The notes below the pieces were generated by a model. It saw nothing but the letters and a program-made list of their open reading frames with translations, searched no databases and was not told the origin of the DNA. From contig JAQBQB010000028.1 in NCBI GenBank assembly GCA_028287235.1, positions 1-64,000 of the forward strand: a stretch of 64,000 nucleotides of DNA, written 5' to 3'. This DNA is from Gemmatimonadota bacterium (GTDB taxonomy: Bacteria; Gemmatimonadota; Gemmatimonadetes; Gemmatimonadales; Gemmatimonadaceae). How positions within the stretch are numbered: position 1 is the stretch's first letter; each line of letters starts with the position of its first letter. Shown one piece after another: positions 1 through 64,000 of this stretch. A program made the position numbers and the translations under genes.

Positions 1-149
1 GGACTATGTTCGCGCGTATCGAGAGCCGTAGGGGATGAGCGGCGGGTCGATGCGATCGTAGCGGCACCGATGCGAGCGTCACGTGCATGTCGATTCGATC
101 GGCGAGTGGTCCGGACAGGCGCGAGCGCCCTTTACCGATCTCTCAACTG
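1..149 (-). pseudogene. Remnant of a second comM (YifB-family) gene
   Basis: Bases 74-127 are identical to 2466-2519 inside the intact comM gene, and similarity continues weakly to about 149. Read on the minus strand in the comM frame it gives EIGKGRSRLSGPLADRIDM, then HVTLASVPL, which matches the conserved C-terminal part of ComM (YRSRLSGPLADRIDM, HVTLTPVPL). A stop codon interrupts the frame next to EIGKG, and beyond HVTLASVPL the sequence no longer follows ComM. I read it as a degraded partial copy. It runs off the window edge, so its full extent is unknown. Confidence 0.6.
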
Positions 150-258
150 TCGTCCGCCACCTGTTTGTGGCGTGGTCGATTGAATACGTCTTTCCAACCT
201 TGTGTTCTTAATGAACTCAATAAAGATTCCTCAGCGTCTCATTCGCTCATGAATCCGA

Positions 259-2028
259 ATGCACTGCCTCGTGAATCAGTCCCTCCGTGTATTTGTACGT
301 TTGGCCCTCGCTGGGCTGCCGTCATCTGCCGCCGCGGTGCTGTTTATTGGTTGCGGCGGCGCAACGAATGAGCCGTCGGTGCCGTCCGTGACTGCCGTTC
401 GCCCCGGCCATCTCGCGACGGTGACGATCACCGGCACTCCCGCAAGTCCGGTCATCGCGGGACAATTGGTCTCTCTCACGGTCACGACCTTCGATCGCGA
501 CCATCAAGTGCTCACGGGCATGCCAGTCTCGTGGACGACGTCGGACACACTCATCGCCATGGTTTCGCCCACGGGGACAGGTGCGCAAGTCAGCGTGCGC
601 AGTCCCGGCTCGGTCACGATCAGCGCATACAGCGACGACCAGAAGGCGAGCATCGTCCTGACCGTCGTGCCAATTCCGGTGGCCTCGGTCAAGCTTTCGC
701 AGACGAACGCCACGCTGTACACGGGCAATCAGCTCCGCGTCACAGCTTCAGCGCTCGACTCACTCGGCAGGACGCTTGCTGGGCGAACGGTCGCCTGGAG
801 CAGTTCGAATACGCAGGTCACGCGTGTCGACACCGACGGTGTCGTCTCCGCGGTCGGTGCCGGGAGTGCATCGATCACGGCGACGACCGAGGGGAAGTCC
901 TCCGCCCTGCCGGTTACCGTGATCGTCCGGCCCGTGGCGGATTGGTCGGCCGTCACGGAGGACTGGCTTAACTATCAGGCAAACGCCCGGCACACAGGCT
1001 ACGTCCCCGCAACGATCGATCCCGGCGCGTTCGTGGAATCGTGGACCGCGACACCGGTGCCGGGCGTCCCGCTGAATCCGATCACGGTCGCCGACGGACG
1101 CGTCTTCGTTTCGACGAACGCCTTTTCGGTAAGCAGGTCCTGGCGGTCCTCGATGCGAACACGGGCGGTGTTCAGTGGACGCATGACTTCGGCGCCATCC
1201 ACTCAGTCGACGCGCCGACCTATGCAAACGGCTCCGTCTACGTCGCGACGGGAGGACATGAGGATTCGTTCATCTGGGCGTTCAATGTCGCGGACGGATC
1301 GACCCGCTTCCGCACGCCGTACGCAAATCAGTGGTCGCGCTGGTTTACGCCTGTCGTGACCGGCGATACGCTCTTCATGGCCGGTGGCTACTACGGTGGG
1401 ATGTATGCGTTTTCCACGAAGGATGGCCGCCAGCTCTGGTTCGCCGCGCTCAACCAGTACGACATGTTTACGCCGGCGGTGAAGGGCGGGTTGGTCTACG
1501 CACATGGGCGCCTACACACCCAAACTGACGGTCGCCGACGCCAAGACGGGCGCTGTGGTATACGAGATTGCGGATCCGCACTTCAATTGGGACGGGTGGA
1601 GCATGAACACTGCTCCAGTGCTCGGCGATGCGAACGACGTGATCGATGCGCAAGGCGGAAGACTTCTGTCATTCGACCTCGCGAAGCGACAGATCGCGTG
1701 GGAGGTGACCGGCGGATTCACCGGTCAGCCGAGTGTGGCGAACGGCGTCGTCTACGTCGCCAAGAGTGGGCAGGTCGAGGCGCATCGCGAGGCCGACGGC
1801 GGACTGTTGTGGACCTGGGTGCCGCCACAGGGGGCGGTGACTGGACCAATGATCGTGACGAACAACATCCTTCTCGTGGCGACCGCGGCCGCCACGTACG
1901 TGATCGATCTCGGGACCCACGGCACCACATGGTCGTATCCTGCCGGCGGCCAGCTTGCCATTTCGAAGTTCGGGACGCTGTTTATCGCGCAGGCGACGGG
2001 GAAGCTCACGTCCATCAAGCTGCGCTGA
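259..2028 (+). pseudogene. Propeller lipoprotein with Ig-like (BIG2) domains, split by two frameshifts
   Basis: The N-terminus is a signal segment with a lipobox-like FIGC near residue 31. Two bacterial Ig-like (BIG2) domains follow at roughly residues 45-125 and 130-215 (for example GVVSAVGAGSASITA), then PQQ-type beta-propeller repeats (VLDANTGGVQW, YAFSTKDGRQLWF, VADAKTGAVVYEI, LLSFDLAKRQIAWEV). The repeats lie in two frames. Frame 1 continues to about 1120, frame 3 is coherent from 1122 to 1500, and frame 1 resumes at 1501 and ends at 2028. A missing base near 1120 and an extra base near 1500 restore a 589-residue protein. The two indels compensate each other, so this may be a recent pseudogene or a pair of sequence errors. 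Such proteins are usually surface or periplasmic lipoproteins; the substrate is unknown. Confidence 0.6.
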
Positions 2029-2123
2029 CGACGCCGTTGTTCGCTGTGGGCGTTTGTGGTTCGTGGGTGGTGACCAGCTGCAACTGAGCGTGTGTCAGCA
2101 CTCCGGAATGGATCAGGCCATTC

Positions 2124-3632
2124 CTACCGCAACCGATAGCGCAACGCCTCGCCGACATGTGCCGGCGTCACGACCTCGCTCGTGGCGAGATCCGCGATCG
2201 TGCGCGCAACGCGGAGCACGCGGTGATACCCGCGCGCCGACAGGTGCAGGGTGTCCGTCGCGTTCGTGAGCACCTCGCGCGCGTCGACGTCGATCTTTCC
2301 GTGCGTGAGCAGCCATCGGCCCGCGGCGTGGGCGTTGCAGCTGATTCGGTTGGTCGCGGCATAGCGGACGCGCTGCACCGTGCGCGCCTGATTCACGCGG
2401 CCGCGAATCACCGCCGATGACTCGCCCGGTGCGTTCGCGTGGAGTGCGCTGAGCGGCACGGGCGTGAGCGTCACGTGCATGTCGATTCGATCGGCGAGTG
2501 GTCCGGACAGGCGCGAGCGGTATTTAACGATCTCTAAATCGGAGCACACGCACGGTTTGGTGGGATGTCCCGCGTACGAGCACGGACACGGATTCATCGC
2601 CCCAATGAGCGAGAACCTCGCCGGAAACGCCACGCTCGACGCCGCCCGCGAGATCACGACCCGCCCGTCCTCGAGCGGCTGCCGCATGGCCTCCAGCGCG
2701 CCGCGCGGAAACTCGAGCAGCTCGTCGAGAAACAACACGCCGTGGTGCGCGAGACTGACTTCGCCGGGCCGCGGCACGCTCCCACCGCCCACGAGTCCCG
2801 CCGACGAGATCGAGTGATGCGGCGCGCGGAACGGACGCGCCGTGAGGTACGTGCCCGCCGACGCGAGCAAACCCGCCACCGAATGGATCGCCGTCACTTC
2901 CAGCGCCTCCTGTTCGGTGAGCGCCGGCAGGATCGACGGCAGCCGGCGCGCGAGCATCGTCTTCCCTGCCCCCGGAGGGCCAACGAGCAAACAGGCATGA
3001 CCGCCGGCCGCCGCGATCTCCAACGCGCGCTTGGCGCTCTCCTGCCCCACGACGTCGGCGAAATCGGCGCCGTCGTCCGGGGCGGCGGCGCGGGCTTGCG
3101 GCAGCGCGTTCGCGAGCGCGTCGGACTGCAATGCCTCGACCAGGTCGCGCAGCGACGCCGGTGCGGCAAGCCGGATCGACCGCACGAGCCCCGCCTCGTC
3201 GACGTTGGCCGGCGGAACGACGAACGCGCGCACGCACGGTTGCGCCGACAGGTGCCGCGCCACAGACAGCACGCCGCGTACGCCGCGGATCGTGCCGTCG
3301 AGTCCGAGCTCGCCGATGAACGTCAACCCGTCTACCGTGTCCGACGGAACGGCCCCCATGGCGACGAGCAGCCCGACGGCGATCGGCAGATCGAAACCGG
3401 TGCCGGATTTGCGCAAATCACCCGGCGACAGCGACACCGTGATGCGCCGGGGCGGCAAGTCGAAGCCCGAATTCGACAGCGCCGCCGATACCCGCTCGCG
3501 GCTCTCTTTGACCTCGCCCGCCGGCAACCCGACGATGGTCCAGTGCGGAAGCCCCTGGGCGACGTCGATCTCCACGCACACGTCGTAGGCGTCGATTCCG
3601 AACACGGCGGCGGAACGGATGGCGGCGAGCAT
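2124..3632 (-). CDS. comM: YifB/ComM-family Mg-chelatase-like AAA+ ATPase
   Basis: This 502-residue protein matches the ComM/YifB family. In naturally competent bacteria ComM is a helicase that promotes branch migration during integration of transforming DNA. The ChlI-like N-terminal domain covers about 1-170. The AAA+ core has Walker A GPPGAGKT at 218-225 and Walker B VLFLDE near 299-304. A cysteine cluster (CPCS...CVCS, 349-364) and the C-terminal Mg-chelatase domain (SRLSGPLADRIDMHVTL) follow. The ATG at 3632 is chosen because MLAAIRSAAVFGIDA is the usual family N-terminus; an upstream in-frame start would add 34 unconserved residues. It diverges from the carbonic-anhydrase-like gene. A decayed partial copy lies at the left window edge. 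Confidence 0.9.
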   Translation of the reverse strand: MLAAIRSAAVFGIDAYDVCVEIDVAQGLPHWTIVGLPAGEVKESRERVSAALSNSGFDLPPRRITVSLSPGDLRKSGTGFDLPIAVGLLVAMGAVPSDTVDGLTFIGELGLDGTIRGVRGVLSVARHLSAQPCVRAFVVPPANVDEAGLVRSIRLAAPASLRDLVEALQSDALANALPQARAAAPDDGADFADVVGQESAKRALEIAAAGGHACLLVGPPGAGKTMLARRLPSILPALTEQEALEVTAIHSVAGLLASAGTYLTARPFRAPHHSISSAGLVGGGSVPRPGEVSLAHHGVLFLDELLEFPRGALEAMRQPLEDGRVVISRAASSVAFPARFSLIGAMNPCPCSYAGHPTKPCVCSDLEIVKYRSRLSGPLADRIDMHVTLTPVPLSALHANAPGESSAVIRGRVNQARTVQRVRYAATNRISCNAHAAGRWLLTHGKIDVDAREVLTNATDTLHLSARGYHRVLRVARTIADLATSEVVTPAHVGEALRYRLR

Positions 3633-3751
3633 GCGGAGATGGTACGCCGGGGCGGCTCCCGCGCGGCATCGTCCCATTGCCGGCTGTTGCGTCTCAGCGC
3701 GGCGCAGGCCGCACCAGGCGTAAGACCTTCTCACCTGCCGCCGTGCCGCGC

Positions 3752-3757
3752 TAACTT
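3752..3757 (+). promoter_or_regulatory. Candidate -10 box of a leaderless promoter
   Basis: TAACTT ends exactly 6 nt before the ATG at 3764, and no Shine-Dalgarno sequence intervenes. This spacing would start the transcript at or next to the start codon. No good -35 box is seen. Confidence 0.4.
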
Positions 3758-3763
3758 CGTTGG

Positions 3764-4321
3764 ATGGCCCAGATCATCCCCGTCAACTTCCGCGACGACA
3801 TCCTCCCCGAGTACCGGGGCACACCCGTCGAGCGCCTGCTCGAATATCACAATCTCGGCCGCGCCATCGGCGCGGCGCAGGCACCGCAGTTGCTCATTGG
3901 TATGTGCATGGACAGCCGCAAGTCGCTGCGCATCCCCAACGACTTCGCGTTCGTGCTGCGCACTGCTGGTGCCAACATGCGCGACAACGAATTTCGCATC
4001 TCGTACGCGATCGCCGTGGGCGGCGTGCGGACGATCGTCCTCATCGCGCACACCGACTGCGGCATGGCGCGTCTTGGGGAACGGCGGGAGCAGTTCATTC
4101 GCGGGCTCATGGACGCCGCCGGCTGGGACGAGGCGCGCGCGACCAAACACTTCGAAGACTCGGCGCCCAAGTTCGGCATCCGCGACGAGGTGGAATTCGT
4201 GCTGCGTGAAGCCGAGCGGCTGCGCGACATCTACCCGCGCATCCACGTCGTTCCGCTGCTCTACCGCGTCGAGGACGACCTGCTGTACCAACTGCGCCCC
4301 GGCGGGGACGACGCCGGATGA
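3764..4321 (+). CDS. Beta-carbonic-anhydrase-like protein
   Basis: This 185-residue protein carries the beta-carbonic anhydrase zinc and catalytic signature: C48-x-D50-x-R52 (MCMDSR) and H96-x-x-C99 (HTDCG). It probably binds one zinc through C48, H96 and C99, with D50/R52 as the catalytic dyad, and may interconvert CO2 and bicarbonate in the cytoplasm. The start is preceded by a -10-like TAACTT, suggesting a leaderless message. Its last codons overlap the start of the histidine kinase gene by 4 bases (ATGA), so the two are probably translationally coupled. The C-terminal half is less typical, so activity on CO2 is inferred. Confidence 0.75.
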   Translation: MAQIIPVNFRDDILPEYRGTPVERLLEYHNLGRAIGAAQAPQLLIGMCMDSRKSLRIPNDFAFVLRTAGANMRDNEFRISYAIAVGGVRTIVLIAHTDCGMARLGERREQFIRGLMDAAGWDEARATKHFEDSAPKFGIRDEVEFVLREAERLRDIYPRIHVVPLLYRVEDDLLYQLRPGGDDAG

Positions 4322-5850
4322 ACGACCCGCCGTCAGGCGACGCGGCCGACGTGCTCCGGATGCTCCAGCGGAGCGAGGAGCGCTTCCAGCTCGCCACGGA
4401 AGCGCTGGCGGGGTTTCTCTACGACTACGACGTGGAGACCAAACGCACCGCGCGCTTCGGCGGCACGCGAGAAGTGCTCGGCTTCGGGCTCGACGAGGTC
4501 TCGCCCGATCCTGAATGGTGGCAGTCGCGCGTCCATCCGGACGATCTCGCGGCCGCGCACGAACTTGGGCGAGGCGCGCTCGGCGGCACCGCCGCGTACT
4601 TCACCAATGAGTACCGGTTCCTGCACAAGGACGGCCATTACGTCCACGTCTCCGACCGCTGTCGCATCATTCGCGACGCGAGCGGCCACCCGGTTCGCGT
4701 GCTGGGCGGCGTGACCGACGTCTCCGAGCGACGACAGCTCGAACAGGCGCGAGAAAAGCTGCTCACCGACGTCCAGTGGGAGCGTTCGCGCCTCGAGGAA
4801 ATATTCGACGCGTCGCCGGCCTTCATCGCGCTCACGCGCGGTCCCGATCACGTCTTCGAGTACGTGAACGAGGCCTACTACCGATTGTTCGGCCGTCGCG
4901 ACCTGATCGGCCGGCGAGCCTTCGACGTATTTCCCGAGGCGCGCGACCAGGGCTTTCCCGCCATCCGCGAGCGCGTGCTCGCCGATGGCGTGCCGTTCGT
5001 GGGACGAGAGATGCTGTACGGGGTCGACTCGCTCGAGGACCACACGAGGCAGGATCGATTCCTCGACGTGACGTATCTCCCGTACACGGAGCCCGACGGC
5101 ACGCGATCGGGCATCATTCTGCACGGCGTCGACATCACCGCGCACGTGCTTGCGCGGCGCGCGGCGGAAGCCGCCACCCGCCAGCGCGATCACGTGCTCG
5201 ACGTGGTCGCGCACGAGCTGGGCAGTCCGCTGAGCACGATCGGCATCTGCGCCCGCACGCTCGCCGACAGCTCCACCGCTTTGGGCGAGACCGCGGCGAC
5301 GATAGACCTCATCGAGCGCTGCGTGGCGTCGATGCATCGGTTGATCCGCGACCTGTCCGACGTCGCGAGCATCGAGACTGGCCGCCTCGCACTCGACCTG
5401 CACGCCGCGCAACCGATCGTCTTGCTCGCGTCGGCGGCCGAGCACTTTGCCGGGTTGGCGCTCGACGCGGGAATCTCGTTGACGACGCACGCGCCGCCCG
5501 ACCTGCCCGACGTGGTGGCCGACCCGGGCCGCGTGGTGCAGGCGCTCAGCAACCTGCTGACGAATGCGCTGCGGCACACGAAGCGGGGCGGCCGCGTCAC
5601 GCTGCACGCGGAACGCGAGTCGGCATCGGTCCGCTTCGCCGTGGATGACGACGGCGACGGCATTGCCGCCGAGGACTTGCCGCACGTGTTCGACCGCTTC
5701 TGGCACAAACGGCCCGCCGCCCATCGCGGCGACGGTCTCGGCCTCCCCATCGTGCGCGGCATCGTCGATGCGCACGGCGGGACGGTAGACGTGGCGAGCG
5801 AGATCGGCAAAGGGACGCGGTCGAGCTTTACGCTGCCGTTGGCTCGTTGA
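4318..5850 (+). CDS. PAS-domain sensor histidine kinase
   Basis: A 510-residue kinase without evident membrane segments. A PAS/PAC domain lies at about 15-140 (RVHPDDL, GGVTDVSER), a second PAS at about 155-280 (EEIFDASPAFIALTRG), and the dimerisation/phosphoacceptor box at 290-350 with H299 in VVAHELGSPL. The ATPase domain has an N box (NLLTNALRH), a G1 box (DDDGDGIAAEDL) and a G2 box (GDGLGLPIV). The lack of transmembrane helices suggests a cytoplasmic sensor. It overlaps the upstream carbonic-anhydrase-like gene by 4 bases, so the pair is likely one transcript and may sense a related signal. No response regulator gene is adjacent, so its partner is unknown. Confidence 0.9.
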   Translation: MNDPPSGDAADVLRMLQRSEERFQLATEALAGFLYDYDVETKRTARFGGTREVLGFGLDEVSPDPEWWQSRVHPDDLAAAHELGRGALGGTAAYFTNEYRFLHKDGHYVHVSDRCRIIRDASGHPVRVLGGVTDVSERRQLEQAREKLLTDVQWERSRLEEIFDASPAFIALTRGPDHVFEYVNEAYYRLFGRRDLIGRRAFDVFPEARDQGFPAIRERVLADGVPFVGREMLYGVDSLEDHTRQDRFLDVTYLPYTEPDGTRSGIILHGVDITAHVLARRAAEAATRQRDHVLDVVAHELGSPLSTIGICARTLADSSTALGETAATIDLIERCVASMHRLIRDLSDVASIETGRLALDLHAAQPIVLLASAAEHFAGLALDAGISLTTHAPPDLPDVVADPGRVVQALSNLLTNALRHTKRGGRVTLHAERESASVRFAVDDDGDGIAAEDLPHVFDRFWHKRPAAHRGDGLGLPIVRGIVDAHGGTVDVASEIGKGTRSSFTLPLAR

Positions 5851-5862
5851 TCACGCGTCGAT

Positions 5863-5928
5863 CTAGTCGCTGCGCAACGCCGACACCGGATCGACCCGCG
5901 TCGCGCGTCGCGCCCCGAAAACTTTCCA
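5863..5928 (-). pseudogene. C-terminal remnant of a MacB/FtsX-type permease gene
   Basis: Within the 202-bp gap between the kinase and the VanX-like gene, the minus strand encodes KVFGARRATRVDPVSALRSD and then a stop at 5863-5865. This is the typical end of MacB/FtsX-type permeases; compare SRLDPVAALRHE at 31700 in this window. A stop codon precedes it (5929-5931), so only about 21 codons survive. The rest of the gap holds nothing else I can recognise. Confidence 0.55.
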
Positions 5929-6052
5929 TTAATCAAACGCCGCAACGCTTCGGCGCGGCATGGTGAGGATCGCGGTGACGGTTGGGCGGCCGTCACGAGC
6001 GAATCGCGCCCGCGAGCGCCGGCGCGTAAATTGGGGGGTCTCGAACCACGAT

Positions 6053-7171
6053 ATGCTCATGCCTCGTTCGCTGTCCGGTCGTTCGGTGATTCTGCTCGCC
6101 GCCTACGCCCTCGCCGGTTGTGCGCGGCCGCACGCCGTCACACAGACCGGCGCCGCCGTGTCGTCCGCCGACCGGTCCCTCCTGCCCGGCCCAATGCCCG
6201 CCGACGCACCGCCGCGCTTTCGCATGCTGCTCGGCGAATACGACGCACCGCTCGGCATGCGCGTCGTCTTCGAGGACAACGGCCGCATGTGGCTCGCCGA
6301 CACCACGCACGTCGGCGGCAAGCTGCAGCACGCGGCGATGCTCACCGAAGTGGCCGAGTATCAGTTCGGCATCGAGCCGACCGACGCGCGGCTGATTCTC
6401 GGACCGACCCGTCCGGGCCTGCTCATTTTCGAGCATGGTGCAGGCGTGCGTCCGCTCGCCATGGTACACGGCGGAGTGCGCATGCCCCGGCGCGACATCG
6501 AGCCCGAGCCTGGCACGACACAGCTCCGCGTCACGCCGGTGCGCCCGGTGGAACAGGTGCGCGTCGAGGCGCTCGCGGCGTCCCCGCCAGCCGAGCGGGG
6601 CCCCTTTCGTACGGCCGATCTCGTCGAGCTCACGAAGCTCGATCCCACGATCAAGCTCGAGATCCGCTACGCGACGACGAACAATTTTCTCGGCACACGC
6701 TTCTATGACGAAGCCCGCGCGTTCATGCAGCGCCGGGCAGCGGAGGCGCTGGTGCGCGCGCACCAGGCGCTGCGGCCGCTCGGCTATGGGCTGCTGATCC
6801 ACGATGCGTATCGGCCGTGGTACGTGACGAAGATGTTCTGGGACGCGACGCCCGATGACAAACGCTGGCTGGTGGCGAATCCGGCGCAAGGGTCGCGACA
6901 CAACCGCGGCGCCGCGGTCGATCTCACGCTCTACGAGCTGGCGACGGGCAAGCCGGTGGAGATGCCGAGCACGTACGACGAGAGCACGGATCGGGCGTAC
7001 GCGGACTATCCGGGCGGAACGTCGCGGGAGCGATGGTTTCGCAAGCTGCTGCGGAACGCGATGGAGGCGCAGGGCTACGCGGTGAATCCGACGGAGTGGT
7101 GGCACTTCGATTACGCCGAGTGGCGGTTTTATCCGATTGGCAATATTGCGTTCGATAAAATTGGGACGTGA
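6053..7171 (+). CDS. VanX-family D-alanyl-D-alanine dipeptidase-like lipoprotein (M15D)
   Basis: A signal peptide with lipobox ALAGC marks this as a lipoprotein. An N-terminal region of about 150 residues matches nothing I recognise. The last 190 residues form an M15D dipeptidase domain: arginine motif DAYRP, zinc motif SRHNRGAAVDLTL (SxHxxGxAxD) and EWWHFDY with the catalytic Glu and third zinc His. VanX enzymes cleave D-Ala-D-Ala. Outside resistance clusters they probably recycle cell-wall peptides, and no vanH/vanA genes lie nearby. ATG codons at 6053 and 6059 are both plausible starts, because either gives the same signal peptide. A TAAATT at 6027-6032 may be its -10 box. Confidence 0.85.
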   Translation: MLMPRSLSGRSVILLAAYALAGCARPHAVTQTGAAVSSADRSLLPGPMPADAPPRFRMLLGEYDAPLGMRVVFEDNGRMWLADTTHVGGKLQHAAMLTEVAEYQFGIEPTDARLILGPTRPGLLIFEHGAGVRPLAMVHGGVRMPRRDIEPEPGTTQLRVTPVRPVEQVRVEALAASPPAERGPFRTADLVELTKLDPTIKLEIRYATTNNFLGTRFYDEARAFMQRRAAEALVRAHQALRPLGYGLLIHDAYRPWYVTKMFWDATPDDKRWLVANPAQGSRHNRGAAVDLTLYELATGKPVEMPSTYDESTDRAYADYPGGTSRERWFRKLLRNAMEAQGYAVNPTEWWHFDYAEWRFYPIGNIAFDKIGT

Positions 7172-7186
7172 TACAGTCTGACATTG

Positions 7187-7288
7187 TTGCCGGCAGCCGT
7201 TTTCCGTATTCTGTTTTCCGTTAGCTGATATCCGTTCCTCGGACTACACCTGACGGACAACGAAGACACGGAAAACGGCTGCCGGCAA
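7187..7288. repeat. Inverted repeat, 21-bp perfect arms
   Basis: Arms at 7187-7207 and 7268-7288 are perfect reverse complements (outermost TTGCCGGCAGCCG) around a 60-bp AT-richer loop holding several TTTTCCGT/ATCCGTT motifs. It fills most of the 161-bp gap between the VanX-like and SRPBCC genes. It could form a hairpin terminator or be a small non-autonomous mobile element. A similar but shorter structure lies at 16997-17063. Confidence 0.6.
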
Positions 7289-7332
7289 AACTGTTCTGAC
7301 CATTCGTGTCCGTACTGCGGGAGGCCCACGCT

Positions 7333-7878
7333 ATGAAATGGCTCTTGCTTGTCGCCGGCGTCGTCGTTGGACTGGTGGTGGTTGTCGTGGTCGCCGGCTC
7401 GCTGCTTCCTCGCGATCATGTCGCGTCGGTTTCGGCGCGCATCGCCGCGACGCCGGCAGCGGTGTGGACGGCCCTCACCGACCCGGCGGCCTTCCCTACC
7501 TGGCGCGGCGACGTGACGCGCGTCGAGATGCTCGCGCCCGGGCCGCACGGCGCGTCGTGGCGCGAGTATTCGCGGCAGGGTGCGATCACCATGGAGGTGG
7601 ACGACGCCGAGGCGCCGCGCCGCCTGGTGACGAGGATTGCCGACAAGAACCTGCCCTTCGGCGGCTACTGGGAGTATCGCGTGGAGCCCGACGGCGAGGC
7701 GGCGGCGCGCGTGACGATCACCGAGCACGGCTCCGTCTACAATCCCGTCTTTCGCTTCGTCTCGCGATTCATCATGGGACATACGGCGACAATGAAGACC
7801 GTTCTCGCCGCGCTCGGCCGAAAGTTCGGGAGCGAGGCCACACCCGTCGAAGCATCCGGAGGTGCTCGTGGGTTATGA
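7333..7878 (+). CDS. Membrane-anchored SRPBCC-family protein
   Basis: A 181-residue protein with one N-terminal membrane helix (WLLLVAGVVVGLVVVVVVAGSLL) followed by a START/SRPBCC-like domain (SARIAATPAAVWTALTDPAAFPTWRGDV). Such domains bind hydrophobic ligands. The ATG at 7333 is chosen over an upstream in-frame start because GGGAGG sits 8 nt before it. The gene end overlaps the start of the next gene, so the two are coupled. Ligand and role are unknown. Confidence 0.75.
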   Translation: MKWLLLVAGVVVGLVVVVVVAGSLLPRDHVASVSARIAATPAAVWTALTDPAAFPTWRGDVTRVEMLAPGPHGASWREYSRQGAITMEVDDAEAPRRLVTRIADKNLPFGGYWEYRVEPDGEAAARVTITEHGSVYNPVFRFVSRFIMGHTATMKTVLAALGRKFGSEATPVEASGGARGL

Positions 7879-8512
7879 AACGAAGTGCCACGCGCGCGTG
7901 GACGACCGAACGGGCACGATTCGGCAGGCCGACAACTCGACGGTGTTGCTCGAGACGGACGATCTGATCGTCCGCGGCGAGGCGCGGGTGAAAGTGCCGC
8001 GCGCGTCGATCGAACGCATGGCGACGCGCGCCGGCGTGTTGACGATCACGTCGCCGGCCGCGGTCGTGTCGCTCACGCTCGGAGACGACGCCGGCAAATG
8101 GCGCAAGAAGCTCGAGGAGGCGCCGAAGCGGCTCATCGACAAGCTCGACGTCACGCCGGGCGCAAGAGGCTGGATCGTCGGCATCGATGATGAAACGCTC
8201 ATCGAGCAGATCCTGGAGCGAACACCCAACGTGGCGCGCGGGCGGTCCGCGTCGTCGTGCGACGTCGTCTTCGTGGGGGTAGAATCCGACAGGGAGCTCG
8301 ACCGGATCGACCGCGCGGTGAAAGCGATCGTCGACCGCGGAGCCATTTGGGTGGTGCACCGTAAGGGACCGAGCGGCGTCGCGGATACGACGATCTTCGG
8401 CCGCGCCAAGTCGCTCGGCCTGACCTATACGAAGGTGGCGCGCGTCTCCGAGACGCACACCGCCGAAAAGCTGGTGCGCCCGGTAGCCTCTCGCGCGAAG
8501 CCGCCGCGATAG
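7868..8512 (+). CDS. Conserved hypothetical protein (weak DUF3052-like C-terminus)
   Basis: A 214-residue soluble protein. The first 90 residues look like a small beta-rich domain (VRGEARVKVPRASIERM). The C-terminal half, with CDVVFVGVESDRELDRID and AIWVVHRKGPSG, resembles proteins annotated DUF3052; I recognise it only weakly. The GTG at 7868 is chosen because GGAGG lies 5 nt upstream; a GTG at 7862 would sit inside that ribosome-binding site. It overlaps the SRPBCC gene by 11 bases and is probably co-transcribed with it. Confidence 0.6.
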   Translation: MGYETKCHARVDDRTGTIRQADNSTVLLETDDLIVRGEARVKVPRASIERMATRAGVLTITSPAAVVSLTLGDDAGKWRKKLEEAPKRLIDKLDVTPGARGWIVGIDDETLIEQILERTPNVARGRSASSCDVVFVGVESDRELDRIDRAVKAIVDRGAIWVVHRKGPSGVADTTIFGRAKSLGLTYTKVARVSETHTAEKLVRPVASRAKPPR

Positions 8513-8526
8513 CTGGCGGGCATCAG

Positions 8527-8532
8527 TAGCTT
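8527..8532 (+). promoter_or_regulatory. Candidate -10 box of a leaderless promoter
   Basis: TAGCTT ends 6 nt before the ATG at 8539; no ribosome-binding site is visible between them. Confidence 0.4.
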
Positions 8533-8538
8533 TCGTTC

Positions 8539-8979
8539 ATGACCGACCGCGTGGCGGTTCTCCTGTTCGACGGTACCTGCGGTTTCTGCGCCCGCAGCGT
8601 ACAGTTCGTGCTCGCGCATGAGACGCGACGGCAGACGCTGCACTTCGCGAGCTTGCAGAGCGAATACGGCACCGAGCTCAGACGGAATCATCCGGAGCTC
8701 GAGCGCGTGGACTCCGTCATCTGGCTCGAGCCAGCCGAGGCCGGACGACCCGAGGCGGTGCTCGTTCGCTCGGCCGCGGTGTTTCGCGTGCTGCACTACC
8801 TCGGCGGCGTGTGGTCGGCGCTCGCGACGCTTGGGAGGTTGGTGCCGAGGGTGATCCGCGACGCAGTCTACGACCTGGTGGCGCGGCACCGGCAACGGCT
8901 CGTAGGCAGCGGCCCGTCTTGCCTGCTTCCGTCGCCGGAGCAGCGCGCGCGGTTCATCGAGTGGGACACCGCCGCCTGA
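8539..8979 (+). CDS. DCC-family (DUF393) thioredoxin-like protein
   Basis: A 146-residue member of the DCC/DUF393 family, named for its DxxCxxC motif: here LLFDGTCGFCARSV near residues 9-22. The two cysteines are arranged as in thiol-disulfide oxidoreductases, so a redox role in the cytoplasm is likely, though substrates of this family are mostly unknown. It follows the DUF3052-like gene by 26 bp but has its own promoter-like TAGCTT. It converges with the alpha/beta hydrolase gene. Confidence 0.85.
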   Translation: MTDRVAVLLFDGTCGFCARSVQFVLAHETRRQTLHFASLQSEYGTELRRNHPELERVDSVIWLEPAEAGRPEAVLVRSAAVFRVLHYLGGVWSALATLGRLVPRVIRDAVYDLVARHRQRLVGSGPSCLLPSPEQRARFIEWDTAA

Positions 8980-9003
8980 GCGCGGCGCGTCGGGTGGCGC
9001 CCA

Positions 9004-9999
9004 TCAGGGCAGCGCGAGAAAGCGCCGGACCGCCGTCACCACTTCGTCGCGATGGCTCACGAAGAGCCAGTGGTGCGCACCATGGATCTCCACCACGCCG
9101 CTGTGCGCCACCTCGTTACGGAATTTGGCGCGCAGCTTTTTCATGACGAACTCGGTGACGCGAACCACGTCCTGCAGCTGCGCGGCATGTTCCCGGTCCG
9201 CGCGCTGCCAAGGCTCCAACTGGCTGATCGAATCGGTCACGGCGTAGATCGCGAGCGCCGGCGCGCGCACGTCGCGATAGGGCGGATGCTCCGCGCCGAT
9301 CGCCTGATACGCGAGCGTGAGCTCCTCCTTCCATCCGTCGATGCGAAAACGCGTCCGAATGTCCGCTTCGGGAATGTTCACTCCGCGCGTGCGGTGGACG
9401 AAGTCGACGTAGGCCGCGGGCGTCGCGGTGTCGGCGGCGGTCGGGATGGGCGGAGGGGCGACGTCGGGCGGCGCGGGAAAGAGCTCGGTGAGCATCGAGT
9501 CGGCGGCGACGCGGTCGTAGGCCGCGTCGAGGTACACGAGCTTCGCCACCCGGTCGGGATGCGTCGCCGCGAAGCGCGTCATCTCCTCGCCGGCGATCGA
9601 GTGGCCCATGAGCACCACGCGGCCCAGATGGAGGCGGTCGAGCACCTGGCGAATGTCTTCGACGAGCCGCGGCGTGTCGAACCCGTCGCGCGGGTGCGAC
9701 GACTCGCCGAAGCCGCGGCGCGTGATGGCGATGACGTGAAAGCGGTCGGTGAAGCGCGGCGCGAAATCGTCGAAAGCGTGCGCGGTGTTGCCGAGTCCGG
9801 CGAGCAGCACCATCGGCGGCCCGACGCCGCCGAAGTCGAGATAGGGCAGGCGCACGTTCGGCGCGACGGTGACGTACCCGACTTTATGGCGCGCCGAATC
9901 ACGCCAGCCGTCGTCGGCGGCGCGCTGGGCGGACGAGGCGGCCGGAAGTGCGGCGAGGCACAGCGGCAGGAGGAGCTGCGAGGCGTTGAACGATGTCAT
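9004..9999 (-). CDS. Exported alpha/beta-hydrolase
   Basis: A 331-residue protein with a signal peptide ending near SSAQ (residues 1-24) and an alpha/beta-hydrolase fold. The oxyanion region is LLAGLGNT, the nucleophile elbow is MGHSIAGEE with catalytic Ser, and the final catalytic His lies in GAHHWLF. It is probably an esterase, lipase or peptidase of the periplasm or surface. The only ATG (9997-9999) lies inside a dispersed repeat (GTCATCCTGAGC), so insertion of the repeat has either supplied the start codon or displaced the original one. Confidence 0.8.
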   Translation of the reverse strand: MTSFNASQLLLPLCLAALPAASSAQRAADDGWRDSARHKVGYVTVAPNVRLPYLDFGGVGPPMVLLAGLGNTAHAFDDFAPRFTDRFHVIAITRRGFGESSHPRDGFDTPRLVEDIRQVLDRLHLGRVVLMGHSIAGEEMTRFAATHPDRVAKLVYLDAAYDRVAADSMLTELFPAPPDVAPPPIPTAADTATPAAYVDFVHRTRGVNIPEADIRTRFRIDGWKEELTLAYQAIGAEHPPYRDVRAPALAIYAVTDSISQLEPWQRADREHAAQLQDVVRVTEFVMKKLRAKFRNEVAHSGVVEIHGAHHWLFVSHRDEVVTAVRRFLALP

Positions 10000-10061
10000 C
10001 CTGAGCGAAGCGAAGGATCCGCGTCGTCGCTGAACGATCCTTCGCCATGCTCAGGATGACA
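9995..10061. repeat. REP-like inverted repeat (GTCATCCTGAGC family)
   Basis: Left arm TGTCATCCTGAGC plus GAAGGATC and right arm GATCCTTCG plus GCTCAGGATGACA form an imperfect hairpin. Relatives occur at 12919-13011 and 54892-54936. It sits between the divergent hydrolase and M20 peptidase genes and overlaps the hydrolase start codon. Confidence 0.7.
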
Positions 10062-10088
10062 GCGATTCCGCAGAGCGAAGATATGTGG

Positions 10089-10094
10089 TAGCAT
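10089..10094 (+). promoter_or_regulatory. Candidate -10 box of a leaderless promoter
   Basis: TAGCAT ends 6 nt before the ATG at 10101 of the M20 peptidase, with no Shine-Dalgarno sequence. Confidence 0.4.
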
Positions 10095-10100
10095 CCGCCG

Positions 10101-11432
10101 ATGCCATTTCACTTCTCGTTGTCCATCCGCGCAACCGCTCTCGGTGCCGCGCTCTCGATCGCGAACGTCGCGTCCGCGCAGCAGCTCGCACCGGTCGAGC
10201 AGCGCGTTCGGAGCTATCTCCAACAACATCGCGCCGACGAAGTCGCCCTGCTGGCGAAGTCGGTGAACATTAAGAGCCAAACGCTCGATCTGGCGGGCGT
10301 GCGCGCCGTGGGTGCGCTGTACGGCAAGGAGCTCGAGGCGCTCGGATTCAAGACGCGCTGGGTGAGCATGCCGGCGGCGATGCACCGCGCCGGCCATCTC
10401 GTGGCCGAGCGAACGGGGGGCTCGGGCAAGCGGCTGCTGTTGATCGGCCACCTCGACACCGTGGTCGAAGGCGACACGCTCGGCTTCGCGATGCTCGACA
10501 CCGTCACGGCGAAGGGCGCCGGCGGCAACGACATGAAGGGCGGCGACGTCGCGATCATCTACGCGCTCAAGGCGCTCGACGCCGCCGGCGCGCTCGACAA
10601 CACGTCGATCACCGTGATCATGACGGGCGACGAGGAGGCGGCGGGTGATCCGCTCAGCGTTGCCCGCGCGCCGCTCATCGACGCGGCGAAGCACAGCGAC
10701 ATCGCGCTCGGCTTCGAGGGAGGCAACCCGAGCGATGCGACGGTGGCCCGTCGCGGCGCGAGCTCATGGCTGCTTACCGTGAGCGGAAAGGGCGCGCACT
10801 CGGCCGGTATCTTCAGCCAGGGCGCCGGTTACGGCGCGATTTACGAGGCGGCGCGCATTCTCAATGAGTTTCGCGTGCAGCTCGCCGGCACGCCGAACCT
10901 GACGTTCAACCCGAGCGTGATCGTCGGCGGAACAGACGTGACGTACGATTCCATGAAGGTGGCCGGCACGTCGGCATCGAAGCTCAACATCATCGCGGCG
11001 AACGTGTCGGTGAGCGGCGACCTGCGCTTCCTCACCGAGGGGCAGAAGGACTCGACGCGCGCGCGGATGCGAGGCATCGCGACGCACGACAATCTGGCCG
11101 GCACGTCGGCGAAGATAGACTTTGCAGATGAGTATCCTGCAATGGCGCCCACGCCGGCCAACTACGCCGTGCTCGCCGTCTACGATTCGGCGAGCCGGGC
11201 GCTGGGGTACGGTCCCGTCGCGGCGCTCGACCCGAGCCGGCGCGGCGCCGGGGACATCTCGTTCGTGGGACCGCTCATTCCGGGGCTGGACGGGTTGGGC
11301 GCGATGGGCTCCGGCTCGCACACTCCGAACGAGCGCGTCGATCTGCGATCACTTCCCATGCAGACCGAGCGCGCCGCACTGCTGATCTACCGCCTCACGC
11401 GCCCGGCGAGCAGCCGGGCGGTCACACCGTAG
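10101..11432 (+). CDS. Exported M20 metallopeptidase (glutamate carboxypeptidase type)
   Basis: A 443-residue protein with a signal peptide (cleavage near ASAQQ, residue 27) and the full M20 dizinc site: GHLDTV (His, Asp), GGNDMKGG (bridging Asp), TGDEEAAG (general base Glu and ligand Glu), LGFEGG, and the C-terminal His in GSGSHTPNE. The lid/dimerisation domain spans about 210-330. M20A enzymes of this type remove C-terminal glutamate or act as dipeptidases; here it probably scavenges peptides outside the cytoplasm. It converges with a second M20 peptidase only 4 bp away. Confidence 0.88.
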   Translation: MPFHFSLSIRATALGAALSIANVASAQQLAPVEQRVRSYLQQHRADEVALLAKSVNIKSQTLDLAGVRAVGALYGKELEALGFKTRWVSMPAAMHRAGHLVAERTGGSGKRLLLIGHLDTVVEGDTLGFAMLDTVTAKGAGGNDMKGGDVAIIYALKALDAAGALDNTSITVIMTGDEEAAGDPLSVARAPLIDAAKHSDIALGFEGGNPSDATVARRGASSWLLTVSGKGAHSAGIFSQGAGYGAIYEAARILNEFRVQLAGTPNLTFNPSVIVGGTDVTYDSMKVAGTSASKLNIIAANVSVSGDLRFLTEGQKDSTRARMRGIATHDNLAGTSAKIDFADEYPAMAPTPANYAVLAVYDSASRALGYGPVAALDPSRRGAGDISFVGPLIPGLDGLGAMGSGSHTPNERVDLRSLPMQTERAALLIYRLTRPASSRAVTP

Positions 11433-11436
11433 CGTA

Positions 11437-12852
11437 TTAGGGAACCGTCTTGGCCGCTGCCATCTCCTTGACGAGGCGGTAGAGGAACTCTTCGCTGTCG
11501 TAGTACGACTTGATCAGCACGCGCTCGTCCTTGCCATGGGCGCGTCCGTCATTCGGATCGCCAAATAGCCCCGAAACGCCGTAGCCGGGAATTCCGATCG
11601 CGCGGAGATATTTGCTGTCCGTGGCGCCGGTGCCCATGGTCGGAATGACGAGTACGCCCGGGCCGAACATGTCGCGCGTCACTTTCTCGATCGGTCCCAT
11701 GATCTCGGGCGACAGCGGCGACGGAGCGGCACGCTCCATCGTGGGCGCGCGCGAGATCTTCACGCCGGTGTCGTTGATGGCGGCGAGGAGCGCGGCACGC
11801 ACGTCGGCCGGGTCGTGGCCCGGCGCCATGCGGCAATTCACGTTGGCGATGGCCGTCTGCGGCAGCGCGTTGCGCGCGTGACCGCCGGAGAGCATCGTCG
11901 CGACGCACGTCGTGCGCAGCATGGAGCGGTAGCGCGGATCGGCGTTGAGCGTGGCCGAGGCGGCGGCGTCACCCGGGTTGGCGAGGATGGCGCGCATTGC
12001 GGCGCCAACGGCGGGCGTCTCGATCGTCGCGGTGCGCTCGAAGAACGCCTTCGTCACCGGATTGAGCATCACCGGAAACTGGAATGCGCCGATGCGCACG
12101 AGTGCCTGGGCCAGCTCGGTGATCGCGTTGTCGTCGCGCGGCACGGACGAGTGTCCGCCGCGGTTGGCGGTGGACACGGTGAAGTTGCCGGAGACCTTTT
12201 CCGCGGCACCCACCGAGTTGATGAACGGCTTGCCGTCGCGCAGCGAGCCGCCGCCGCCTTCATTGAGCGCGTACGCGGCGTCGATCAGCTCCTTGTGGTT
12301 GGCAATGAGCCAGCGGACGCCGTTGGCCGGTCCGCCCTCTTCATCCGCGGTGAGCGCGAGGACGATGTCGCGGTCGGGGACGAAGCCTTCCTTCTTCATC
12401 CGGATCAGGTTGGCGATGAAGATCGACGCCATCGCTTTGTCGTCGCTCGTGCCGCGGCCGTAGTAATAGCCGTCGCGCTCGGTGAAGACGAACGGGTCGA
12501 GGTCCTGCGACCAGTCGGTCTTGAGCGCGGCGACCACGTCGAGATGGGCGAGCAGCATGAGCGGCTTCCGCGCACCGGTGCCGTGGTAGCGAAGAACGAG
12601 ATTGCCCTTGTCGGCGCGCGGGCCGCCCTGAAAGATGTCCGACGCGGGAAAGCCGGCGTCGAGCAAACGCTTGGCGACGGCGCTCGCGGCCACCGTCGTG
12701 CTCCCCACGGAGTCGGCGGTGTTGATCTCGATCAGCTCTTTATAGATGTCGTGCGCGAGCTGCTGCTGTGGGTTCAGCGCGCCCTGTTGGGTCTGGGCGG
12801 CGAGCACGGCGGGAAAGGCAATCGTTGCGAGGCTGGCAACGCGAAAACGCAT
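11437..12852 (-). CDS. Exported M20/M25/M40-family peptidase
   Basis: A 471-residue secreted peptidase with signal peptide MRFRVASLATIAFPAVLAAQ. Zinc ligands are in LLAHLDVVA, GRGTSDDKA, LTADEEGG and LNEGGGG, with the final His near the C-terminus (DGRAHGKDER). The extra N-terminal helix and longer lid resemble the M20F/carboxypeptidase-S-like group rather than the neighbouring M20A enzyme. It is likely a peptide-scavenging enzyme of the periplasm. Its 3' end is 4 bp from that of the other M20 gene. Tandem REP-like repeats lie just upstream. Confidence 0.85.
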   Translation of the reverse strand: MRFRVASLATIAFPAVLAAQTQQGALNPQQQLAHDIYKELIEINTADSVGSTTVAASAVAKRLLDAGFPASDIFQGGPRADKGNLVLRYHGTGARKPLMLLAHLDVVAALKTDWSQDLDPFVFTERDGYYYGRGTSDDKAMASIFIANLIRMKKEGFVPDRDIVLALTADEEGGPANGVRWLIANHKELIDAAYALNEGGGGSLRDGKPFINSVGAAEKVSGNFTVSTANRGGHSSVPRDDNAITELAQALVRIGAFQFPVMLNPVTKAFFERTATIETPAVGAAMRAILANPGDAAASATLNADPRYRSMLRTTCVATMLSGGHARNALPQTAIANVNCRMAPGHDPADVRAALLAAINDTGVKISRAPTMERAAPSPLSPEIMGPIEKVTRDMFGPGVLVIPTMGTGATDSKYLRAIGIPGYGVSGLFGDPNDGRAHGKDERVLIKSYYDSEEFLYRLVKEMAAAKTVP

Positions 12853-12918
12853 GACGACACTCGGTGTGGGGTTCGGTGTGCGTCAACGTTGCAGCGGCGG
12901 GGACGAGAACTCCAGAGC

Positions 12919-13011
12919 GATCCTTCGCTTCGCTCAGGATGACAGCGTATCCCGGCTTCGCTCAGGATGACAGCTTATCCCGGCTTCGCGCAGGATGACA
13001 GCTTATCCCGC
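12919..13011. repeat. Three tandem ~28-bp repeat units of the REP-like family
   Basis: Units read GGCTTCGCTCAGGATGACAG followed by CTTATCCC, with the first unit slightly different (CTTCGCTTCGCTCAGGATGA). They lie head-to-tail without spacers between the M20 gene start and the end of the small membrane protein gene. The third unit contains the stop codon of the latter (13003-13005). Confidence 0.75.
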
Positions 13012-13287
13012 GCCGAGCCGTTTGCGAATGTCTCGCGCGCCCGAGGCGACGCCCATGGCGACGCCGCCGCCGAACAGGAGCGCGGTGCCCGTACCGATCA
13101 AGGGGACGAGCCACGCCACCGGTGTCGCGATCAGGAACGCCGCGAGCCCCACGCCGAACGGCACGATCGCCTTATGCACGGCATCGACGTAGCGCAGCTT
13201 GTTGAGCGTGAACTGGCGCGCCTGCCAATATCCGCCAGCGGTCGCGGCGGCGGCGATGGCCAACGTGATGAGCGATCCGATGATCAT
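13003..13287 (-). CDS. Small membrane protein, unknown function
   Basis: A 94-residue protein with predicted helices at about 2-20 (IIGSLITLAIAAAATAGGYW) and two more in 44-85 (AIVPFGVGLAAFLIATPVAWL; LIGTGTALLFGGGVAMGVA). GGAGG lies 9 nt before the ATG at 13287, supporting the start. The stop codon and last bases lie in a tandem repeat unit. I recognise no family. It diverges from the 13424 gene across a 136-bp gap. Confidence 0.65.
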   Translation of the reverse strand: MIIGSLITLAIAAAATAGGYWQARQFTLNKLRYVDAVHKAIVPFGVGLAAFLIATPVAWLVPLIGTGTALLFGGGVAMGVASGARDIRKRLGAG

Positions 13288-13423
13288 GTAAGCATCCTCC
13301 AGGTGGCGTGCGCGTCCTCGCTAATCTATACGGAATCGTGGCCCGGGAGTTTCACCGCGCCGCTGGTCTGGTGGTGGATTCCCGCATAGCTTCCTGGCCA
13401 GATCACCGCCCACCGGGAGTCCG

Positions 13424-13738
13424 ATGGTCACCTTGCGCGTCGTCCGCCACGACCGCCACGAGCAGGTGCTCGCCGAATGCCAGAGCGCCGCGATTCCGGC
13501 GCGCGGCGAGGTTCTTCAGCTCGATACGGTCAACGAGCGCGGAGAGCCGTATCGCCCGAGCACGCTCTGGCGCGTGGTCTCGGTGACGCTGCACGTGCCG
13601 TCGCTGGCGTCGTCGAAGCCCGCGAACGGTGCTCCGCTGTGCGTGGAGCGCGTCGAAGTCAACGTGCTGCCCGACGTCTCGCTAGTACCCGAATTCGCGG
13701 CGGCCGCCGAGCGAATTCTGTCCGAATCCAAGATGTGA
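13424..13738 (+). CDS. Conserved hypothetical protein next to the protein kinase
   Basis: A 104-residue soluble protein with no signal peptide and no recognised domain; the middle contains RGEVLQLDTVNERGEPYRPS. GGGAG lies about 9 nt before the ATG. It ends 22 bp before the tandem-kinase gene and is probably transcribed with it, so it may be a partner or substrate, but nothing in the sequence shows this. Confidence 0.55.
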   Translation: MVTLRVVRHDRHEQVLAECQSAAIPARGEVLQLDTVNERGEPYRPSTLWRVVSVTLHVPSLASSKPANGAPLCVERVEVNVLPDVSLVPEFAAAAERILSESKM

Positions 13739-13760
13739 CGATGCTCCTGAACCGCCAGCG

Positions 13761-15536
13761 ATGACCGACCCGCAACCCGAGATGTACAGCGTCACCCAGG
13801 AGCTCCCCGCGCATCTGCGCGACTGGCAGCTTCCGCCGGGATGGAGCTGGGGGGCTGAAGGACTGAACACGGAGCATCGGCACTACCAGGAGCTGATCGA
13901 CGCGCTCGGACGCTCGCTCTCGCTCGTGAGCGCACCCGATCCGGCCCACCACAAGTGGCTCGAGGTGGAGGCGCGGCACCTCGCGCATCGCAACCACCCG
14001 GCGATGCCGACAACGTACCACTACTGGGCGTCGTTCCAGGAGAGCCGTCGCGGGCCCGGCTACCTGCGACGCTGGATCGCCGGCGAAACCATCGGGGCGC
14101 GATTGCGCCGCATGGGCACCGACGACGTCCCCGGCGTGCTCCGCGTAATGCGCGAGATCGGCTCGGCGCTGAGCTACCTGCACGACGTCGGCACCGCGCA
14201 CGGCTGCATGTCGCCCGAAACCGTGTGGACCACGCCGATGGGACGGCTGTGGATCATCGGTTGGCAGTGGGCCATGTCACCGGTCGAGATTCCGTTCGGC
14301 CTCGTCCCGGATTTTCGCTTCATGCCCATTCCGAAGGAATGGACGAACGGCCTCTGGACGCCGAACGCGCTGAGCGACCAGTGGCAGCTCGCGGCCGTCT
14401 GCTTCGCCATTCTCACGGGCGAAGCGCCGCCGCCCGACGAAGCGCCGCCCATTCAACTGCTGCGACCCGACTGTCCGCAGTCGGTCGCCGCGGTGATCGA
14501 CCGCGCGCTCCAAGCAGACCCCGCGCGACGATATCCATCCATGGCGGCGATGCTGCGTGCCGTGGACCGCGTCGTCGGCAGCCGCACGATGGTCATGCTC
14601 GCGGGCGACGAGCCGGGCACGAAGTACACGACAGAGTCGGCCGAGGTACGCCTGCGTTGGGCGCTCGCCGACGACTACGAGGTGCTCGCCGCACTCGGCG
14701 CGGGCTCCTTCGGATCGGTGTGGCGCGTGCGCGATCTCTCGCTCGGCCGCGAAGTGGCGCTCAAGCTGCTGCACCCGCACGTGGCGCGCGACGAGCGCAT
14801 CGTAGGCCGGTTTCGGCGTGAGGCGCGCCTCGCGGCGCAGCTCGCGCACCCAGCGATCGTGCCGATCTTCGATTGGGACAGTCGCGGCGACGTGGCGTGG
14901 TACACGATGGAGCTGGCCGAGGGCGGATCCGTGGCCGATCTCATCGCGCGCTCCGGGCCGCGTCCGCTCACCGAGATCGCGCCGCAGGTGGACTTCATTC
15001 TCAGCGGGCTCTCGTCGGCGCACTCGGTGGGCATCGTGCACCGTGACTTGAAGCCGGAGAACGTGCTCATCGACCGGTACCGCCGTTGGCGATTGGCGGA
15101 CTTCGGCATCGCGAACGTGACGGGGGAAGAAGTGGCCGGCGCGTCGGGTACTCCGGCCTTCGCGCCGCCGGAGCAACTGCTCGGCGAGCCGCAGGACGCC
15201 GCCGCCGACTGTTTCTCGATCGCGGCGATCGTCGCGTACGCCATGAGCGGGTTGGCGCCGTTCGGCGAGCGCGACAGCGCATCGATCCTCGCGCGCGAGA
15301 TGCAGGGCGACGTCGATCTCACGCCCTACCCGCCCGAGATCGCCGACTGGCTGCGGCTCGGTCTGTCTCCGTCGCCCGACGATCGCTTTCAGGACGCAGC
15401 CGCGATGCAGCTCGCCTGGCGCGAAGCGGTGCAGATCGTCTTCGAGCGCGAACGTCAGGTGCCGTGGTGGCGGCGATGGTTCGCCCCCGATGGCTCGGGA
15501 GTCGCATGGACTGGAGACTCTCTCTTCACGGCGTAA
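13761..15536 (+). CDS. Tandem pseudokinase-kinase Ser/Thr protein kinase
   Basis: A 591-residue soluble protein with two kinase-like folds. Residues about 25-275 follow the helical layout of a kinase but lack the glycine loop. The catalytic HRDLKPEN is replaced by HGCMSPETV (147-155) and DFG by IGW (166-168), so this half should be inactive. Residues about 305-565 form a normal Hanks-type kinase: GAGSFGSV loop (313-320), K335 in VALKLL, HRDLKPEN with D429, DFG with D447, and APPEQ. A short basic/aromatic tail ends it. There is no membrane helix or extracytoplasmic sensor, unlike PknB-type kinases. The pseudokinase half may regulate the active half. It likely phosphorylates cytoplasmic targets on Ser/Thr. 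Confidence 0.88.
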   Translation: MTDPQPEMYSVTQELPAHLRDWQLPPGWSWGAEGLNTEHRHYQELIDALGRSLSLVSAPDPAHHKWLEVEARHLAHRNHPAMPTTYHYWASFQESRRGPGYLRRWIAGETIGARLRRMGTDDVPGVLRVMREIGSALSYLHDVGTAHGCMSPETVWTTPMGRLWIIGWQWAMSPVEIPFGLVPDFRFMPIPKEWTNGLWTPNALSDQWQLAAVCFAILTGEAPPPDEAPPIQLLRPDCPQSVAAVIDRALQADPARRYPSMAAMLRAVDRVVGSRTMVMLAGDEPGTKYTTESAEVRLRWALADDYEVLAALGAGSFGSVWRVRDLSLGREVALKLLHPHVARDERIVGRFRREARLAAQLAHPAIVPIFDWDSRGDVAWYTMELAEGGSVADLIARSGPRPLTEIAPQVDFILSGLSSAHSVGIVHRDLKPENVLIDRYRRWRLADFGIANVTGEEVAGASGTPAFAPPEQLLGEPQDAAADCFSIAAIVAYAMSGLAPFGERDSASILAREMQGDVDLTPYPPEIADWLRLGLSPSPDDRFQDAAAMQLAWREAVQIVFERERQVPWWRRWFAPDGSGVAWTGDSLFTA

Positions 15537-15556
15537 CCTCTTCAGTCAGGCACACG

Positions 15557-16951
15557 ATGGCGATCGAGACGGTCAACCCGGCCACAGGCGAGATCATCCG
15601 CGCGTTCAACGCGCACACGGACCTCGAGATCCAGGACAAGCTGGCCGCCGCGCAGCGCGCGGCGCGGAGCTGGCGCGCTGCACCCATGGCCGAGCGGACG
15701 AGCGTGGTGCGCCGCGCCGGCGAGCTGCTCGAAGCGCGGAAGCAGGAGTATGGGCGGCTGATGACGCTCGAGATGGGCAAGCCGCTCGCCGCGGCGATCG
15801 AGGAAGCGGCGAAGTGCGCGACCGCCTGTCGCTTCTACGCCGACAACGCGGAACGATTCCTGGCCGACGAGCCCGTGGAGGCCAAGGGCGAGCGCAGCTA
15901 CGTGGCGTTTCAGCCGCTCGGCGTGGTGCTCGCCGTGATGCCGTGGAATTTTCCGTTCTGGCAGGTCATTCGCTTCGCCGCGCCGGCACTCTGCGCCGGA
16001 AACGTGGGGTTGCTCAAGCATTCGTCGAACGTGCCGCAGTGCGCGCTGGCGATCGAGCAGCTGTTCGAGGAAGCAGGAGCGCCGGGCGGCACCTTTCAAA
16101 CTTTGCTCATCGGCTCCGAGACCGTCGCGGGCCTGCTCGCCGACGACCGCATTGCCGCGGCCACGCTCACGGGGAGCGAAGGCGCTGGGAGCAGCGTTGC
16201 GTCGGCGGCTGGGAAGCACATCAAGAAGACGGTGCTCGAGCTGGGCGGAAGCGATCCGTTCATCGTCATGGGGAGCGCTGATCTCGACGCGGCGGTGAGC
16301 ACCGCGGTGAAGGCGCGCACGATCAACAACGGCCAGTCGTGCATCGCCGCGAAGCGGTTCATCATCGACGAGGCGATCGCCGACGACTTCATCGAGCGCT
16401 TCGTGGGTAAGATGCGCGCGCTCGTCGTGGGCGATCCGATGGACGCGCGCACGAGCATCGGCCCGCTGGCGACGGCGAAGATTCGTGACGACCTCCACGA
16501 CCAGGTGGAGCGGTCCGTCGCCGCCGGTGCGCGGCTGTTGCTGGGCGGGCGCAGGGTCGACGGGAGGGGCTTCTTCTACGAGCCCACGGTGTTGGTGGAC
16601 GTCACGCCGCAATCGCCGGTGTTCCGTGAAGAGACGTTCGGCCCGGTGGCCGCCATCATCCGCGCCCGCGACCTGGAACATGCGATCGAGCTGGCGAACG
16701 ATTCGCGCTTCGGCCTCGCGTCGGCCGCGTGGACGCGTGAGGAGAGCGAGATGGATCAGTTCGCGCGCGAGCTCGAGGCGGGAAGCGTGTTCATCAACGG
16801 CATGGTGGCGTCGGATCCGCGGTTTCCGTTCGGCGGCGTGAAGAAGTCCGGGTACGGGCGAGAGCTGGGCGAGTTCGGGATTCGAGAGTTCGTGAATATC
16901 AAAACCGTAAGGGTGATGGGCGGTGGGCAGGCGAGCGGAAATACCGAGTAG
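15557..16951 (+). CDS. NAD(P)-dependent aldehyde dehydrogenase, succinate-semialdehyde type
   Basis: A 464-residue aldehyde dehydrogenase. It has the Rossmann region MPWNFPFWQVIR, the catalytic Glu in LELGGSDPF, the nucleophile Cys in NNGQSCIAAKRF, and EETFGPVAAI plus the C-terminal PFGGVKKSGYGRELG. Sequence style and length are closest to GabD1-like succinate-semialdehyde dehydrogenases, which feed succinate to the TCA cycle; substrate choice is inferred. The ATG at 15557 is chosen because AIETVNPATGEI is the family N-terminus; open frame upstream of it belongs to the kinase gene read in another frame. It lies 20 bp after the kinase gene. Confidence 0.88.
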   Translation: MAIETVNPATGEIIRAFNAHTDLEIQDKLAAAQRAARSWRAAPMAERTSVVRRAGELLEARKQEYGRLMTLEMGKPLAAAIEEAAKCATACRFYADNAERFLADEPVEAKGERSYVAFQPLGVVLAVMPWNFPFWQVIRFAAPALCAGNVGLLKHSSNVPQCALAIEQLFEEAGAPGGTFQTLLIGSETVAGLLADDRIAAATLTGSEGAGSSVASAAGKHIKKTVLELGGSDPFIVMGSADLDAAVSTAVKARTINNGQSCIAAKRFIIDEAIADDFIERFVGKMRALVVGDPMDARTSIGPLATAKIRDDLHDQVERSVAAGARLLLGGRRVDGRGFFYEPTVLVDVTPQSPVFREETFGPVAAIIRARDLEHAIELANDSRFGLASAAWTREESEMDQFARELEAGSVFINGMVASDPRFPFGGVKKSGYGRELGEFGIREFVNIKTVRVMGGGQASGNTE

Positions 16952-16990
16952 CGATCGTCATCCCGCGCGAGCGGCGCGGTACTTTCCGTT

Positions 16991-17067
16991 TTCGTTCGTT
17001 ATTGTCCGTTCCCTATCGTCGCAGCCATGGGAAGCCATGACGCTTTGGAAACGGACAATAACGAAAT
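16991..17067. repeat. Intergenic inverted repeat
   Basis: A 14-bp perfect pair, CGTTATTGTCCGTT (16997-17010) and AACGGACAATAACG (17050-17063), is extended imperfectly on both sides. It lies between the aldehyde dehydrogenase gene and the 3' end of the large kinase gene, so it could terminate transcription from either side. It shares TTTCCGT/TCCGTTCC motifs with the 7187-7288 element. Confidence 0.55.
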
Positions 17068-17099
17068 GAACGAATACCAACGGCTCAGTCCATCGATGA

Positions 17100-20000
17100 C
17101 TAGGCCACGTGCAGCGAGATCGTCACCACGGTCCCCGCCCCCGCCGCGCTCTCCACCGCAATCTCTCCGCCCCACGCCTCCACGAGCTGGCGGCTGATCG
17201 CCAGCCCTAGCCCACTTCCGCTCGTTCGCGTGGAGAAGTGCGGCTCGAAGATTCGCGGCAGCACGTCGGCGGCAATGCCCTGGCCGTCGTCGCGCACGGT
17301 AATCACGGCGCGGCGGGCGCCGTCGTCGCCGGCCAGCGCGACGGACACGCTCACCGTCTTCGCCTGCGCGTGGCGCGCGTTCTCGAGCACGTTGAGCAGG
17401 ACTTCCTTCAGCTCGTCGGCCCGCGCGAGCGCGCGCACCGGCACGTCGACGCCCCGCTCCTGCCAGTCGAGCCCCTTCTCGGCGCCCATCCGCTCGAGCG
17501 ACACGACCTCGCGCACCACGCCCGCCACGTCCGTCGACGTCGCGGTGCCGCGCTCCTCCGGCGCGGCGCCGTACCGGCTGAAGGCGCGCGCGATCTCGTC
17601 GAGCCGGTCGATCTCGGTGAGAATCTGATTCACGTTCTGCTCCAGCACGCGGTCGAAATCGACGCGGGCGTCGGCGCGCGCACGGCGAAGGTGCTGCACG
17701 CCGAGCCGAATCGGGGTGAGCGGATTCTTGATCTCGTGCGCCACCTGGCGCGCCATCTCGCCCCAGGCGAGCACGCGCTGCGCGCGCGCCAACTCCGTGA
17801 CGTCGTCCACGGTGACCACCGCTCCGCCGCGCGAGAGCCGCGTGAGCGTACCGCGAAGCTGTTGGTGCTCGAGCGACAGCTCGATGACTTCGTCGTCGAG
17901 GCCACTCATGAGGAAACGCTCAACAGCCGCGGCGATCGGCATCGGCGCGCACGATTTGAACGGCGTGCCCGCCGGCAGCGGACAGCCGAACAGTGCCTCG
18001 GCACGCGGATTGGCGAGCGACACGCGGCCGTCGGTATCGACGGCGACCACGCCGCTGCCCACGTTGCGCAACACGGCGGCCGTTCGCCGCTGCGCCTCCT
18101 CGAGCTCCGTACGGCTTGCGTTGAGATCCGCCGCCATGCGGCGGAAGGCGGTGAACACGGGACTGAACTCCACCGTGGGCTCCGCGTCGAGCGGAAAGGC
18201 GCGTGCACCGCCGGCGATCGACAGCGCCGCCGCGCGCAGCGTGCCGATTGGACGCGCCAGCTCCCGCGCCGCCAGCCCGCTGAGCCAGAGCGCGGCGAGC
18301 GCGCCGACCGCCGTCGCGAACAACACGAGCACGCCGAGGTCGCGGCGCCTCCGGCCGAGCGCCAGCTCGTCGGCCCTGGCGGGGGCCGCGATCACCGTCG
18401 ACACCGGAGACGCGCCGGGCACCGCCCGATAGCCGAAGAGCGCAGCGCTGCCGTCGACCGGTTCGAGCCGCGTGTCCGTCTCTTCATCGCGAACGGTGAG
18501 TTTGAGCTCCGTGTCGCGCGGCAAGTAGCGCCCGATTGGCGCGAGGTCGGCATAGAGCTGGTCGCTCGCTTCGCGCAGCTCGCCGCCCTGATAGAGCAGG
18601 AGCGGCGTGTCGAGGCGGTCGCTCTCCGCCGGCAGCCAGAGCGCGGCGTTCGGCGGAGGCGTGAGCGCGCGCAACGTTGCGCTGATCAAGAGTGCGCGCG
18701 ATTGTGTCGCGTCGGTCGCGAGCTGGCCGTACGACCAGATCGCGAAGGCGATCGCCGGAATGATGAAGAAGGCAAACAGCGCGAGCGACAACCGGGCGCG
18801 GTAGCTTCGCCCCCACGTTCTTCGGCGCGCGCGCAGCCAACGACCCGCGCCGCCGTCGGCAATGACGCTCGCCAACCACAGCACGCCGACAATCGCGAGG
18901 TCGAGCAGCACGATCAACGCTCCGCGCTGCACAAGCGCGTAGAGAGGCCGGAGCTCGACCTCGACGTGCGCGGCCGCCGCGCCGGTGCCGGTGCGAACGA
19001 TGCCGTCGCCGTGCAACTGGCTGCCTTCGCGTCGCCAGTTCACGGCGCCGTTCGCCAAGCCCGGCGCGGCGCGGTCGCGCAAGCGCACAGTATACGGCGG
19101 CTCGGCTTCCGCATCCACGTCGAGGCCGAGCAGGCGCGCGAAGGGATCGGCCTCGAACAGCCGGCTTTTGGGCGCGAGCACCACGGCCGTGACGCCGCCG
19201 GCGGCGGCCCGCGCCGCCATCACCAGCTCGACGGCCGTGTCGGTGGGCACCGGTCCGATGACCACCGCCCCCGTGCGCCGCGCCTCGGCCACGAGGGCGG
19301 CGATCGCGGCTTTCGGCACGGGAATCTGCGACGTCTCGAAATGCGCCACCGGTCCGGAATCGGTCGGCCAGGACGATATCGCGATCGGATTCCCTGCCGC
19401 GGAGATGTCGGATCTCACATAGTCGAGCAACATCGCTTGACGCGTATCTGGCGCGTAGCCTGCCGCGAGGTCGGCGCCAAAGCGCCCGAGCAGCGTGATC
19501 GCGACCGAGTCGACCTGGCTGAGGCCCTGTAGGTCGCGCACCGCCGCGTCGACGCGCCCGCGCGCCGTGCGCGCCCAGACGAGCGTGGTTGCGCCGAGCG
19601 CGGCGACAGTGGCCGCGCTGAGGATGACGAAACGCGTGCGCCGGCTCAGCGCGAGCATGGCGATTGCCGCGATCCAAAGAATGGCGTACCACCAGGGCCA
19701 GCGGCCCGGCGCATCCCACACCACGGGCGCGAGCACCGCCGCGATCGTGGCCGCCACCGGTGCGACCCAGGGCGCCAACCCGCGCCGGACGCCGAGGACG
19801 ATCGCGCCGGCGGCGGCGCCCGCCAGCAGCACGGACACGGCGGCGAGAAAGAGCGGAATCTCCCAGATCAGCCAGAGCGAGCCGTCCACACCGTGCAATG
19901 GAATCTGCACGCCGCGCGCGAGCTCGCGCAGCATGAAGGGACCGAGACCGGCGACGAGGAGGATGGTGGCAATCGCGCCCCAGCGCGACGCGCGATGCGC

Positions 20001-21050
20001 CTGCCGGCGAAAGACCGCGAGGATGCCGAGGAGCACGATCGAGCTCGTCGTCGCCAGCGCGCCGGCGTTGCCGGTGAGCGGACCGCCGCGCGGCGTGAAA
20101 TAGATCGACGGATCGAAGAGCCGCGTGAGGTTGGAGTACTGGTTCAGCGGAACGAGCGCCGTGCACGCGAGGCCGACGGCGAGCGCGCCGACGCGTCGCG
20201 ACAGCACGCGCGTGCCGCGCCACACGCCGATGACGAAACAGGCCAGCGCCAGAATGAACGCGAGGCCGGCGCGCGCGCGAACGCGCTCGAGCACGCGCTG
20301 AATCACTTCGCCCTGGACGAGCGGCTTGGCGCGTACGTCGAACAGCGGGCCGCCGTCGACGGTGTAGTGCAGCACCTCGGCGCCACGCGAGCTGTCGCTT
20401 GCCGGCGCGAAGTCGAAACCACTCAGACCGGCGTCGGCCGCCACGCGCTTGGCGAGCGCCGACGACAGCTTGTCCGCCGGCGCCTCGGCGGCGAGCAGAG
20501 TGACGGCCACGGCGCGCAGCGGCGTGCCGTTGTCCTCGCGGTGCTGCATCACCTGCATCGCCAGATAGAAGGGCGTCGCCACGATCGTGGCACCTTCGAA
20601 CTGCGGATCGACCGGCGATCGGATGACGCCGGCCCACGCGAGCGCGCTGTCGCCGCGATACAGCACAAGGCCCGCCTCGTCGCGATCGGGCACGAGCGGC
20701 GCCAGCGCGTCGAACGCCTGCGTGCGATCGGCGGGGGCGCCGAGCGCCGCCACCGCCGAACGCACGGACGACGACAGCGCGCCGTCGAGCGCGGTCTTGA
20801 GCGCCGCGAGTCCGGCGACGGCGCTGTTCCGACGCCACGCGTCCCACTCGTGATTGATCCGCCACAGGCTGCGCTGCGCCGGCGTGGCGAACACCGCGGC
20901 GGCGGCGAGGAACACGGAACAGGCGGTGGCCCAGCGTCGCTGAACGCCGCGAATGCGCACCGCCGTAGCCAGTGCCGCGGCGGTGGCGACGAGGAGCGGG
21001 ACGAGATACTCTACGCTCGGTGCGTGAAGCCACTGGCTGGCGGCGAGCAA
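17100..21050 (-). CDS. Very large multi-sensor NtrY-like histidine kinase
   Basis: A 1316-residue membrane kinase. After one or two N-terminal helices comes a soluble module (about 60-250), then a block of roughly seven to eight helices (about 255-500), a second soluble module (about 510-720), a helix, another helix near 760, a third module (about 790-920), and then a helix with a HAMP-like linker. A PAS domain (VLRNVGSGVVAVDTDGRVSL) precedes the phosphoacceptor H1105 in RQVAHEIKNPLTPIRLG, as in NtrY. The ATPase domain has LLNVLENARHA, DDGQGIA and GSGLGLAIS. The start used is TTG at 21050; the reading frame stays open upstream and WTWWAIAASAALLAA just upstream looks like membrane helix, but no ATG/GTG exists there. 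The N-terminus is therefore uncertain. The signal sensed is unknown. Confidence 0.85.
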   Translation of the reverse strand: MLAASQWLHAPSVEYLVPLLVATAAALATAVRIRGVQRRWATACSVFLAAAAVFATPAQRSLWRINHEWDAWRRNSAVAGLAALKTALDGALSSSVRSAVAALGAPADRTQAFDALAPLVPDRDEAGLVLYRGDSALAWAGVIRSPVDPQFEGATIVATPFYLAMQVMQHREDNGTPLRAVAVTLLAAEAPADKLSSALAKRVAADAGLSGFDFAPASDSSRGAEVLHYTVDGGPLFDVRAKPLVQGEVIQRVLERVRARAGLAFILALACFVIGVWRGTRVLSRRVGALAVGLACTALVPLNQYSNLTRLFDPSIYFTPRGGPLTGNAGALATTSSIVLLGILAVFRRQAHRASRWGAIATILLVAGLGPFMLRELARGVQIPLHGVDGSLWLIWEIPLFLAAVSVLLAGAAAGAIVLGVRRGLAPWVAPVAATIAAVLAPVVWDAPGRWPWWYAILWIAAIAMLALSRRTRFVILSAATVAALGATTLVWARTARGRVDAAVRDLQGLSQVDSVAITLLGRFGADLAAGYAPDTRQAMLLDYVRSDISAAGNPIAISSWPTDSGPVAHFETSQIPVPKAAIAALVAEARRTGAVVIGPVPTDTAVELVMAARAAAGGVTAVVLAPKSRLFEADPFARLLGLDVDAEAEPPYTVRLRDRAAPGLANGAVNWRREGSQLHGDGIVRTGTGAAAAHVEVELRPLYALVQRGALIVLLDLAIVGVLWLASVIADGGAGRWLRARRRTWGRSYRARLSLALFAFFIIPAIAFAIWSYGQLATDATQSRALLISATLRALTPPPNAALWLPAESDRLDTPLLLYQGGELREASDQLYADLAPIGRYLPRDTELKLTVRDEETDTRLEPVDGSAALFGYRAVPGASPVSTVIAAPARADELALGRRRRDLGVLVLFATAVGALAALWLSGLAARELARPIGTLRAAALSIAGGARAFPLDAEPTVEFSPVFTAFRRMAADLNASRTELEEAQRRTAAVLRNVGSGVVAVDTDGRVSLANPRAEALFGCPLPAGTPFKSCAPMPIAAAVERFLMSGLDDEVIELSLEHQQLRGTLTRLSRGGAVVTVDDVTELARAQRVLAWGEMARQVAHEIKNPLTPIRLGVQHLRRARADARVDFDRVLEQNVNQILTEIDRLDEIARAFSRYGAAPEERGTATSTDVAGVVREVVSLERMGAEKGLDWQERGVDVPVRALARADELKEVLLNVLENARHAQAKTVSVSVALAGDDGARRAVITVRDDGQGIAADVLPRIFEPHFSTRTSGSGLGLAISRQLVEAWGGEIAVESAAGAGTVVTISLHVA

Positions 21051-21138
21051 GGCCGCGCTCGCCGCGATGGCCCACCACGTCCACGGTCCGCTCGCTGTCT
21101 GCGGCGGACTTGCCTCCCGAACAGACTGATCAGCTGAA

Positions 21139-21882
21139 ATGAGTCAGCCTCCCGCCGGCGTTCCAACGCCGCGTCGCCTGAAAGAGATGCGGCCCACCGA
21201 AGTGGCGGCGCTCGTCGAGCTCGATCCACGCATGATCATTCCCGTGGGAACGTGCGAGCAGCACGGGCCGCACATGCCGTTGGGCTGCGTCACGATCATC
21301 GTGGAACGAATGTCCGCCGACCTGTCGGCGGAATTCGGCGTGCTGCTCGCTCCCACGGTGGAATACGGCGTCAACGTCGAGACCGAGCGCGGGTTCGCCG
21401 GCAACGCCTCGCTGCGAAAGAAGACCCTGCATCGGATGCTCAACGACCTGCTCGATACCTGGGAAGCAACGGGGATTCGGGAGTTCATCTTGCTCACCGC
21501 GCACGAGCACGACCCCCACCTGGAGGCCTTGTCGACGGTGATCACGTCGGAGGCGAGGGTGCGGGCGGTGGACATCTTCGGCGTGGATGTAAGCGATTTG
21601 TTGGATGGTCAATCTGAGCACATGCACGGGGACGAGGTGGACACCTCGCTCATGCTCTATCTGGCACCGCAACTCGTCGACATGCAGCTGGCTCAGGATT
21701 ATATGATGTCTCGCGATGAGCTGCGACGTTACAGGCGCGGTTGGCTGCGCGTCCCCCGGGCGAGCCCCGGCTCCATTGGGCGGCCGAAGCTGGCCACCCC
21801 CGAGAAGGGCCGGGCGATCTACGAGCGGATTTATTCCAAGCTTCGCGAGCGAATCTTCGTGGCCCCGTCCCCCGAAACATGA
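21139..21882 (+). CDS. Creatininase-fold protein with altered metal site
   Basis: A 247-residue protein of the creatininase family (amidohydrolases acting on creatinine and related cyclic amides). The first metal motif is kept in part (PVGTCEQHGPHMPLG), but the Asp that normally follows (PLGTDT) is Val here (PLGCVT). The later GHxEN-type motif reads AHEHD, and the HAGExETS-type motif reads HGDEVDTS. Metal binding and activity on the classical substrate are therefore doubtful. It diverges from the large kinase gene, with only 88 bp to that gene's TTG start. Its own ATG has no clear ribosome-binding site. Confidence 0.7.
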   Translation: MSQPPAGVPTPRRLKEMRPTEVAALVELDPRMIIPVGTCEQHGPHMPLGCVTIIVERMSADLSAEFGVLLAPTVEYGVNVETERGFAGNASLRKKTLHRMLNDLLDTWEATGIREFILLTAHEHDPHLEALSTVITSEARVRAVDIFGVDVSDLLDGQSEHMHGDEVDTSLMLYLAPQLVDMQLAQDYMMSRDELRRYRRGWLRVPRASPGSIGRPKLATPEKGRAIYERIYSKLRERIFVAPSPET

Positions 21883-21902
21883 ACCCGATGGCTGGGGCCG
21901 GG

Positions 21903-21908
21903 TACTTT
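21903..21908 (+). promoter_or_regulatory. Candidate -10 box of a leaderless promoter
   Basis: TACTTT ends 5 nt before the ATG at 21914; no Shine-Dalgarno sequence is seen. Confidence 0.35.
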
Positions 21909-21913
21909 ACCCC

Positions 21914-22600
21914 ATGACCCAACTCCGTTCCGCCGCCACTGCCCTCCTCCTCGCCGCCTCCCCGGTGGCGCCCGCGCTCGCGCAGGCGGGCCGTACGATC
22001 GACGAGGGCACCTTCACGGTGGCCCGGAAGGGCGCGGCGACCCAGACGGAGAGCTTCAAGATCGCCCGCGTGGATAACGACCTCATCCAGGCGACGGGCC
22101 AGCTGATCGTGGGCGACGAGCGGATCAGCTCGTCGCTGATGACCGACTCACTCGGGACGCCGCTGACCTACGGGTTTCTAGTTAAGAGCCACGGGGCGAC
22201 CACGCTCGACGTGCATGCGCTGGCCGGCGGCCGGCGCCTGTCGCTCAAGCTGTCGGACAACCGCAGCAACGAGTCGATGCGCGACTTCCCGATCGCGGTG
22301 GGCAGGACGCTGATTCTCGACGACTGGCTGCTCCATCAGCTGTATTTCGTGACGCTGGCGAAGCGGGCAGGCGCGATCCAGATGATCCAGCCGCGGTTGG
22401 CCAAGCAGGAGAGCTGTGTTCTCACGGCGCGAGGGCTCGAGCCGGTCGACGTGGGCGGCCGTTCCGTGACCGCTACCCACTACTCGCTCGTCAATGGAGC
22501 GACGGTCCGCGAGTTCTGGGTCGATGCCGCGGGACGCGTGCTTCGGGTGGAGATCGCGGCGCAGGGACTGATCGCTACGCGCGACGAGGCACCGCGATAG
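21914..22600 (+). CDS. Exported protein of unknown function
   Basis: A 228-residue protein with a signal peptide (residues 1-24, cleavage near ALAQA) and a beta-rich body without helices (TFTVARKGAATQTESFKIAR...). The layout suggests a periplasmic or outer-membrane beta-sandwich, reminiscent of DUF3108/DUF6134-type proteins, but I do not recognise a firm family. The ATG at 21914 fits the signal peptide and has TACTTT 5 nt upstream. A telomere-like repeat element begins 3 bp after its stop codon. Confidence 0.65.
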   Translation: MTQLRSAATALLLAASPVAPALAQAGRTIDEGTFTVARKGAATQTESFKIARVDNDLIQATGQLIVGDERISSSLMTDSLGTPLTYGFLVKSHGATTLDVHALAGGRRLSLKLSDNRSNESMRDFPIAVGRTLILDDWLLHQLYFVTLAKRAGAIQMIQPRLAKQESCVLTARGLEPVDVGGRSVTATHYSLVNGATVREFWVDAAGRVLRVEIAAQGLIATRDEAPR

Positions 22601-22602
22601 CC

Positions 22603-22724
22603 CAGGGTTTAGGGGCTGGGGTTTAGGGTTTAGGGAAGGTACGTCGCGCCGTCGGCGCGACTCGATAGGTGGACCGGTCGGCAGCGCCATATCGAGCGGG
22701 CGCGCCCGTACACCTCCCTAAACC
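22603..22724. repeat. Telomere-like inverted-repeat element, copy A
   Basis: It begins with AGGGTTTAGGGG and GGGTTTAGGGTTTAGGG, then a GC-rich core (AAGGTACGTCGCGCC ... GGCGCGAC; CGGGCGCGCCCG), and ends with ACCTCCCTAAACC. Arms pair as an inverted repeat and the core can form side hairpins. It lies directly downstream of the exported-protein gene and about 95 bp upstream of the tolC-family gene. Confidence 0.8.
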
Positions 22725-22817
22725 GTGTCCCCGGTACCGTATGAACCCTCCGCGCGTGAAACTCCGACAGGCGCCCCTCCGTACTTCGGTCAGACCCCAT
22801 CCATAGGACTTCCCTCC

Positions 22818-24284
22818 ATGCGTTCGTTGAGGCTCATCGCCCTACTGGCGATTCCTGCCCAGCTCGCGTCCGCGCAGCAGGTTCCTGCGTCCACCGGCTC
22901 GTCGCTCACGCTCGACGATGCGATCATGACGGCGCAGCGCAACAACCCGCTCTTCCAAAACGTGAAGAACCAGCTCCGCAGCTCGAACGCGCAGCTGCGG
23001 ACCGCGTACGGCGCGCTGCTGCCGTCGTCGAACGCGAACTTCCGGACCGGTTACCAGCAGGGCGGCCAGCAATACTTCCAGGGCGTCGCGTTGCCGGGCA
23101 GCTCCGACAACTACAACTCGTCGTATTCGATCGGCTTGAACTATCAGATCGCGCCGTCGATCGCCTTCGTTCCGAAAGCGGCTCGGGCCTCGCGCGACGC
23201 GAGTGAGGCGGACGTCACCAGCTCGGCGGAGCAGCTTCGCTCGCAGGTGGCCGCGCAATACATCACCGCGCTGCAGTCCGAAGCACTGGCCGCCGTGCTC
23301 GACACGCTGGTCCAGTCGGCGGCGGGGCAGCTCGACTTGGTGAACGCCAAGATGGCGCTGGGCGCGGCCACGATCGTCGACGTTCGCGCGGCCGAAGTCA
23401 CCGTGGGCACCGCCCAGGTGCAGGCGTTGACCACGCACAACAAGGCGCAGGTCGACAAGCTCACGCTCTTCCAGCTCATGGGCGTGCCGGGCGACCTGAA
23501 CGCGAAGCTGACGACGCAGTTCCCGATCGCGCAGCCGAACTTCTCGCTCGATTCGCTGCTCACGCTGGCGCGCCGGGTCAACCCGGACCTCGCCGCGAAG
23601 AAGCTGCGCGAAGTGTCGAGCGACATGAACGTGAAAGTCGCGCGCAGTCAGTACCTGCCCTCGCTCTTCCTCAGCACCGGCTACGGCGCGCAGGCGTTCG
23701 GGTACACGAGCACCGATCTGCTGGCGGCGCAGGCGCAGTCGTCGGCCGCGTCGGGCTTCAAGAACTGCATGACCAATGACTCGCTGCGCGTCGGCGCCGG
23801 TCTCAAGGCCTTGCCGTGCGGCACGGGCGCGCTGTCGCCCGAGCAGATCGACGCCATCCGTGCGTCGAACCAGCCGTTCAAGTTCCAGAAAGCCCCGTAC
23901 AGCCTGTCGGCGTCGATCTCGCTGCCGATCTTCAACAACTTCCAGCGCGAAGCGAACATCGAGCAGAGCAAGGTGCTCCGCGACAACGCCGCGAACGACG
24001 TGCGGGCGCGGAATCTCCAGGTGAACACCGACGTCACCCAGACGTACCTCACGCTGGTCACCGCGCTGAAGACGATCGAGCTCCAGACCCAGGTCACGGC
24101 GAAGGCAGCCGAAGATCTGGCGGCCCAGCAGGAGCGGTACAAAGTCGGCGCGGCCACGTTCCTCGACGTCACCACCGCGCGCGCCTCGTATGAGAAAGCT
24201 CAGATCGACCGCGTCAATTCCATCTACGATTATCATAAGGCGTTCGCCGCGCTCGAAAACGCGGTCGGACGTCCTCTCCGCTGA
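22818..24284 (+). CDS. TolC-family outer-membrane efflux protein
   Basis: A 488-residue outer-membrane factor with a signal peptide (residues 1-20, LASAQQ). It contains the two long repeats of the OEP family, each beginning with a helix such as SLTLDDAIMTAQRNNP and ending in coiled-coil-forming helices (RYKVGAATFLDVTTARASYEKAQ). A TolC trimer forms the outer-membrane exit duct. It opens an operon with the adaptor (14 bp downstream), an ATPase and permeases, so it most likely serves a MacAB-type tripartite exporter. The ATG at 22818 is chosen because it gives a proper signal peptide. Confidence 0.9.
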   Translation: MRSLRLIALLAIPAQLASAQQVPASTGSSLTLDDAIMTAQRNNPLFQNVKNQLRSSNAQLRTAYGALLPSSNANFRTGYQQGGQQYFQGVALPGSSDNYNSSYSIGLNYQIAPSIAFVPKAARASRDASEADVTSSAEQLRSQVAAQYITALQSEALAAVLDTLVQSAAGQLDLVNAKMALGAATIVDVRAAEVTVGTAQVQALTTHNKAQVDKLTLFQLMGVPGDLNAKLTTQFPIAQPNFSLDSLLTLARRVNPDLAAKKLREVSSDMNVKVARSQYLPSLFLSTGYGAQAFGYTSTDLLAAQAQSSAASGFKNCMTNDSLRVGAGLKALPCGTGALSPEQIDAIRASNQPFKFQKAPYSLSASISLPIFNNFQREANIEQSKVLRDNAANDVRARNLQVNTDVTQTYLTLVTALKTIELQTQVTAKAAEDLAAQQERYKVGAATFLDVTTARASYEKAQIDRVNSIYDYHKAFAALENAVGRPLR

Positions 24285-24298
24285 GGCGAAGGCACACC

Positions 24299-25575
24299 AT
24301 GGGCAAGAAAGCAAAGTGGGCGATCGGCGTCGTCGCAATCGCGGCGGTCGCGTCGGTCCTCGGGATGAGTGCGGCAAAGCGCGGCAACAAAGCCGTCGAA
24401 GTGCGCATGGAGGCCGTGCAGAAGCGCGACCTCGTCGCCTCAGTCACCGCGAGCGGCCAGGTCCGCCCACAGACCAAGGTGGACGTCGCCTCGGACGTCA
24501 GCGGTAAGATCACCAAGCTGGCCGTGAAGGAAGGGCAGATGGTGACGGCCGGCCAGTTCCTGCTCCAGATCGACCAGGAGCAGCCCAAGGCGAACGTCGA
24601 GCGGTCGAACGCCGTCGTCGAGTCGTCGCGGTCGGCGCTCGCGCAGGCGAAGACGAATCTCGACCAGGCGCAGAAGAGCTACGATCGCACCATGGCGATC
24701 AAGAAGGTGAACCCGGCCTTCATCGCCGACGAGCAGGTCGAGCAGCTCAAGACGGCGGTGGACGTGAACAAGTCGCTCGTCCAGTCGGCAACGCACGCGG
24801 TCGACCAAGCCACGGCATCGCTCAACGACGCGAAGAGCGCCCTGTCGAAGACGACGATCTACGCGCCGATGTCGGGCCGCGTGACGCGCCTCGTCGTGGA
24901 GCAGGGTGAAACGGCGGTGCCGGGCACCTTCAACAAGGACGCGGCCACCCTTCTCACGATCAGCGACATGTCCGTGCTCGAGACGCGCGTGAAGGTCGAC
25001 GAGACCGACGTGGCGCGCATCAAGCTCGGGGACTCGGCGCAGGTGCAGATCGACGCCTTCCCCGATACGACGTTTATCGGCAAGGTGACGAAGATCTCGA
25101 ACAGCTCGGTGAAGGCGGCGAACGCGGCGGCCGACCAGGCGGTGGACTACGAAGTCACGATTCAGCTCCTCAACGCGCCAAAGGACACGCGGCCGGACTT
25201 CTCGGCCACGGCCAAGGTCATCACCGACAAGCGGACCTCCGTGCTCTCGGTGCCGATCATCGCCCTCACGGTCCGTGAGAACCAGACGCTCCAGAACGGC
25301 GATACGGCGGTGGGCCTCGGGAAGGCCAAACCGGCCAAGGACATTGGCAAAAAGGACGTCGAAGGGGTATTCGTGGTAGGGACCGACAACAAAGTGACCT
25401 TCCGGACCGTAAAGGTAGGTATCGCCGGCGAGAAACACTTTGAAGTCATCGGCGGTCTAAAGGAAGGCGAAAAGATCGTGGCCGGAACCTACCAGGCGAT
25501 TCGCGAGCTCAAGGACGGCGCGCTGGTGCGCGAAACGAAACCTGACCCGAAGAAGCCCACCCCGGGGACTAAGTC

Positions 25576-25579
<4 letters not shown>
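24299..25579 (+). CDS. MacA/HlyD-type periplasmic adaptor
   Basis: A 426-residue membrane-fusion protein. An N-terminal anchor helix ([17 protein letters not shown]) is followed by a biotinyl-lipoyl half ([19 protein letters not shown]), a coiled-coil hairpin at about 90-180, the second lipoyl half ([18 protein letters not shown]) and beta-barrel/membrane-proximal domains to the end. It should bridge the inner-membrane ABC permease and the TolC duct. It overlaps the ATPase gene by 4 bases. The hydrophilic, lysine-rich C-terminal tail ([12 protein letters not shown]) is not conserved. Confidence 0.9.
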
Positions 25580-26385
<806 letters not shown>

Positions 26386-26486
26386 CTCTTTACTCGCGGC
26401 GCTCGTAGAGGGGAGCGGGGAGTATGGAGAGGAGAGACGACGTCGGTCTCCCCTCTCGAAACTCCCCTCTCCCCTTTCGCCTTCCC

Positions 26487-27731
26487 ATGTCTTTCTTTCA
26501 AGCCATTCTCCTCGCTTTCGAGACTATCCGCGTGCAGAAGCTGAAGAGCTTCTTCACGGTGCTCGGCGTGACGATTGGCGTGACCTTCCTGATCGCGGTG
26601 GTCTCGATCGTCGGCGGCATGAGCCGGTACATGCAGGACGATTTGATCGGCAAGCTGATCGCCGTCAACGCGTTCAATCTGCGGCGCAATCCGGACATCA
26701 ACATCGGCAACGTCACCGAGGACGAGTTCCGCGCCTGGCGCCGCCGTCCGCGCATCAAGGACGTGGACGTTCTCCCCGTGGCGGCGTCGCTCGCCCCCGA
26801 GATCCTCTGGGCCACGGAGAGCTCCGACAATCTCAAGGTGGAGTCGAGCTACGCGCGGTCGCGCCGCATGCAGACGTCCACGGTGTCGAACGACTGGTTC
26901 ACGATCAAGAAGATGGGCGTCACCAAGGGGCGGCTCATCACCCCGCAGGAGTATTCGCTCGGATCGCCGGTGGTCGTGATCGGGCAGGACGTGGCCGATC
27001 ACTTCTTCCCGAGCCTCGAGCCGGTGGGGCGGCAGCTCCGCATTCAGAGCATTCCCTACACCGTGATCGGTGTGGCGGAAAAGCAGGGCAGCGTGTTCGG
27101 CCAGTCGCTCGACAAGTTCGTCATCGCGCCCGAAAAAGCGCCGCTCAACCGTTGGGTCAATCCCCACGGCGTGATCGACCAGATGGTGATCCAGGCGTCG
27201 AACGACGTCGGCATGCGCGACGCGATGGAGTCGGCCCGCGCCGTGATGCGCAGCCGCCACCATTTGCATCCGTCGCAGCCCGACGACTTCGCGCTCGAGA
27301 CCTCGGCGTCGGCGCTCGGGTTCTGGAACAAGCTGAAGAGCTATCTCGTCGTCGCGGGCATTGCGTTGCCCACGGTGGGGCTCGTGGTGGGCGCGATCGT
27401 GATCATGAACATCATGCTCGTAGCGGTCTCCGAGCGCACGTTCGAGATCGGCATTCGTAAGTCGCTCGGCGCGCGGCGCAAGGACATCCTCAATCAGTTC
27501 CTCGTGGAGTCGGCGACGCTCGCCATCTTCGGCGCGATCTTGGGCATTCTGCTCGGCATAGGGTTCGCGAAGGGCATCGCCGCGGTGTCGCCGTTGCCGG
27601 CGGCTGTCGAGGTCTGGTCGATCTTCGTGGGCGTGGGAGTCGGCGCAGGCGTCGGCATCATCGCCGGCATCTATCCCGCCAGCCGAGCGGCGCTGCTCGA
27701 CCCGGTGGCCGCGATGCGGCAGGAGACCTGA
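26487..27731 (+). CDS. MacB/FtsX-type permease, pair 1 subunit A
   Basis: A 414-residue permease of the MacB type: one N-terminal helix (FFTVLGVTIGVTFLIAVVSIV), a periplasmic domain of about 220 residues, then three C-terminal FtsX helices with VSERTFEIGIRKSLGARRKD, the cytoplasmic segment that couples to the ATPase. It is clearly paralogous to the 29185 gene (both begin with IRVQKLKSFFT after about 15 residues). Its stop overlaps the start of subunit B by one base (TGATG). It lies 101 bp after the ATPase gene. Confidence 0.9.
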   Translation: MSFFQAILLAFETIRVQKLKSFFTVLGVTIGVTFLIAVVSIVGGMSRYMQDDLIGKLIAVNAFNLRRNPDINIGNVTEDEFRAWRRRPRIKDVDVLPVAASLAPEILWATESSDNLKVESSYARSRRMQTSTVSNDWFTIKKMGVTKGRLITPQEYSLGSPVVVIGQDVADHFFPSLEPVGRQLRIQSIPYTVIGVAEKQGSVFGQSLDKFVIAPEKAPLNRWVNPHGVIDQMVIQASNDVGMRDAMESARAVMRSRHHLHPSQPDDFALETSASALGFWNKLKSYLVVAGIALPTVGLVVGAIVIMNIMLVAVSERTFEIGIRKSLGARRKDILNQFLVESATLAIFGAILGILLGIGFAKGIAAVSPLPAAVEVWSIFVGVGVGAGVGIIAGIYPASRAALLDPVAAMRQET

Positions 27732-28987
27732 TGTCACAGTTTGGCGTGCGGGTTTTCAGCTTGCTCGAGGGAGTCGGCATCGCACTCGAGTCGCTTCGCT
27801 CGAACCGCGTTCGCGCGGGCCTCACCATTCTCGGCGTGGCTGTCGGCGTGTTCGTGGTCGTGATCATCTCGGCGGCGATCCACGGGATCAACCAGAGCGT
27901 GGCGAAGGACCTCGAGTCGGCCGGACCCACGACGTTCTTCGTGAGCCGGTATCCGATCACGTTCGAGGCCTGCGACGGCACCGACGAAACGTGCAAGTGG
28001 CTGCGCAACCCGCATCTCACCTATCTCGACAACAAGGCGTTGAACACGCTGTCGTCGGTGCGGGCGGCGGGCGCGCGGCTCGACATGAACAAGGAAGTCC
28101 GTTACAAGGATCGCGTGTTGTCGGGCACTCAGGTGATCGGCTTCACGTCGAACTGGACGATCATCGACGGCGGCGGCGACCTGTATCCGGGACGCAGCTT
28201 CACCGATGCCGAAGCAACGAATGCCGCGCACGTCGTGGTGATCAACGACGAGATGGCGACGAAGCTGTTCGGCGAGTCGGATCCGATGGACAAGCAGATC
28301 ACGATCGCCGGCGTGCCCTTCCAGGTGATCGGCATCTACCACTACCAGGGCAGCTTTCTCTCGGGCGGCAACAAGCCGCGGGCGATCGTGCCCTTCGAGT
28401 CGGCCTTCCGTTCGTTGCACGCGTCGTTCAACGACGTCGGCATCGCCGTGGTCCCGCGCGAGACCGTGACGCGCGATCAGGCGGCGGACGAGGTGATCGC
28501 GATGATGCGCGCGCGCCACGCGCTGCGGCCGGGGTCGGACAACGACTTCGCGATCATCACCCAGGACAAGCTGTTCGAGACGTACAACAAGATCTTCGGA
28601 ATGTTCTTCCTCGTCATGATCGTGCTGTCGGCCATCGGCCTGCTCGTCGGCGGTGTCGGCGTGGTGGCGATCATGATGATTTCGGTAACCGAGCGGACGC
28701 GCGAGATCGGCGTGCGCAAGGCGCTGGGCGCCACGCGGGGAACGATCCTCTGGCAATTCCTCGTCGAGGCGGTAACGCTGACGGCGATCGGTGCGATTCT
28801 CGGACTGATCGGCGGCGCGATCGTGACGACGATCATCGCCAACGCGACACCGATCAAGGCGTCGATCCCACCGTTGGCGATCGTCGCGGCGTTGGTGGCG
28901 AGCGCGGTGACCGGTGTGGTGTTTGGAATGCTGCCGGCGATGAAGGCATCCAGGCTCGATCCGGTCGAAGCACTCAGATACGAATGA
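27731..28987 (+). CDS. MacB/FtsX-type permease, pair 1 subunit B
   Basis: A 418-residue permease with the same four-helix plan. The N-terminal segment is ALESLRSNRVRAGLTILGVAVG. The periplasmic domain carries two cysteines in CDGTDETC that could form a disulfide and have counterparts in the 30426 gene (CDPSDPSSC). The coupling region is VTERTREIGVRKALGATRG, and the end is SRLDPVEALRYE. Translation is coupled to subunit A, so A and B probably form a heterodimer. A telomere-like repeat starts 2 bp after its stop. Confidence 0.9.
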   Translation: MSQFGVRVFSLLEGVGIALESLRSNRVRAGLTILGVAVGVFVVVIISAAIHGINQSVAKDLESAGPTTFFVSRYPITFEACDGTDETCKWLRNPHLTYLDNKALNTLSSVRAAGARLDMNKEVRYKDRVLSGTQVIGFTSNWTIIDGGGDLYPGRSFTDAEATNAAHVVVINDEMATKLFGESDPMDKQITIAGVPFQVIGIYHYQGSFLSGGNKPRAIVPFESAFRSLHASFNDVGIAVVPRETVTRDQAADEVIAMMRARHALRPGSDNDFAIITQDKLFETYNKIFGMFFLVMIVLSAIGLLVGGVGVVAIMMISVTERTREIGVRKALGATRGTILWQFLVEAVTLTAIGAILGLIGGAIVTTIIANATPIKASIPPLAIVAALVASAVTGVVFGMLPAMKASRLDPVEALRYE

Positions 28988-28989
28988 GA

Positions 28990-29151
28990 CAGGGGTTAGC
29001 GTTTCGGGTATAGGGGTTAGGGAAGGTACGTCGCGCCTGCGGCGCGACTTGATGTGTGGACCTTGCGGCATCCCCATACCAAGCGGCGCGCCCACGGCGC
29101 GCCGCACACCTTCCCTAAACCCTAAACCCTAAACCCTAGACCCTAGACCCT
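28990..29151. repeat. Telomere-like inverted-repeat element, copy B
   Basis: The left arm starts CAGGGGTTAG and TAGGGGTTAGGGAAGGT. The core has hairpins GTCGCGCCTGCGGCGCGAC and GCGGCGCGCCCACGGCGCGC. The right arm starts ACACCTTCCC and runs into three CCCTAAA and two CCCTAGA units. It lies between the two permease pairs, ending 34 bp before the 29185 start. Confidence 0.85.
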
Positions 29152-29184
29152 GATCTTGGGCACTTTTCCTCGCACCGAAATCCT

Positions 29185-30429
29185 ATGCCGTTGTTTGAAG
29201 CCGTCCGACTCGCCCTGATCCAGATTCGCGTGCAAAAGCTGAAGAGCTTTTTCACGCTGCTCGGTGTCATGATCGGCGTGATGTTTCTCATCGCCGTCGT
29301 GTCGATCGTCGAAGGAATGGGGCGGTACATGGAGGACGACTTCGCCGGGCGGTTGCTCGGGGCGAATACGTTCACGCTGCGGCGCTACCCCTGGTTCGGG
29401 AACAACACGACGCGCGAGCAGTGGATCGAGTGGCAGCGCCGGCCGCGCGTCTACGCCGCGGACGTCACGTTCATTCGTTCCGTGCTGCCGGCGGGAACGC
29501 GGTGGGCGGTCGAGAGCCAACGGAACGACATTCTCGCCACCTCGCCGTTCGCGCGGCCGCGCGCCGTGGAAGCGCACGCGGTGGACGGTGACTATTTCAT
29601 CATCAAGAAATACGATCTCGCCTCGGGGCGCACGATCGCGCCGCAGGAGTACGAGCGCGGAAGCCCGGTGGTCGTGATCGGCGACGAGGTCGCCAAGTTC
29701 TTTTTTCCGAACCTCAACCCCATCGGGCGCGAGCTGCGCATCGGGGGAATTCCCTACCAAGTCATCGGGCTGATCGAGCATCAGGGCAGTCTGTTCGGCC
29801 AGTCGCTCGACAAGCTGGCCATCGCGCCGTTCAACTCGCCGCTGCACCGCCTCACCAATCCGCGCGGCGACATCGGCGGCCTCATGGTGCAGGCGTCGAG
29901 CTCGGCGATGATGAACGACGTGATCGAAATGGTGCGCGAATCGCTCCGCGAGCATCGCCATCTGCGCCCCTCGGTCGAGGACAACTTCGTCATGGAGACC
30001 TCGGCCTCGGCGCTGGCGTTCTTCGAGCGGGTCAAAGGGATAATGACGATCATCGGCACCGCGCTGCCCGGCATCAGCCTGATCGTGGGCGGCATGGTGA
30101 TCATGAACATCATGCTCGTGTCGGTGGCCGAGCGGACGCACGAGATCGGTATTCGCAAGTCGCTCGGCGCGCGGCGAAAGGACATCCTGCGCCAATTCCT
30201 CGCCGAAGCGGCGACGCTGAGCACCGTGGGCGCGATGATCGGGGTCGCGCTCGGCCTGCTCGCCGCGAAGCTGATCTCGCTCAATACGCCGCTGCCCGCC
30301 GCCGTTGCGCCCTGGTCGATCATCGTCGCGACGCTGCTCGGCACGGTGGTCGGCATCGTCTCCGGCGTGTACCCGGCGCGCCGTGCGTCGATGCTCGATC
30401 CCATCGAAGCCCTGAGACACGAAACATGA
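29185..30429 (+). CDS. MacB/FtsX-type permease, pair 2 subunit A
   Basis: A 414-residue paralogue of the 26487 permease, equal in length. It has the N-terminal helix FFTLLGVMIGVMFLIAVVSIV, a periplasmic domain, three C-terminal helices and coupling motif VAERTHEIGIRKSLGARRKD. It has no ATPase gene of its own, so it presumably uses the ATPase encoded at 25576. It overlaps its partner at 30426 by 4 bases. The telomere-like repeat B lies just upstream and may separate the two permease pairs transcriptionally. Confidence 0.9.
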   Translation: MPLFEAVRLALIQIRVQKLKSFFTLLGVMIGVMFLIAVVSIVEGMGRYMEDDFAGRLLGANTFTLRRYPWFGNNTTREQWIEWQRRPRVYAADVTFIRSVLPAGTRWAVESQRNDILATSPFARPRAVEAHAVDGDYFIIKKYDLASGRTIAPQEYERGSPVVVIGDEVAKFFFPNLNPIGRELRIGGIPYQVIGLIEHQGSLFGQSLDKLAIAPFNSPLHRLTNPRGDIGGLMVQASSSAMMNDVIEMVRESLREHRHLRPSVEDNFVMETSASALAFFERVKGIMTIIGTALPGISLIVGGMVIMNIMLVSVAERTHEIGIRKSLGARRKDILRQFLAEAATLSTVGAMIGVALGLLAAKLISLNTPLPAAVAPWSIIVATLLGTVVGIVSGVYPARRASMLDPIEALRHET

Positions 30430-31700
30430 GAGTCGTCTCGAAGTTTACGCACGCCATGGAAGGCGTGAGCATCGCGCTCGAGTCCATTCGCTCGAACAAG
30501 GCCCGCGCGGGGCTCACGATCGTCGGCGTCGCGGTGGGCGTGTTCGTGGTCGTCGCGCTGTCGTCGGTGGTGCGCGGTGTGAACGAGTCGTTCGCCCGCG
30601 ACGTGGCCGCGGCCGGTCCGACGTCGTTCTTCGTCTATCGCCGTCCGATCGGCGGCTTTCAGAATTGCGATCCGTCGGACCCGAGCTCGTGCCCGGAGCG
30701 CCGGAATCCGGCGATCACGAACGAAGAAGCGCTGGGCATCGGGAACCTCTCGTCCATCTACGCGGTGACGCAACACGTCGCCGGCCAGGGAACGTTCAAA
30801 TACCGCGACCGTTCGCTCAGCGCGGGGATCGAATACTACTCCGCGAATTGGACCGACGTCGACGGCGGCGACATCTATCCCGGTCGCAGCTTCACCTACG
30901 CCGAGTACACGAGTGCGGCGCGCGTCGTGGTGATCAACGACAAGCTGGCCGAGTCGTTGTTCGGGCAGTCGGATCCCATCGACAAGGTCGTGACGATCGA
31001 CGGGGAGCCGTTCACGGTGATCGGCCTCTATCACTACACGTCGAGCCCCATGGGCACGCCGACGTCGGCCGGCGGCGGCGACTCGCCGAAAGCCATCGCG
31101 CCGCTCGAGACGGGCCGTCGGCACATGCAGCTCTGGGTGCGCGGTGAGAACCTGATCGTGAAACCCCGCGACGGCGTCACGGCGGACAACGCCATCGACG
31201 ATGTCACCGCGTTCCTGCGCGGGCACCGCGGGCTCCGGCCCGGCGACCGGATGAACTTCGCCGTCGTGACGCAGGACAAGTTGATGGAGACGTACGATCA
31301 GTTGTTCGGCACCTTCTTCGTCGTCGGCATCGCGCTGTCGTCGGTGGGCCTGCTCGTTGGCGGCATCGGCGTGATCGCGATCATGATGATCTCCGTCACC
31401 GAGCGCACCAAAGAGATCGGCGTCCGCAAGGCGCTCGGCGCCACGCGCGGCAACATCCTGTGGCAGTTCCTCGTCGAAGCCGTGACGCTCACGGGGCTCG
31501 GCGCGGCGCTCGGCCTGGTGCTGGGCATCGGAACGTCGATCGCGGTGCGCACCGCATGGCCGTCGATTCCCGCGTCGACACCGATCTCCTCGGTAATCTC
31601 GGCGCTTGCGGCGAGTGCGTTCACGGGCGTGCTGTTCGGCATGCTGCCCGCGGTGCGCGCGTCGCGACTCGATCCCGTGGCGGCACTGCGGCACGAGTAG
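30426..31700 (+). CDS. MacB/FtsX-type permease, pair 2 subunit B
   Basis: A 424-residue paralogue of the 27731 permease. It has ALESIRSNKARAGLTIVGVAVG at the N-terminus, two periplasmic cysteines in CDPSDPSSC, coupling motif VTERTKEIGVRKALGATRG, and the end SRLDPVAALRHE. Translation is coupled to the 29185 gene by an ATGA overlap. It closes the exporter operon; a REP-like inverted repeat follows 7 bp later. Confidence 0.9.
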   Translation: MRVVSKFTHAMEGVSIALESIRSNKARAGLTIVGVAVGVFVVVALSSVVRGVNESFARDVAAAGPTSFFVYRRPIGGFQNCDPSDPSSCPERRNPAITNEEALGIGNLSSIYAVTQHVAGQGTFKYRDRSLSAGIEYYSANWTDVDGGDIYPGRSFTYAEYTSAARVVVINDKLAESLFGQSDPIDKVVTIDGEPFTVIGLYHYTSSPMGTPTSAGGGDSPKAIAPLETGRRHMQLWVRGENLIVKPRDGVTADNAIDDVTAFLRGHRGLRPGDRMNFAVVTQDKLMETYDQLFGTFFVVGIALSSVGLLVGGIGVIAIMMISVTERTKEIGVRKALGATRGNILWQFLVEAVTLTGLGAALGLVLGIGTSIAVRTAWPSIPASTPISSVISALAASAFTGVLFGMLPAVRASRLDPVAALRHE

Positions 31701-31707
31701 CGCTCGC

Positions 31708-31774
31708 GTCATCCCGAACCGGTCGCGCGGCTCCGTGCTCTTCCGTGCCACCCCCATCACGGCTTCGGTATGAC
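31708..31774. repeat. REP-like inverted repeat downstream of the exporter operon
   Basis: GTCATCCCGAACCG (31708-31721) faces CGGCTTCGGTATGAC (31760-31774), an imperfect inverted repeat. It may act as a hairpin terminator, but no T-run follows. Confidence 0.5.
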
Positions 31775-31784
31775 AGGGCGCTAG

Positions 31785-31790
31785 TATATT
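31785..31790 (+). promoter_or_regulatory. Candidate -10 box of a leaderless promoter
   Basis: TATATT ends 6 nt before the bshB1 ATG at 31797. The same TATATTCCG string precedes the cysteine desulfurase gene at the same distance. Confidence 0.5.
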
Positions 31791-31796
31791 CCGCCC

Positions 31797-32534
31797 ATGT
31801 CTCCGACCGACGCGACCGATTCGATCGACCTGCTCGCCATCGCCGCGCACCGCGACGACGTCGAGCTCACCTGCGGCGGCACGCTGGCCAAGGCGGCGCG
31901 GGCCGGATATCGGACGGCCATTCTCGATCTCACGCAAGGTGAGATGGGAACACGAGGCTCGGCCGAGCTGCGCGCCAAGGAGGCCGAGCACGCGGCCAGG
32001 GTGCTCGGCGTCTCCGTTCGCGACACTCTCGGGCTGCCCGATGCCGGCATCGTCAACGAGCCGGCAACGCGCGAGAAGCTGGCGCGCGTGATTCGACGGC
32101 TGCGTCCCAAGATCGTCATCGCGCCGGCGCTCGAGGGGCGGCACCCGGACCATCGCGTGGCCGCACAGCTCGTGCGCGACGCCTGCTTCGTCGCCGGCCT
32201 CGCCAAGATCGCGCCGGAGCTGCCGAAGCATCGCCCGCTCAAGATCCTCCACTGCCTCGCCTACAGACAAGATTTTGTCAGGCCAACGTTCGTCGTCGAC
32301 GTCTCGGATACGTTCGAGGTGAAGCTGGAGGCAATTCGCTGCTTCGAGTCGCAGTTCGCCGGCCTCACGCAGGCGGGCGAGGTCTACCCGAACGGCGAGC
32401 CGCTGGAAGATGTCGTTCGGCACTACAGCGCGTATTATGGAACGCTCATTCGCCGGCCGCATGGCGAGCCGTTCTACACGACGGAAGTCATGGCGGTAGA
32501 TGACGTGCTCGCACTCGAGGTATCGACCTTTTGA
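31797..32534 (+). CDS. bshB1: N-acetyl-glucosaminyl-malate deacetylase, bacillithiol biosynthesis
   Basis: A 245-residue LmbE/PIG-L-family zinc deacetylase. The metal site is AHRDDVELTCGGT near residue 18 (the family usually has HPDD; here Pro is Arg) and GRHPDHRVA near residue 120. The C-terminal region (FESQFAGL, YYGTLIRRPHGEPFYTTEVM) is typical of BshB1, which deacetylates GlcNAc-malate in the second step of bacillithiol synthesis. bshA and bshC are not in the window. It overlaps the tryptophan dioxygenase gene by 4 bases. Confidence 0.85.
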   Translation: MSPTDATDSIDLLAIAAHRDDVELTCGGTLAKAARAGYRTAILDLTQGEMGTRGSAELRAKEAEHAARVLGVSVRDTLGLPDAGIVNEPATREKLARVIRRLRPKIVIAPALEGRHPDHRVAAQLVRDACFVAGLAKIAPELPKHRPLKILHCLAYRQDFVRPTFVVDVSDTFEVKLEAIRCFESQFAGLTQAGEVYPNGEPLEDVVRHYSAYYGTLIRRPHGEPFYTTEVMAVDDVLALEVSTF

Positions 32535-33286
32535 ACGACCAAATCACGTACCCTTCGTACCTCCGCCTCGACGAGCTGCTGCGCCTCCAGCAGCCGCAGT
32601 CCCAGCCGGAGCAGTCGGACGAGCTGTTGTTCATCGTCGTGCACCAAGCGAGCGAGCTGTGGTTCAAGGCGATCCTGCACGACATGGATGGGCTCATCGT
32701 CGCGCTCGAGCAACACGATGCCGGCCAGGTGCTCTGGCGCCTTCAGCGCGTGAACTCTCTCATGCGCATCGTGTCGGCGCAGCTCTCGGCGCTCGATACG
32801 CTCCCGCCGCAGCACTTCGCGCAGTTCCGCACGTTCCTCGGCACCTCGAGCGGCTCGCAGAGCGAGCAGTTCCGCGCCATCGAGGCCGCGTCGGGCCTGC
32901 GCGACGAGCACTTCGTGCGCACCATCGAGGAGCACGGCGAGGTCCCGGGGATCGTCGCCCGCGCTCTCGCCCGCCCTCCCCTTCAGGACCTCTTCCTCGC
33001 GATGCTCGACGCCGCCGGGGTGAAGCTGGAAGACCTCTATCTCGGCCCAGGTCCGAGCGTGCTCTTTTTTCTGGCCGAGGCGCTGCTCGAGTACGAGCAG
33101 CAGTTCGCGCAGTGGCGATTCAAGCACGTGCAGCTGGTCGAGCGGATCATCGGACCGCAGACCGGCGGCACTGGAGGCACTTTGGGGTCGCGATATCTGC
33201 TGAAAACGATTGACCAGCGGTTCTTCCCGCGGCTGTGGGAGGTGCGGGGGGAGTTCTTCGGGGCTGGCGCGCCGCGCTCGGTGTAA
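32531..33286 (+). CDS. kynA: Tryptophan 2,3-dioxygenase
   Basis: A 251-residue heme dioxygenase that opens the indole ring of tryptophan to N-formylkynurenine. Diagnostic motifs are YLRLDELLRLQ, LLFIVVHQASELWFK (substrate-binding His), SSGSQSEQFR and the heme-ligand region FKHVQLVERIIG followed by TGGTGGTLGSRYLL. The start is TTG at 32531, overlapping the bshB1 stop (TTGA), with no ATG near the conserved N-terminus, so expression is probably coupled to bshB1. Other kynurenine-pathway genes are not nearby. Confidence 0.92.
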   Translation: MNDQITYPSYLRLDELLRLQQPQSQPEQSDELLFIVVHQASELWFKAILHDMDGLIVALEQHDAGQVLWRLQRVNSLMRIVSAQLSALDTLPPQHFAQFRTFLGTSSGSQSEQFRAIEAASGLRDEHFVRTIEEHGEVPGIVARALARPPLQDLFLAMLDAAGVKLEDLYLGPGPSVLFFLAEALLEYEQQFAQWRFKHVQLVERIIGPQTGGTGGTLGSRYLLKTIDQRFFPRLWEVRGEFFGAGAPRSV

Positions 33287-33361
33287 AAGCGAGCGCTCAA
33301 ACAGGCAGCGCGGCGGTCGCAGCGGCCGGTCCAACACCCGGCGAAATGCCCCTCCCCGTCA

Positions 33362-33367
33362 TATATT
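33362..33367 (+). promoter_or_regulatory. Candidate -10 box of a leaderless promoter
   Basis: TATATT ends 6 nt before the ATG at 33374, within ATATATTCCGTAC; no ribosome-binding site. Confidence 0.5.
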
Positions 33368-33373
33368 CCGTAC

Positions 33374-34552
33374 ATGCCCGACCCCATCTACCTCGACCAC
33401 GCCGCGACCACGCCCGTGCGCCCAGAGGTGCTCGAGGCGATGATGCCGTTCTACGGGCCGCGCTTCGGAAACCCCTCCAGCGTCCACCGCTGGGGCCGCG
33501 AGGCCCGCACGGCACTCGACGAGGCGCGCGAGCGCCTGGGCCGATGTCTCGGCGCAACGCCCGACGAGATCTGCTTCACCTCCGGCGGTACCGAGGCGGA
33601 CAACATCGCGATCCTCGGCGCCTGGCGGGCCCGGCGCGACGAGGGGCGAACGGCAGTCGTGACCACGCCGATCGAGCACAAGGCGGTGCTGGCGTCCGTT
33701 CACGAGGCCGCACGCGAGGGCGCCGAAGAGCGCCTCTGCGCCATGACCAACGCGGGCGTCGTCGATCTCGAGTCGTATCAGTCGCTCGTGCGAAGCGACA
33801 CGGCCATCGCCACGGTGATGTGGATCAACAACGAAATCGGCACCATTCAGCCGATCGCCGAGCTGGTGCAGATCGCCAAGAGCGTCGGCGCGCTGTTCCA
33901 CACGGATGCGGTGCAGGCGTTCGGCAAGGTCGACGTCGACGCCCGAACGATCCCGTTCGACGTGCTCTCCATTTCCGGTCACAAGATCGGCGCCCCCAAA
34001 GGCATCGGCGCGGTGTACATCCGCCGCGGCACCGTGGTCGCGCCGCTCTTCTTCGGCGGCGAGCAGGATCGCGGGCGCCGTCCCGGTACGGAGAACGTCG
34101 CAGCGGCGGTTGGTCTGGCGCGCGCGGCGGAGCTCGCGGTGGCTGAGCGAGAGCAGCATTGGGATCGACTCGAGCAGCTGCGCGACCGGCTCGAGCAGTC
34201 GATTCTCGCGAAGGTGCCCGACGCGGTGATTCATGGACGCGACGCGCGCGAGCGCGCACCGCACATCGTGAACGTTTCCGTGCCGGGAACCGACAGTGAG
34301 TCGATGCTCATGGCGCTCGACCTGCGCGGCATCGGATGCTCCGCGGGCTCGGCCTGTCAGAGCGGAAGCATCACCCCGTCGCACGTGTTGAGCGCGATCG
34401 GCGTCTCGCCCGAGCTGGCGTCGTCGGCGATTCGTATGAGCATCGGAAGTCTCACGACCGACGCGTGCATCGACCGCGTCGCCGACGTCTTCCCCGCTCT
34501 CGTCAACAAGGCGCGCGGCATGGGCGCGGCCGTTCCGGCGCACGCGAGCTGA
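33374..34552 (+). CDS. Cysteine desulfurase (IscS/NifS family)
   Basis: A 392-residue PLP enzyme that takes sulfur from cysteine as a persulfide. It has IYLDHAATTPVRPEV at the N-terminus, TSGGTEADN, EHKAV, the PLP lysine in SISGHKIGAPKG, RPGTENVA, and the persulfide Cys in GSACQSGSITPSHVL. The loop length suits the group I (IscS/NifS) type. It ends 2 bp before the mnmA start, so the pair probably supplies sulfur for tRNA 2-thiouridine. Fe-S scaffold genes are absent here. Confidence 0.9.
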   Translation: MPDPIYLDHAATTPVRPEVLEAMMPFYGPRFGNPSSVHRWGREARTALDEARERLGRCLGATPDEICFTSGGTEADNIAILGAWRARRDEGRTAVVTTPIEHKAVLASVHEAAREGAEERLCAMTNAGVVDLESYQSLVRSDTAIATVMWINNEIGTIQPIAELVQIAKSVGALFHTDAVQAFGKVDVDARTIPFDVLSISGHKIGAPKGIGAVYIRRGTVVAPLFFGGEQDRGRRPGTENVAAAVGLARAAELAVAEREQHWDRLEQLRDRLEQSILAKVPDAVIHGRDARERAPHIVNVSVPGTDSESMLMALDLRGIGCSAGSACQSGSITPSHVLSAIGVSPELASSAIRMSIGSLTTDACIDRVADVFPALVNKARGMGAAVPAHAS

Positions 34553-34554
34553 CG

Positions 34555-35649
34555 GTGACGCAGCGGGTGTTGGTCGCCATGTCGGGCGGCGTGGATTCCT
34601 CGGTGGCCGCGGCGATGCTCGTCGAGCAGGGCTACGACGTCGTCGGCGCCACGATGAAGCTCTTCTGCCACGGCGACGATCTCCCCGATCGTCCGTGTTG
34701 CTCGCTCGACTCGGTGAACGACGCGCGGCGTGTGTGCCAGACGCTCGGCGTGCCGCACTACGTGCTCAACCTCGAGAGCGCGTTCGGCCACGACGTCGTC
34801 GACAATTTCGTGAACGAGTACGCGAACGGCCGCACGCCGATTCCCTGCGTGCAGTGCAACACCTTCACGAAATTTCGCGACCTGCTCGTGAAGGCCGACG
34901 CGATCGACGCCACGTGGATCGCCACCGGCCACTACGCGCGCGTCGTGAACGGCGAGCTCAATCGCGGACTCGATCACAACAAGGATCAGTCGTACTTCCT
35001 CTGGGGCATCAACCGCCGCGTGTTGAGCCGCATGCTGCTACCGGTGGGATCGCAGACCAAGGCGGAGACGCGCGCCGTGGCGCACCGGCTCGGCCTCGAG
35101 GTGATCGCCGAGAAGCAGGAGAGCCAGGACATCTGCTTCGTGCCCGACGGCGACCACACGAAGATCATTCGCCAGCGGCTCGGCGCCGACGCGCCGTCGT
35201 TGTCGCAGGGTCCGTTCGTGTTGTCCGACGGCACGCCGGCGGGAACGCACGAAGGGTTCGCGCGCTACACCATCGGCCAGCGCCGCGGACTGCCCGGCGG
35301 ATTCCGCGTGCCGATGTTCGTCGTCGACATTCGGCCGAAGGATCGCGCCGTAGTGATCGGGCCGCGGGAAGAGCTCCTCGGGCGCGGTATCGTCGCACGC
35401 TCGATGAATTGGCTCGTCGACGCACCGACAGTGGGCGCGCACGTCGGCATTCAGGTGCGCCACCGCGCGAGCCCCGCGCGCGCCGAGATCGTGCGCCTCG
35501 ACGGCGACGAGATCGAGCTCGCGCTCGACGAGCCGGTGTCGGCGATCACGCCCGGCCAGTCGCTCGTCATGTACGACGGCGAGCGCGTGCTCGGCGGCGG
35601 GTTGATCGAGCGCGGACGGCGAGTGGGGCTGCCCGTGTTGGCGGCCTAG
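34555..35649 (+). CDS. mnmA: tRNA-specific 2-thiouridylase
   Basis: A 364-residue MnmA that thiolates U34 of tRNAs. The PP-loop [10 protein letters not shown] lies at about 9-18, the catalytic cysteine in IPCVQCN, and the partner cysteine in [11 protein letters not shown]. Other markers are DQSYFLWGI and [11 protein letters not shown]. The GTG at 34555, 2 bp after the desulfurase stop, is the likely start. The C-terminal beta-barrel extends to about 360. It converges with dnaJ, the two stop codons sharing one CTAG palindrome. Confidence 0.93.
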
Positions 35650-36803
35650 TACTTCAGCCCACTCGCCTCGGCGAAGTCGCGCATCGCTTTTTCCTGCTCC
35701 TCGTTCAGCTTCTCCGGCACGTCGACTTCGACCTGCACGATGAGATCGCCCACGCGGTCGTCCTTCTTGATCCCCTGACCGCGCACGCGAAACCGCTTGC
35801 CGCTCGTGGTGCCCGGCGGAATCTTGATCGCGACTTTCTTTCCGTCGAGTGTGGTCACGCTGATCTTCGAGCCGAGCGTGGCCTGCGCGATGTTGATCTT
35901 CACCGGCGCGATGAGATCGAGCCCCTCGCGCTTGAAGAAGCGGTCGGCGTCGACCTGGAAGGTGATCAGGAGATCGCCCGGCGGTCCGTTTTTCGAGCCG
36001 AGACCGCCCTGGCCCTTGAGGCGGATCTTGGTGCCCGTGTCGACGCCAGGCGGAACGGTGATGATGACCTTTTTCCGAACGCGCACTTCGCCGCTGCCGT
36101 TGCACGTCGGGCAGGGCTCGCTCGGCACGGTGCCCTTGCCGAGACAGCGCGGACAGGGACGCTGTACGGCAAAGCCACCCTGGCCGAACGAGATCGTTCC
36201 GCGCCCCTGACATTCGGGGCACGTGATGATCTTCGCGCCCGGCGCGGCGCCAGAGCCATGGCAGGTCGCGCACTCCTCGTTCACTTCGAGCTCGATCGGC
36301 ACCTTGCCGCCCAGCGCCGCCACGCGGAACGGGATCTCGAGCGTGGCTTCGATGTCGTGTCCGCGCTCAGGTCCGCGGGGCCGCGCGTTCCCAGCGCGTC
36401 CGCCCTGCTGGCGCTGCGCGTCGCCGAACATCGAGCTGAAGATGTCGCCGAGGCCACCGAGTCCGCCGATGTCGAAATCCTCGAACTTGAAGTTCTGCCC
36501 GCCGGCACCTGCGCCGGCGCTGCCGGGCTGCGCACCGCCGCGACGAGGACCGCCGCTCCCGCCGCCGAAGCCGCCAAATGCACCCAGCTGGCGCATCTGA
36601 TCGTACTGCTTTCGCTTTTCGGCATCGCCGAGAACCTGATACGCCTCCGAGATCTCCTTGAACTTCTCGGCGGATTTCGGGTCGCCCTGATTTTTGTCGG
36701 GGTGGTGCTTCGCGGCGAGCTTCCGGTACTTCTTCTTCAGCTCGTCTTGCGATACCGACGCGGGAACGCCGAGGACCGCATAGTAGTCCTTCGTCTGGGC
36801 CAT
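35646..36803 (-). CDS. dnaJ: Chaperone DnaJ
   Basis: A 385-residue class I J-protein. It has a J domain at 1-70 with HPD in [10 protein letters not shown], a long Gly-rich linker (about 75-135), and four zinc motifs ([32 protein letters not shown]) at about 180-245. The substrate domains have [13 protein letters not shown] and [15 protein letters not shown]. It stimulates DnaK ATPase and hands over substrates. It follows grpE by 15 bp as an operon; dnaK is not in the window. No CIRCE operator was found upstream of grpE. Confidence 0.96.
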
Positions 36804-36818
36804 ATCGTCAGTACGTGG

Positions 36819-37400
36819 TCAGCCGTTCCACTGCTTCACGACGACACGCGCTGGGCGCAGCAGTTGGCCGTTGAACAGGTAGCCCGCCTGGTACACGCGC
36901 GAGACGACGTGATCGTCTTCGGGCGACAGCGCAGGCTCGGTAGCCACGGCCTCGTGCAGCTTGGGATCGAAGGTTTGGTTGACCGGGTCGACGATCTCGA
37001 GGCCCGCGTTCGTCAGGGCCTTGAGCATTTTCTTCTCGACCATGTCGGCGCCCTGCACGACAGTCGTGGCGTCGACCGTTGCCGGATCGACATGGGCGAA
37101 GCGAGCGAGATCGTCGAGCGGATCGAGGAGCTGCTTGATGAGATCGGCCTGCGCGCGGGCGGCCGTCTCGGTGCGCTCGCGCGCGGTACGCTTCCGGAAA
37201 TTGTCGTACTCGGCCGCGAGGCGGAGATACTTGTCCTGTTGCTCGTTCAATCGGCGAACGAGGTCGCTCGTCGCTCCGCCGCCGTCGAGCTCGGGGTCGA
37301 CCCCCTCCGCCGCCGCGTTTCCGGCGCCACGGGCGAAGGCGTCCTCGGATGCGGGGGCGCTGGGGGTCGGGTCAAACTCGCTGTCGTCGCGATGCTCCAT
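36819..37400 (-). CDS. grpE: Nucleotide exchange factor GrpE
   Basis: A 193-residue GrpE. An acidic disordered N-terminus (1-50) is followed by the long helix (RLNEQQDKYLRLAAEYDN, FRKRTARERTE) and the C-terminal beta domain (FDPKLHEAVAT, VVSRVYQAGYLFNGQLLRPA). It releases ADP from DnaK. The ATG at 37400 (MEHRDDSEF) is chosen; the frame stays open upstream only because it runs into the repeat element at 37508-37657. It is followed by dnaJ. Confidence 0.93.
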   Translation of the reverse strand: MEHRDDSEFDPTPSAPASEDAFARGAGNAAAEGVDPELDGGGATSDLVRRLNEQQDKYLRLAAEYDNFRKRTARERTETAARAQADLIKQLLDPLDDLARFAHVDPATVDATTVVQGADMVEKKMLKALTNAGLEIVDPVNQTFDPKLHEAVATEPALSPEDDHVVSRVYQAGYLFNGQLLRPARVVVKQWNG

Positions 37401-37507
37401 GATCTTCAACGTGCGGGAAACGAAGCCGGCTCTGCCAAGGCTTCGTGAATGTTCGCTCTGCAGCCCGTGGGGTGCAACGGGCGTGCCCTCCCGGGCTGCC
37501 CATACGG

Positions 37508-37657
37508 CAGGGGCTAGGGTATCGGGTATAGGGTTTAGGGGAGGTACGTCGCGCCTGCGGCGCGACTTGATGGGAGGACTTGTCGGCATCCCCATACCAG
37601 GCGACGCGCCCACGGCGCGCCGCACACCTTCCCTAGACCCCAGACCCTAACCCCTGT
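37508..37657. repeat. Telomere-like inverted-repeat element, copy C
   Basis: The left arm starts CAGGGGCTAGGGT and includes TATAGGGTTTAGGGGAGGT. The core matches copy B (GTCGCGCCTGCGGCGCGAC hairpin, CATCCCCATACCA, CGCGCCCACGGCGCGCC). The right arm is ACCTTCCCTAGACCC, CAGACCCTAACCCCTG. It overlaps the last codons and stop of cinA and lies about 108 bp upstream of grpE. Confidence 0.85.
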
Positions 37658-38877
37658 CGCAGGAGCTCGAGCGTCCACTGCGCCGAGCGTTGGCGGATCT
37701 CGTCGCGATCGCCCCACAGGCGGAGCAGCCGCGTTCGGACGTCGCCGTCGATGTCCGCGGCAATCCACACGGTGCCCACGGGTTTCTCCTCCGTGCCGCC
37801 GCCAGGACCGGCAACGCCGGTGATCGCCAGACCGATGCTCGACCGCACGGCGCGCCGCGCACCGGCAGCCATTTCGCGCGCAACTTCCTCGCTCACGGCG
37901 CCGTGCGCGCGAAGCGTGGCCTCGCTCACGCCGAGCAGATCGCGCTTGATGTCGTTGTGGTAGGCGGTGACGCCGCCCATCACGACGTCGCTGGATCCTG
38001 AAATCGCCGTGAGGCGCGCGCCGAGCAGACCGCCGGTGCAACTTTCGGCCACGCCGACGGTCAGGCCGCGCGTGCGGCAGAGGTCGAGAATCACCGCGGC
38101 GAGATCGGTGTCCTGCTCCCCGTAGATCCATTCGGCCAGGCGCGCGCGCAAACGTGCCGCGGCGGCAGACAGCGCGGCGTCGGCGTCGGCGCTCGCGAGA
38201 TCTTTCACCGTGAGGCGCAGGTCGACGCCGGCGATCGACGGGAGGTACGCGAGGCTGACGCCGAGCGGGCCGCCCTCCATCGAATCGACCTTGTCGGCAA
38301 GCAACGACTCGGCGATGTTCGTCGTGCGAAGCGTGAGCGAGCGCACCACGGTGCCGCCGGTGGCGCGCGCCGCGAGCAGCGGCAGCAGCGTATCGCCGAG
38401 CATGCCGCGCATCTCGCGCGGAACGCCGGGGAGCATCGCGACCCAGCGGCCGCGGTCGTCCTCGATCCACACGCCGGGCGCCGATCCATGACGATTCTCT
38501 AATTTCGCCGCGCCGTCGGGGAGCATCGCCTGCTTGCGGTTCGCGTCGGGGAGCGGACGGTTGAAGCGCTTGGTCCAGCGCTCCTGCATCCACGCGAGAT
38601 GAGCCTCGTCGAGCCGCATCGACCGGCCGAAGAGCGCGCCGATCGATTGCATGGTGATGTCGTCCGACGTCGGGCCGAGCCCGCCGGTGGTGATCACCGC
38701 GCCGGTGCGGTCGAGCGCGTCCTTCACGGCGCGCGCAATCTGATCCGCTTCGTCGCCCACGGTGGTGCGCTGCACGATGTGCATGCCGATCGATGCGAGC
38801 TGGCGCGCCAGATGCGCGGCATTGGTGTCGATCGTGAAGCCGAGCAGTAGCTCGTCGCCGATCGTGATGAGCTCCAC
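37633..38877 (-). CDS. cinA: CinA-family protein (nicotinamide-nucleotide amidase / competence-damage inducible)
   Basis: A 414-residue full-length CinA. The N-terminal MoaB-like pyrophosphatase domain covers about 1-250 (ELITIGDELLLG, TTGGLGPTSDDIT, LPGVPREM). The C-terminal deamidase domain covers about 255-405 (VGVAESCTGGLLGARLTA, YHNDIKRDLLGV, GVAGPGGGTEEKPVG). It recycles NMN formed by DNA ligase and may clean other nucleotides. The GTG at 38877 is chosen from the conserved N-terminus. The last residues QGLGSGV and the stop are encoded by repeat element C. It lies 41 bp after pgsA. Confidence 0.9.
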   Translation of the reverse strand: MELITIGDELLLGFTIDTNAAHLARQLASIGMHIVQRTTVGDEADQIARAVKDALDRTGAVITTGGLGPTSDDITMQSIGALFGRSMRLDEAHLAWMQERWTKRFNRPLPDANRKQAMLPDGAAKLENRHGSAPGVWIEDDRGRWVAMLPGVPREMRGMLGDTLLPLLAARATGGTVVRSLTLRTTNIAESLLADKVDSMEGGPLGVSLAYLPSIAGVDLRLTVKDLASADADAALSAAAARLRARLAEWIYGEQDTDLAAVILDLCRTRGLTVGVAESCTGGLLGARLTAISGSSDVVMGGVTAYHNDIKRDLLGVSEATLRAHGAVSEEVAREMAAGARRAVRSSIGLAITGVAGPGGGTEEKPVGTVWIAADIDGDVRTRLLRLWGDRDEIRQRSAQWTLELLRQGLGSGV

Positions 38878-38918
38878 ACGGGTGCGCGGGGCGCGGGGCG
38901 TTGGGCGTGGGGCGTCGA

Positions 38919-39554
38919 TCACTTCGCCGGATGGGTCGCGAACACGCGGCTGAAACCCTTCAGGTAGAGCACCAGCGAGTAAACGGTGAGCAGCACCGCG
39001 CCGAGCATCATGAACGTGCCAACGGTGCCGTTGAACAGCGCGAAGGCGTGCCACCGCGAGTCGTCGGTCCAGCCCTTCACTGTGGCGAGCGTGGCGGCGA
39101 AGAACCAGAAGTAGGCGGACCCCTGCCAGATCAACTGGAACGCCGTCTTCCACTTCGCGGGGCCGATCGCGGAGATCACCACGCCGCGCCGCGCGGCTGC
39201 TTGTCGGTACACCGTCATGAACGCTTCGCGGCCGATGACGATCGCGACCACCCACCAGGGGAGCCCCACGTTTCCGAACGGCGTCACGAACGGGAACTGC
39301 GGCGCGAGGATGAACATGGGAATGAAGGTCCCGAGCAGCAGCAGCTTGTCGGCGAGCGGATCGAGGAGCCGGCCCAAGTCGGTCTCCTGCTTGCGCGAGC
39401 GCGCGAGGTGGCCGTCGATGTAATCGGTGATCGCGGCCAGCGCGAACAACACGAACGCCGTCATCCGCAGCGTCCACGAGTTCGCGATCGGCAGCACCGC
39501 GATGAGCGGTGTCGCGGCGATGCGAGCGACGGTGAGCGCGTTCGGAAGATTCAT
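38919..39554 (-). CDS. pgsA: CDP-diacylglycerol--glycerol-3-phosphate 3-phosphatidyltransferase
   Basis: A 211-residue membrane enzyme with five to six helices and the CDP-alcohol phosphotransferase signature DYIDGHLARSR...DLGRLLDPLADK, with all Asp/Gly/Arg positions present. It makes phosphatidylglycerophosphate for PG and cardiolipin. It starts 7 bp after mglA, with GAGGCGGCG before the ATG, and precedes cinA. Confidence 0.92.
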   Translation of the reverse strand: MNLPNALTVARIAATPLIAVLPIANSWTLRMTAFVLFALAAITDYIDGHLARSRKQETDLGRLLDPLADKLLLLGTFIPMFILAPQFPFVTPFGNVGLPWWVVAIVIGREAFMTVYRQAAARRGVVISAIGPAKWKTAFQLIWQGSAYFWFFAATLATVKGWTDDSRWHAFALFNGTVGTFMMLGAVLLTVYSLVLYLKGFSRVFATHPAK

Positions 39555-39561
39555 CGCCGCC

Positions 39562-40239
39562 TCAGGCGAGCGACTTGAGCACCGATTTGCTCACGGCCTT
39601 GAGCGTGTCGAACACGCCCTCGCCCGTGAACGCGACCGACTCGAAATACTGGGCCCGCTCGATCCACTCGCCCGACGGCAACTGCTCGATCAGGTTCTCG
39701 CCGGCATGATAGGGATCGGGCGTCACGCGCATCTTCGCCGCGTCGGACACTTCCCAGCCGGGATTCAACGCCGTCTGCAGATCCCTGATCGGCGCGGCGT
39801 TCGGCAGGTCGCGTTTGTTGTACTGAATCACGAACGGCATCTTCGTGAGATCGTAGCCGTACTCGGCCATGTTGTCGTACAGGTTCTGCATCGCTTCCTG
39901 ATTCGCTTCCATGCGCTCGATCTGCGAGTCGCCCACGAAGACGATGCCGTCGACGCCCTTGAGAATCAGCTTGCGGCTAGCGTTGTAGTAGACCTGCCCC
40001 GGCACCGTGTACAAATGGAAGCGCGTCTTGAACCCGCGAATCGTGCCGAGGTCCACGGGGAGAAAATCGAAGAACAGGGTGCGCTCGGTCTCGGTGGCGA
40101 GCGAGATCAGCTTGCCGCGCGTGTCCGGCTGCACCTTGCCGTAGATGTGCTCGAGGTTCGTCGTCTTACCGCCCAGGCCCGGGCCGTAATAGACGATCTT
40201 GCAGTTGATCTCGCGTGACGCGTAGTTGATCATCGACAT
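39562..40239 (-). CDS. mglA: MglA-family small Ras-like GTPase
   Basis: A 225-residue GTPase. It has [20 protein letters not shown] at the start with P-loop GPGLGGKTT, switch region [10 protein letters not shown]3 [16 protein letters not shown] and G4 NKRD. MglA controls polarity and motility in Myxococcus and is a core gene in several GC-rich phyla. It is about 30 residues longer than Myxococcus MglA (195): between TALN and the final [13 protein letters not shown] there is an extra stretch including [20 protein letters not shown]. mglB, its likely GAP, is 12 bp upstream. Confidence 0.9.
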
Positions 40240-40251
40240 GGCTGTCGTCCT

Positions 40252-40737
40252 CTATTGGAACAGCTTGTCGATCTCGTCGTCGGCGCCGGCGAGAATGTTT
40301 GGAGCGGCCGCCGAACCGGCAGCGCGCGAAAAGACCTGGTCGAAGAGCTGCGTCAGCTCGATCACGGTTTGCCGCATCTTGAGGCGCACGAGGCCGAGCG
40401 TCGTCCGGTTGTCGAAGAGCACCACGAGAATCACGCGCCGGGCGATGTCGGCGAGATACATCGACTCCTTCTCGCCCTGGTGAAAGAGCGACTGAAAGTC
40501 GGTCTCCCCGATCAGCTTCGCCAGTTGGTCGTTCGCGCTGAAGTCCGCGGCCGTAAGTGTTGCAAAAGCCGTGGGGTCGAAGCTGGGCTTTTCACCGACC
40601 GTCGCCACGAGCTGGCCGGTGCGATCCACGAGCAGCGCGCAGCGCGCGTTGGCGTCGGTGAGAAACCGCTCCAGCGCCTGCGTGAGCGCGGCAAAGTCAT
40701 CCTCGGTGAACGACCAACTCGCTGCGCCAACAGGCAT
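40252..40737 (-). CDS. mglB: Roadblock/LC7-family protein, MglB-like GAP
   Basis: A 161-residue Roadblock/LC7 domain protein (ALTQALERFLTDANARCALLVDRTGQLVA-type fold) with a C-terminal helix and acidic tail (PNILAGADDEIDKLFQ). MglB dimers activate GTP hydrolysis of MglA. Its position immediately before mglA on the same strand supports this. No ribosome-binding site is obvious. Confidence 0.85.
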   Translation of the reverse strand: MPVGAASWSFTEDDFAALTQALERFLTDANARCALLVDRTGQLVATVGEKPSFDPTAFATLTAADFSANDQLAKLIGETDFQSLFHQGEKESMYLADIARRVILVVLFDNRTTLGLVRLKMRQTVIELTQLFDQVFSRAAGSAAAPNILAGADDEIDKLFQ

Positions 40738-40748
40738 TCGGTCTGATC

Positions 40749-41021
40749 CTAGTCGAGATGGGTGTGCATGCGGCGGAGCACGCGCTCCCCGCGCCGGCGA
40801 AGCGCCGGATGGCGTTCCCAGCCGACATAGTCGGTGAGAATGCGCACGGTGTCGAGCCCGGGCCGTCCACTGAGATACCCGAGCGCGGCGAGCCGCCTCA
40901 CGGGACGCTTGCTGAACAGCTCGCGCCGCGACCGGTGCATCTGCGTGCTCCAGACGGTCGCCCCTAATAGTAGACCGCCGAGGAAGCCGGCCGTCACCGC
41001 TTTCATGTGCCGGCCGTTCAC
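40749..41021 (-). CDS. Small protein of unknown function between recR and mglB
   Basis: A 90-residue basic protein with one hydrophobic N-terminal segment (VTAGFLGGLLLGATVW) followed by an Arg-rich region (HRSRRELFSKRPVRRL). Its ATG overlaps the recR stop (ATGA), showing translational coupling, and mglB follows after 11 bp. The hydrophobic segment suggests membrane attachment. I recognise no family. Confidence 0.6.
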   Translation of the reverse strand: MNGRHMKAVTAGFLGGLLLGATVWSTQMHRSRRELFSKRPVRRLAALGYLSGRPGLDTVRILTDYVGWERHPALRRRGERVLRRMHTHLD

Positions 41022-41620
41022 ATCGACCTCCGCGCCGACAGTGCCTGCGCGATCGTCACGCCGTCGGCGTACTCGAGATCTCCGCCCACCGGCAAGCCGC
41101 GCGCGATGCGCGATACCGACACCCCGCTGGGCGCCAACTGGCCCTGGACGTACAGCGCCGTGGCCTCGCCCTCGAGGCTCGGATTCGTCGCAATGATCAC
41201 TTCACGTACCTCAGTTTCGGCAGTACCTGCGTGGCCGACGCGCTGCGCGAGCGCGTCGATGGTGAGGTCGTCGGGTCCAACGCCATCGAGCGGCGACAGC
41301 CGGCCGCCCAACACGTGATACACGCCGCGATACTCCCCCGCTCGCTCGACGGCGCTGATGTCCGACGCCTGCTCCACGACGCAGAGGATGCCCGCGTCGC
41401 GCCGCGGATCGCGGCAGATCGCACACAGCTCCTCTTCCGTGAGATTGAAGCAGCGGGCGCACGGCCGAACCTTTTCGCCCAACGTCACCAACGCCTGCGC
41501 GAGACGCCGCGTCTGATCGGTCGGCTGTCGCAGCAGATGGTAGGTGAGGCGAAGCGCCGTCTTCCGGCCGATACCGGGAAGACGGGACAGCTCCGTCGCG
41601 AGATCGTCGATCGCGGACAT
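41018..41620 (-). CDS. recR: Recombination mediator RecR
   Basis: A 200-residue RecR. It has a helix-hairpin-helix region (LSRLPGIGRKTALRLTYHLL), four-cysteine zinc motif CARCFNLTEEELCAIC, a Toprim domain (ILCVVEQASDISAVERAG, IIATNPSLEGEATA) and a C-terminal Walker-B-like region (GLPVGGDLEYADGVTI). With RecF/RecO it loads RecA at gaps. It lies 17 bp downstream of ybaB in the usual dnaX-ybaB-recR order. Confidence 0.96.
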   Translation of the reverse strand: MSAIDDLATELSRLPGIGRKTALRLTYHLLRQPTDQTRRLAQALVTLGEKVRPCARCFNLTEEELCAICRDPRRDAGILCVVEQASDISAVERAGEYRGVYHVLGGRLSPLDGVGPDDLTIDALAQRVGHAGTAETEVREVIIATNPSLEGEATALYVQGQLAPSGVSVSRIARGLPVGGDLEYADGVTIAQALSARRSM

Positions 41621-41637
41621 GGTGCTCTACCGCACCA

Positions 41638-41955
41638 CTAGAACGGCAGCTTGAACGGGAGATTCAGGCCGCCCGTCAACTTGCCCATTTCCTCCTGACC
41701 GGCCTTCTGCGCCTTTTGCTGCGCGTCGGACACGGCGACGACGATCAGATCCTCGAGCATCTCGAGGTCGGCGGGATTCACCACGCTCGCGTCCAGCTTG
41801 AGCTTCTTGATCTGGCCGGTGCCCGTCACCTCGGCAGTCACCATTCCACCGCCGGCGGAGCCCGTGACGGTGACGTGCTGCAGCTCTTCCTGCATCTTCT
41901 GGAAACGACCCTGCATCTCCTGCGCTTGCTGCAGGATCTTCATGATATCAGGCAT
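41638..41955 (-). CDS. YbaB/EbfC-family nucleoid-associated protein
   Basis: A 105-residue DNA-binding protein of the YbaB/EbfC family: a coiled N-terminus (DIMKILQQAQEMQGRFQKMQ), a beta core (VTVTGSAGGGMVTAEVTGTG) and a C-terminal helix (DAQQKAQKAGQEEMGKLT). The ATG at 41955 is preferred over an in-frame TTG at 41961. TAGCTT ends 5 nt before it. It sits between dnaX and recR as in most bacteria. Confidence 0.92.
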   Translation of the reverse strand: MPDIMKILQQAQEMQGRFQKMQEELQHVTVTGSAGGGMVTAEVTGTGQIKKLKLDASVVNPADLEMLEDLIVVAVSDAQQKAQKAGQEEMGKLTGGLNLPFKLPF

Positions 41956-41960
41956 GTCCA

Positions 41961-41966
41961 AAGCTA
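41961..41966 (-). promoter_or_regulatory. Candidate -10 box of a leaderless promoter for ybaB
   Basis: On the minus strand TAGCTT ends 5 nt before the ATG at 41955; it could give ybaB-recR transcription independent of dnaX. Confidence 0.35.
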
Positions 41967-42022
41967 CCCAGCGCGCGGGAGAACGGGCAAGCGATTGGGC
42001 CGGGCAACCGCGGCGAAAACGG

Positions 42023-43774
42023 TCAGTCGGCGATCTCGAGATCGAGGGCGTCGATCGCCGCGCCGAGCACGGGGTCGCGCTTTCGGAGCGAGGCGATTCG
42101 CTCGGCGCGGACCATCTCGTCGGTCAGACGTTTCGGCGGAGTGGCGGGCGCCTGTTCGTCGCGCCTGAGGTCGACTTTCTGAACGCCCGAGAACCACTCG
42201 CGGAGGGCGTCGACGATCTCCGTGCGCCCCGTGTTGATCGCGTGGACGAAGATGTCGTTCGACTCGTCGAGCTCGATCGTCACGCTCCCGGACGCGGTTA
42301 CCGCGACCGGCGACGCGTGCTCCAGTGCCGAGGCAAGCATGGGCTTGCCACTGGCGCGCACTCGTTCGACGACCGCATCCCAGCGGCCCGTGACCTTGTT
42401 GAGATCGAGCGCATCGGCTGAGGGAACCGGCGCGCGCTCGGCGGCTTGTATCACAGGCGCGGCGGCGATTTGCACGGCGGGCCTCGCGGCGGCAGCAGGC
42501 GCGGCGGTCACGGGCCGGGGCGGAGCTTCAGCGCGGGTTGCCGGCCGCGCCTCCGGACGAGCGAAAGGGGTGCCGCTCGTTCCGCCACCTCCGCCGCCCC
42601 CACCACCACCACCGCCGCCGCCACCGCCACCGCCACCGAGCGACCGGAGCAGGTCCTCGAGCTCCACCGAGCGATCGAGTAGCGCGAATCGAACGAGCAG
42701 CGTTTCGACCAACAACTGCTGCTGGCCGCTCTTTCGAAAGCGCGGCTCCAACTCGCCGATCGCCTGCAGCATCCGCAACAGGTCGGCGGCCACGAAGCGC
42801 TCGCGGCGCGCGTCGAGCGCCGCGCGCGCGCGCTCGGAGACGTCGGTCGCCGTGCCGCCGAGCACCACCGTGAGCTGCGCACGCAGCATGTCGGCGAGGC
42901 CGGTGAGAAACTGCCCGAAGTCGACGCCCGACTCGGCGAGCCGGCCGACAGCCGGGAACACATCCGCGGCGCGACGATCGGCGACGAGGTCGAGCACCGC
43001 GATGAACTCGTCCTCGGGCACGAGGCCGAGCGCGTCGCGCACGCGGTCGGCGGTGACGCGGCCGTCGCTCATCGAAAGCACCTGGTCGGTGAGACTCAAG
43101 GCGTCGCGCATAGAGCCGTCGGCCGCGCGGGCGATGGCGGCCAACGCTTCCGGCTCGGCGGTGATCTGCTCTTCGGCCAGCACGTGCGTGAGCCGGTCGC
43201 GAATGTCGGCCGGTCCAATGCGCTTGAGGTCGAAGCGTTGCACGCGGCTCAACACCGGCGCGGCGGACTGGGCGATCTTCTGCGGCTCGGTGGTGGCGAA
43301 CACGAACACCACGCGCGGAGGCGGCTCTTCGAGAATCTTGAGCAGCGCGTTCCACGCTTCGCGCGTGAGCATGTGCGCTTCGTCGACGATGTAGACCTTG
43401 TACGACGAATCGCTCGAGGGTGCGTACATGGCGCGCTCGCGCAGATCGCGCGCGTCGTCCACGCCGCGGTTCGAGGCCGCATCGATCTCGACGACGTCGA
43501 GGCTGGTGGACCCGGCCCAGATTCGCGTGCACGACGAGCAGACGCCGCACGGCTCGCCGTCGAGCGCCGGATCGCCGCGCCGCTCGCAGTTGAGCGCCAT
43601 CGCGAGCACGCGCGCGAGCGTGGTCTTGCCGGTGCCGCGCGGGCCGCAGAGCAGGTAACCGTGGGCGACGCGCCCGCGCGCGATTGCGCCCTTGAGCGTC
43701 GCCGACACGTGCGACTGCACGGCGACGTCGGCGAAGCGCTTTGGGCGGTATTTGCGAGCGAGTGCGAGCGACAT
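42023..43774 (-). CDS. dnaX: DNA polymerase III subunit gamma/tau with poly-glycine linker
   Basis: A 583-residue clamp-loader subunit. The AAA+ core (1-220) has Walker A GPRGTGKTT, zinc cysteines (GVCSSC), Walker B YIVDEAHML and sensor 1 FVFATTEPQK; domain III runs to about 365. A run of 19 consecutive glycines follows (42581-42637), then a Pro/Ala-rich linker and a tau-like C-terminal domain (LDLNKVTGRWDAVVERVRAS). The ATG at 43774 (MSLALARKYRPKRF) is chosen; an upstream GTG at 43819 would add 15 unconserved residues. It follows the SRP RNA gene. Confidence 0.94.
   Translation of the reverse strand: MSLALARKYRPKRFADVAVQSHVSATLKGAIARGRVAHGYLLCGPRGTGKTTLARVLAMALNCERRGDPALDGEPCGVCSSCTRIWAGSTSLDVVEIDAASNRGVDDARDLRERAMYAPSSDSSYKVYIVDEAHMLTREAWNALLKILEEPPPRVVFVFATTEPQKIAQSAAPVLSRVQRFDLKRIGPADIRDRLTHVLAEEQITAEPEALAAIARAADGSMRDALSLTDQVLSMSDGRVTADRVRDALGLVPEDEFIAVLDLVADRRAADVFPAVGRLAESGVDFGQFLTGLADMLRAQLTVVLGGTATDVSERARAALDARRERFVAADLLRMLQAIGELEPRFRKSGQQQLLVETLLVRFALLDRSVELEDLLRSLGGGGGGGGGGGGGGGGGGGTSGTPFARPEARPATRAEAPPRPVTAAPAAAARPAVQIAAAPVIQAAERAPVPSADALDLNKVTGRWDAVVERVRASGKPMLASALEHASPVAVTASGSVTIELDESNDIFVHAINTGRTEIVDALREWFSGVQKVDLRRDEQAPATPPKRLTDEMVRAERIASLRKRDPVLGAAIDALDLEIAD
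42581..42637 (-). repeat. Trinucleotide tract encoding 19 glycines in dnaX
   Basis: Nineteen in-frame GGN codons (mostly GGT and GGC) lie between the DnaX collar domain and its C-terminal linker. Such tracts change length by slippage in steps of three, so the protein frame is kept. Confidence 0.85.
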
Positions 43775-43872
43775 CGGGGAGGGCGAAGGGAGAGATGAAT
43801 CTATCGTCGACGCGGCCACGGCACAAAACGCCTTGACCGGAGCCGGTCGCTGATGCTGCGCGCGGATTCCCG

Positions 43873-43919
43873 AATAAAAAACGCGGGGACGCCGCTCGAT
43901 CGAGCGCGTCTCCCGCGTT
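43873..43919 (-). terminator. Rho-independent terminator of the SRP RNA gene
   Basis: On the minus strand a GC-rich stem (AACGCGGGAGACGCGCTCGA pairing with TCGAGCGGCGTCCCCGCGTT) is followed by TTTTTTATT. It lies 2 bp beyond the SRP RNA 3' end and before dnaX. Confidence 0.9.
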
Positions 43920-43920
43920 G

Positions 43921-44023
43921 ATACCCCAGGCCTGACGAAGCGACTTCAGACACCTCATGCCGCTGCTACCTTCGGGGTCCTGACGGAGTTAGAAGGCTGA
44001 CGCCCTCCGGGACCTGGGGCACC
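43921..44023 (-). ncRNA. ffs: Signal recognition particle RNA (4.5S type)
   Basis: About 103 nt. The conserved SRP domain is GTCAGGACCCCGAAGGTAGC (asymmetric loop plus GNRA-type tetraloop region) followed by AGCGGCATGAGGTGTCTG. The ends GGTGCCCCAGG and CCTGGGGTATC pair to close the long hairpin. The size is that of the short bacterial form without an Alu domain. It binds Ffh and directs membrane proteins to the translocon. A good promoter and a strong terminator flank it. Its place before dnaX is common in bacteria. Confidence 0.93.
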
Positions 44024-44027
44024 GATA

Positions 44028-44056
44028 AGTTTAGCGGGCGTGAACAGCCGATTCAA
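44028..44056 (-). promoter_or_regulatory. Sigma-70-like promoter of the SRP RNA gene
   Basis: On the minus strand TTGAAT (44051-44056) and TAAACT (44028-44033) are separated by 17 bp, and the predicted start falls at the 5' end of the SRP RNA. It is the best -35/-10 pair I found in the window. Confidence 0.75.
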
Positions 44057-44148
44057 GCAAGCTCCGCAAATCGCCCCACTCGCCCGCAATTCGTCCGGCA
44101 TGAAGCCGATCCGCGGCTTCGCGGCATACCGGACGTACGGCCCACGGA

Positions 44149-44154
44149 TATCTT
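44149..44154 (+). promoter_or_regulatory. Candidate -10 box of a leaderless promoter
   Basis: TATCTT ends 7 nt before the ATG at 44162. Confidence 0.35.
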
Positions 44155-44161
44155 GGACGGT

Positions 44162-44638
44162 ATGGCAACACGTCGACCGAATGCGAGCGCGGCAAAGAAG
44201 GTGGCCGCGAACAAGACCGCGAAAAAATCCGCAAAAAAATCCGCGCCCAAGAAGCATCCGACCAAGGTGCCGCCGTCGCGCGATGCGCTCGCGCGTCTGC
44301 GGAAGATCTGCCTATCGCTTCCCGAGGCAACCGAAGTCGAAGCGTGGGGCGAGCCCACCTTCCGCGTCAAAGGCAAGATCTTCGCGATGCACGCGTCGTC
44401 GGGCACGCATCACGGCGCCGGACGTCCGGCGGTGTGGATCCTCTCCGTGAGCATGGAGCAGGATCTCGTGATGCGCGCGCGTCCCGATCGCTACTTCAAG
44501 CCGCCGTACGTCGGACCGAGCGGCTGGATCGGCGCGTGGCTCGATAAGTCTCCGCCGTGGGGCGAGATGGAGCAGCTGCTGCGCGACGCCTGGCGGCGCC
44601 GCGCACCGAAGAAGCTCGCGGCCCTGCTCGAGGACTAG
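44162..44638 (+). CDS. MmcQ/YjbR-family protein with Lys/Ala-rich tail
   Basis: A 158-residue protein. The first 35 residues are Lys/Ala-rich and probably disordered (KKVAANKTAKKSAKKSAPKK), like histone-tail or DNA-contact sequences. The rest is an MmcQ/YjbR (DUF419) domain: ICLSLPEATEVEAWGEPTFRV and the double-winged-helix-like core to DAWRRRAPKKLAALLED. The family's function is unclear; DNA binding has been proposed. The ATG at 44162 is chosen over an in-frame TTG at 44153. It converges with the threonine dehydratase gene, both stops sharing a CTAG. Confidence 0.85.
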   Translation: MATRRPNASAAKKVAANKTAKKSAKKSAPKKHPTKVPPSRDALARLRKICLSLPEATEVEAWGEPTFRVKGKIFAMHASSGTHHGAGRPAVWILSVSMEQDLVMRARPDRYFKPPYVGPSGWIGAWLDKSPPWGEMEQLLRDAWRRRAPKKLAALLED

Positions 44639-45594
44639 TTCCAGCTCAGCCCGCGCAGCTGGTCGAGGTTCACGTTTCCACCGGAGAGCACGACCACGAC
44701 GCGCGATCCCGGGGGCAGCTTCACCAACCCGTTCATCAGCGCCGCCACCGGCGCCGCGGCGGCGGCTTCGACGACGAGCTTGCATCGCTCCATGATCCAG
44801 ATGAGCGCGTCGAAGATCTCGCGGTCGGGGAGCGCCACGAGCTCGTCGACGAAGCGCTGCACCACGGAGAAGTTGATCTCACCGCAGCGGCGCACGCGCA
44901 ACCCGTCGATCACCGTGCGGCAGTCGATCGTCTCGAGCTGGCCCGCCTCGATGCTCGTCTTCATCGCCGGTCCGTCCGACGACTCGACGCCGATGACGCG
45001 GACGTTCGGGTTGTGGCTCTTCACCGCCATCGACACGCCCGAGATCAATCCGCCGCCGCCGATTGGAACCACGATCGCGTCGAGCTCGGGCCAATCCTGG
45101 ATGACCTCGAGACCGAGCGTGCCCTGCCCCGCGATGAGCTGCTCGTCGTCGAATGGATGGACGTAGGTGAGCCCTTCGTCGCGCACCAGCTCCTTCGCCT
45201 TCTCGTTGGCCTCGTCCCAGATCATGCCGTGCAGCACGACCTCGGCGCCGTACGCCTTGGTGGCCGCGATCTTGGCGGGCGTCGCGTTCTTGGCCATGCA
45301 GACCACGGCGCGAATGCCGTGGATCTTGGCCGCGAGCGCCACGCCCTGCGCATGGTTCCCGGCGGACGAGCAGACGACGCCGCGCCGTTTCTGCTCTTCG
45401 GGCATGAGCGCGAACTTGTTGAGCGGGCCGCGAATCTTGTAGGAGCCCACGCGCTGAAACCCTTCGGCCTTGAGGCGAACGTCGTAGCCGGTGAGCTCGC
45501 TCAACTGGCGCGACGTGAGCAACGGCGTGTGCTTGATGTGCTGCGCGATGCGCGCGCGCGCGTCCTGAAAATCCTTGACCGTCAGCGTGAACAT
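44635..45594 (-). CDS. Threonine ammonia-lyase (catabolic type, no ACT domain)
   Basis: A 319-residue fold-type II PLP enzyme. The PLP lysine is in FQRVGSYKIRG, the substrate loop is SSAGNHAQGVA, and the glycine-rich phosphate loop is PIGGGGLISG; the C-terminal end is VVVLSGGNVNLDQL. The lack of an ACT domain matches the TdcB-like catabolic form, or a serine/threonine racemase-dehydratase, rather than feedback-regulated biosynthetic IlvA. It converts threonine to 2-oxobutanoate and ammonia. Confidence 0.85.
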   Translation of the reverse strand: MFTLTVKDFQDARARIAQHIKHTPLLTSRQLSELTGYDVRLKAEGFQRVGSYKIRGPLNKFALMPEEQKRRGVVCSSAGNHAQGVALAAKIHGIRAVVCMAKNATPAKIAATKAYGAEVVLHGMIWDEANEKAKELVRDEGLTYVHPFDDEQLIAGQGTLGLEVIQDWPELDAIVVPIGGGGLISGVSMAVKSHNPNVRVIGVESSDGPAMKTSIEAGQLETIDCRTVIDGLRVRRCGEINFSVVQRFVDELVALPDREIFDALIWIMERCKLVVEAAAAAPVAALMNGLVKLPPGSRVVVVLSGGNVNLDQLRGLSWN

Positions 45595-45710
45595 TGTTGG
45601 GGCAGTTGGGAGGAAGTGGTAAGAAAATACCTCGCTGGTTGCTCAACAGGCCAGGGCGTCACAGTATTGTGGGTTGTCGAGCTGTCCTCACGTTCCCGCA
45701 GGGAGGATCC

Positions 45711-46820
45711 ATGCGCTCCAGAGTCCCTCTGGCCGTCGCCACGCTGCTCGTCGCGATCGGTGCAATCGTCACCGTCGCCGCCGCTCCCGCCCGCACGCTG
45801 CACCGAGTCGTGCACGGCGTCAGCCCGGAGCTGCACTCCATCGGCGCGATGGCGCTTGGATCGCGCGGCACGCTGTACGTCGCCGACCCGCAGGCCGCGA
45901 CGATCTACGCGCTCGATCTCTCGGCCCAGCGGCCCGGAACGCCGGGGACGAAGGACATTCTCTCGCTCGACAAGGAGATCGCGGCGACGCTCGGCACCGT
46001 GCCCGCCGAAATCACGATCGCCGACCTCAAAGTGGATCCGGCGACGCACAACTCCTATCTCGCCGTGATGCGCGGCCAGAGCGCGAATGCGACCCCGGTG
46101 CTCGTGCGCGTCGACGGCGCGGGAAAAATCGACATCATCTCGCTCGGCGGCGTGAGCTTCTCGAGCGTATCGCTGCCGAATGCGCCCGACGCGAACCCGG
46201 CGTCCGGCCGCAGCAACCGCACGCAGTCGATCACGAATCTCGCATACAGCGGCGGCAAGCTGTACGTCGCCGGCCTGTCGAACGAGGAGTTCGCGTCCAA
46301 GCTCTGGTCGGTGGCGTATCCGTTCAAGGAAGCGGACCGCGGCGCGAGCGTCGAGATCTTTCACGGCTCGCACGGCCAGCTGGAGACCCGCTCGCCGGTG
46401 TACGCCTTCGTGCCCTACTCGGTGGGCGGCGAGCAAGATCTCATCGCGGCATACCTCTGCACGCCCCTCGTGCGCTTTCCCATCGCGTCGCTGGCGCCGG
46501 GCGCCAAAGTTCGCGGCACCACGATCGCCGAGCTTGGAGCGGGCAACCGGCCGATCGACATGGTGATGTACAAGAGAAACGGCGCTGAGTATTTGCTCAT
46601 GTCCAACACGAGCCGCGGCGTGATGAAGATTCCGACCAAGGACTTCGGCACGGCGGCCGGGATTACCACGCCCATCGCTGGAACGGCCGGCATCGCGTAT
46701 GAGACCGTCGCGTCGATGACGGGCATTCAGCAGCTCGACTTGCTCGACGCCGATCACTCGATCGTCGTCGCCAAGAACGCCGCGGGCGGACTGAATCTCC
46801 AGGCGGTTGCGCTGCCGTAG
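45711..46820 (+). CDS. Exported beta-propeller-like protein
   Basis: A 369-residue protein with an N-terminal signal peptide (PLAVATLLVAIGAIVTVAAAPA). The body shows repeated propeller-like blades (GTLYVADPQAATIYALDL, LYVAGLSNEEFASKLWSV, MVMYKRNGAEYLLMSNTSRG). GGGAGG lies 4 nt before the ATG. It is likely periplasmic or surface; the ligand is unknown. The start of the next lipoprotein gene overlaps its end by 14 bases, so the two are coupled. Confidence 0.75.
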   Translation: MRSRVPLAVATLLVAIGAIVTVAAAPARTLHRVVHGVSPELHSIGAMALGSRGTLYVADPQAATIYALDLSAQRPGTPGTKDILSLDKEIAATLGTVPAEITIADLKVDPATHNSYLAVMRGQSANATPVLVRVDGAGKIDIISLGGVSFSSVSLPNAPDANPASGRSNRTQSITNLAYSGGKLYVAGLSNEEFASKLWSVAYPFKEADRGASVEIFHGSHGQLETRSPVYAFVPYSVGGEQDLIAAYLCTPLVRFPIASLAPGAKVRGTTIAELGAGNRPIDMVMYKRNGAEYLLMSNTSRGVMKIPTKDFGTAAGITTPIAGTAGIAYETVASMTGIQQLDLLDADHSIVVAKNAAGGLNLQAVALP

Positions 46821-47963
46821 CAGCCTGCTCTGCGCCCTCACGATCGCGGGCATCGTTGCCTGCGGCCGTGAGGGCGCTGTGCGTTCGGGAGAGGCGCTGC
46901 GAGTCGTTCTCGATTCGTCGCGCGGCGCTCGAGTCATCGTGCGAGGCCTGAGCAGCGCAGAGCTTCGTGCGCTGCGCGCGCTGCGGACACGTGATGCGAA
47001 CGAGCCATGGTCCGCGCTGTTCCGGATCACGGTGGCCGAGGCGAGTCGACCGCCGTCGCGGGACGGTACGCGGTGAACGACTCCGCCATCGAGTTTCGCC
47101 CGCTCTTTCCGTTTGATCCAGGGCGCACGTATTCGGTGCGCGTCGACCCGCGCATGCTGCCCACGCCGCGCAACGATTCCGCCATCACGACGGAGATCGC
47201 GCTGGCGTCGGTCGCGCACGTTCCCTCCGCGACGGTGGCGCGCATACTCCCGTCGGCTGGTACGCTGCCCGAAAACCAGCTTCGTCTCTACGTCGAGTTT
47301 TCGGCGCCCATGTCGCGGCAGTCCGGATTGGAGTTCGTGCATCTCCTCGACGACCGGGGCAACGAAGTGCGCGGCGCCTTCCTGCCGCTCGACGCCGATT
47401 TCTGGAATCCCGATCACACGCGGTACACACTCTTTCTCGATCCGGGTCGGGTGAAGCGGGGCATCCTGCCGAACGAGCAGATGGGCCGGCCGTTGCGCGC
47501 CGGCCGCGCGTATACGCTCGTCGTCGATTCCGCGTGGCACGACGCGCAGGGCCTTCCGCTCGCGGCATCCTTTCGCCGCTCGTTTCGCGCTGGACCGGCG
47601 ACGACGGCGCCCATCGCGTTGGCAGCCTGGACACTCCACGCGCCGCGCGCCGGCACGCGCGATCCGCTCGTCGTCACCTTCCCCACGCCGCTCGACCACG
47701 GGCTGCTCCGACGCGCCCTCGGCGTCGAGACTCAGCGTGGCGAGGCCCTCCGCGGCGACGTATCGTTGGGCCGCGACGAGACCGAGTGGCGATTCATACC
47801 GGCGAGCGCATGGCGCGCCGGCGACCATCGGCTCGTGGTGCTGGCGATTCTCGAAGATCTCGCCGGCAACCGCGTCGGCCGCGCCTTCGAGGTCGACCGG
47901 TTCGAGCAGACTGATTCCACCGCGCTCCCAGAGCGATTCACCCTGCCGTTCGTCGTTCGCTGA
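46807..47963 (+). pseudogene. Ig-like (SbsA-type) lipoprotein gene with a frameshift
   Basis: A TTG start overlaps the previous gene. The N-terminus is a lipoprotein signal (LLCALTIAGIVACGREG, lipobox IVAC). Frame 1 continues to about 47040 (WSALFRITVAEA) and then reaches TGA at 47074-47076. Frame 3 carries on coherently from 47043 (STAVAGRYAVNDSAIEFRPL) to 47963, with Ig-like blocks (FDPGRTYSVRV, LPENQLRLYVEFSAPM). A single-base indel near 47040 joins them into about 385 residues. It could be a true pseudogene or a sequence error. Confidence 0.65.
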
Positions 47964-47988
47964 CCGATTCCCTCAACCGGATCAGATC

Positions 47989-48408
47989 ATGTTGCGAAGC
48001 ATACTCGCGGTGATCGGCGGGTTCGTCGCCATGAGCATTCTCGTCATGGCCGGAACGTTCGCGCTGATGGCGGCGCTCATGCCCGGCGGGCTCCAAACCA
48101 TGCGCGGCATGCGCGACGCCGGTGCGGCAAGCGTCGCGATGCCCACGCCGACTCCGCGCTATTTCGTGCTGAACATCGCGCTGTCGTTCGTCGCCGCGCT
48201 GCTCGGCGGATGGGTGACGGCGCGTATCGCGTCGCACGCACCAATGGCACATCTGCTCGCGCTGTGCGCGCTGATCGCCATAATGGGCGTGGCCAGCGCG
48301 TTCACGCCGGGCAGCGCTCAGCAGCCCGTGTGGTAACGCGTGGCCATCCCGTTCATCGGGATCGCAGGCGTGTTAGCGAGCGCGGTGTTGGTGACGAGCG
48401 CCGCGTAG
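47989..48408 (+). pseudogene. Small membrane protein interrupted by one stop codon
   Basis: From ATG 47989 the frame encodes three hydrophobic helices (SILAVIGGFVAMSILVMAGTF; YFVLNIALSFVAALLGGWV; LLALCALIAIMGVASAF) and stops with TAA at 48334-48336 after QQPVW. In the same frame the next codons encode RVAIPFIGIAGVLASAVLVTSAA and a TAG at 48406, which would be a fourth helix. A TAC/TAT to TAA change would explain this. As it stands the product is 115 residues and may still be made. Confidence 0.55.
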
Positions 48409-48421
48409 CGACGCTCCGTCG

Positions 48422-49447
48422 CTACCGAGCCCGCTCGAGCGCGTCGCGCACGATCTCGCCGGCGCGCGCGGCGTCGGTGGCGCTGACGTCGAGGTGGGTC
48501 ACCATGCGAATGCGCGTGGCCGACCATTCGGCTACGAGCACGCCCTCGTCCTTGACCGCTTCGACGACGGGTGCCGACGCCGCGCCGGTGGGCAGGTCGA
48601 CCATCACGATGTTCGTGTCTGGCTGCACGACGGTCGCGCCACCCGCCCCGTCGACCATGCGCGCCAAGGTGCGCGCATTCGCGTGATCGTCGGCGAGCCG
48701 GTCGATGTGGTTGTCCAAGGCATAGAGTACGGCCGCGGCGAGAATTCCCGATTGCCGCATGGCGCCGCCGAACAGCTTGCGTGCGGTCCACGCCTGCTCG
48801 ATCAGCTCGTAGGAGCCGGCCAACGCGGCGCCGATCGGCGCGCCGAGGCCCTTGGAAAAGGCCACCATCACTGTGTCGGCGCAACCGGCGATCAGCCGTA
48901 GCGGCAGGCCGCTGGCGACGCTCGCGTTCCACAGCCGCGCGCCGTCCATGTGCACCGGTAGCCCGCGCTCGGCGGCGACGTCGCGAATCGCCTCGAGCTC
49001 CTCGAGCGGGGTGATCACCCCTCCGGCGCCGTTGTGCGTGTTTTCGACGCAGACCAGGCTCGCCGCGGGATAGTAGCGCGACACCGGCCGCAGGGCGGCG
49101 CGGAGGTCGTCGGCGCTCATCACGAGGCCGGCCGGGTGCACGGGGAGCACCTGGACGCCGCTGAGGGCGGCTACGCCGCCGATCTCGCTGTGCACGAGGT
49201 GCGCGTCCACGTCGAGGAGGATCTCGGTGCCACGAGGCGCCTGAGTCCATACGGCGGCCTGGTTGGCCATGACGCCGCTGGGGAAAAACAGGGCGGCTTC
49301 CTTGCCAAGCAACGCGGCGACCCGGTCCTCGAGTCGCCGCATGGTTGGATCGCCGTCTCGCTCGTCGTCGCCAACCTCCGCCGCGGCGATTGCGGCGCGC
49401 ATGGCGGGGGTCGGCTTGGTGACGGTATCGCTTCGTAAATCGATCAT
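48422..49447 (-). CDS. ltaE: Low-specificity L-threonine aldolase
   Basis: A 341-residue fold-type I PLP enzyme that splits threonine into glycine and acetaldehyde. It has MIDLRSDTVTKPTPAMR at the start, GDDERDGDPTMRRLE, CVENTHNGAGG, HMDGARLWNA and the PLP lysine in VAFSKGLGAPIG. It lies 38 bp after the small lipoprotein gene across a palindrome, and CATATT ends 7 nt before its ATG. With the dehydratase at 44635 it gives the cell two routes of threonine breakdown. Confidence 0.92.
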   Translation of the reverse strand: MIDLRSDTVTKPTPAMRAAIAAAEVGDDERDGDPTMRRLEDRVAALLGKEAALFFPSGVMANQAAVWTQAPRGTEILLDVDAHLVHSEIGGVAALSGVQVLPVHPAGLVMSADDLRAALRPVSRYYPAASLVCVENTHNGAGGVITPLEELEAIRDVAAERGLPVHMDGARLWNASVASGLPLRLIAGCADTVMVAFSKGLGAPIGAALAGSYELIEQAWTARKLFGGAMRQSGILAAAVLYALDNHIDRLADDHANARTLARMVDGAGGATVVQPDTNIVMVDLPTGAASAPVVEAVKDEGVLVAEWSATRIRMVTHLDVSATDAARAGEIVRDALERAR

Positions 49448-49449
49448 GC

Positions 49450-49479
49450 CGAGGAATATGGCAGGGGCCGTATTCCTCG
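49450..49479. repeat. Short palindrome between the small lipoprotein gene and ltaE
   Basis: CGAGGAATATGGC and GCCGTATTCCTCG form 13-bp arms with one mismatch around a 4-nt loop. It could terminate the lipoprotein transcript or serve as an operator, because it covers the -10-like CATATT of ltaE. Confidence 0.5.
49455..49460 (-). promoter_or_regulatory. Candidate -10 box of a leaderless ltaE promoter
   Basis: CATATT on the minus strand ends 7 nt before the ltaE ATG at 49447 and lies within the palindrome. Confidence 0.3.
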
Positions 49480-49484
49480 CGCCA

Positions 49485-49757
49485 TTACGGCTTTTTCTTG
49501 ATCACCGGAACCTTGACTTCGGTCTTCTTCATGCCTACGACCGGTTTGTCGACGATGATCGTGTCCTTCTTGGTTCCGACCGTCGGCGTATTGATCGTGT
49601 CGGTCTTCGTGGTGATCGTCGGCGGATGCAGGGTGTCGGTCGTCGTGCCGACGTCGACCGTCGGTTTCTTGACGACCACGTCGCCATTTTCCGTCTTGCT
49701 GCAGGCGCCTACGAGCGCGAAAGCGCCGGCGACGAACAGCATGCTGGTTCTGCGCAT
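49485..49757 (-). CDS. Small repetitive lipoprotein
   Basis: A 90-residue lipoprotein with lipobox LVGAC. The mature part is a degenerate repeat of about 12-14 residues rich in Thr, Val, Lys and Asp (PTVDVGTTTDTLHPP, PTITTKTDTINTP, PTVGTKKDTIIVDKP), ending KVPVIKKKP. AGGAG lies about 8 nt before the ATG at 49757. The extended basic tail suggests a flexible tether to cell wall or membrane. No family is recognised. Confidence 0.65.
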   Translation of the reverse strand: MRRTSMLFVAGAFALVGACSKTENGDVVVKKPTVDVGTTTDTLHPPTITTKTDTINTPTVGTKKDTIIVDKPVVGMKKTEVKVPVIKKKP

Positions 49758-49878
49758 TGAGGTCTCCTGTCCTCTGGGTGTACCCGACTCAAGGGCAACC
49801 TTGAGGCCAGAAGCGAGGTGGACGGCGAAAAACCGGTTGAGACCGCCAGCCAGCTGCATTCTGATCGAGTGAACCGCG

Positions 49879-50796
49879 TTACGTGAACACTTCCCTCTGC
49901 AGCTTCCGCACACGCCGCAACTCGTACACCTGCCCCACCTCGCCGCCGAGGATGAAGATGAGCGCGGCGTAGTAGAACCAGACCACCACGATGATGAGCG
50001 CGGCCAGGCTCGTGGTGTAGAGCGACGCTGGGTTGAAGGTGTCGGTGTAGTACGAAAAGGCCGTCCGCGCCGCCTCGAAGGCGACGCTCGTGAACGCGGC
50101 GGCGACCCATGCCGTGCGTGCGCGGACACGGCGCACCGGCAGAAATTTGTACAGCGCGAAGAACATCAGCGCGATGAACGAAAACGCGAGCGCGCGGCCA
50201 ACCCAGTATTGTACGCCGCCCATGACGTCCTTGCGCAGCCCCACGTCGACGAGCGCGTTCGTGCCGCTCTTCGTGCCGAGGAGCACGTAGGTGCTCACCG
50301 TCAACCACGCGACGAACAGCAGGGTCGACACGACGGTGATCTTCACGTCGAAAATTTTCCCGGCGATGATGCCGCGCTCGTTCTCGATGTCGAACACGCT
50401 CGCGAGAACGCTGCGCAACGAGCCGAAGAGCCGCGTCGAGAACCAGACGAAGCCGATGGCGCTGTACATCGTCACCGAGCCGCGCGCCTTCATCAGGTCG
50501 CCGATCAGCTTGTCCATCGGCGACGTGGGCCCGTGGTTGTGCGCCGGCAGGAGGCGATCGACGAGCTCGATGACCGCATCGGCGGAGTTGGACGGCACGT
50601 TCTGCACGAGGTGCGGAAGCAAGAACGCCACGCCGTACGCGAGCAACAGCAGGAACGGCAGCGCGGCGAGGATCAGGTTGAAGGCGATCCCGCCGGCCAG
50701 AAAGAGCACGTTGTCTTCGCCGCTGTTGTCCCACACGCGCTTGGCGTAGTCGCGCAGCGTCCAGGCGAGGCTGACGTAAAACGGCCGTGTGGCCAT
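49879..50796 (-). CDS. YihY/BrkB-family inner-membrane protein
   Basis: A 305-residue protein with about six helices and the family layout: an amphipathic start (LAWTLRDYAKRVWDNSGEDN), FLAGGIAFNLILAALPFLLLL, GSVTMYSAIGFVWFSTRLFGSLRS, and a last helix LAALIIVVVWFYYAALIFILGGE. Despite older names (ribonuclease BN, BrkB) the function is unknown. The start is uncertain: ATG 50796 is preferred because earlier starts (GTG 50874, ATG 50859) would overlap the upstream gene by 32-47 bases and add an unconserved leader. Confidence 0.85.
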   Translation of the reverse strand: MATRPFYVSLAWTLRDYAKRVWDNSGEDNVLFLAGGIAFNLILAALPFLLLLAYGVAFLLPHLVQNVPSNSADAVIELVDRLLPAHNHGPTSPMDKLIGDLMKARGSVTMYSAIGFVWFSTRLFGSLRSVLASVFDIENERGIIAGKIFDVKITVVSTLLFVAWLTVSTYVLLGTKSGTNALVDVGLRKDVMGGVQYWVGRALAFSFIALMFFALYKFLPVRRVRARTAWVAAAFTSVAFEAARTAFSYYTDTFNPASLYTTSLAALIIVVVWFYYAALIFILGGEVGQVYELRRVRKLQREVFT

Positions 50797-50827
50797 CCGC
50801 GCGGACCGTACCGGGTCCGACGGACCG

Positions 50828-51292
50828 TCAGGCTTCGTCGAGCTCGTCGGCGGCGACATCACTTCGGCTGGCACGCGATGCCGTGGCGGTCGCCCCGTAG
50901 GCGGCCTTCGTTTCCGCGATGCGCTGTTCCAGCTCGTCGCGCGCTTCCTGCGCGGCGACGCGCCCCGCCTCCATGGCGCGGTTCACCTGGCGGCGCTTGA
51001 GATCGATCGCCTGGCGCGCCGTGTCGATCTGCTCTTCCACGCGGCGCCGCGCTTCCTCGAAGGTGCCAACGACGCCGTCGGTGACGTCGGTCGCCACTTG
51101 CTGCGCCGCACGCTGCACGCGGCGCGCGCGGCGCTTGATGTCGCGGCGCGTTGCCGCACCGGAGCGCGGCGCGAGCAGCAGCGCCACGCCGGCGCCCATG
51201 GCCAACCCGATCAAGAAGGGCGCGATGCTCGGCGCATCGTGCTTCTCGATCACGACGTACGGTTCATCGTCCTCGAACTCATACTGCGACAT
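50828..51292 (-). CDS. YtxH-domain protein
   Basis: A 154-residue protein with a single membrane helix near residues 24-42 (APFLIGLAMGAGVALLLAPRSG), which is the YtxH signature, and a long helical Arg/Glu/Ala-rich cytoplasmic region probably forming a coiled coil. YtxH proteins are often linked to general stress responses; the role is unknown. AGGAG lies before the ATG. It lies between the YihY gene and the NtrC-type regulator gene. Confidence 0.8.
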   Translation of the reverse strand: MSQYEFEDDEPYVVIEKHDAPSIAPFLIGLAMGAGVALLLAPRSGAATRRDIKRRARRVQRAAQQVATDVTDGVVGTFEEARRRVEEQIDTARQAIDLKRRQVNRAMEAGRVAAQEARDELEQRIAETKAAYGATATASRASRSDVAADELDEA

Positions 51293-51319
51293 GCTCGACT
51301 CCTGGAGCGGAACGTGACG

Positions 51320-52798
51320 TCAGCGCTTCTTGGCGGCTGACTTCTTGGCGGCGGCTGCAACCGGTCTGCTCTCGACGGGCGCTTCGACGAACGCGGGCGC
51401 CTGGCCGTTGGCCGACCCACCGACCTCTTCCCCATTGATCATCGCCACGAGGTCGCGGCGCACTTCGTCCACCGACACGCCGAGCACCTTCGCCGTGCGC
51501 ACCGGATCGCCGCCCGTCGACGAGAAGGTGCGCAGCACGAGCTGCCGGCGCGCGTCGGACACCGTGGCGCCGATCGGAATCGTCACCGACGACGCAAGCT
51601 CCGTGTTGTTGCGCAGATGGCGCGGCATGATGTCGGTGACGCTGATCTTCTCGCCGCGCGCCATGATCACCGACCGCTCCACCGCGTTCTTCAGCTCGCG
51701 CACGTTCCCGGGCCAGTGATACGACAGCAGCCAATCCCACGCCGGCGCGTCGAAGTCGCTGATCTGTTTGTTGTTCTGCCCCGCGTAGCGGCTGAGGAAC
51801 TCGGTCGCCAGGAGCTGGACGTCCTGCGACCGCTCGCGAAGGGGCGGCAAGTCTATTTGAACCACCGCAAGGCGGTAGTAGAGGTCCTCGCGGAGCTCGC
51901 CGTCGGCGAGCGCCTTCTGCAAATCCTTATTTGTCGCCGCAACGATGCGAATGTCGACCTGAATTTCCTTCTTGCCGCCGAGGCGGCGAACCTGCCGCGT
52001 CTCGAGCGCGCGGAGCAGCTTGACCTGGATGTCCGGCGACATCTCGGCGACTTCGTCGAGGAAGATCGTTCCGCCACTCGACATCTCGAACGCGCCCGGC
52101 TTCTCGTTCGTCGATCCCGTGAACGCGCCCTTCTCATGGCCGAACAGCTCGTTCTCGAGAATTTCCTTCGGCAACGCCGCGCAGTTGAGGGCGAAGAAGG
52201 GGCCCTTGGCACGATCGCTCTTCGAGTGCACGGCGCGCGCGACGAGCTCCTTGCCGGTGCCCGACTCGCCGAGGATCAGCACGCTCGCCGTGGATGCCGC
52301 GACGGCGTCGATGACCTGATAGACCTCGCGCATGACGTCGGACTGGCCGGTGAGCTCGCCGTAATGCGTGAGCCCCTCGAGCCGTGACGTGAGCTCGCGA
52401 TTCTTCTGCTGGACGTTGAACTTCTCGATCGCCTTGGGAATGAGCGCCTTGAGACGATTGAGCTTGTCGGCGTTGAGCGGCTTCTCGATGTAGTCGTACG
52501 CGCCCTGCTGCATCGCCTGTACGGCCGAGTCGACGGTCGCCTGGCCGGTGATGATGATGCACTCGGTCGGGATCTCCTTGGCCTGCAGCTCACGCAGCAG
52601 GCTCAGGCCGTCGAGCTTGGGCATCTTGAGGTCGGCGAGCACCACGCCGAAGCGCTCTTCCGAGAGCCGCTCCAGCGCTTTCTGCCCGTCGGGCGCGATC
52701 TCGACGTCGTAGCCTTCGTCCGAGAGGATGGCGCTCAAGCCGGCGGTGATCGCCGCCTCGTCATCCGCAATGAGGACCTTCGCGTTCTGTTGCTTCAT
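51320..52798 (-). CDS. NtrC-family sigma-54-type response regulator with GAFTGS loop
   Basis: A 492-residue regulator. The receiver domain (1-120) has D56 in VLADLKMP and K in YDYIEKPLN. The AAA+ domain (145-380) has Walker A GESGTGKE (177-184), Walker B GGTIFLDEVAEM and the R-finger region YYRLAVVQIDLPPLRER. The sigma-54 contact loop reads GAFTGS at 224-229 instead of GAFTGA. A Fis-type helix-turn-helix lies near 425-455 (DPVRTAKVLGVSVDEVRRDL), followed by an Ala/Lys-rich tail. It follows a degenerate histidine kinase gene by 20 bp and is probably controlled by it or by another kinase. Confidence 0.9.
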   Translation of the reverse strand: MKQQNAKVLIADDEAAITAGLSAILSDEGYDVEIAPDGQKALERLSEERFGVVLADLKMPKLDGLSLLRELQAKEIPTECIIITGQATVDSAVQAMQQGAYDYIEKPLNADKLNRLKALIPKAIEKFNVQQKNRELTSRLEGLTHYGELTGQSDVMREVYQVIDAVAASTASVLILGESGTGKELVARAVHSKSDRAKGPFFALNCAALPKEILENELFGHEKGAFTGSTNEKPGAFEMSSGGTIFLDEVAEMSPDIQVKLLRALETRQVRRLGGKKEIQVDIRIVAATNKDLQKALADGELREDLYYRLAVVQIDLPPLRERSQDVQLLATEFLSRYAGQNNKQISDFDAPAWDWLLSYHWPGNVRELKNAVERSVIMARGEKISVTDIMPRHLRNNTELASSVTIPIGATVSDARRQLVLRTFSSTGGDPVRTAKVLGVSVDEVRRDLVAMINGEEVGGSANGQAPAFVEAPVESRPVAAAAKKSAAKKR

Positions 52799-52818
52799 GC
52801 GTTCTCTGCGATCCCTCG

Positions 52819-53439
52819 TCAGCGAGGGAAAGTAATGGAAATGGCGGAGGATTCCGCCACGATACGAATTCCAGCATCGGCCGTCGCGGCCGCGATCTCC
52901 GGGTCGATCGGCGGCGCGTCGCCGTCGTGCATCTCGATACGTATTCCCGGCTCCGATTCGCCCAGCACCGCGCTGCACCGCACGCTGCTCGACGCGTCGA
53001 CCGCCGCCAACAGGCACCACCCAACGGCCAGACACGCCGCACTTCCGCTCGCCGACGTGACGCCAAGATCGCCGTACTCGCCCTCGAACGTCACACGCCG
53101 GCCGTCGGCGCGAGCCGCCGGCACGACGAGGTCGCCGACGCGCACGACGAGCGATCCGAGCTCCACCGGCTCCCGCATCGGTCGGCTCAGTACGAGCAGC
53201 GCTTCCGTCATCGTGATCACCGCGCCAAGCTGGTCGACGGCGGCGTTCGCGAACTTGCTCACCTTCGACGCAGGCACATCGGGCTTTTCGGCCCGCGAGC
53301 GCACGACTTCGAGATTCACCGCCACGCCGTTCAACGCGCCCTTCAGCTCGTGCGCCGCACGCGCGCAGATGCGGTGCAGCGTGTCGAGCCAAAGCGCGTC
53401 GGTGACCGCGGAGCTCGTGCCTTCCGTCGCCCGCCCCAT
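52819..53439 (-). CDS. Histidine-box protein lacking a recognisable kinase ATPase domain
   Basis: A 206-residue protein. Residues 15-90 resemble a dimerisation/phosphoacceptor domain with H30 in ARAAHELKGALNGVAVNLEV. The rest sits where an HATPase domain would be, but the N box is replaced (VGWCLLAAVDASSS), the G1 motif DxGxG is absent (EMHDGDAPPID) and there is no GxGxG. Autophosphorylation by ATP is therefore unlikely. It may be a phosphotransfer or regulatory partner of the downstream NtrC-type regulator (20 bp away). The ATG at 53439 is chosen because AGGGGA precedes it; an upstream GTG at 53457 is possible. Confidence 0.7.
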   Translation of the reverse strand: MGRATEGTSSAVTDALWLDTLHRICARAAHELKGALNGVAVNLEVVRSRAEKPDVPASKVSKFANAAVDQLGAVITMTEALLVLSRPMREPVELGSLVVRVGDLVVPAARADGRRVTFEGEYGDLGVTSASGSAACLAVGWCLLAAVDASSSVRCSAVLGESEPGIRIEMHDGDAPPIDPEIAAATADAGIRIVAESSAISITFPR

Positions 53440-53460
53440 GTCCCGTCCCCTCTCCACCCG

Positions 53461-54867
53461 TTAGTCGCTCAGATCCGCGTCATCGGGCGCCGCGGCGACG
53501 GCCACCGCTTCGCTCGGATCCAATCGGTGAATCGCGGGCGCATGTACAAACTTAGCCACCATCGCGGCGGTATTCCCGATCGCGAGCTGATTGAACAGGA
53601 ACGTGAACTTCTCGTCGTACGCCTTGGCCAGCTTGGCCTTCGCGTCGCTTGGCAAATCCCACAGCTGCTTCTTGAAGGGTCCGAGCGCCTTCTTGCGGGT
53701 CTTGTAGAAAAACTGCTCGTCGGTATCGGTCGGCTTCCGCTCGTCCTTGGCGTTCGTCTTCAGCCACTCGTAGATCTGCTCGCGCAGCTCCGCCGGCATG
53801 TAGTCGAACAACATGTTCTGGAAGTTCGTGGCGAGGTGGATCTCCGCCGTCTCGCGCTTCGGGAAATTGTGGAACGCGGTATCGGGCAGCGTCGACGCAC
53901 CGTGCTGGACGGCGCCGGCGAGATGGTATTCGTCGCGCGCCACCTTCGAGAGCCGCTCGAGCGTGTCGAGATCGAGTTTCACGTCGGCGATCGAGCCGTC
54001 GGCGAGCACCACGCCGCCGTGCGACGTGCCCGACTGCACGCTGATCTTCGATAGGCCCGCAACGCCGCGCGGTAGCGCGGCATTGAAGCCGTTCATGTAC
54101 GCGCGCAGCTCTTCGACCGTGCTATTCTCCGTGCCGACCTCGCCAATCTCTCCGCCCACCGAGATGGTGACGCCCTTGGGCTCGAGCTCGCGCACGGTCT
54201 TCAGGATGTCGACGCCGACCTCGTAGTTGAGGCGCTGCTGCTCGTCGAGCGCGGGCTTCGAGATGTCGACGAGCGTGGACGTGTCGATGTCGATGTTGTA
54301 GAAGCCGGCCGCGATCGCTTCGCGCGCCAGCGCCTTGACCGCCTCGACTTCCGGTCCGGGATCGACGGCGTACTTCTTCGCGCTCACCTGGAAGTGATCG
54401 CCCTGGATGAAGACCGGACCACGAAAGCCCTCGCGGAGGGCCGCGGCGAGCATCACGGCTACGTACTCCGACGGCCGCTGATCGGTGTAGGCGATCTCCG
54501 ACCGCGCGATCTCGAGAATGAACGCTCCCGCCTTCATCGCGATGGCCGTGCGGAAGATCGACCGCGCCGTGTCGTACGACATGCCGCGCACGTTCATGGC
54601 CGGCACGGTGAACCCGTGCACCTCACCGCGGCCGCGCGCCATGTACAGATCGTGGATGGACGCGGCGGGAACCCCCACCGCCTGGCCGAGCTCCCAGATC
54701 AGCCAGCGCGCATGATCCTTTTCGTCGTTGTCGCCAAAGACCGCGGCGCGCACGAGGCGATCCATCGCCGTGGACGCGATGGCCGTGTCACGGGCCACCG
54801 ATACACGACCGTCTTTGACGGTGACGTCGGCGCCGAAAAGAGAATTCAGGGTTTCGATCTTATCCAT
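53461..54867 (-). CDS. Class II (metal-dependent) aldolase, fructose-bisphosphate/tagatose type
   Basis: A 468-residue enzyme, longer than the usual 300-360. The core TIM barrel carries the metal ligands and phosphate sites of class II aldolases: HGFTVPAMNVRG, IQGDHFQVSAKKY, VGGEIGEVG, SVQSGTSHGG and AGAVQHGAST. An N-terminal helical region of about 85 residues and a C-terminal segment of about 90 residues are extra. It should split fructose-1,6-bisphosphate or a related ketose bisphosphate. The neighbouring pgi, pyk and transaldolase genes support a glycolytic role. Confidence 0.78.
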   Translation of the reverse strand: MDKIETLNSLFGADVTVKDGRVSVARDTAIASTAMDRLVRAAVFGDNDEKDHARWLIWELGQAVGVPAASIHDLYMARGRGEVHGFTVPAMNVRGMSYDTARSIFRTAIAMKAGAFILEIARSEIAYTDQRPSEYVAVMLAAALREGFRGPVFIQGDHFQVSAKKYAVDPGPEVEAVKALAREAIAAGFYNIDIDTSTLVDISKPALDEQQRLNYEVGVDILKTVRELEPKGVTISVGGEIGEVGTENSTVEELRAYMNGFNAALPRGVAGLSKISVQSGTSHGGVVLADGSIADVKLDLDTLERLSKVARDEYHLAGAVQHGASTLPDTAFHNFPKRETAEIHLATNFQNMLFDYMPAELREQIYEWLKTNAKDERKPTDTDEQFFYKTRKKALGPFKKQLWDLPSDAKAKLAKAYDEKFTFLFNQLAIGNTAAMVAKFVHAPAIHRLDPSEAVAVAAAPDDADLSD

Positions 54868-54891
54868 AGAAGTTCACAAGAGATTGTCGTC

Positions 54892-54936
54892 GTTGTCATC
54901 CTGAGCCGTGTTGTCATCCTGAGCAACGCGAAGGAT
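54892..54936. repeat. Two direct half-units of the GTCATCCTGAGC repeat
   Basis: GTTGTCATCCTGAGC occurs twice, 19 bp apart, the second followed by AACGCGAAGGATC. It lies in the 151-bp gap between pgi and the aldolase gene, together with a partial inverted copy; the gap holds nothing else recognisable. Confidence 0.6.
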
Positions 54937-55018
54937 CGATCCAAACCTGATTCCCCCGTCCGGGGTGACGGCATCGGTTTGGGAAGCTGTCCCGCCCCGC
55001 AATCACCGGCAAGTCCGC

Positions 55019-56404
55019 TCAGATGCTGTATTTCGCGTCCGGTTTTGGAAGCAGGTTCCATTCCTGCCGAGCTTGCTCCGCGTCCGGGCGTCCGAGCATG
55101 GCGTAGGTGAACTGTTTTCCGAGCTCCACACCCGGCTGGTCGAGCGGATTCACCCCATAAAGCTCGCCGGCGTAGATCGTCGCGATTTCGAGGATCATGA
55201 ACAGGGCACCCAGGTGCCAGGCGTCGACTCGATCGACGTGCATCGTCATGTTGGGGCGCCCGCGGCGCGCCAACGCTCCGGCCGTGGCCCGTTGCTCGAT
55301 CGAGAGCAGCTCGCCGAGCCTATGCCCGCCCAAGTAGCCGAGCTCCTTGATGTCCGAATGGAGCTTGGGGATCGTCATGTCGACGCCCACCTCCTCCACG
55401 GCGATGAAGGTGACCGTTTTGTCGGGCGGCCCCTCCATGAACAACTGCACTTTGCTGTGCTGGTCCGTGGCGCCGAGCGCGCCCAGCGGCGTGGGGCCAA
55501 CGCCCGGGTCGCCCGCGGCGCGATGCTTCCCGAGGCTCTCCGCCCAGAGCTGCACGAACCAGTCGGCGAGGTCCCGAAGCCGGTCGGAGTAGGGCATCAA
55601 CACCTGGATGTGCCGACCGAGCTTGGTGTCCGCCAGATACTGAAGCGTCGCGAATACGCCCGCCGGATTCTGCGCGAGCACGTCGGTTTTGCACCGACCG
55701 GCGATGTCGCGCGCGCCGGCCAGGAGCTGCGCGGTGTCGATGCCGACCAGCGCCGCCGGGAGAATGCCCACCGGCGTGAGGATGCTGAACCGTCCGCCCA
55801 CAGCCGACGGAATGTCCAACGCGGGAATTCCCTCGCGGTTGGCAATCTCTCTCAGCGCGCCCTTCTTCGGATCCGTCACGAAGACGATGTGCTCCTTCGC
55901 CGCGGCGCCGGCCTGTTGCAGCTTCTCGCGGACGATGAGGTACTGCGACATCGTCTCGGCGGTGCCGCCGGACTTCGACGTCACCACGAACACCGTGCGG
56001 TCGAGCGAGAGCCGGCCGAGCAACGCGGAGATCGTGTGCGGATCGACGTTGTCCAACACGTGCATGCGCGGTTGTCCGCCGCGCTTCTCCTTGGAGAGCG
56101 CGTTCCACGACGGCGCGAGAAGCGCCGTACGCAACGCGATGGGCCCAAGCGCCGAGCCGCCGATCCCGAGCACCACGACGTCGTCGAACTTTCCGCGCGC
56201 CTTCGCGGCGAAATCGGTGGACTGCTCGTGCAGCGCTTCGTCGGCGGGCAACTCGAGGAATCCGAGCTCGCCCGCGCTTCGGCGGCGTTCGAGCCCCGCG
56301 TGCGCTCGGCGCAATGCGTCCGGCGCGCTCGCCCAGTCCGCCGCCGACACGCCGCCGTTTACGACGTCGCCCATCATGTTGGTGTAGTCGATGCGAAGCG
56401 TCAT
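55019..56404 (-). CDS. pgi: Glucose-6-phosphate isomerase
   Basis: A 461-residue isomerase linking glucose-6-phosphate and fructose-6-phosphate. It has two SIS subdomains with LGIGGSALGP, FVVTSKSGGTAETM, the active-site loop GGRFSILTPVGILPAAL, and the C-terminal GVNPLDQPGVELGKQ. The length fits the short bacterial form. It lies downstream of the MBL hydrolase and pyk genes on the same strand. Confidence 0.95.
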   Translation of the reverse strand: MTLRIDYTNMMGDVVNGGVSAADWASAPDALRRAHAGLERRRSAGELGFLELPADEALHEQSTDFAAKARGKFDDVVVLGIGGSALGPIALRTALLAPSWNALSKEKRGGQPRMHVLDNVDPHTISALLGRLSLDRTVFVVTSKSGGTAETMSQYLIVREKLQQAGAAAKEHIVFVTDPKKGALREIANREGIPALDIPSAVGGRFSILTPVGILPAALVGIDTAQLLAGARDIAGRCKTDVLAQNPAGVFATLQYLADTKLGRHIQVLMPYSDRLRDLADWFVQLWAESLGKHRAAGDPGVGPTPLGALGATDQHSKVQLFMEGPPDKTVTFIAVEEVGVDMTIPKLHSDIKELGYLGGHRLGELLSIEQRATAGALARRGRPNMTMHVDRVDAWHLGALFMILEIATIYAGELYGVNPLDQPGVELGKQFTYAMLGRPDAEQARQEWNLLPKPDAKYSI

Positions 56405-56424
56405 GTCGGTTGACTCATGGTCGA

Positions 56425-57204
56425 TCAGTCGATGCGGATGGTGAGACCATCGAACGCCGGGAACACGCCTGGGGGCAGCTCCGCCTCCAGATCCGCGTGG
56501 AAGTTGTCGTGCGTGAGATGCGTCAGATACGTTCGCTCCGCGCCGATCTCGCGCGCCGCATTCACGGCTTCGGGAATGCTGAGGTGCGTGGGATGCTCCC
56601 GGCGGAAGAGCGCGTTGATCACCAGCACGCGCGCGCCGCGCAGCAGGTCGAGCGCATCCGGCGGCAGCGACTTCGCGTCGGTCACGTACGCCAACGGTCC
56701 AATCCGGTACGCAAAGACCGTGACAGGCCCGTGCGGCACGCGCACCGGCGTGATGTCGAGGTCACCCACGGTGAAGGTCGTTCCCGCCTCCACCGCCATC
56801 GCTCTCCCTTCCGGCTTCGACGTACCCGGAAGCGGCCGCATGGCATCGTCGAAGATGTAGCGAAACTTGGTGGCCAAATCGGCGAGCGTTTCGGCGGGAC
56901 CGTAGATCGGCAGCGGGGTGTTTCGCCGGACTGTGATCGCGCGCAGATCGTCGATGCCGTGGGTGTGATCGGCGTGCTGGTGCGTGTAGAGCACGGCGTC
57001 CACGCGATCGATGCCCGCCGCGATCAGCTGCAGCCGCAGCTCGGGCGGCGTGTCGATCAACACGCGCGTTCCCCCATCGCTCTCCACCACCGCTCCCACG
57101 CGGGTCCGCTTGTCGCGCGGATCGGGAGACCGGCACACGGCACACCCGCAGCCGAGCTGGGGAACGCCGAAGCTCGTTCCCGTGCCGAGGAAGGTGAGCT
57201 TCAC
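56425..57204 (-). CDS. PhnP-like MBL-fold metallohydrolase
   Basis: A 259-residue metallo-beta-lactamase-fold protein. Metal ligands are in YTHQHADHTHGIDD, with further sites at YVTDAK and the C-terminal LTHDNFH region. An extra Cys motif near the N-terminus (QLGCGCAVCRSPDPRDKRTR) is typical of PhnP-type phosphodiesterases. PhnP cleaves cyclic ribose phosphates; the substrate here is unknown, as no phn genes are present. The GTG at 57204 overlaps the pyk stop (GTGA), so translation is coupled to pyk. Confidence 0.82.
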   Translation of the reverse strand: MKLTFLGTGTSFGVPQLGCGCAVCRSPDPRDKRTRVGAVVESDGGTRVLIDTPPELRLQLIAAGIDRVDAVLYTHQHADHTHGIDDLRAITVRRNTPLPIYGPAETLADLATKFRYIFDDAMRPLPGTSKPEGRAMAVEAGTTFTVGDLDITPVRVPHGPVTVFAYRIGPLAYVTDAKSLPPDALDLLRGARVLVINALFRREHPTHLSIPEAVNAAREIGAERTYLTHLTHDNFHADLEAELPPGVFPAFDGLTIRID

Positions 57205-58604
57205 ACCGTTTCGACCTTGAGCAGATTGGTGGTGCCCGGCACGTCGAAGGGCACGCCGGCCGTGACGACAACGCGGTCGCCGGGGCGTGCGAGCTCGCGG
57301 CGCTCCACGGCCTCGAGCGCGAGACGCATCATCTCGTCGTAGGTGTTGCAGTGCGGCACGAGCTCGGGAATCACGCCCCACACGAGCGCGAGCTGCCGAA
57401 AGGTGCGCGGAATGTCGGTGAGCACGAGGATCGGCACGCTCGGCCGGTGCGACGCCACCACGCGCGCGCTGAATCCGCTCTTCGTGAAGACGATGAGCGC
57501 CGGGGCGTTGAGCATCGTCACCGCCGCGGCCCCGGCCGCCGCGATGGCGAACTCGGTGGACATCGCCACGTCGGTCTGCCGGCGGGAATCGCGTCGCCAG
57601 TGCTGCGGCTTGCTCTCGATCTCGTGGATGATGCGGCTCATCGCCTCCACCGCGAGGCGCGGGTACTGCCCCGCGGCGGTTTCGGCGGAGAGCATGACGG
57701 CGTCGGTGCCGTCGAGAATCGCGTTGGCCACGTCGCTCGCTTCGGCGCGCGTTGGGCGAGGATGCGTGATCATCGACTCGAGCATCTGTGTCGCCGTGAT
57801 CACCGGGCGTCCGAGGCGGTTGCACAGCGCGATGATCCGCTTCTGCGCGTACGGCACTTCCTCGAACGGCAGCTCCACGCCAAGATCCCCGCGGGCCACC
57901 ATCACCGCATCGGACGCGCTCACGATCGACTCGATGTTCTCCAGCGCCGAGTCCTTTTCGATCTTGGCGATGGCGAGCATCGACTTGGGGATCAAGGTGC
58001 GCAGCTCCTCGATGTCCGCCGCGCGCCGCACGAAGCTCAACGCCACGTACTCGAGCTCCTGCGCCACGGCGAACGCCACGTCCTCACGGTCCTTGTCGGT
58101 AATCGAGGGCGCGGAGACTTGCACGCCGGGGAGGTTGATTCCCTTGTGGCTCGACAGCAGGCCGCCGTGCAGCACGCGCGCCGTGACGCGGCATCCATTC
58201 ACGTCGAGCACGACGAGCTCGATCAGCCCGTCGTTGACCAGGATGCGATCGCCCACGTGGACGTCGTTGCAGAGATTCTCGTAGGTGACGGGAATCTCGT
58301 CGCCCTCCTCGAGCCCCTCGGGCGTGAACACGACGTCGCTGCCGTCGGCCAGCTCGCGCGGCGCGGGCAGGTCGCCGATGCGGATGCGCGGCCCCTGCAG
58401 GTCGCCGAGGATCGCGACCGGGCGACCCATCTGCTCCGCGACCTCGCGAACGAGAGCGATGGTGGCCGCGTGCTGCTGGTGCGTTCCGTGGGAGAAGTTG
58501 ATGCGGGCGACGTTGAGGCCCGCCTCCATGAGACTCTTCAGCGCTTCGCGCGTCGAGCTCGACGGGCCCAAGGTGCAGACGATCTTCGTTCGGCAGTAAC
58601 GCAA
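57201..58604 (-). CDS. pyk: Pyruvate kinase
   Basis: A 467-residue enzyme. It has RTKIVCTLGPSS, NVARINFSHG, ILGDLQGPRIRIG, the catalytic Lys in AIAKIEKDSALEN, VMVARGDLGVELP and ATQMLESMI; the C-terminal allosteric domain follows. It transfers phosphate from PEP to ADP. The start is TTG at 58604, because the conserved N-terminus begins there and no ATG or GTG lies upstream before the transaldolase gene end. Confidence 0.94.
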   Translation of the reverse strand: MRYCRTKIVCTLGPSSSTREALKSLMEAGLNVARINFSHGTHQQHAATIALVREVAEQMGRPVAILGDLQGPRIRIGDLPAPRELADGSDVVFTPEGLEEGDEIPVTYENLCNDVHVGDRILVNDGLIELVVLDVNGCRVTARVLHGGLLSSHKGINLPGVQVSAPSITDKDREDVAFAVAQELEYVALSFVRRAADIEELRTLIPKSMLAIAKIEKDSALENIESIVSASDAVMVARGDLGVELPFEEVPYAQKRIIALCNRLGRPVITATQMLESMITHPRPTRAEASDVANAILDGTDAVMLSAETAAGQYPRLAVEAMSRIIHEIESKPQHWRRDSRRQTDVAMSTEFAIAAAGAAAVTMLNAPALIVFTKSGFSARVVASHRPSVPILVLTDIPRTFRQLALVWGVIPELVPHCNTYDEMMRLALEAVERRELARPGDRVVVTAGVPFDVPGTTNLLKVETV

Positions 58605-58641
58605 GAGAGGTTCGTTGGAGTTGTCACCCGCACCGGCGGAG

Positions 58642-59784
58642 TTAGCGAGCCGCGACGAGCTCCTTGCCCAGCGCCTTGGTCTTCTTCGCCAATCCGGCGA
58701 GCAGCGTGTCGAACGACTTCTGGAAGCTCGCCAGTCCCTCGACGAGGAGCTTGTCCGTCACGTCCTTCATCGAGATGCCGATCGACTCGAGCGTCTCGAT
58801 CGCACGCTGCGCCTCGTCGACGTTCGCGTCGACCGTGCGCTTCACCACACCGTGATCGCGGAACGCCTCGATCGTGGCCACCGGCATGGTGTTGACCGTG
58901 TCGGGGCCGATGAGCTCCTCGACGTACATGACGTCGCGGTAGGCGGGGTTCTTCGTGCTCGTGCTGGCCCAGAGCGGCCGCTGCACGTTTCCGCCCTTCG
59001 CGGCCAACGCCTTCCAGCGCGGCATCGCGAACTCGTCCTGGAACAGCTTGTACGCGAGCTTGGCGTTGGCGATCGCCGCCTTGCCATGCAACGACTTGAG
59101 CGTTTGCTCATCGACCGACGCGCTCGGCGCGATCGCGTCCAGCCGCTTGTCGACCTCCGAGTCGACGCGGCTCACGAAGAAGCTCGCCACGGAGTGGATC
59201 GCCGAAATGTCCTTGCCCGCGGCGACGCGGTCTTCGAGCCCCGACATGTAGGCGTCGATGATCGACTTGTGCGCGTCGATCGAGAAGAGGAGCGTGATGT
59301 TCACGTTCAGCCCGTTGGCGATCGATTGGCGCACCGCCTTCGCGCCTTCGACCGTGCCCGGAATCTTGATCATCACGTTCGGCCGGTCGACCGTCGCCCA
59401 GAGGCGCGAGGCCTCGGAGACGGTCGCCTGTGCGTCGTGCGCAGCACCCGGCGAGACCTCGATCGAGACGTAGCCGTCCGCACCCTTCGCCTGGTCGAAC
59501 ACCGGACGGAAGATGTCGCACGCGTCACGCACGTCGCTCGTGGCGATGAGCTCGAACAGCTCCAGCGCGGTGATCTCGTTCGGCGCCGCGCGCAGCTGGT
59601 CGTCGTACGCCGTTCCTTCGGCCAACGCCTTCTCGAAGATGGACGGGTTCGACGTCATACCGGTGAGCGCGTCGTCGCGAATGCGGCGCTGCAAATCACC
59701 GTTTCGCAGGATCGTGCGATCGATATAGTCGAGCCAGATCGACTGACCGGCGTCGTGTAGGAGTTGAAGCGGATTCTTGCTCAT
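58642..59784 (-). CDS. tal: Transaldolase
   Basis: A 380-residue transaldolase of the long form. It has IWLDYIDRTILRNGDLQR, TGMTSNPSIFEKAL, the Schiff-base lysine in NVMIKIPGT, NVNITLLFSIDAHKSIIDAY, and RPLWASTSTKNPAYRDVMYV. It moves a three-carbon unit between sugar phosphates in the pentose phosphate pathway. It ends 37 bp before pyk. Confidence 0.93.
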   Translation of the reverse strand: MSKNPLQLLHDAGQSIWLDYIDRTILRNGDLQRRIRDDALTGMTSNPSIFEKALAEGTAYDDQLRAAPNEITALELFELIATSDVRDACDIFRPVFDQAKGADGYVSIEVSPGAAHDAQATVSEASRLWATVDRPNVMIKIPGTVEGAKAVRQSIANGLNVNITLLFSIDAHKSIIDAYMSGLEDRVAAGKDISAIHSVASFFVSRVDSEVDKRLDAIAPSASVDEQTLKSLHGKAAIANAKLAYKLFQDEFAMPRWKALAAKGGNVQRPLWASTSTKNPAYRDVMYVEELIGPDTVNTMPVATIEAFRDHGVVKRTVDANVDEAQRAIETLESIGISMKDVTDKLLVEGLASFQKSFDTLLAGLAKKTKALGKELVAAR

Positions 59785-59829
59785 TGTGCGACTCGCGCGA
59801 TCGAGGACAGACGTGACAAGCTAGCGTGC

Positions 59830-61170
59830 CTACTTCCCGGTGTATACGATCTTGTAGATGCGGCCGCCCGTGTCGTCGGCCACGTAGAGCGACCCGTCCG
59901 CCGCCTGCGCCAAGCCGGTGGGACGATGATAGCCGCCGGCTGCACTCGCGCGGCCGGCGCTCCCGGAGGGTGAAAACCCTTCGGCGAACACTTCGTACTT
60001 GCCCGCGGTTGCGGTTCCCTTGAGCGGCTGGAAGACGACGTTGTAGCCGGCCTGCGGCTCCGGTGCGCGGTTCCACGATCCGTGGAACGCGATGAACGCG
60101 CCGTTCTTGTACCGCGCTGGGAACGACGAGCCTGTATAGAAGAAGAGAGCGTTCGGCGCCCAGTGCCCGGGAAAGGTCGCGACCGGTTCATGCTTCTGCG
60201 CGCACTGCGCGGTCTTCTTGCCATCGCCGCCGTATTCCGGCGCGAGCACGAGGTGATGCTGGTCCGCGGCGTAGTAGCAGTACGGCCAGCCGTAGTCTTC
60301 GCCCTGGTTCACCTGCATGAGCTGCTCCGCCGGATTCTCGGCGCTGTACCTGGCAGCGGCCGCCGAGTCGAGGCCGAGCTTGTCGCGCCAGTCGGAGAGC
60401 TGGTCGCGGCCATGCTGCATCGCCCAAAGCTTGCCGTCCACCGGGCTGATCGCGACGCCCACCGCGTTGCGGATGCCGCGCGCGAAATGCACGCCCGTGA
60501 CCTGCGTCTGATTCTTCTTGCGTGCGTCGAACTTCCAGATGCCGGCGCGCGTGTCGAGCTCCGTACACGGATTCGCGCCCGGCGCGCCCGCCTTGCGATC
60601 CGGACTCTGACAGGAGTTCGTCGGCGAGCCGACGTTCACGTAGAGCACGCCGTCGGGCGTGATCGTGAAATTCCTCGAGACGTGGCCGGGAGCGCCCGGA
60701 AGCCCCGACACGATGGTGTCGGCCGGACCGCTCGGTGTCAGCTCACCCGCCTTGAGCGGAAAGCGAACGATCGCAATGGTCGGCGCAGGCGCACTCGCGT
60801 TGGCGCCCTGAGGCCGTGTCTGTGCCGCTTCCGTGTAGACGTGCCTGTCGAACAAGGCGATCTGGCTCGACGTAAAACCCGACGCGAATTGCTGCTTCGT
60901 CGTGGCGTGGCCGGTGTTTCCCGCATCGCGGAGCGCCACCACGCCAGCTCCCGTGCGACCCTGAACGGCGGCGAACACGTCGCCGTTCGGCGCGACCGCC
61001 AAGCTCCGCACTCCCGGAATCGAGTCGGCGAAGAGCGTAACGCAGAAGCCAGCCGGAACTTTGATCCCCACGTTGTCGGGCGCGCACTTCCCTGCCGCAG
61101 TGCCCTGCGCGGCCAGGAGCGCCGGAATCGAGAGTGCTGCCGCGGCCGACATCGCTAGAACACGTCGCAT
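59830..61170 (-). CDS. Exported PQQ-type sugar (sorbosone/glucose) dehydrogenase-like protein
   Basis: A 446-residue protein with a signal peptide (MRRVLAMSAAAALSIPALLAAQ) and a six-bladed propeller of the soluble glucose/sorbosone dehydrogenase family. Markers are RSLAVAPNGDVFAAVQ, FTITPDGVLYVNVGSPTNSC, HFARGIRNAVGVAI, NQGEDYGWPYCYY, FIAFHGSWNR and PTGLAQAADGSLYVADD. It probably oxidises sugars in the periplasm with PQQ or is an inactive propeller homologue; cofactor binding is inferred. It is separated by 45 bp from tal. Confidence 0.85.
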   Translation of the reverse strand: MRRVLAMSAAAALSIPALLAAQGTAAGKCAPDNVGIKVPAGFCVTLFADSIPGVRSLAVAPNGDVFAAVQGRTGAGVVALRDAGNTGHATTKQQFASGFTSSQIALFDRHVYTEAAQTRPQGANASAPAPTIAIVRFPLKAGELTPSGPADTIVSGLPGAPGHVSRNFTITPDGVLYVNVGSPTNSCQSPDRKAGAPGANPCTELDTRAGIWKFDARKKNQTQVTGVHFARGIRNAVGVAISPVDGKLWAMQHGRDQLSDWRDKLGLDSAAAARYSAENPAEQLMQVNQGEDYGWPYCYYAADQHHLVLAPEYGGDGKKTAQCAQKHEPVATFPGHWAPNALFFYTGSSFPARYKNGAFIAFHGSWNRAPEPQAGYNVVFQPLKGTATAGKYEVFAEGFSPSGSAGRASAAGGYHRPTGLAQAADGSLYVADDTGGRIYKIVYTGK

Positions 61171-61315
61171 AGTTCGTTTTTCCCGGGTGAGATCGATTGC
61201 GGATGGGCGCCGCGGCCCACCGGCGCGTTCCGTCCGTGAAGTCTAACGTCTGAGAGCAGAAAGCCAGCACCTTGGCGGCGAGCCGAAGCGCCATGCGACT
61301 GCCGTGGTGTGCGAA

Positions 61316-62719
61316 TCAGCGCGGCACGCTGCCGTCGACGTCGGCGAGGAGGTACGCCATCACCGCCATGGTCGCGATGCATTTCGCGAAGTCGGCGCGG
61401 TCGATCACCGTCATCATGTCGCCCCACGAATGGTGATACCAGAAGTACTTCGTGTCGTCGACGTCGAGCGCGAGTCCGGGCACGCCGCGCTGCAGGATTG
61501 GGCCGACGTCGGCTTCGCCGTCGCCGCGCTCGACGCGCGCCGCGCCGATGCGATCGAGCACCGTGCCCACCTGTTTCGTGAACGCCAGTCCCGCATCCGA
61601 TCCTTGAAAGCGAAATCCGTACGGCCGGAACACCCCGTTGTCGCACTCCATCGCGACGCTGTGCTTCGCGAGCTCGCTCTCGTGCGCATCGCGATAGCCG
61701 CGTCCACCGCGGCCGCCGTTCTCTTCGTTGGTCCAGAGCACTACGCGCACCGTGCGGCGCGGCTCGAGCCCGAGCTGCTTCATCAATTTCACCGCCTGCC
61801 ACGCGGCGACGCTGCAGCCGCCGTCGTCCATCGCGCCCTGTCCAACGTCCCACGAGTCGATGTGTCCGCCGAGCACGACGACTTCGTCGGCCTTGTCGGT
61901 GCCACGCAGCTCGGCGACGACGTTGCGCGACGGCGCGTCGGGGAGCGTCTGCGCATTCATCCGGAGCGTCACGACGACCTGCTCGCCGCGGTCCTGCATG
62001 CGGTGCAGCATCTCGGCGTCCTCGATGCTCAACGCCGCGGCCGGAATCTTCGCCGTCGTGCTGTCGTACCGCGTGCCGCCCGTGTGCGGGCTCTGGATCG
62101 AGAATGATTCGATCGAGCGGATCAATGTCGCAACCGCGCCGACTTTCGCCGCGGCGGCCGGCGATCCTCCGCGATAGACGTTCGCGGCGCGGTATCCCTC
62201 CATGGGCGAAACGTTTGTCGGAAACGGGTGATCGAACAGCACGATCTTGCCCTTTGCCTGCGCGGCGTGCTGCTGGAGATCCTCGAAGCTGTTGACGACG
62301 AGCACCGGTGCCGTGATGCCGCCCGCCGGCGTTCCAACGCTGCCGCCGAGGCCGAGCATGTGCAACGGAACGGCGCGCGGCGACACGAGAGCGGCGGACT
62401 CGTCCCCGCGCACCCAGTGCGGCACCATCACCGGCTCGCCGCGCACGTTGGCCATGCCGTCGGCGCGCATCTGATCGAGGATCCAGCTGATGGCGTTCTC
62501 CAACGACGGCGATCCGCTCAGCCGGCTACCGAACTTGTCGGTCAAGGTGGCGAGCCGCGCATAGCCGGCCGAGTCCCGAAGTGCCGCGTCGATCAGCCGG
62601 TTGGCATCGGCGCGCTGGCGCTCCGTGAGCGACGCCTGGGCCGGGGCGACGCACGGAAGGCCGACGCACGCCGCGAGGGCGCCTAGGTGGAGGAACCGGC
62701 GGACGAAGGATCGAAGCAT
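61316..62719 (-). CDS. Exported M28-family aminopeptidase with PA domain
   Basis: A 467-residue secreted peptidase with a signal peptide (LHLGALAACVGLPCVAPAQA). A PA-like inserted domain (about 110-240) is followed by the M28 dizinc site: VVLGGHIDSWD (His, Asp), GAMDDGGCS (Asp), TNEENGGRG (Glu pair), AMECDNG (Asp) and YHHSWGDMM (His). It likely trims peptides in the periplasm or outside the cell. On the minus strand TATATT lies at 62755-62760 and may be its -10 box. The 145-bp gap to the propeller gene holds nothing recognisable. Confidence 0.88.
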   Translation of the reverse strand: MLRSFVRRFLHLGALAACVGLPCVAPAQASLTERQRADANRLIDAALRDSAGYARLATLTDKFGSRLSGSPSLENAISWILDQMRADGMANVRGEPVMVPHWVRGDESAALVSPRAVPLHMLGLGGSVGTPAGGITAPVLVVNSFEDLQQHAAQAKGKIVLFDHPFPTNVSPMEGYRAANVYRGGSPAAAAKVGAVATLIRSIESFSIQSPHTGGTRYDSTTAKIPAAALSIEDAEMLHRMQDRGEQVVVTLRMNAQTLPDAPSRNVVAELRGTDKADEVVVLGGHIDSWDVGQGAMDDGGCSVAAWQAVKLMKQLGLEPRRTVRVVLWTNEENGGRGGRGYRDAHESELAKHSVAMECDNGVFRPYGFRFQGSDAGLAFTKQVGTVLDRIGAARVERGDGEADVGPILQRGVPGLALDVDDTKYFWYHHSWGDMMTVIDRADFAKCIATMAVMAYLLADVDGSVPR

Positions 62720-62854
62720 GAGTGTGGTCGTCGGAAGGGGGAATTGGCGGGGTGAATATACGCGGCCGCTCGGGTTCCAACCATCGAGAGTCCAGCGCTG
62801 TCACAGGAGTAGCGAATCCATCGTTCGATCCGTCTGGAGACACCGGAGATCCCT

Positions 62855-63670
62855 ATGAGCCGCCCGCTACCGACCCGCGCCCTTCTCGCTGCCGCCCTCA
62901 TGGTGAGCGCCGCCGCCGCGGCAGCCGCGCAATCCGACCGCGCGGCCCGCTTCATGGAGAACTGCCAGCGCAACCGAAGCGACAACGAGCAGTTCTGCGA
63001 GACGCGCGACTTCACGCTCGCGGCGGGCAAGTCGCTCACGGTGGACGGCCGCGAGAACGGCGGCATCACGGTGCACGGTTGGGATCGCGCCGAGACGAAG
63101 GTGGTCGCAATGATCCAGGCGCAGGCGCTGAGCGTGTCCGACGCGGCCAGCATCGCGAAACAAATCTCGATCGCGACGAACGGCGCCGACGTTCGCGCCA
63201 CCGGCCCGAGCATGAACGGCCGGCGCGAGTCGTGGTCGGTGAGCTATGAGATCTGGGCGCCGCGCCAGACCGATCTATCGCTGAGCGCGAGCAACGGCGG
63301 GCTCTCGGTGGACGGCATCGCGTCGCGAATGGATCTCGAAACGGTGAACGGCGGGCTGTCGCTGGCCGACGTCGCCGGCGATGTCCGCGGCACCACGGTG
63401 AACGGCGGGATTACGGCCGATCTTTCCGGCGACCGGTGGGTGGGCTCCGGGCTCGACCTGAAAACGTCGAACGGCGGCGTGCATCTCACGCTGCCGAGCA
63501 ACTACTCGGCACAGCTGGAAACTGGAACGGTGAATGGCGGAATGGACATTGGATTTCCGATAACTGTTCAGGGAACTCTTGGGCGGCGATTCAGCACCCA
63601 GTTGGGAAACGGTGGGGCGATGATTCGGGCAACGACGACGAACGGTGGAGTGTCGATTCGTCGGAGGTAG
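62855..63670 (+). CDS. Exported DUF4097-like beta-helix protein with NGG ladder
   Basis: A 271-residue secreted protein with signal peptide (LLAAALMVSAAAAAAAQS). The body is a repeated beta-solenoid of the DUF4097 (putative adhesin) type. Each turn carries an NGG corner: RENGGITV, SNGGLSV, VNGGLSL, VNGGITA, SNGGVHL, VNGGMDI, GNGGAMI, TNGGVSI. GGAGA lies 8 nt before the ATG. The role is unknown; such proteins are often linked to envelope stress operons. It diverges from the M28 gene and is followed 26 bp later by a very long palindrome. Confidence 0.82.
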   Translation: MSRPLPTRALLAAALMVSAAAAAAAQSDRAARFMENCQRNRSDNEQFCETRDFTLAAGKSLTVDGRENGGITVHGWDRAETKVVAMIQAQALSVSDAASIAKQISIATNGADVRATGPSMNGRRESWSVSYEIWAPRQTDLSLSASNGGLSVDGIASRMDLETVNGGLSLADVAGDVRGTTVNGGITADLSGDRWVGSGLDLKTSNGGVHLTLPSNYSAQLETGTVNGGMDIGFPITVQGTLGRRFSTQLGNGGAMIRATTTNGGVSIRRR

Positions 63671-63696
63671 GGGGTTTCGTTTCGGCACGGCCGGCC

Positions 63697-63988
63697 GCTC
63701 TGCCGGGAGGATTCCGTCGTTTTGTTCACGGATGACGCGGAAACTGCCGCGGAAACGGCCGGATCGCTCCGTGAGGAGCGACGGGCCCTCTCGCAACGAG
63801 CCCGGACGATTTTTTCTTTGGAAGAGACGCTCGGGACGCCGCTCGAAACGTCCCGAGCGGCTGTGCCAAAGAAAAAGTTCGTCCGGGCTCGTTGCGTACG
63901 GAATCGTCAATGCGCTCGGAGCAATCCGGCCGTTTCCGCACCATCCGCGTCATCCGTGAACAAAACGACGGAATCCTCCCGGCAGAGC
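63697..63988. repeat. 292-bp near-perfect palindrome
   Basis: The left half (from GCTCTGCCGGGAGGATTCCG) and right half (ending at GGCAGAGC, 63988) are reverse complements. The outer 45 bp match perfectly, the middle is imperfect, and an inner block (GCAACGAGCCCGGACGA, TTTTTCTTTGG) matches again. A central hairpin has stem CGCTCGGGACG/CGTCCCGAGCG. Overlapping open frames on both strands encode similar peptides only because the sequence is palindromic. It may be a MITE-type element or a bidirectional terminator. Confidence 0.85.
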
Positions 63989-64000
63989 CGCAAGCCGGCG

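Follow-up and report, generated by a model that had tools for sequence, protein, structure and literature searches.

A pseudokinase fused ahead of a PknB-like Ser/Thr kinase in the Gemmatimonadales: a conserved tandem protein and its possible mode of control

The gene examined here, P0001, lies on the forward strand at positions 13761..15536 of the window, i.e., the whole stretch of 64,000 nucleotides that was analyzed, and encodes a cytoplasmic protein of 591 amino acids in which a catalytically dead kinase copy is fused ahead of a working Ser/Thr kinase. The pseudokinase half (residues 1-274, with the fold itself at approximately 16-273; 13761..14582) is followed by an interdomain linker (residues 275-294; 14583..14642), which is mostly of low model confidence (pLDDT < 50 at residues 274-290), and by the active PknB-like kinase half (approximately residues 295-560; 14643..15440). 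On the same strand, a small protein of 104 amino acids is encoded at 13424..13738, 22 bp upstream of P0001, and an aldehyde dehydrogenase resembling succinate-semialdehyde dehydrogenases at 15557..16951 (PF00171, 476 bits; NF006915, 673.8 bits against a cutoff of 730). A preliminary description of the locus had taken the small protein as the only clear operon neighbor of the kinase and thereby missed the dehydrogenase gene, which starts 20 bp downstream. The reverse strand at 17100..21050 encodes an NtrY-like membrane histidine kinase of 1316 amino acids with a HAMP-PAS-HisKA-HATPase architecture and approximately 11 hydrophobic segments in a Kyte-Doolittle scan; no response regulator was seen beside it in the window, and its upstream neighbor is a divergent creatininase-family gene. 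Positions 10101-12852 hold two secreted-looking, peptidase-like proteins (M20-type by eye), encoded back to back on opposite strands, and no defense genes were seen beside P0001.

The second half of the protein has every catalytic residue, as had been described before: the VAIK Lys, αC Glu, HRDxKPEN, DFG, APE and the αH-αI Arg show no variation among 50 orthologues, among them the HRD, K, P, E and N of the catalytic loop HRDLKPEN (residues 427-434; 15039..15062) and the DFG motif (residues 447-449; 15099..15107). Pfam assigns PF00069 to residues 306-515 at 139.4 bits (cutoff 31.7). Judged by the residues used to define Hanks-type kinases (VAIK Lys, αC Glu, HRDxxxxN, DFG), this half is a bacterial Ser/Thr kinase, and its nearest known relatives are of the PknB/PknA/StkP type, with PknB the nearest. 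Kinase genes of this class are numerous in the organism's own genome (G000), which has 44 PF00069 matches in total and approximately eight Ser/Thr kinase genes arrayed within 18 kb on another contig (C6:64034-81716); a similar array is present in a relative (G011, C10:422733-436914).

The first 300 residues match no family in a Pfam scan of P0001. In a phmmer search against PDB chains, the N-terminal half matched Mycobacterium tuberculosis PknA (E 1.3e-10 over residues 58-271), followed by PknE, PknB and Aurora kinases. An AF2 model of the first 275 residues, built with 25 orthologues, reached a mean pLDDT of 90.5 and a pTM of 0.89 and places the N-lobe strands and helices αC, αE, αF and αI in canonical kinase order, and a Foldseek search with this model returned PknB (E 3.5e-15, TM 0.73-0.76). 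Because the model, the structural match to PknB and the sequence match to PknA agree, the N-terminal half can be assigned a kinase fold, in line with the architecture proposed for it in the preliminary description. P0001 thus shares its fold in both halves with PknB, PknA and StkP but differs from them in containing two kinase domains instead of one.

What this fold has lost is its catalytic equipment. No glycine loop was found in the alignment of the N-terminal half, and the β3 Lys is absent, with V, T or I at this site in Gemmatimonadaceae and Arg in all 16 rows from two sister families. In P0001 itself, HGC stands where HRD is expected, within the loop HGCMSPETV (residues 147-155; 14199..14225) that replaces HRDLKPEN. 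The missing glycine loop and the altered catalytic loop had both been described correctly. Across rows, the HRD site reads HG[A/C] or RR[IV]: of the 33 Gemmatimonadaceae rows, 32 have A, C, S or G in place of the Asp and one keeps the Asp but still has no β3 Lys, and all 16 sister-family rows have Arg. The loss of DFG had likewise been recognized, but the proposed replacement, IGW, was read one residue early; the relatives' ITDLR sets the register at GWQ (residues 167-169; 14259..14267). Most Gemmatimonadaceae rows have GWQ or GWE here, with W168 invariant in the 33 rows, and the sister families have DLR in 15 of 16 rows and DVR in the remaining one. All rows share the αC Glu, APE Glu, αF Asp and αH-αI Arg, as would be expected where the fold has been retained. 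On the combined grounds of alignment and model, the N-terminal half is assigned as a pseudokinase, i.e., a kinase fold from which the canonical catalytic residues are gone, with the one HRD Asp as an exception.

A rival reading is that the N-terminal half keeps a non-canonical activity such as the AMPylation carried out by SelO or the glutamylation carried out by SidJ. The invariant αC Glu is in keeping with this, as is the HG-x-x-S-P loop, which superficially resembles the HG motif of SelO in Table 1 of a review of bacterial pseudokinases (PMC12599244). However, the β3 Lys and the metal-binding Asp are both retained in SelO and SidJ according to that review (PMC12599244), whereas Gemmatimonadaceae almost always have neither and the sister families carry one Arg in place of the Lys and another in place of the HRD Asp, and we regard such an activity as highly improbable.

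The substitution pattern indicates that purifying selection acts on the pseudokinase half. In 21 pairs, dN/dS was 0.11-0.25 for this half versus 0.08-0.18 for the kinase half, ratios which are rough since dS is near or above 1 in these pairs. The N-terminal half evolves faster than the kinase half, as would be the case for a decaying evolutionary remnant; its low dN/dS, its approximately 44 columns invariant across Gemmatimonadaceae and its retention across the order speak against decay, which is largely refuted by the dN/dS values and hardly credible as an explanation.

Within Gemmatimonadaceae, conservation of the pseudokinase half is centered not on the catalytic sites but on the N-lobe β-sheet and hinge (β2-β3, β4, β5), with a mean entropy of 0.93 bits in the N-lobe versus 1.40 in the C-lobe. 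The windows of lowest entropy are 96-109, 43-60 and 78-90, and the best-conserved stretches are RGPGYLRRW (97-105), above all, together with DALGRSLSL (47-55) and 78-90. This bias may hint at an interface. As it is slight in the sister families (1.15 versus 1.21 bits) and also present in the active half (0.63 versus 1.18 bits), a better-conserved N-lobe is not specific to the pseudokinase.

Conservation of this kind bears on two further explanations. The N-terminal half could mainly be a dimerization module, in which back-to-back pairing of N-lobes promotes trans-autophosphorylation of the active domains. In structure it lies closest to PknB and PknA, its conservation in Gemmatimonadaceae is highest in the N-lobe, and back-to-back dimers of the MviN pseudokinase are described in the review (PMC12599244); the active PknB-like half, however, could dimerize alone, and we consider a role mainly in dimerization improbable. 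Alternatively, the pseudokinase could be a docking or scaffold domain in the manner of MviN and EssB, which recruits substrates or partners, e.g., the neighboring histidine kinase or its response regulator, and leaves the intrinsic kinase activity unchanged. In the review cited above, those bacterial pseudokinases for which data exist act mainly as scaffolds, MviN and EssB among them (PMC12599244), and the most conserved stretch, RGPGYLRRW, is a non-catalytic motif; the histidine kinase gene, moreover, is directly coupled to the tandem gene in most Gemmatimonadaceae (see below). Yet the pseudokinase is covalently joined to an active kinase in an order that does not vary among the three families, which accords no less well with control in cis, and no adjacent partner gene is conserved across the whole order. 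Scaffolding is the main rival reading, ahead of dimerization, albeit a rather doubtful one.

Pseudokinases placed next to kinases have precedents, of which those in bacteria had not entered the preliminary description. In PglW (BREX type 2/Pgl phage defense) and a subset of DndF proteins, an inactive pseudokinase is followed by an active Ser/Thr/Tyr kinase (PMC12839542); PglW has two kinase-like domains, of which only the second carries the predicted ATP-binding and catalytic residues, and autophosphorylates (PMC4365076). P0001 likewise has its inactive kinase directly before the active one, and the PADLOC model of PglW is colinear with its residues 127-558. In view of these systems, the bare pseudokinase-then-kinase layout is not new in bacteria. 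PglW, however, is a protein of 1400-1600 amino acids with NERD nuclease, wHTH and iSTAND domains and is encoded in defense operons (PMC12839542), whereas the 591 residues of P0001 leave no room for such domains and its neighbors, an aldehyde dehydrogenase and a histidine kinase, form no defense operon. An assignment as PglW is ruled out by a score of approximately 90 bits against the curated cutoff of 990 and by the absence of the other domains, and an assignment as MAD6 by a score far below the cutoff and, again, the absence of the other domains.

Among eukaryotic proteins, the JAK/TYK2 kinases have a JH2 pseudokinase that precedes the JH1 kinase in one chain. The order in P0001 is the same, as the preliminary description had pointed out, and the resemblance is one of layout only: P0001 has no FERM or SH2 domains and no known receptor partner, and its kinase is of the bacterial PknB-like Ser/Thr type with HRDLKPEN rather than a tyrosine kinase. 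MviN, of the ActPs3 family, is similar in that a PknB-like pseudokinase fold has lost all three catalytic motifs, and different in that it is fused to a membrane protein instead of a kinase and has other motifs (VALT, lsidhpsr), as given in the review (PMC12599244). The review discusses seven families and contains neither the word "tandem" nor a mention of Gemmatimonadota; its family signatures include GLW at the HRD site, VALT with a deleted activation loop in ActPs3, DYD with a Lys-to-Arg exchange and a lost αC Glu, and DLHK with a retained HRD Asp (PMC12599244). The N-terminal half differs from GLW, ActPs3, DYD and DLHK in its motifs (HG[A/C] or RR[IV], GWQ or DLR, αC Glu invariant), a distinction drawn, for these four families, from the motifs described in its text and not from the authors' profiles. 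Overall, the tandem family appears to be undescribed so far.

The two kinase folds fill the 591 residues, no sensor domain was found in P0001, and a hydrophobicity scan revealed no transmembrane helix; the single 19-mer above the threshold, 484-502, lies within a helix of the kinase fold. To this extent, the earlier statement that the protein has no sensor or membrane domain stands, but with respect to the membrane it may be wrong given a conserved amphipathic tail which had gone unnoticed. In P0001, this tail carries the basic-aromatic motif WWRRWF (residues 569-574; 15465..15482). Most Gemmatimonadaceae have WWRR[WL][FLV] or near variants, with conservation values of 0.85 for W569, 0.91 for W570 and 0.91 for R572 amid poorly conserved residues, and the C-termini of most sister-family rows are likewise basic and amphipathic, with sequences such as FLRRLAALF or SLLKRLVRWF. 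The tail is thus a candidate peripheral membrane anchor in the form of an amphipathic helix, for which a literature search on amphipathic-helix kinases found no match. Whereas PknB and StkP each combine PASTA domains with a transmembrane helix, P0001 has no such helix and ends in the amphipathic tail instead.

The tandem arrangement is widespread among relatives. Full-length matches at 57-83% identity were found in most of Gemmatimonadaceae, and a profile built from the pseudokinase half detected it in 80 of the 87 sampled genomes of this family (E < 1e-60). Four of the seven genomes without the tandem belong to one genus, g7, in which all four sampled genomes (G011, G120, G137, G259) have none. 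Two sister families of the Gemmatimonadales contain the full tandem in 17 genomes (16 loci plus G046), and in six other families of the class (f4-f9; 42 genomes) a profile search gave matches to the C-terminal half only and no tandem. Among the 80 loci listed by a motif-keyed contig scan, the clear two-half matches were all from Gemmatimonadaceae, Gemmatimonadales or Gemmatimonadetes. The tandem is normally present in a single copy per genome; two genomes of one genus have a second, diverged copy (G030, C77, L046; G115, C9). Conservation across three families places the arrangement far beyond chance, and it is neither the case that the first half has another fold nor that the arrangement is missing from relatives, the two outcomes which the preliminary description had named as speaking against it.

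In a FastTree phylogeny of 83 kinase domains (274 columns) that included halves from three families, the N-terminal halves form one clade (0.991) and the C-terminal halves another (0.999), and the sub-clades of Gemmatimonadaceae and the sister families separate within both. The two clades with the same family splits argue for a single fusion or duplication of ancient date with vertical inheritance thereafter, and the tandem is, on this phylogenetic evidence, an ancient, vertically inherited and order-wide family of the Gemmatimonadales. A recent self-duplication, in which an N-terminal half derives from its own C-terminal half, is unsupported since the two clades do not group together, within the limits set by long branches; in the sister families, the two halves are still approximately 34-37% identical to each other.

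The gene neighborhood is less constant than the protein. The small 104-amino acid protein, for which the preliminary description envisaged co-conserved homologues, matched no family in Pfam or NCBIfam and occurs, always upstream of the tandem kinase, in 10 of 59 genomes, namely in the genus of the window and four near genera; beyond this subclade, there was one match only (E 0.003). As the kinase is order-wide, the small protein is ruled out as a conserved partner and, by this distribution, is a feature of the subclade. The aldehyde dehydrogenase gene is on the same strand in the 10-genome subclade and convergent, on the opposite strand, in eight other Gemmatimonadaceae loci. The histidine kinase, which was absent from the preliminary description as an upstream gene, is more closely tied to the tandem kinase: outside the subclade, 21 Gemmatimonadaceae loci are informative once one paralogue and two loci at contig edges are disregarded, and in 18 of them its orthologue lies directly upstream on the same strand, at a spacing of -4 to +16 nt in 16 cases. 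The two genes therefore form an operon-like arrangement in most Gemmatimonadaceae; within the subclade of the window, the segment with the tandem kinase is inverted with respect to the histidine kinase. Homologues of this large histidine kinase were found across the order. In the sister families it is 30-32% identical and encoded elsewhere in the genome, and genus g7 retains a histidine kinase of the neighboring type without the tandem kinase, so that the linkage is specific to Gemmatimonadaceae and non-obligatory. No operon partner co-conserved with the tandem kinase across the whole order was found.

Taken together, we favor, at slightly better than even chances, a role in which the pseudokinase controls the fused PknB-like kinase in cis or within a dimer. 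In Gemmatimonadaceae, the pseudokinase probably binds no ATP productively. It would pack on the kinase domain via its N-lobe, similar to the back-to-back dimers of bacterial kinases, and in this packed state would set the activity of the kinase domain, while the amphipathic tail would hold the protein at the inner membrane; the input, in Gemmatimonadaceae, may be a stimulus sensed by the neighboring histidine kinase. By analogy with the JH2 domain of JAK, autoinhibition is somewhat more likely than activation as the sign of this control. The AF2 model of the full-length protein has a pTM of 0.52 and a disordered linker, and an interface between the two domains can therefore not be claimed. A more far-reaching and speculative idea, which we think unlikely to hold as a whole, is that JAK-type control evolved independently in the Gemmatimonadales, giving a peripheral-membrane kinase with a fused pseudokinase switch that, in Gemmatimonadaceae, is wired to a membrane histidine kinase and would connect a two-component sensor to a Ser/Thr kinase.

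Very little work has been done on bacterial pseudokinases, and the review cited above contains no case of one in tandem with an active kinase (PMC12599244). As a compact two-domain protein that has no other domains, is usually single-copy and occurs order-wide, the tandem kinase of the Gemmatimonadales offers a clean test system, which could show whether the control of a kinase in cis by a pseudokinase has also arisen in lineages other than eukaryotes, and whether histidine kinase and Ser/Thr kinase signaling meet there.
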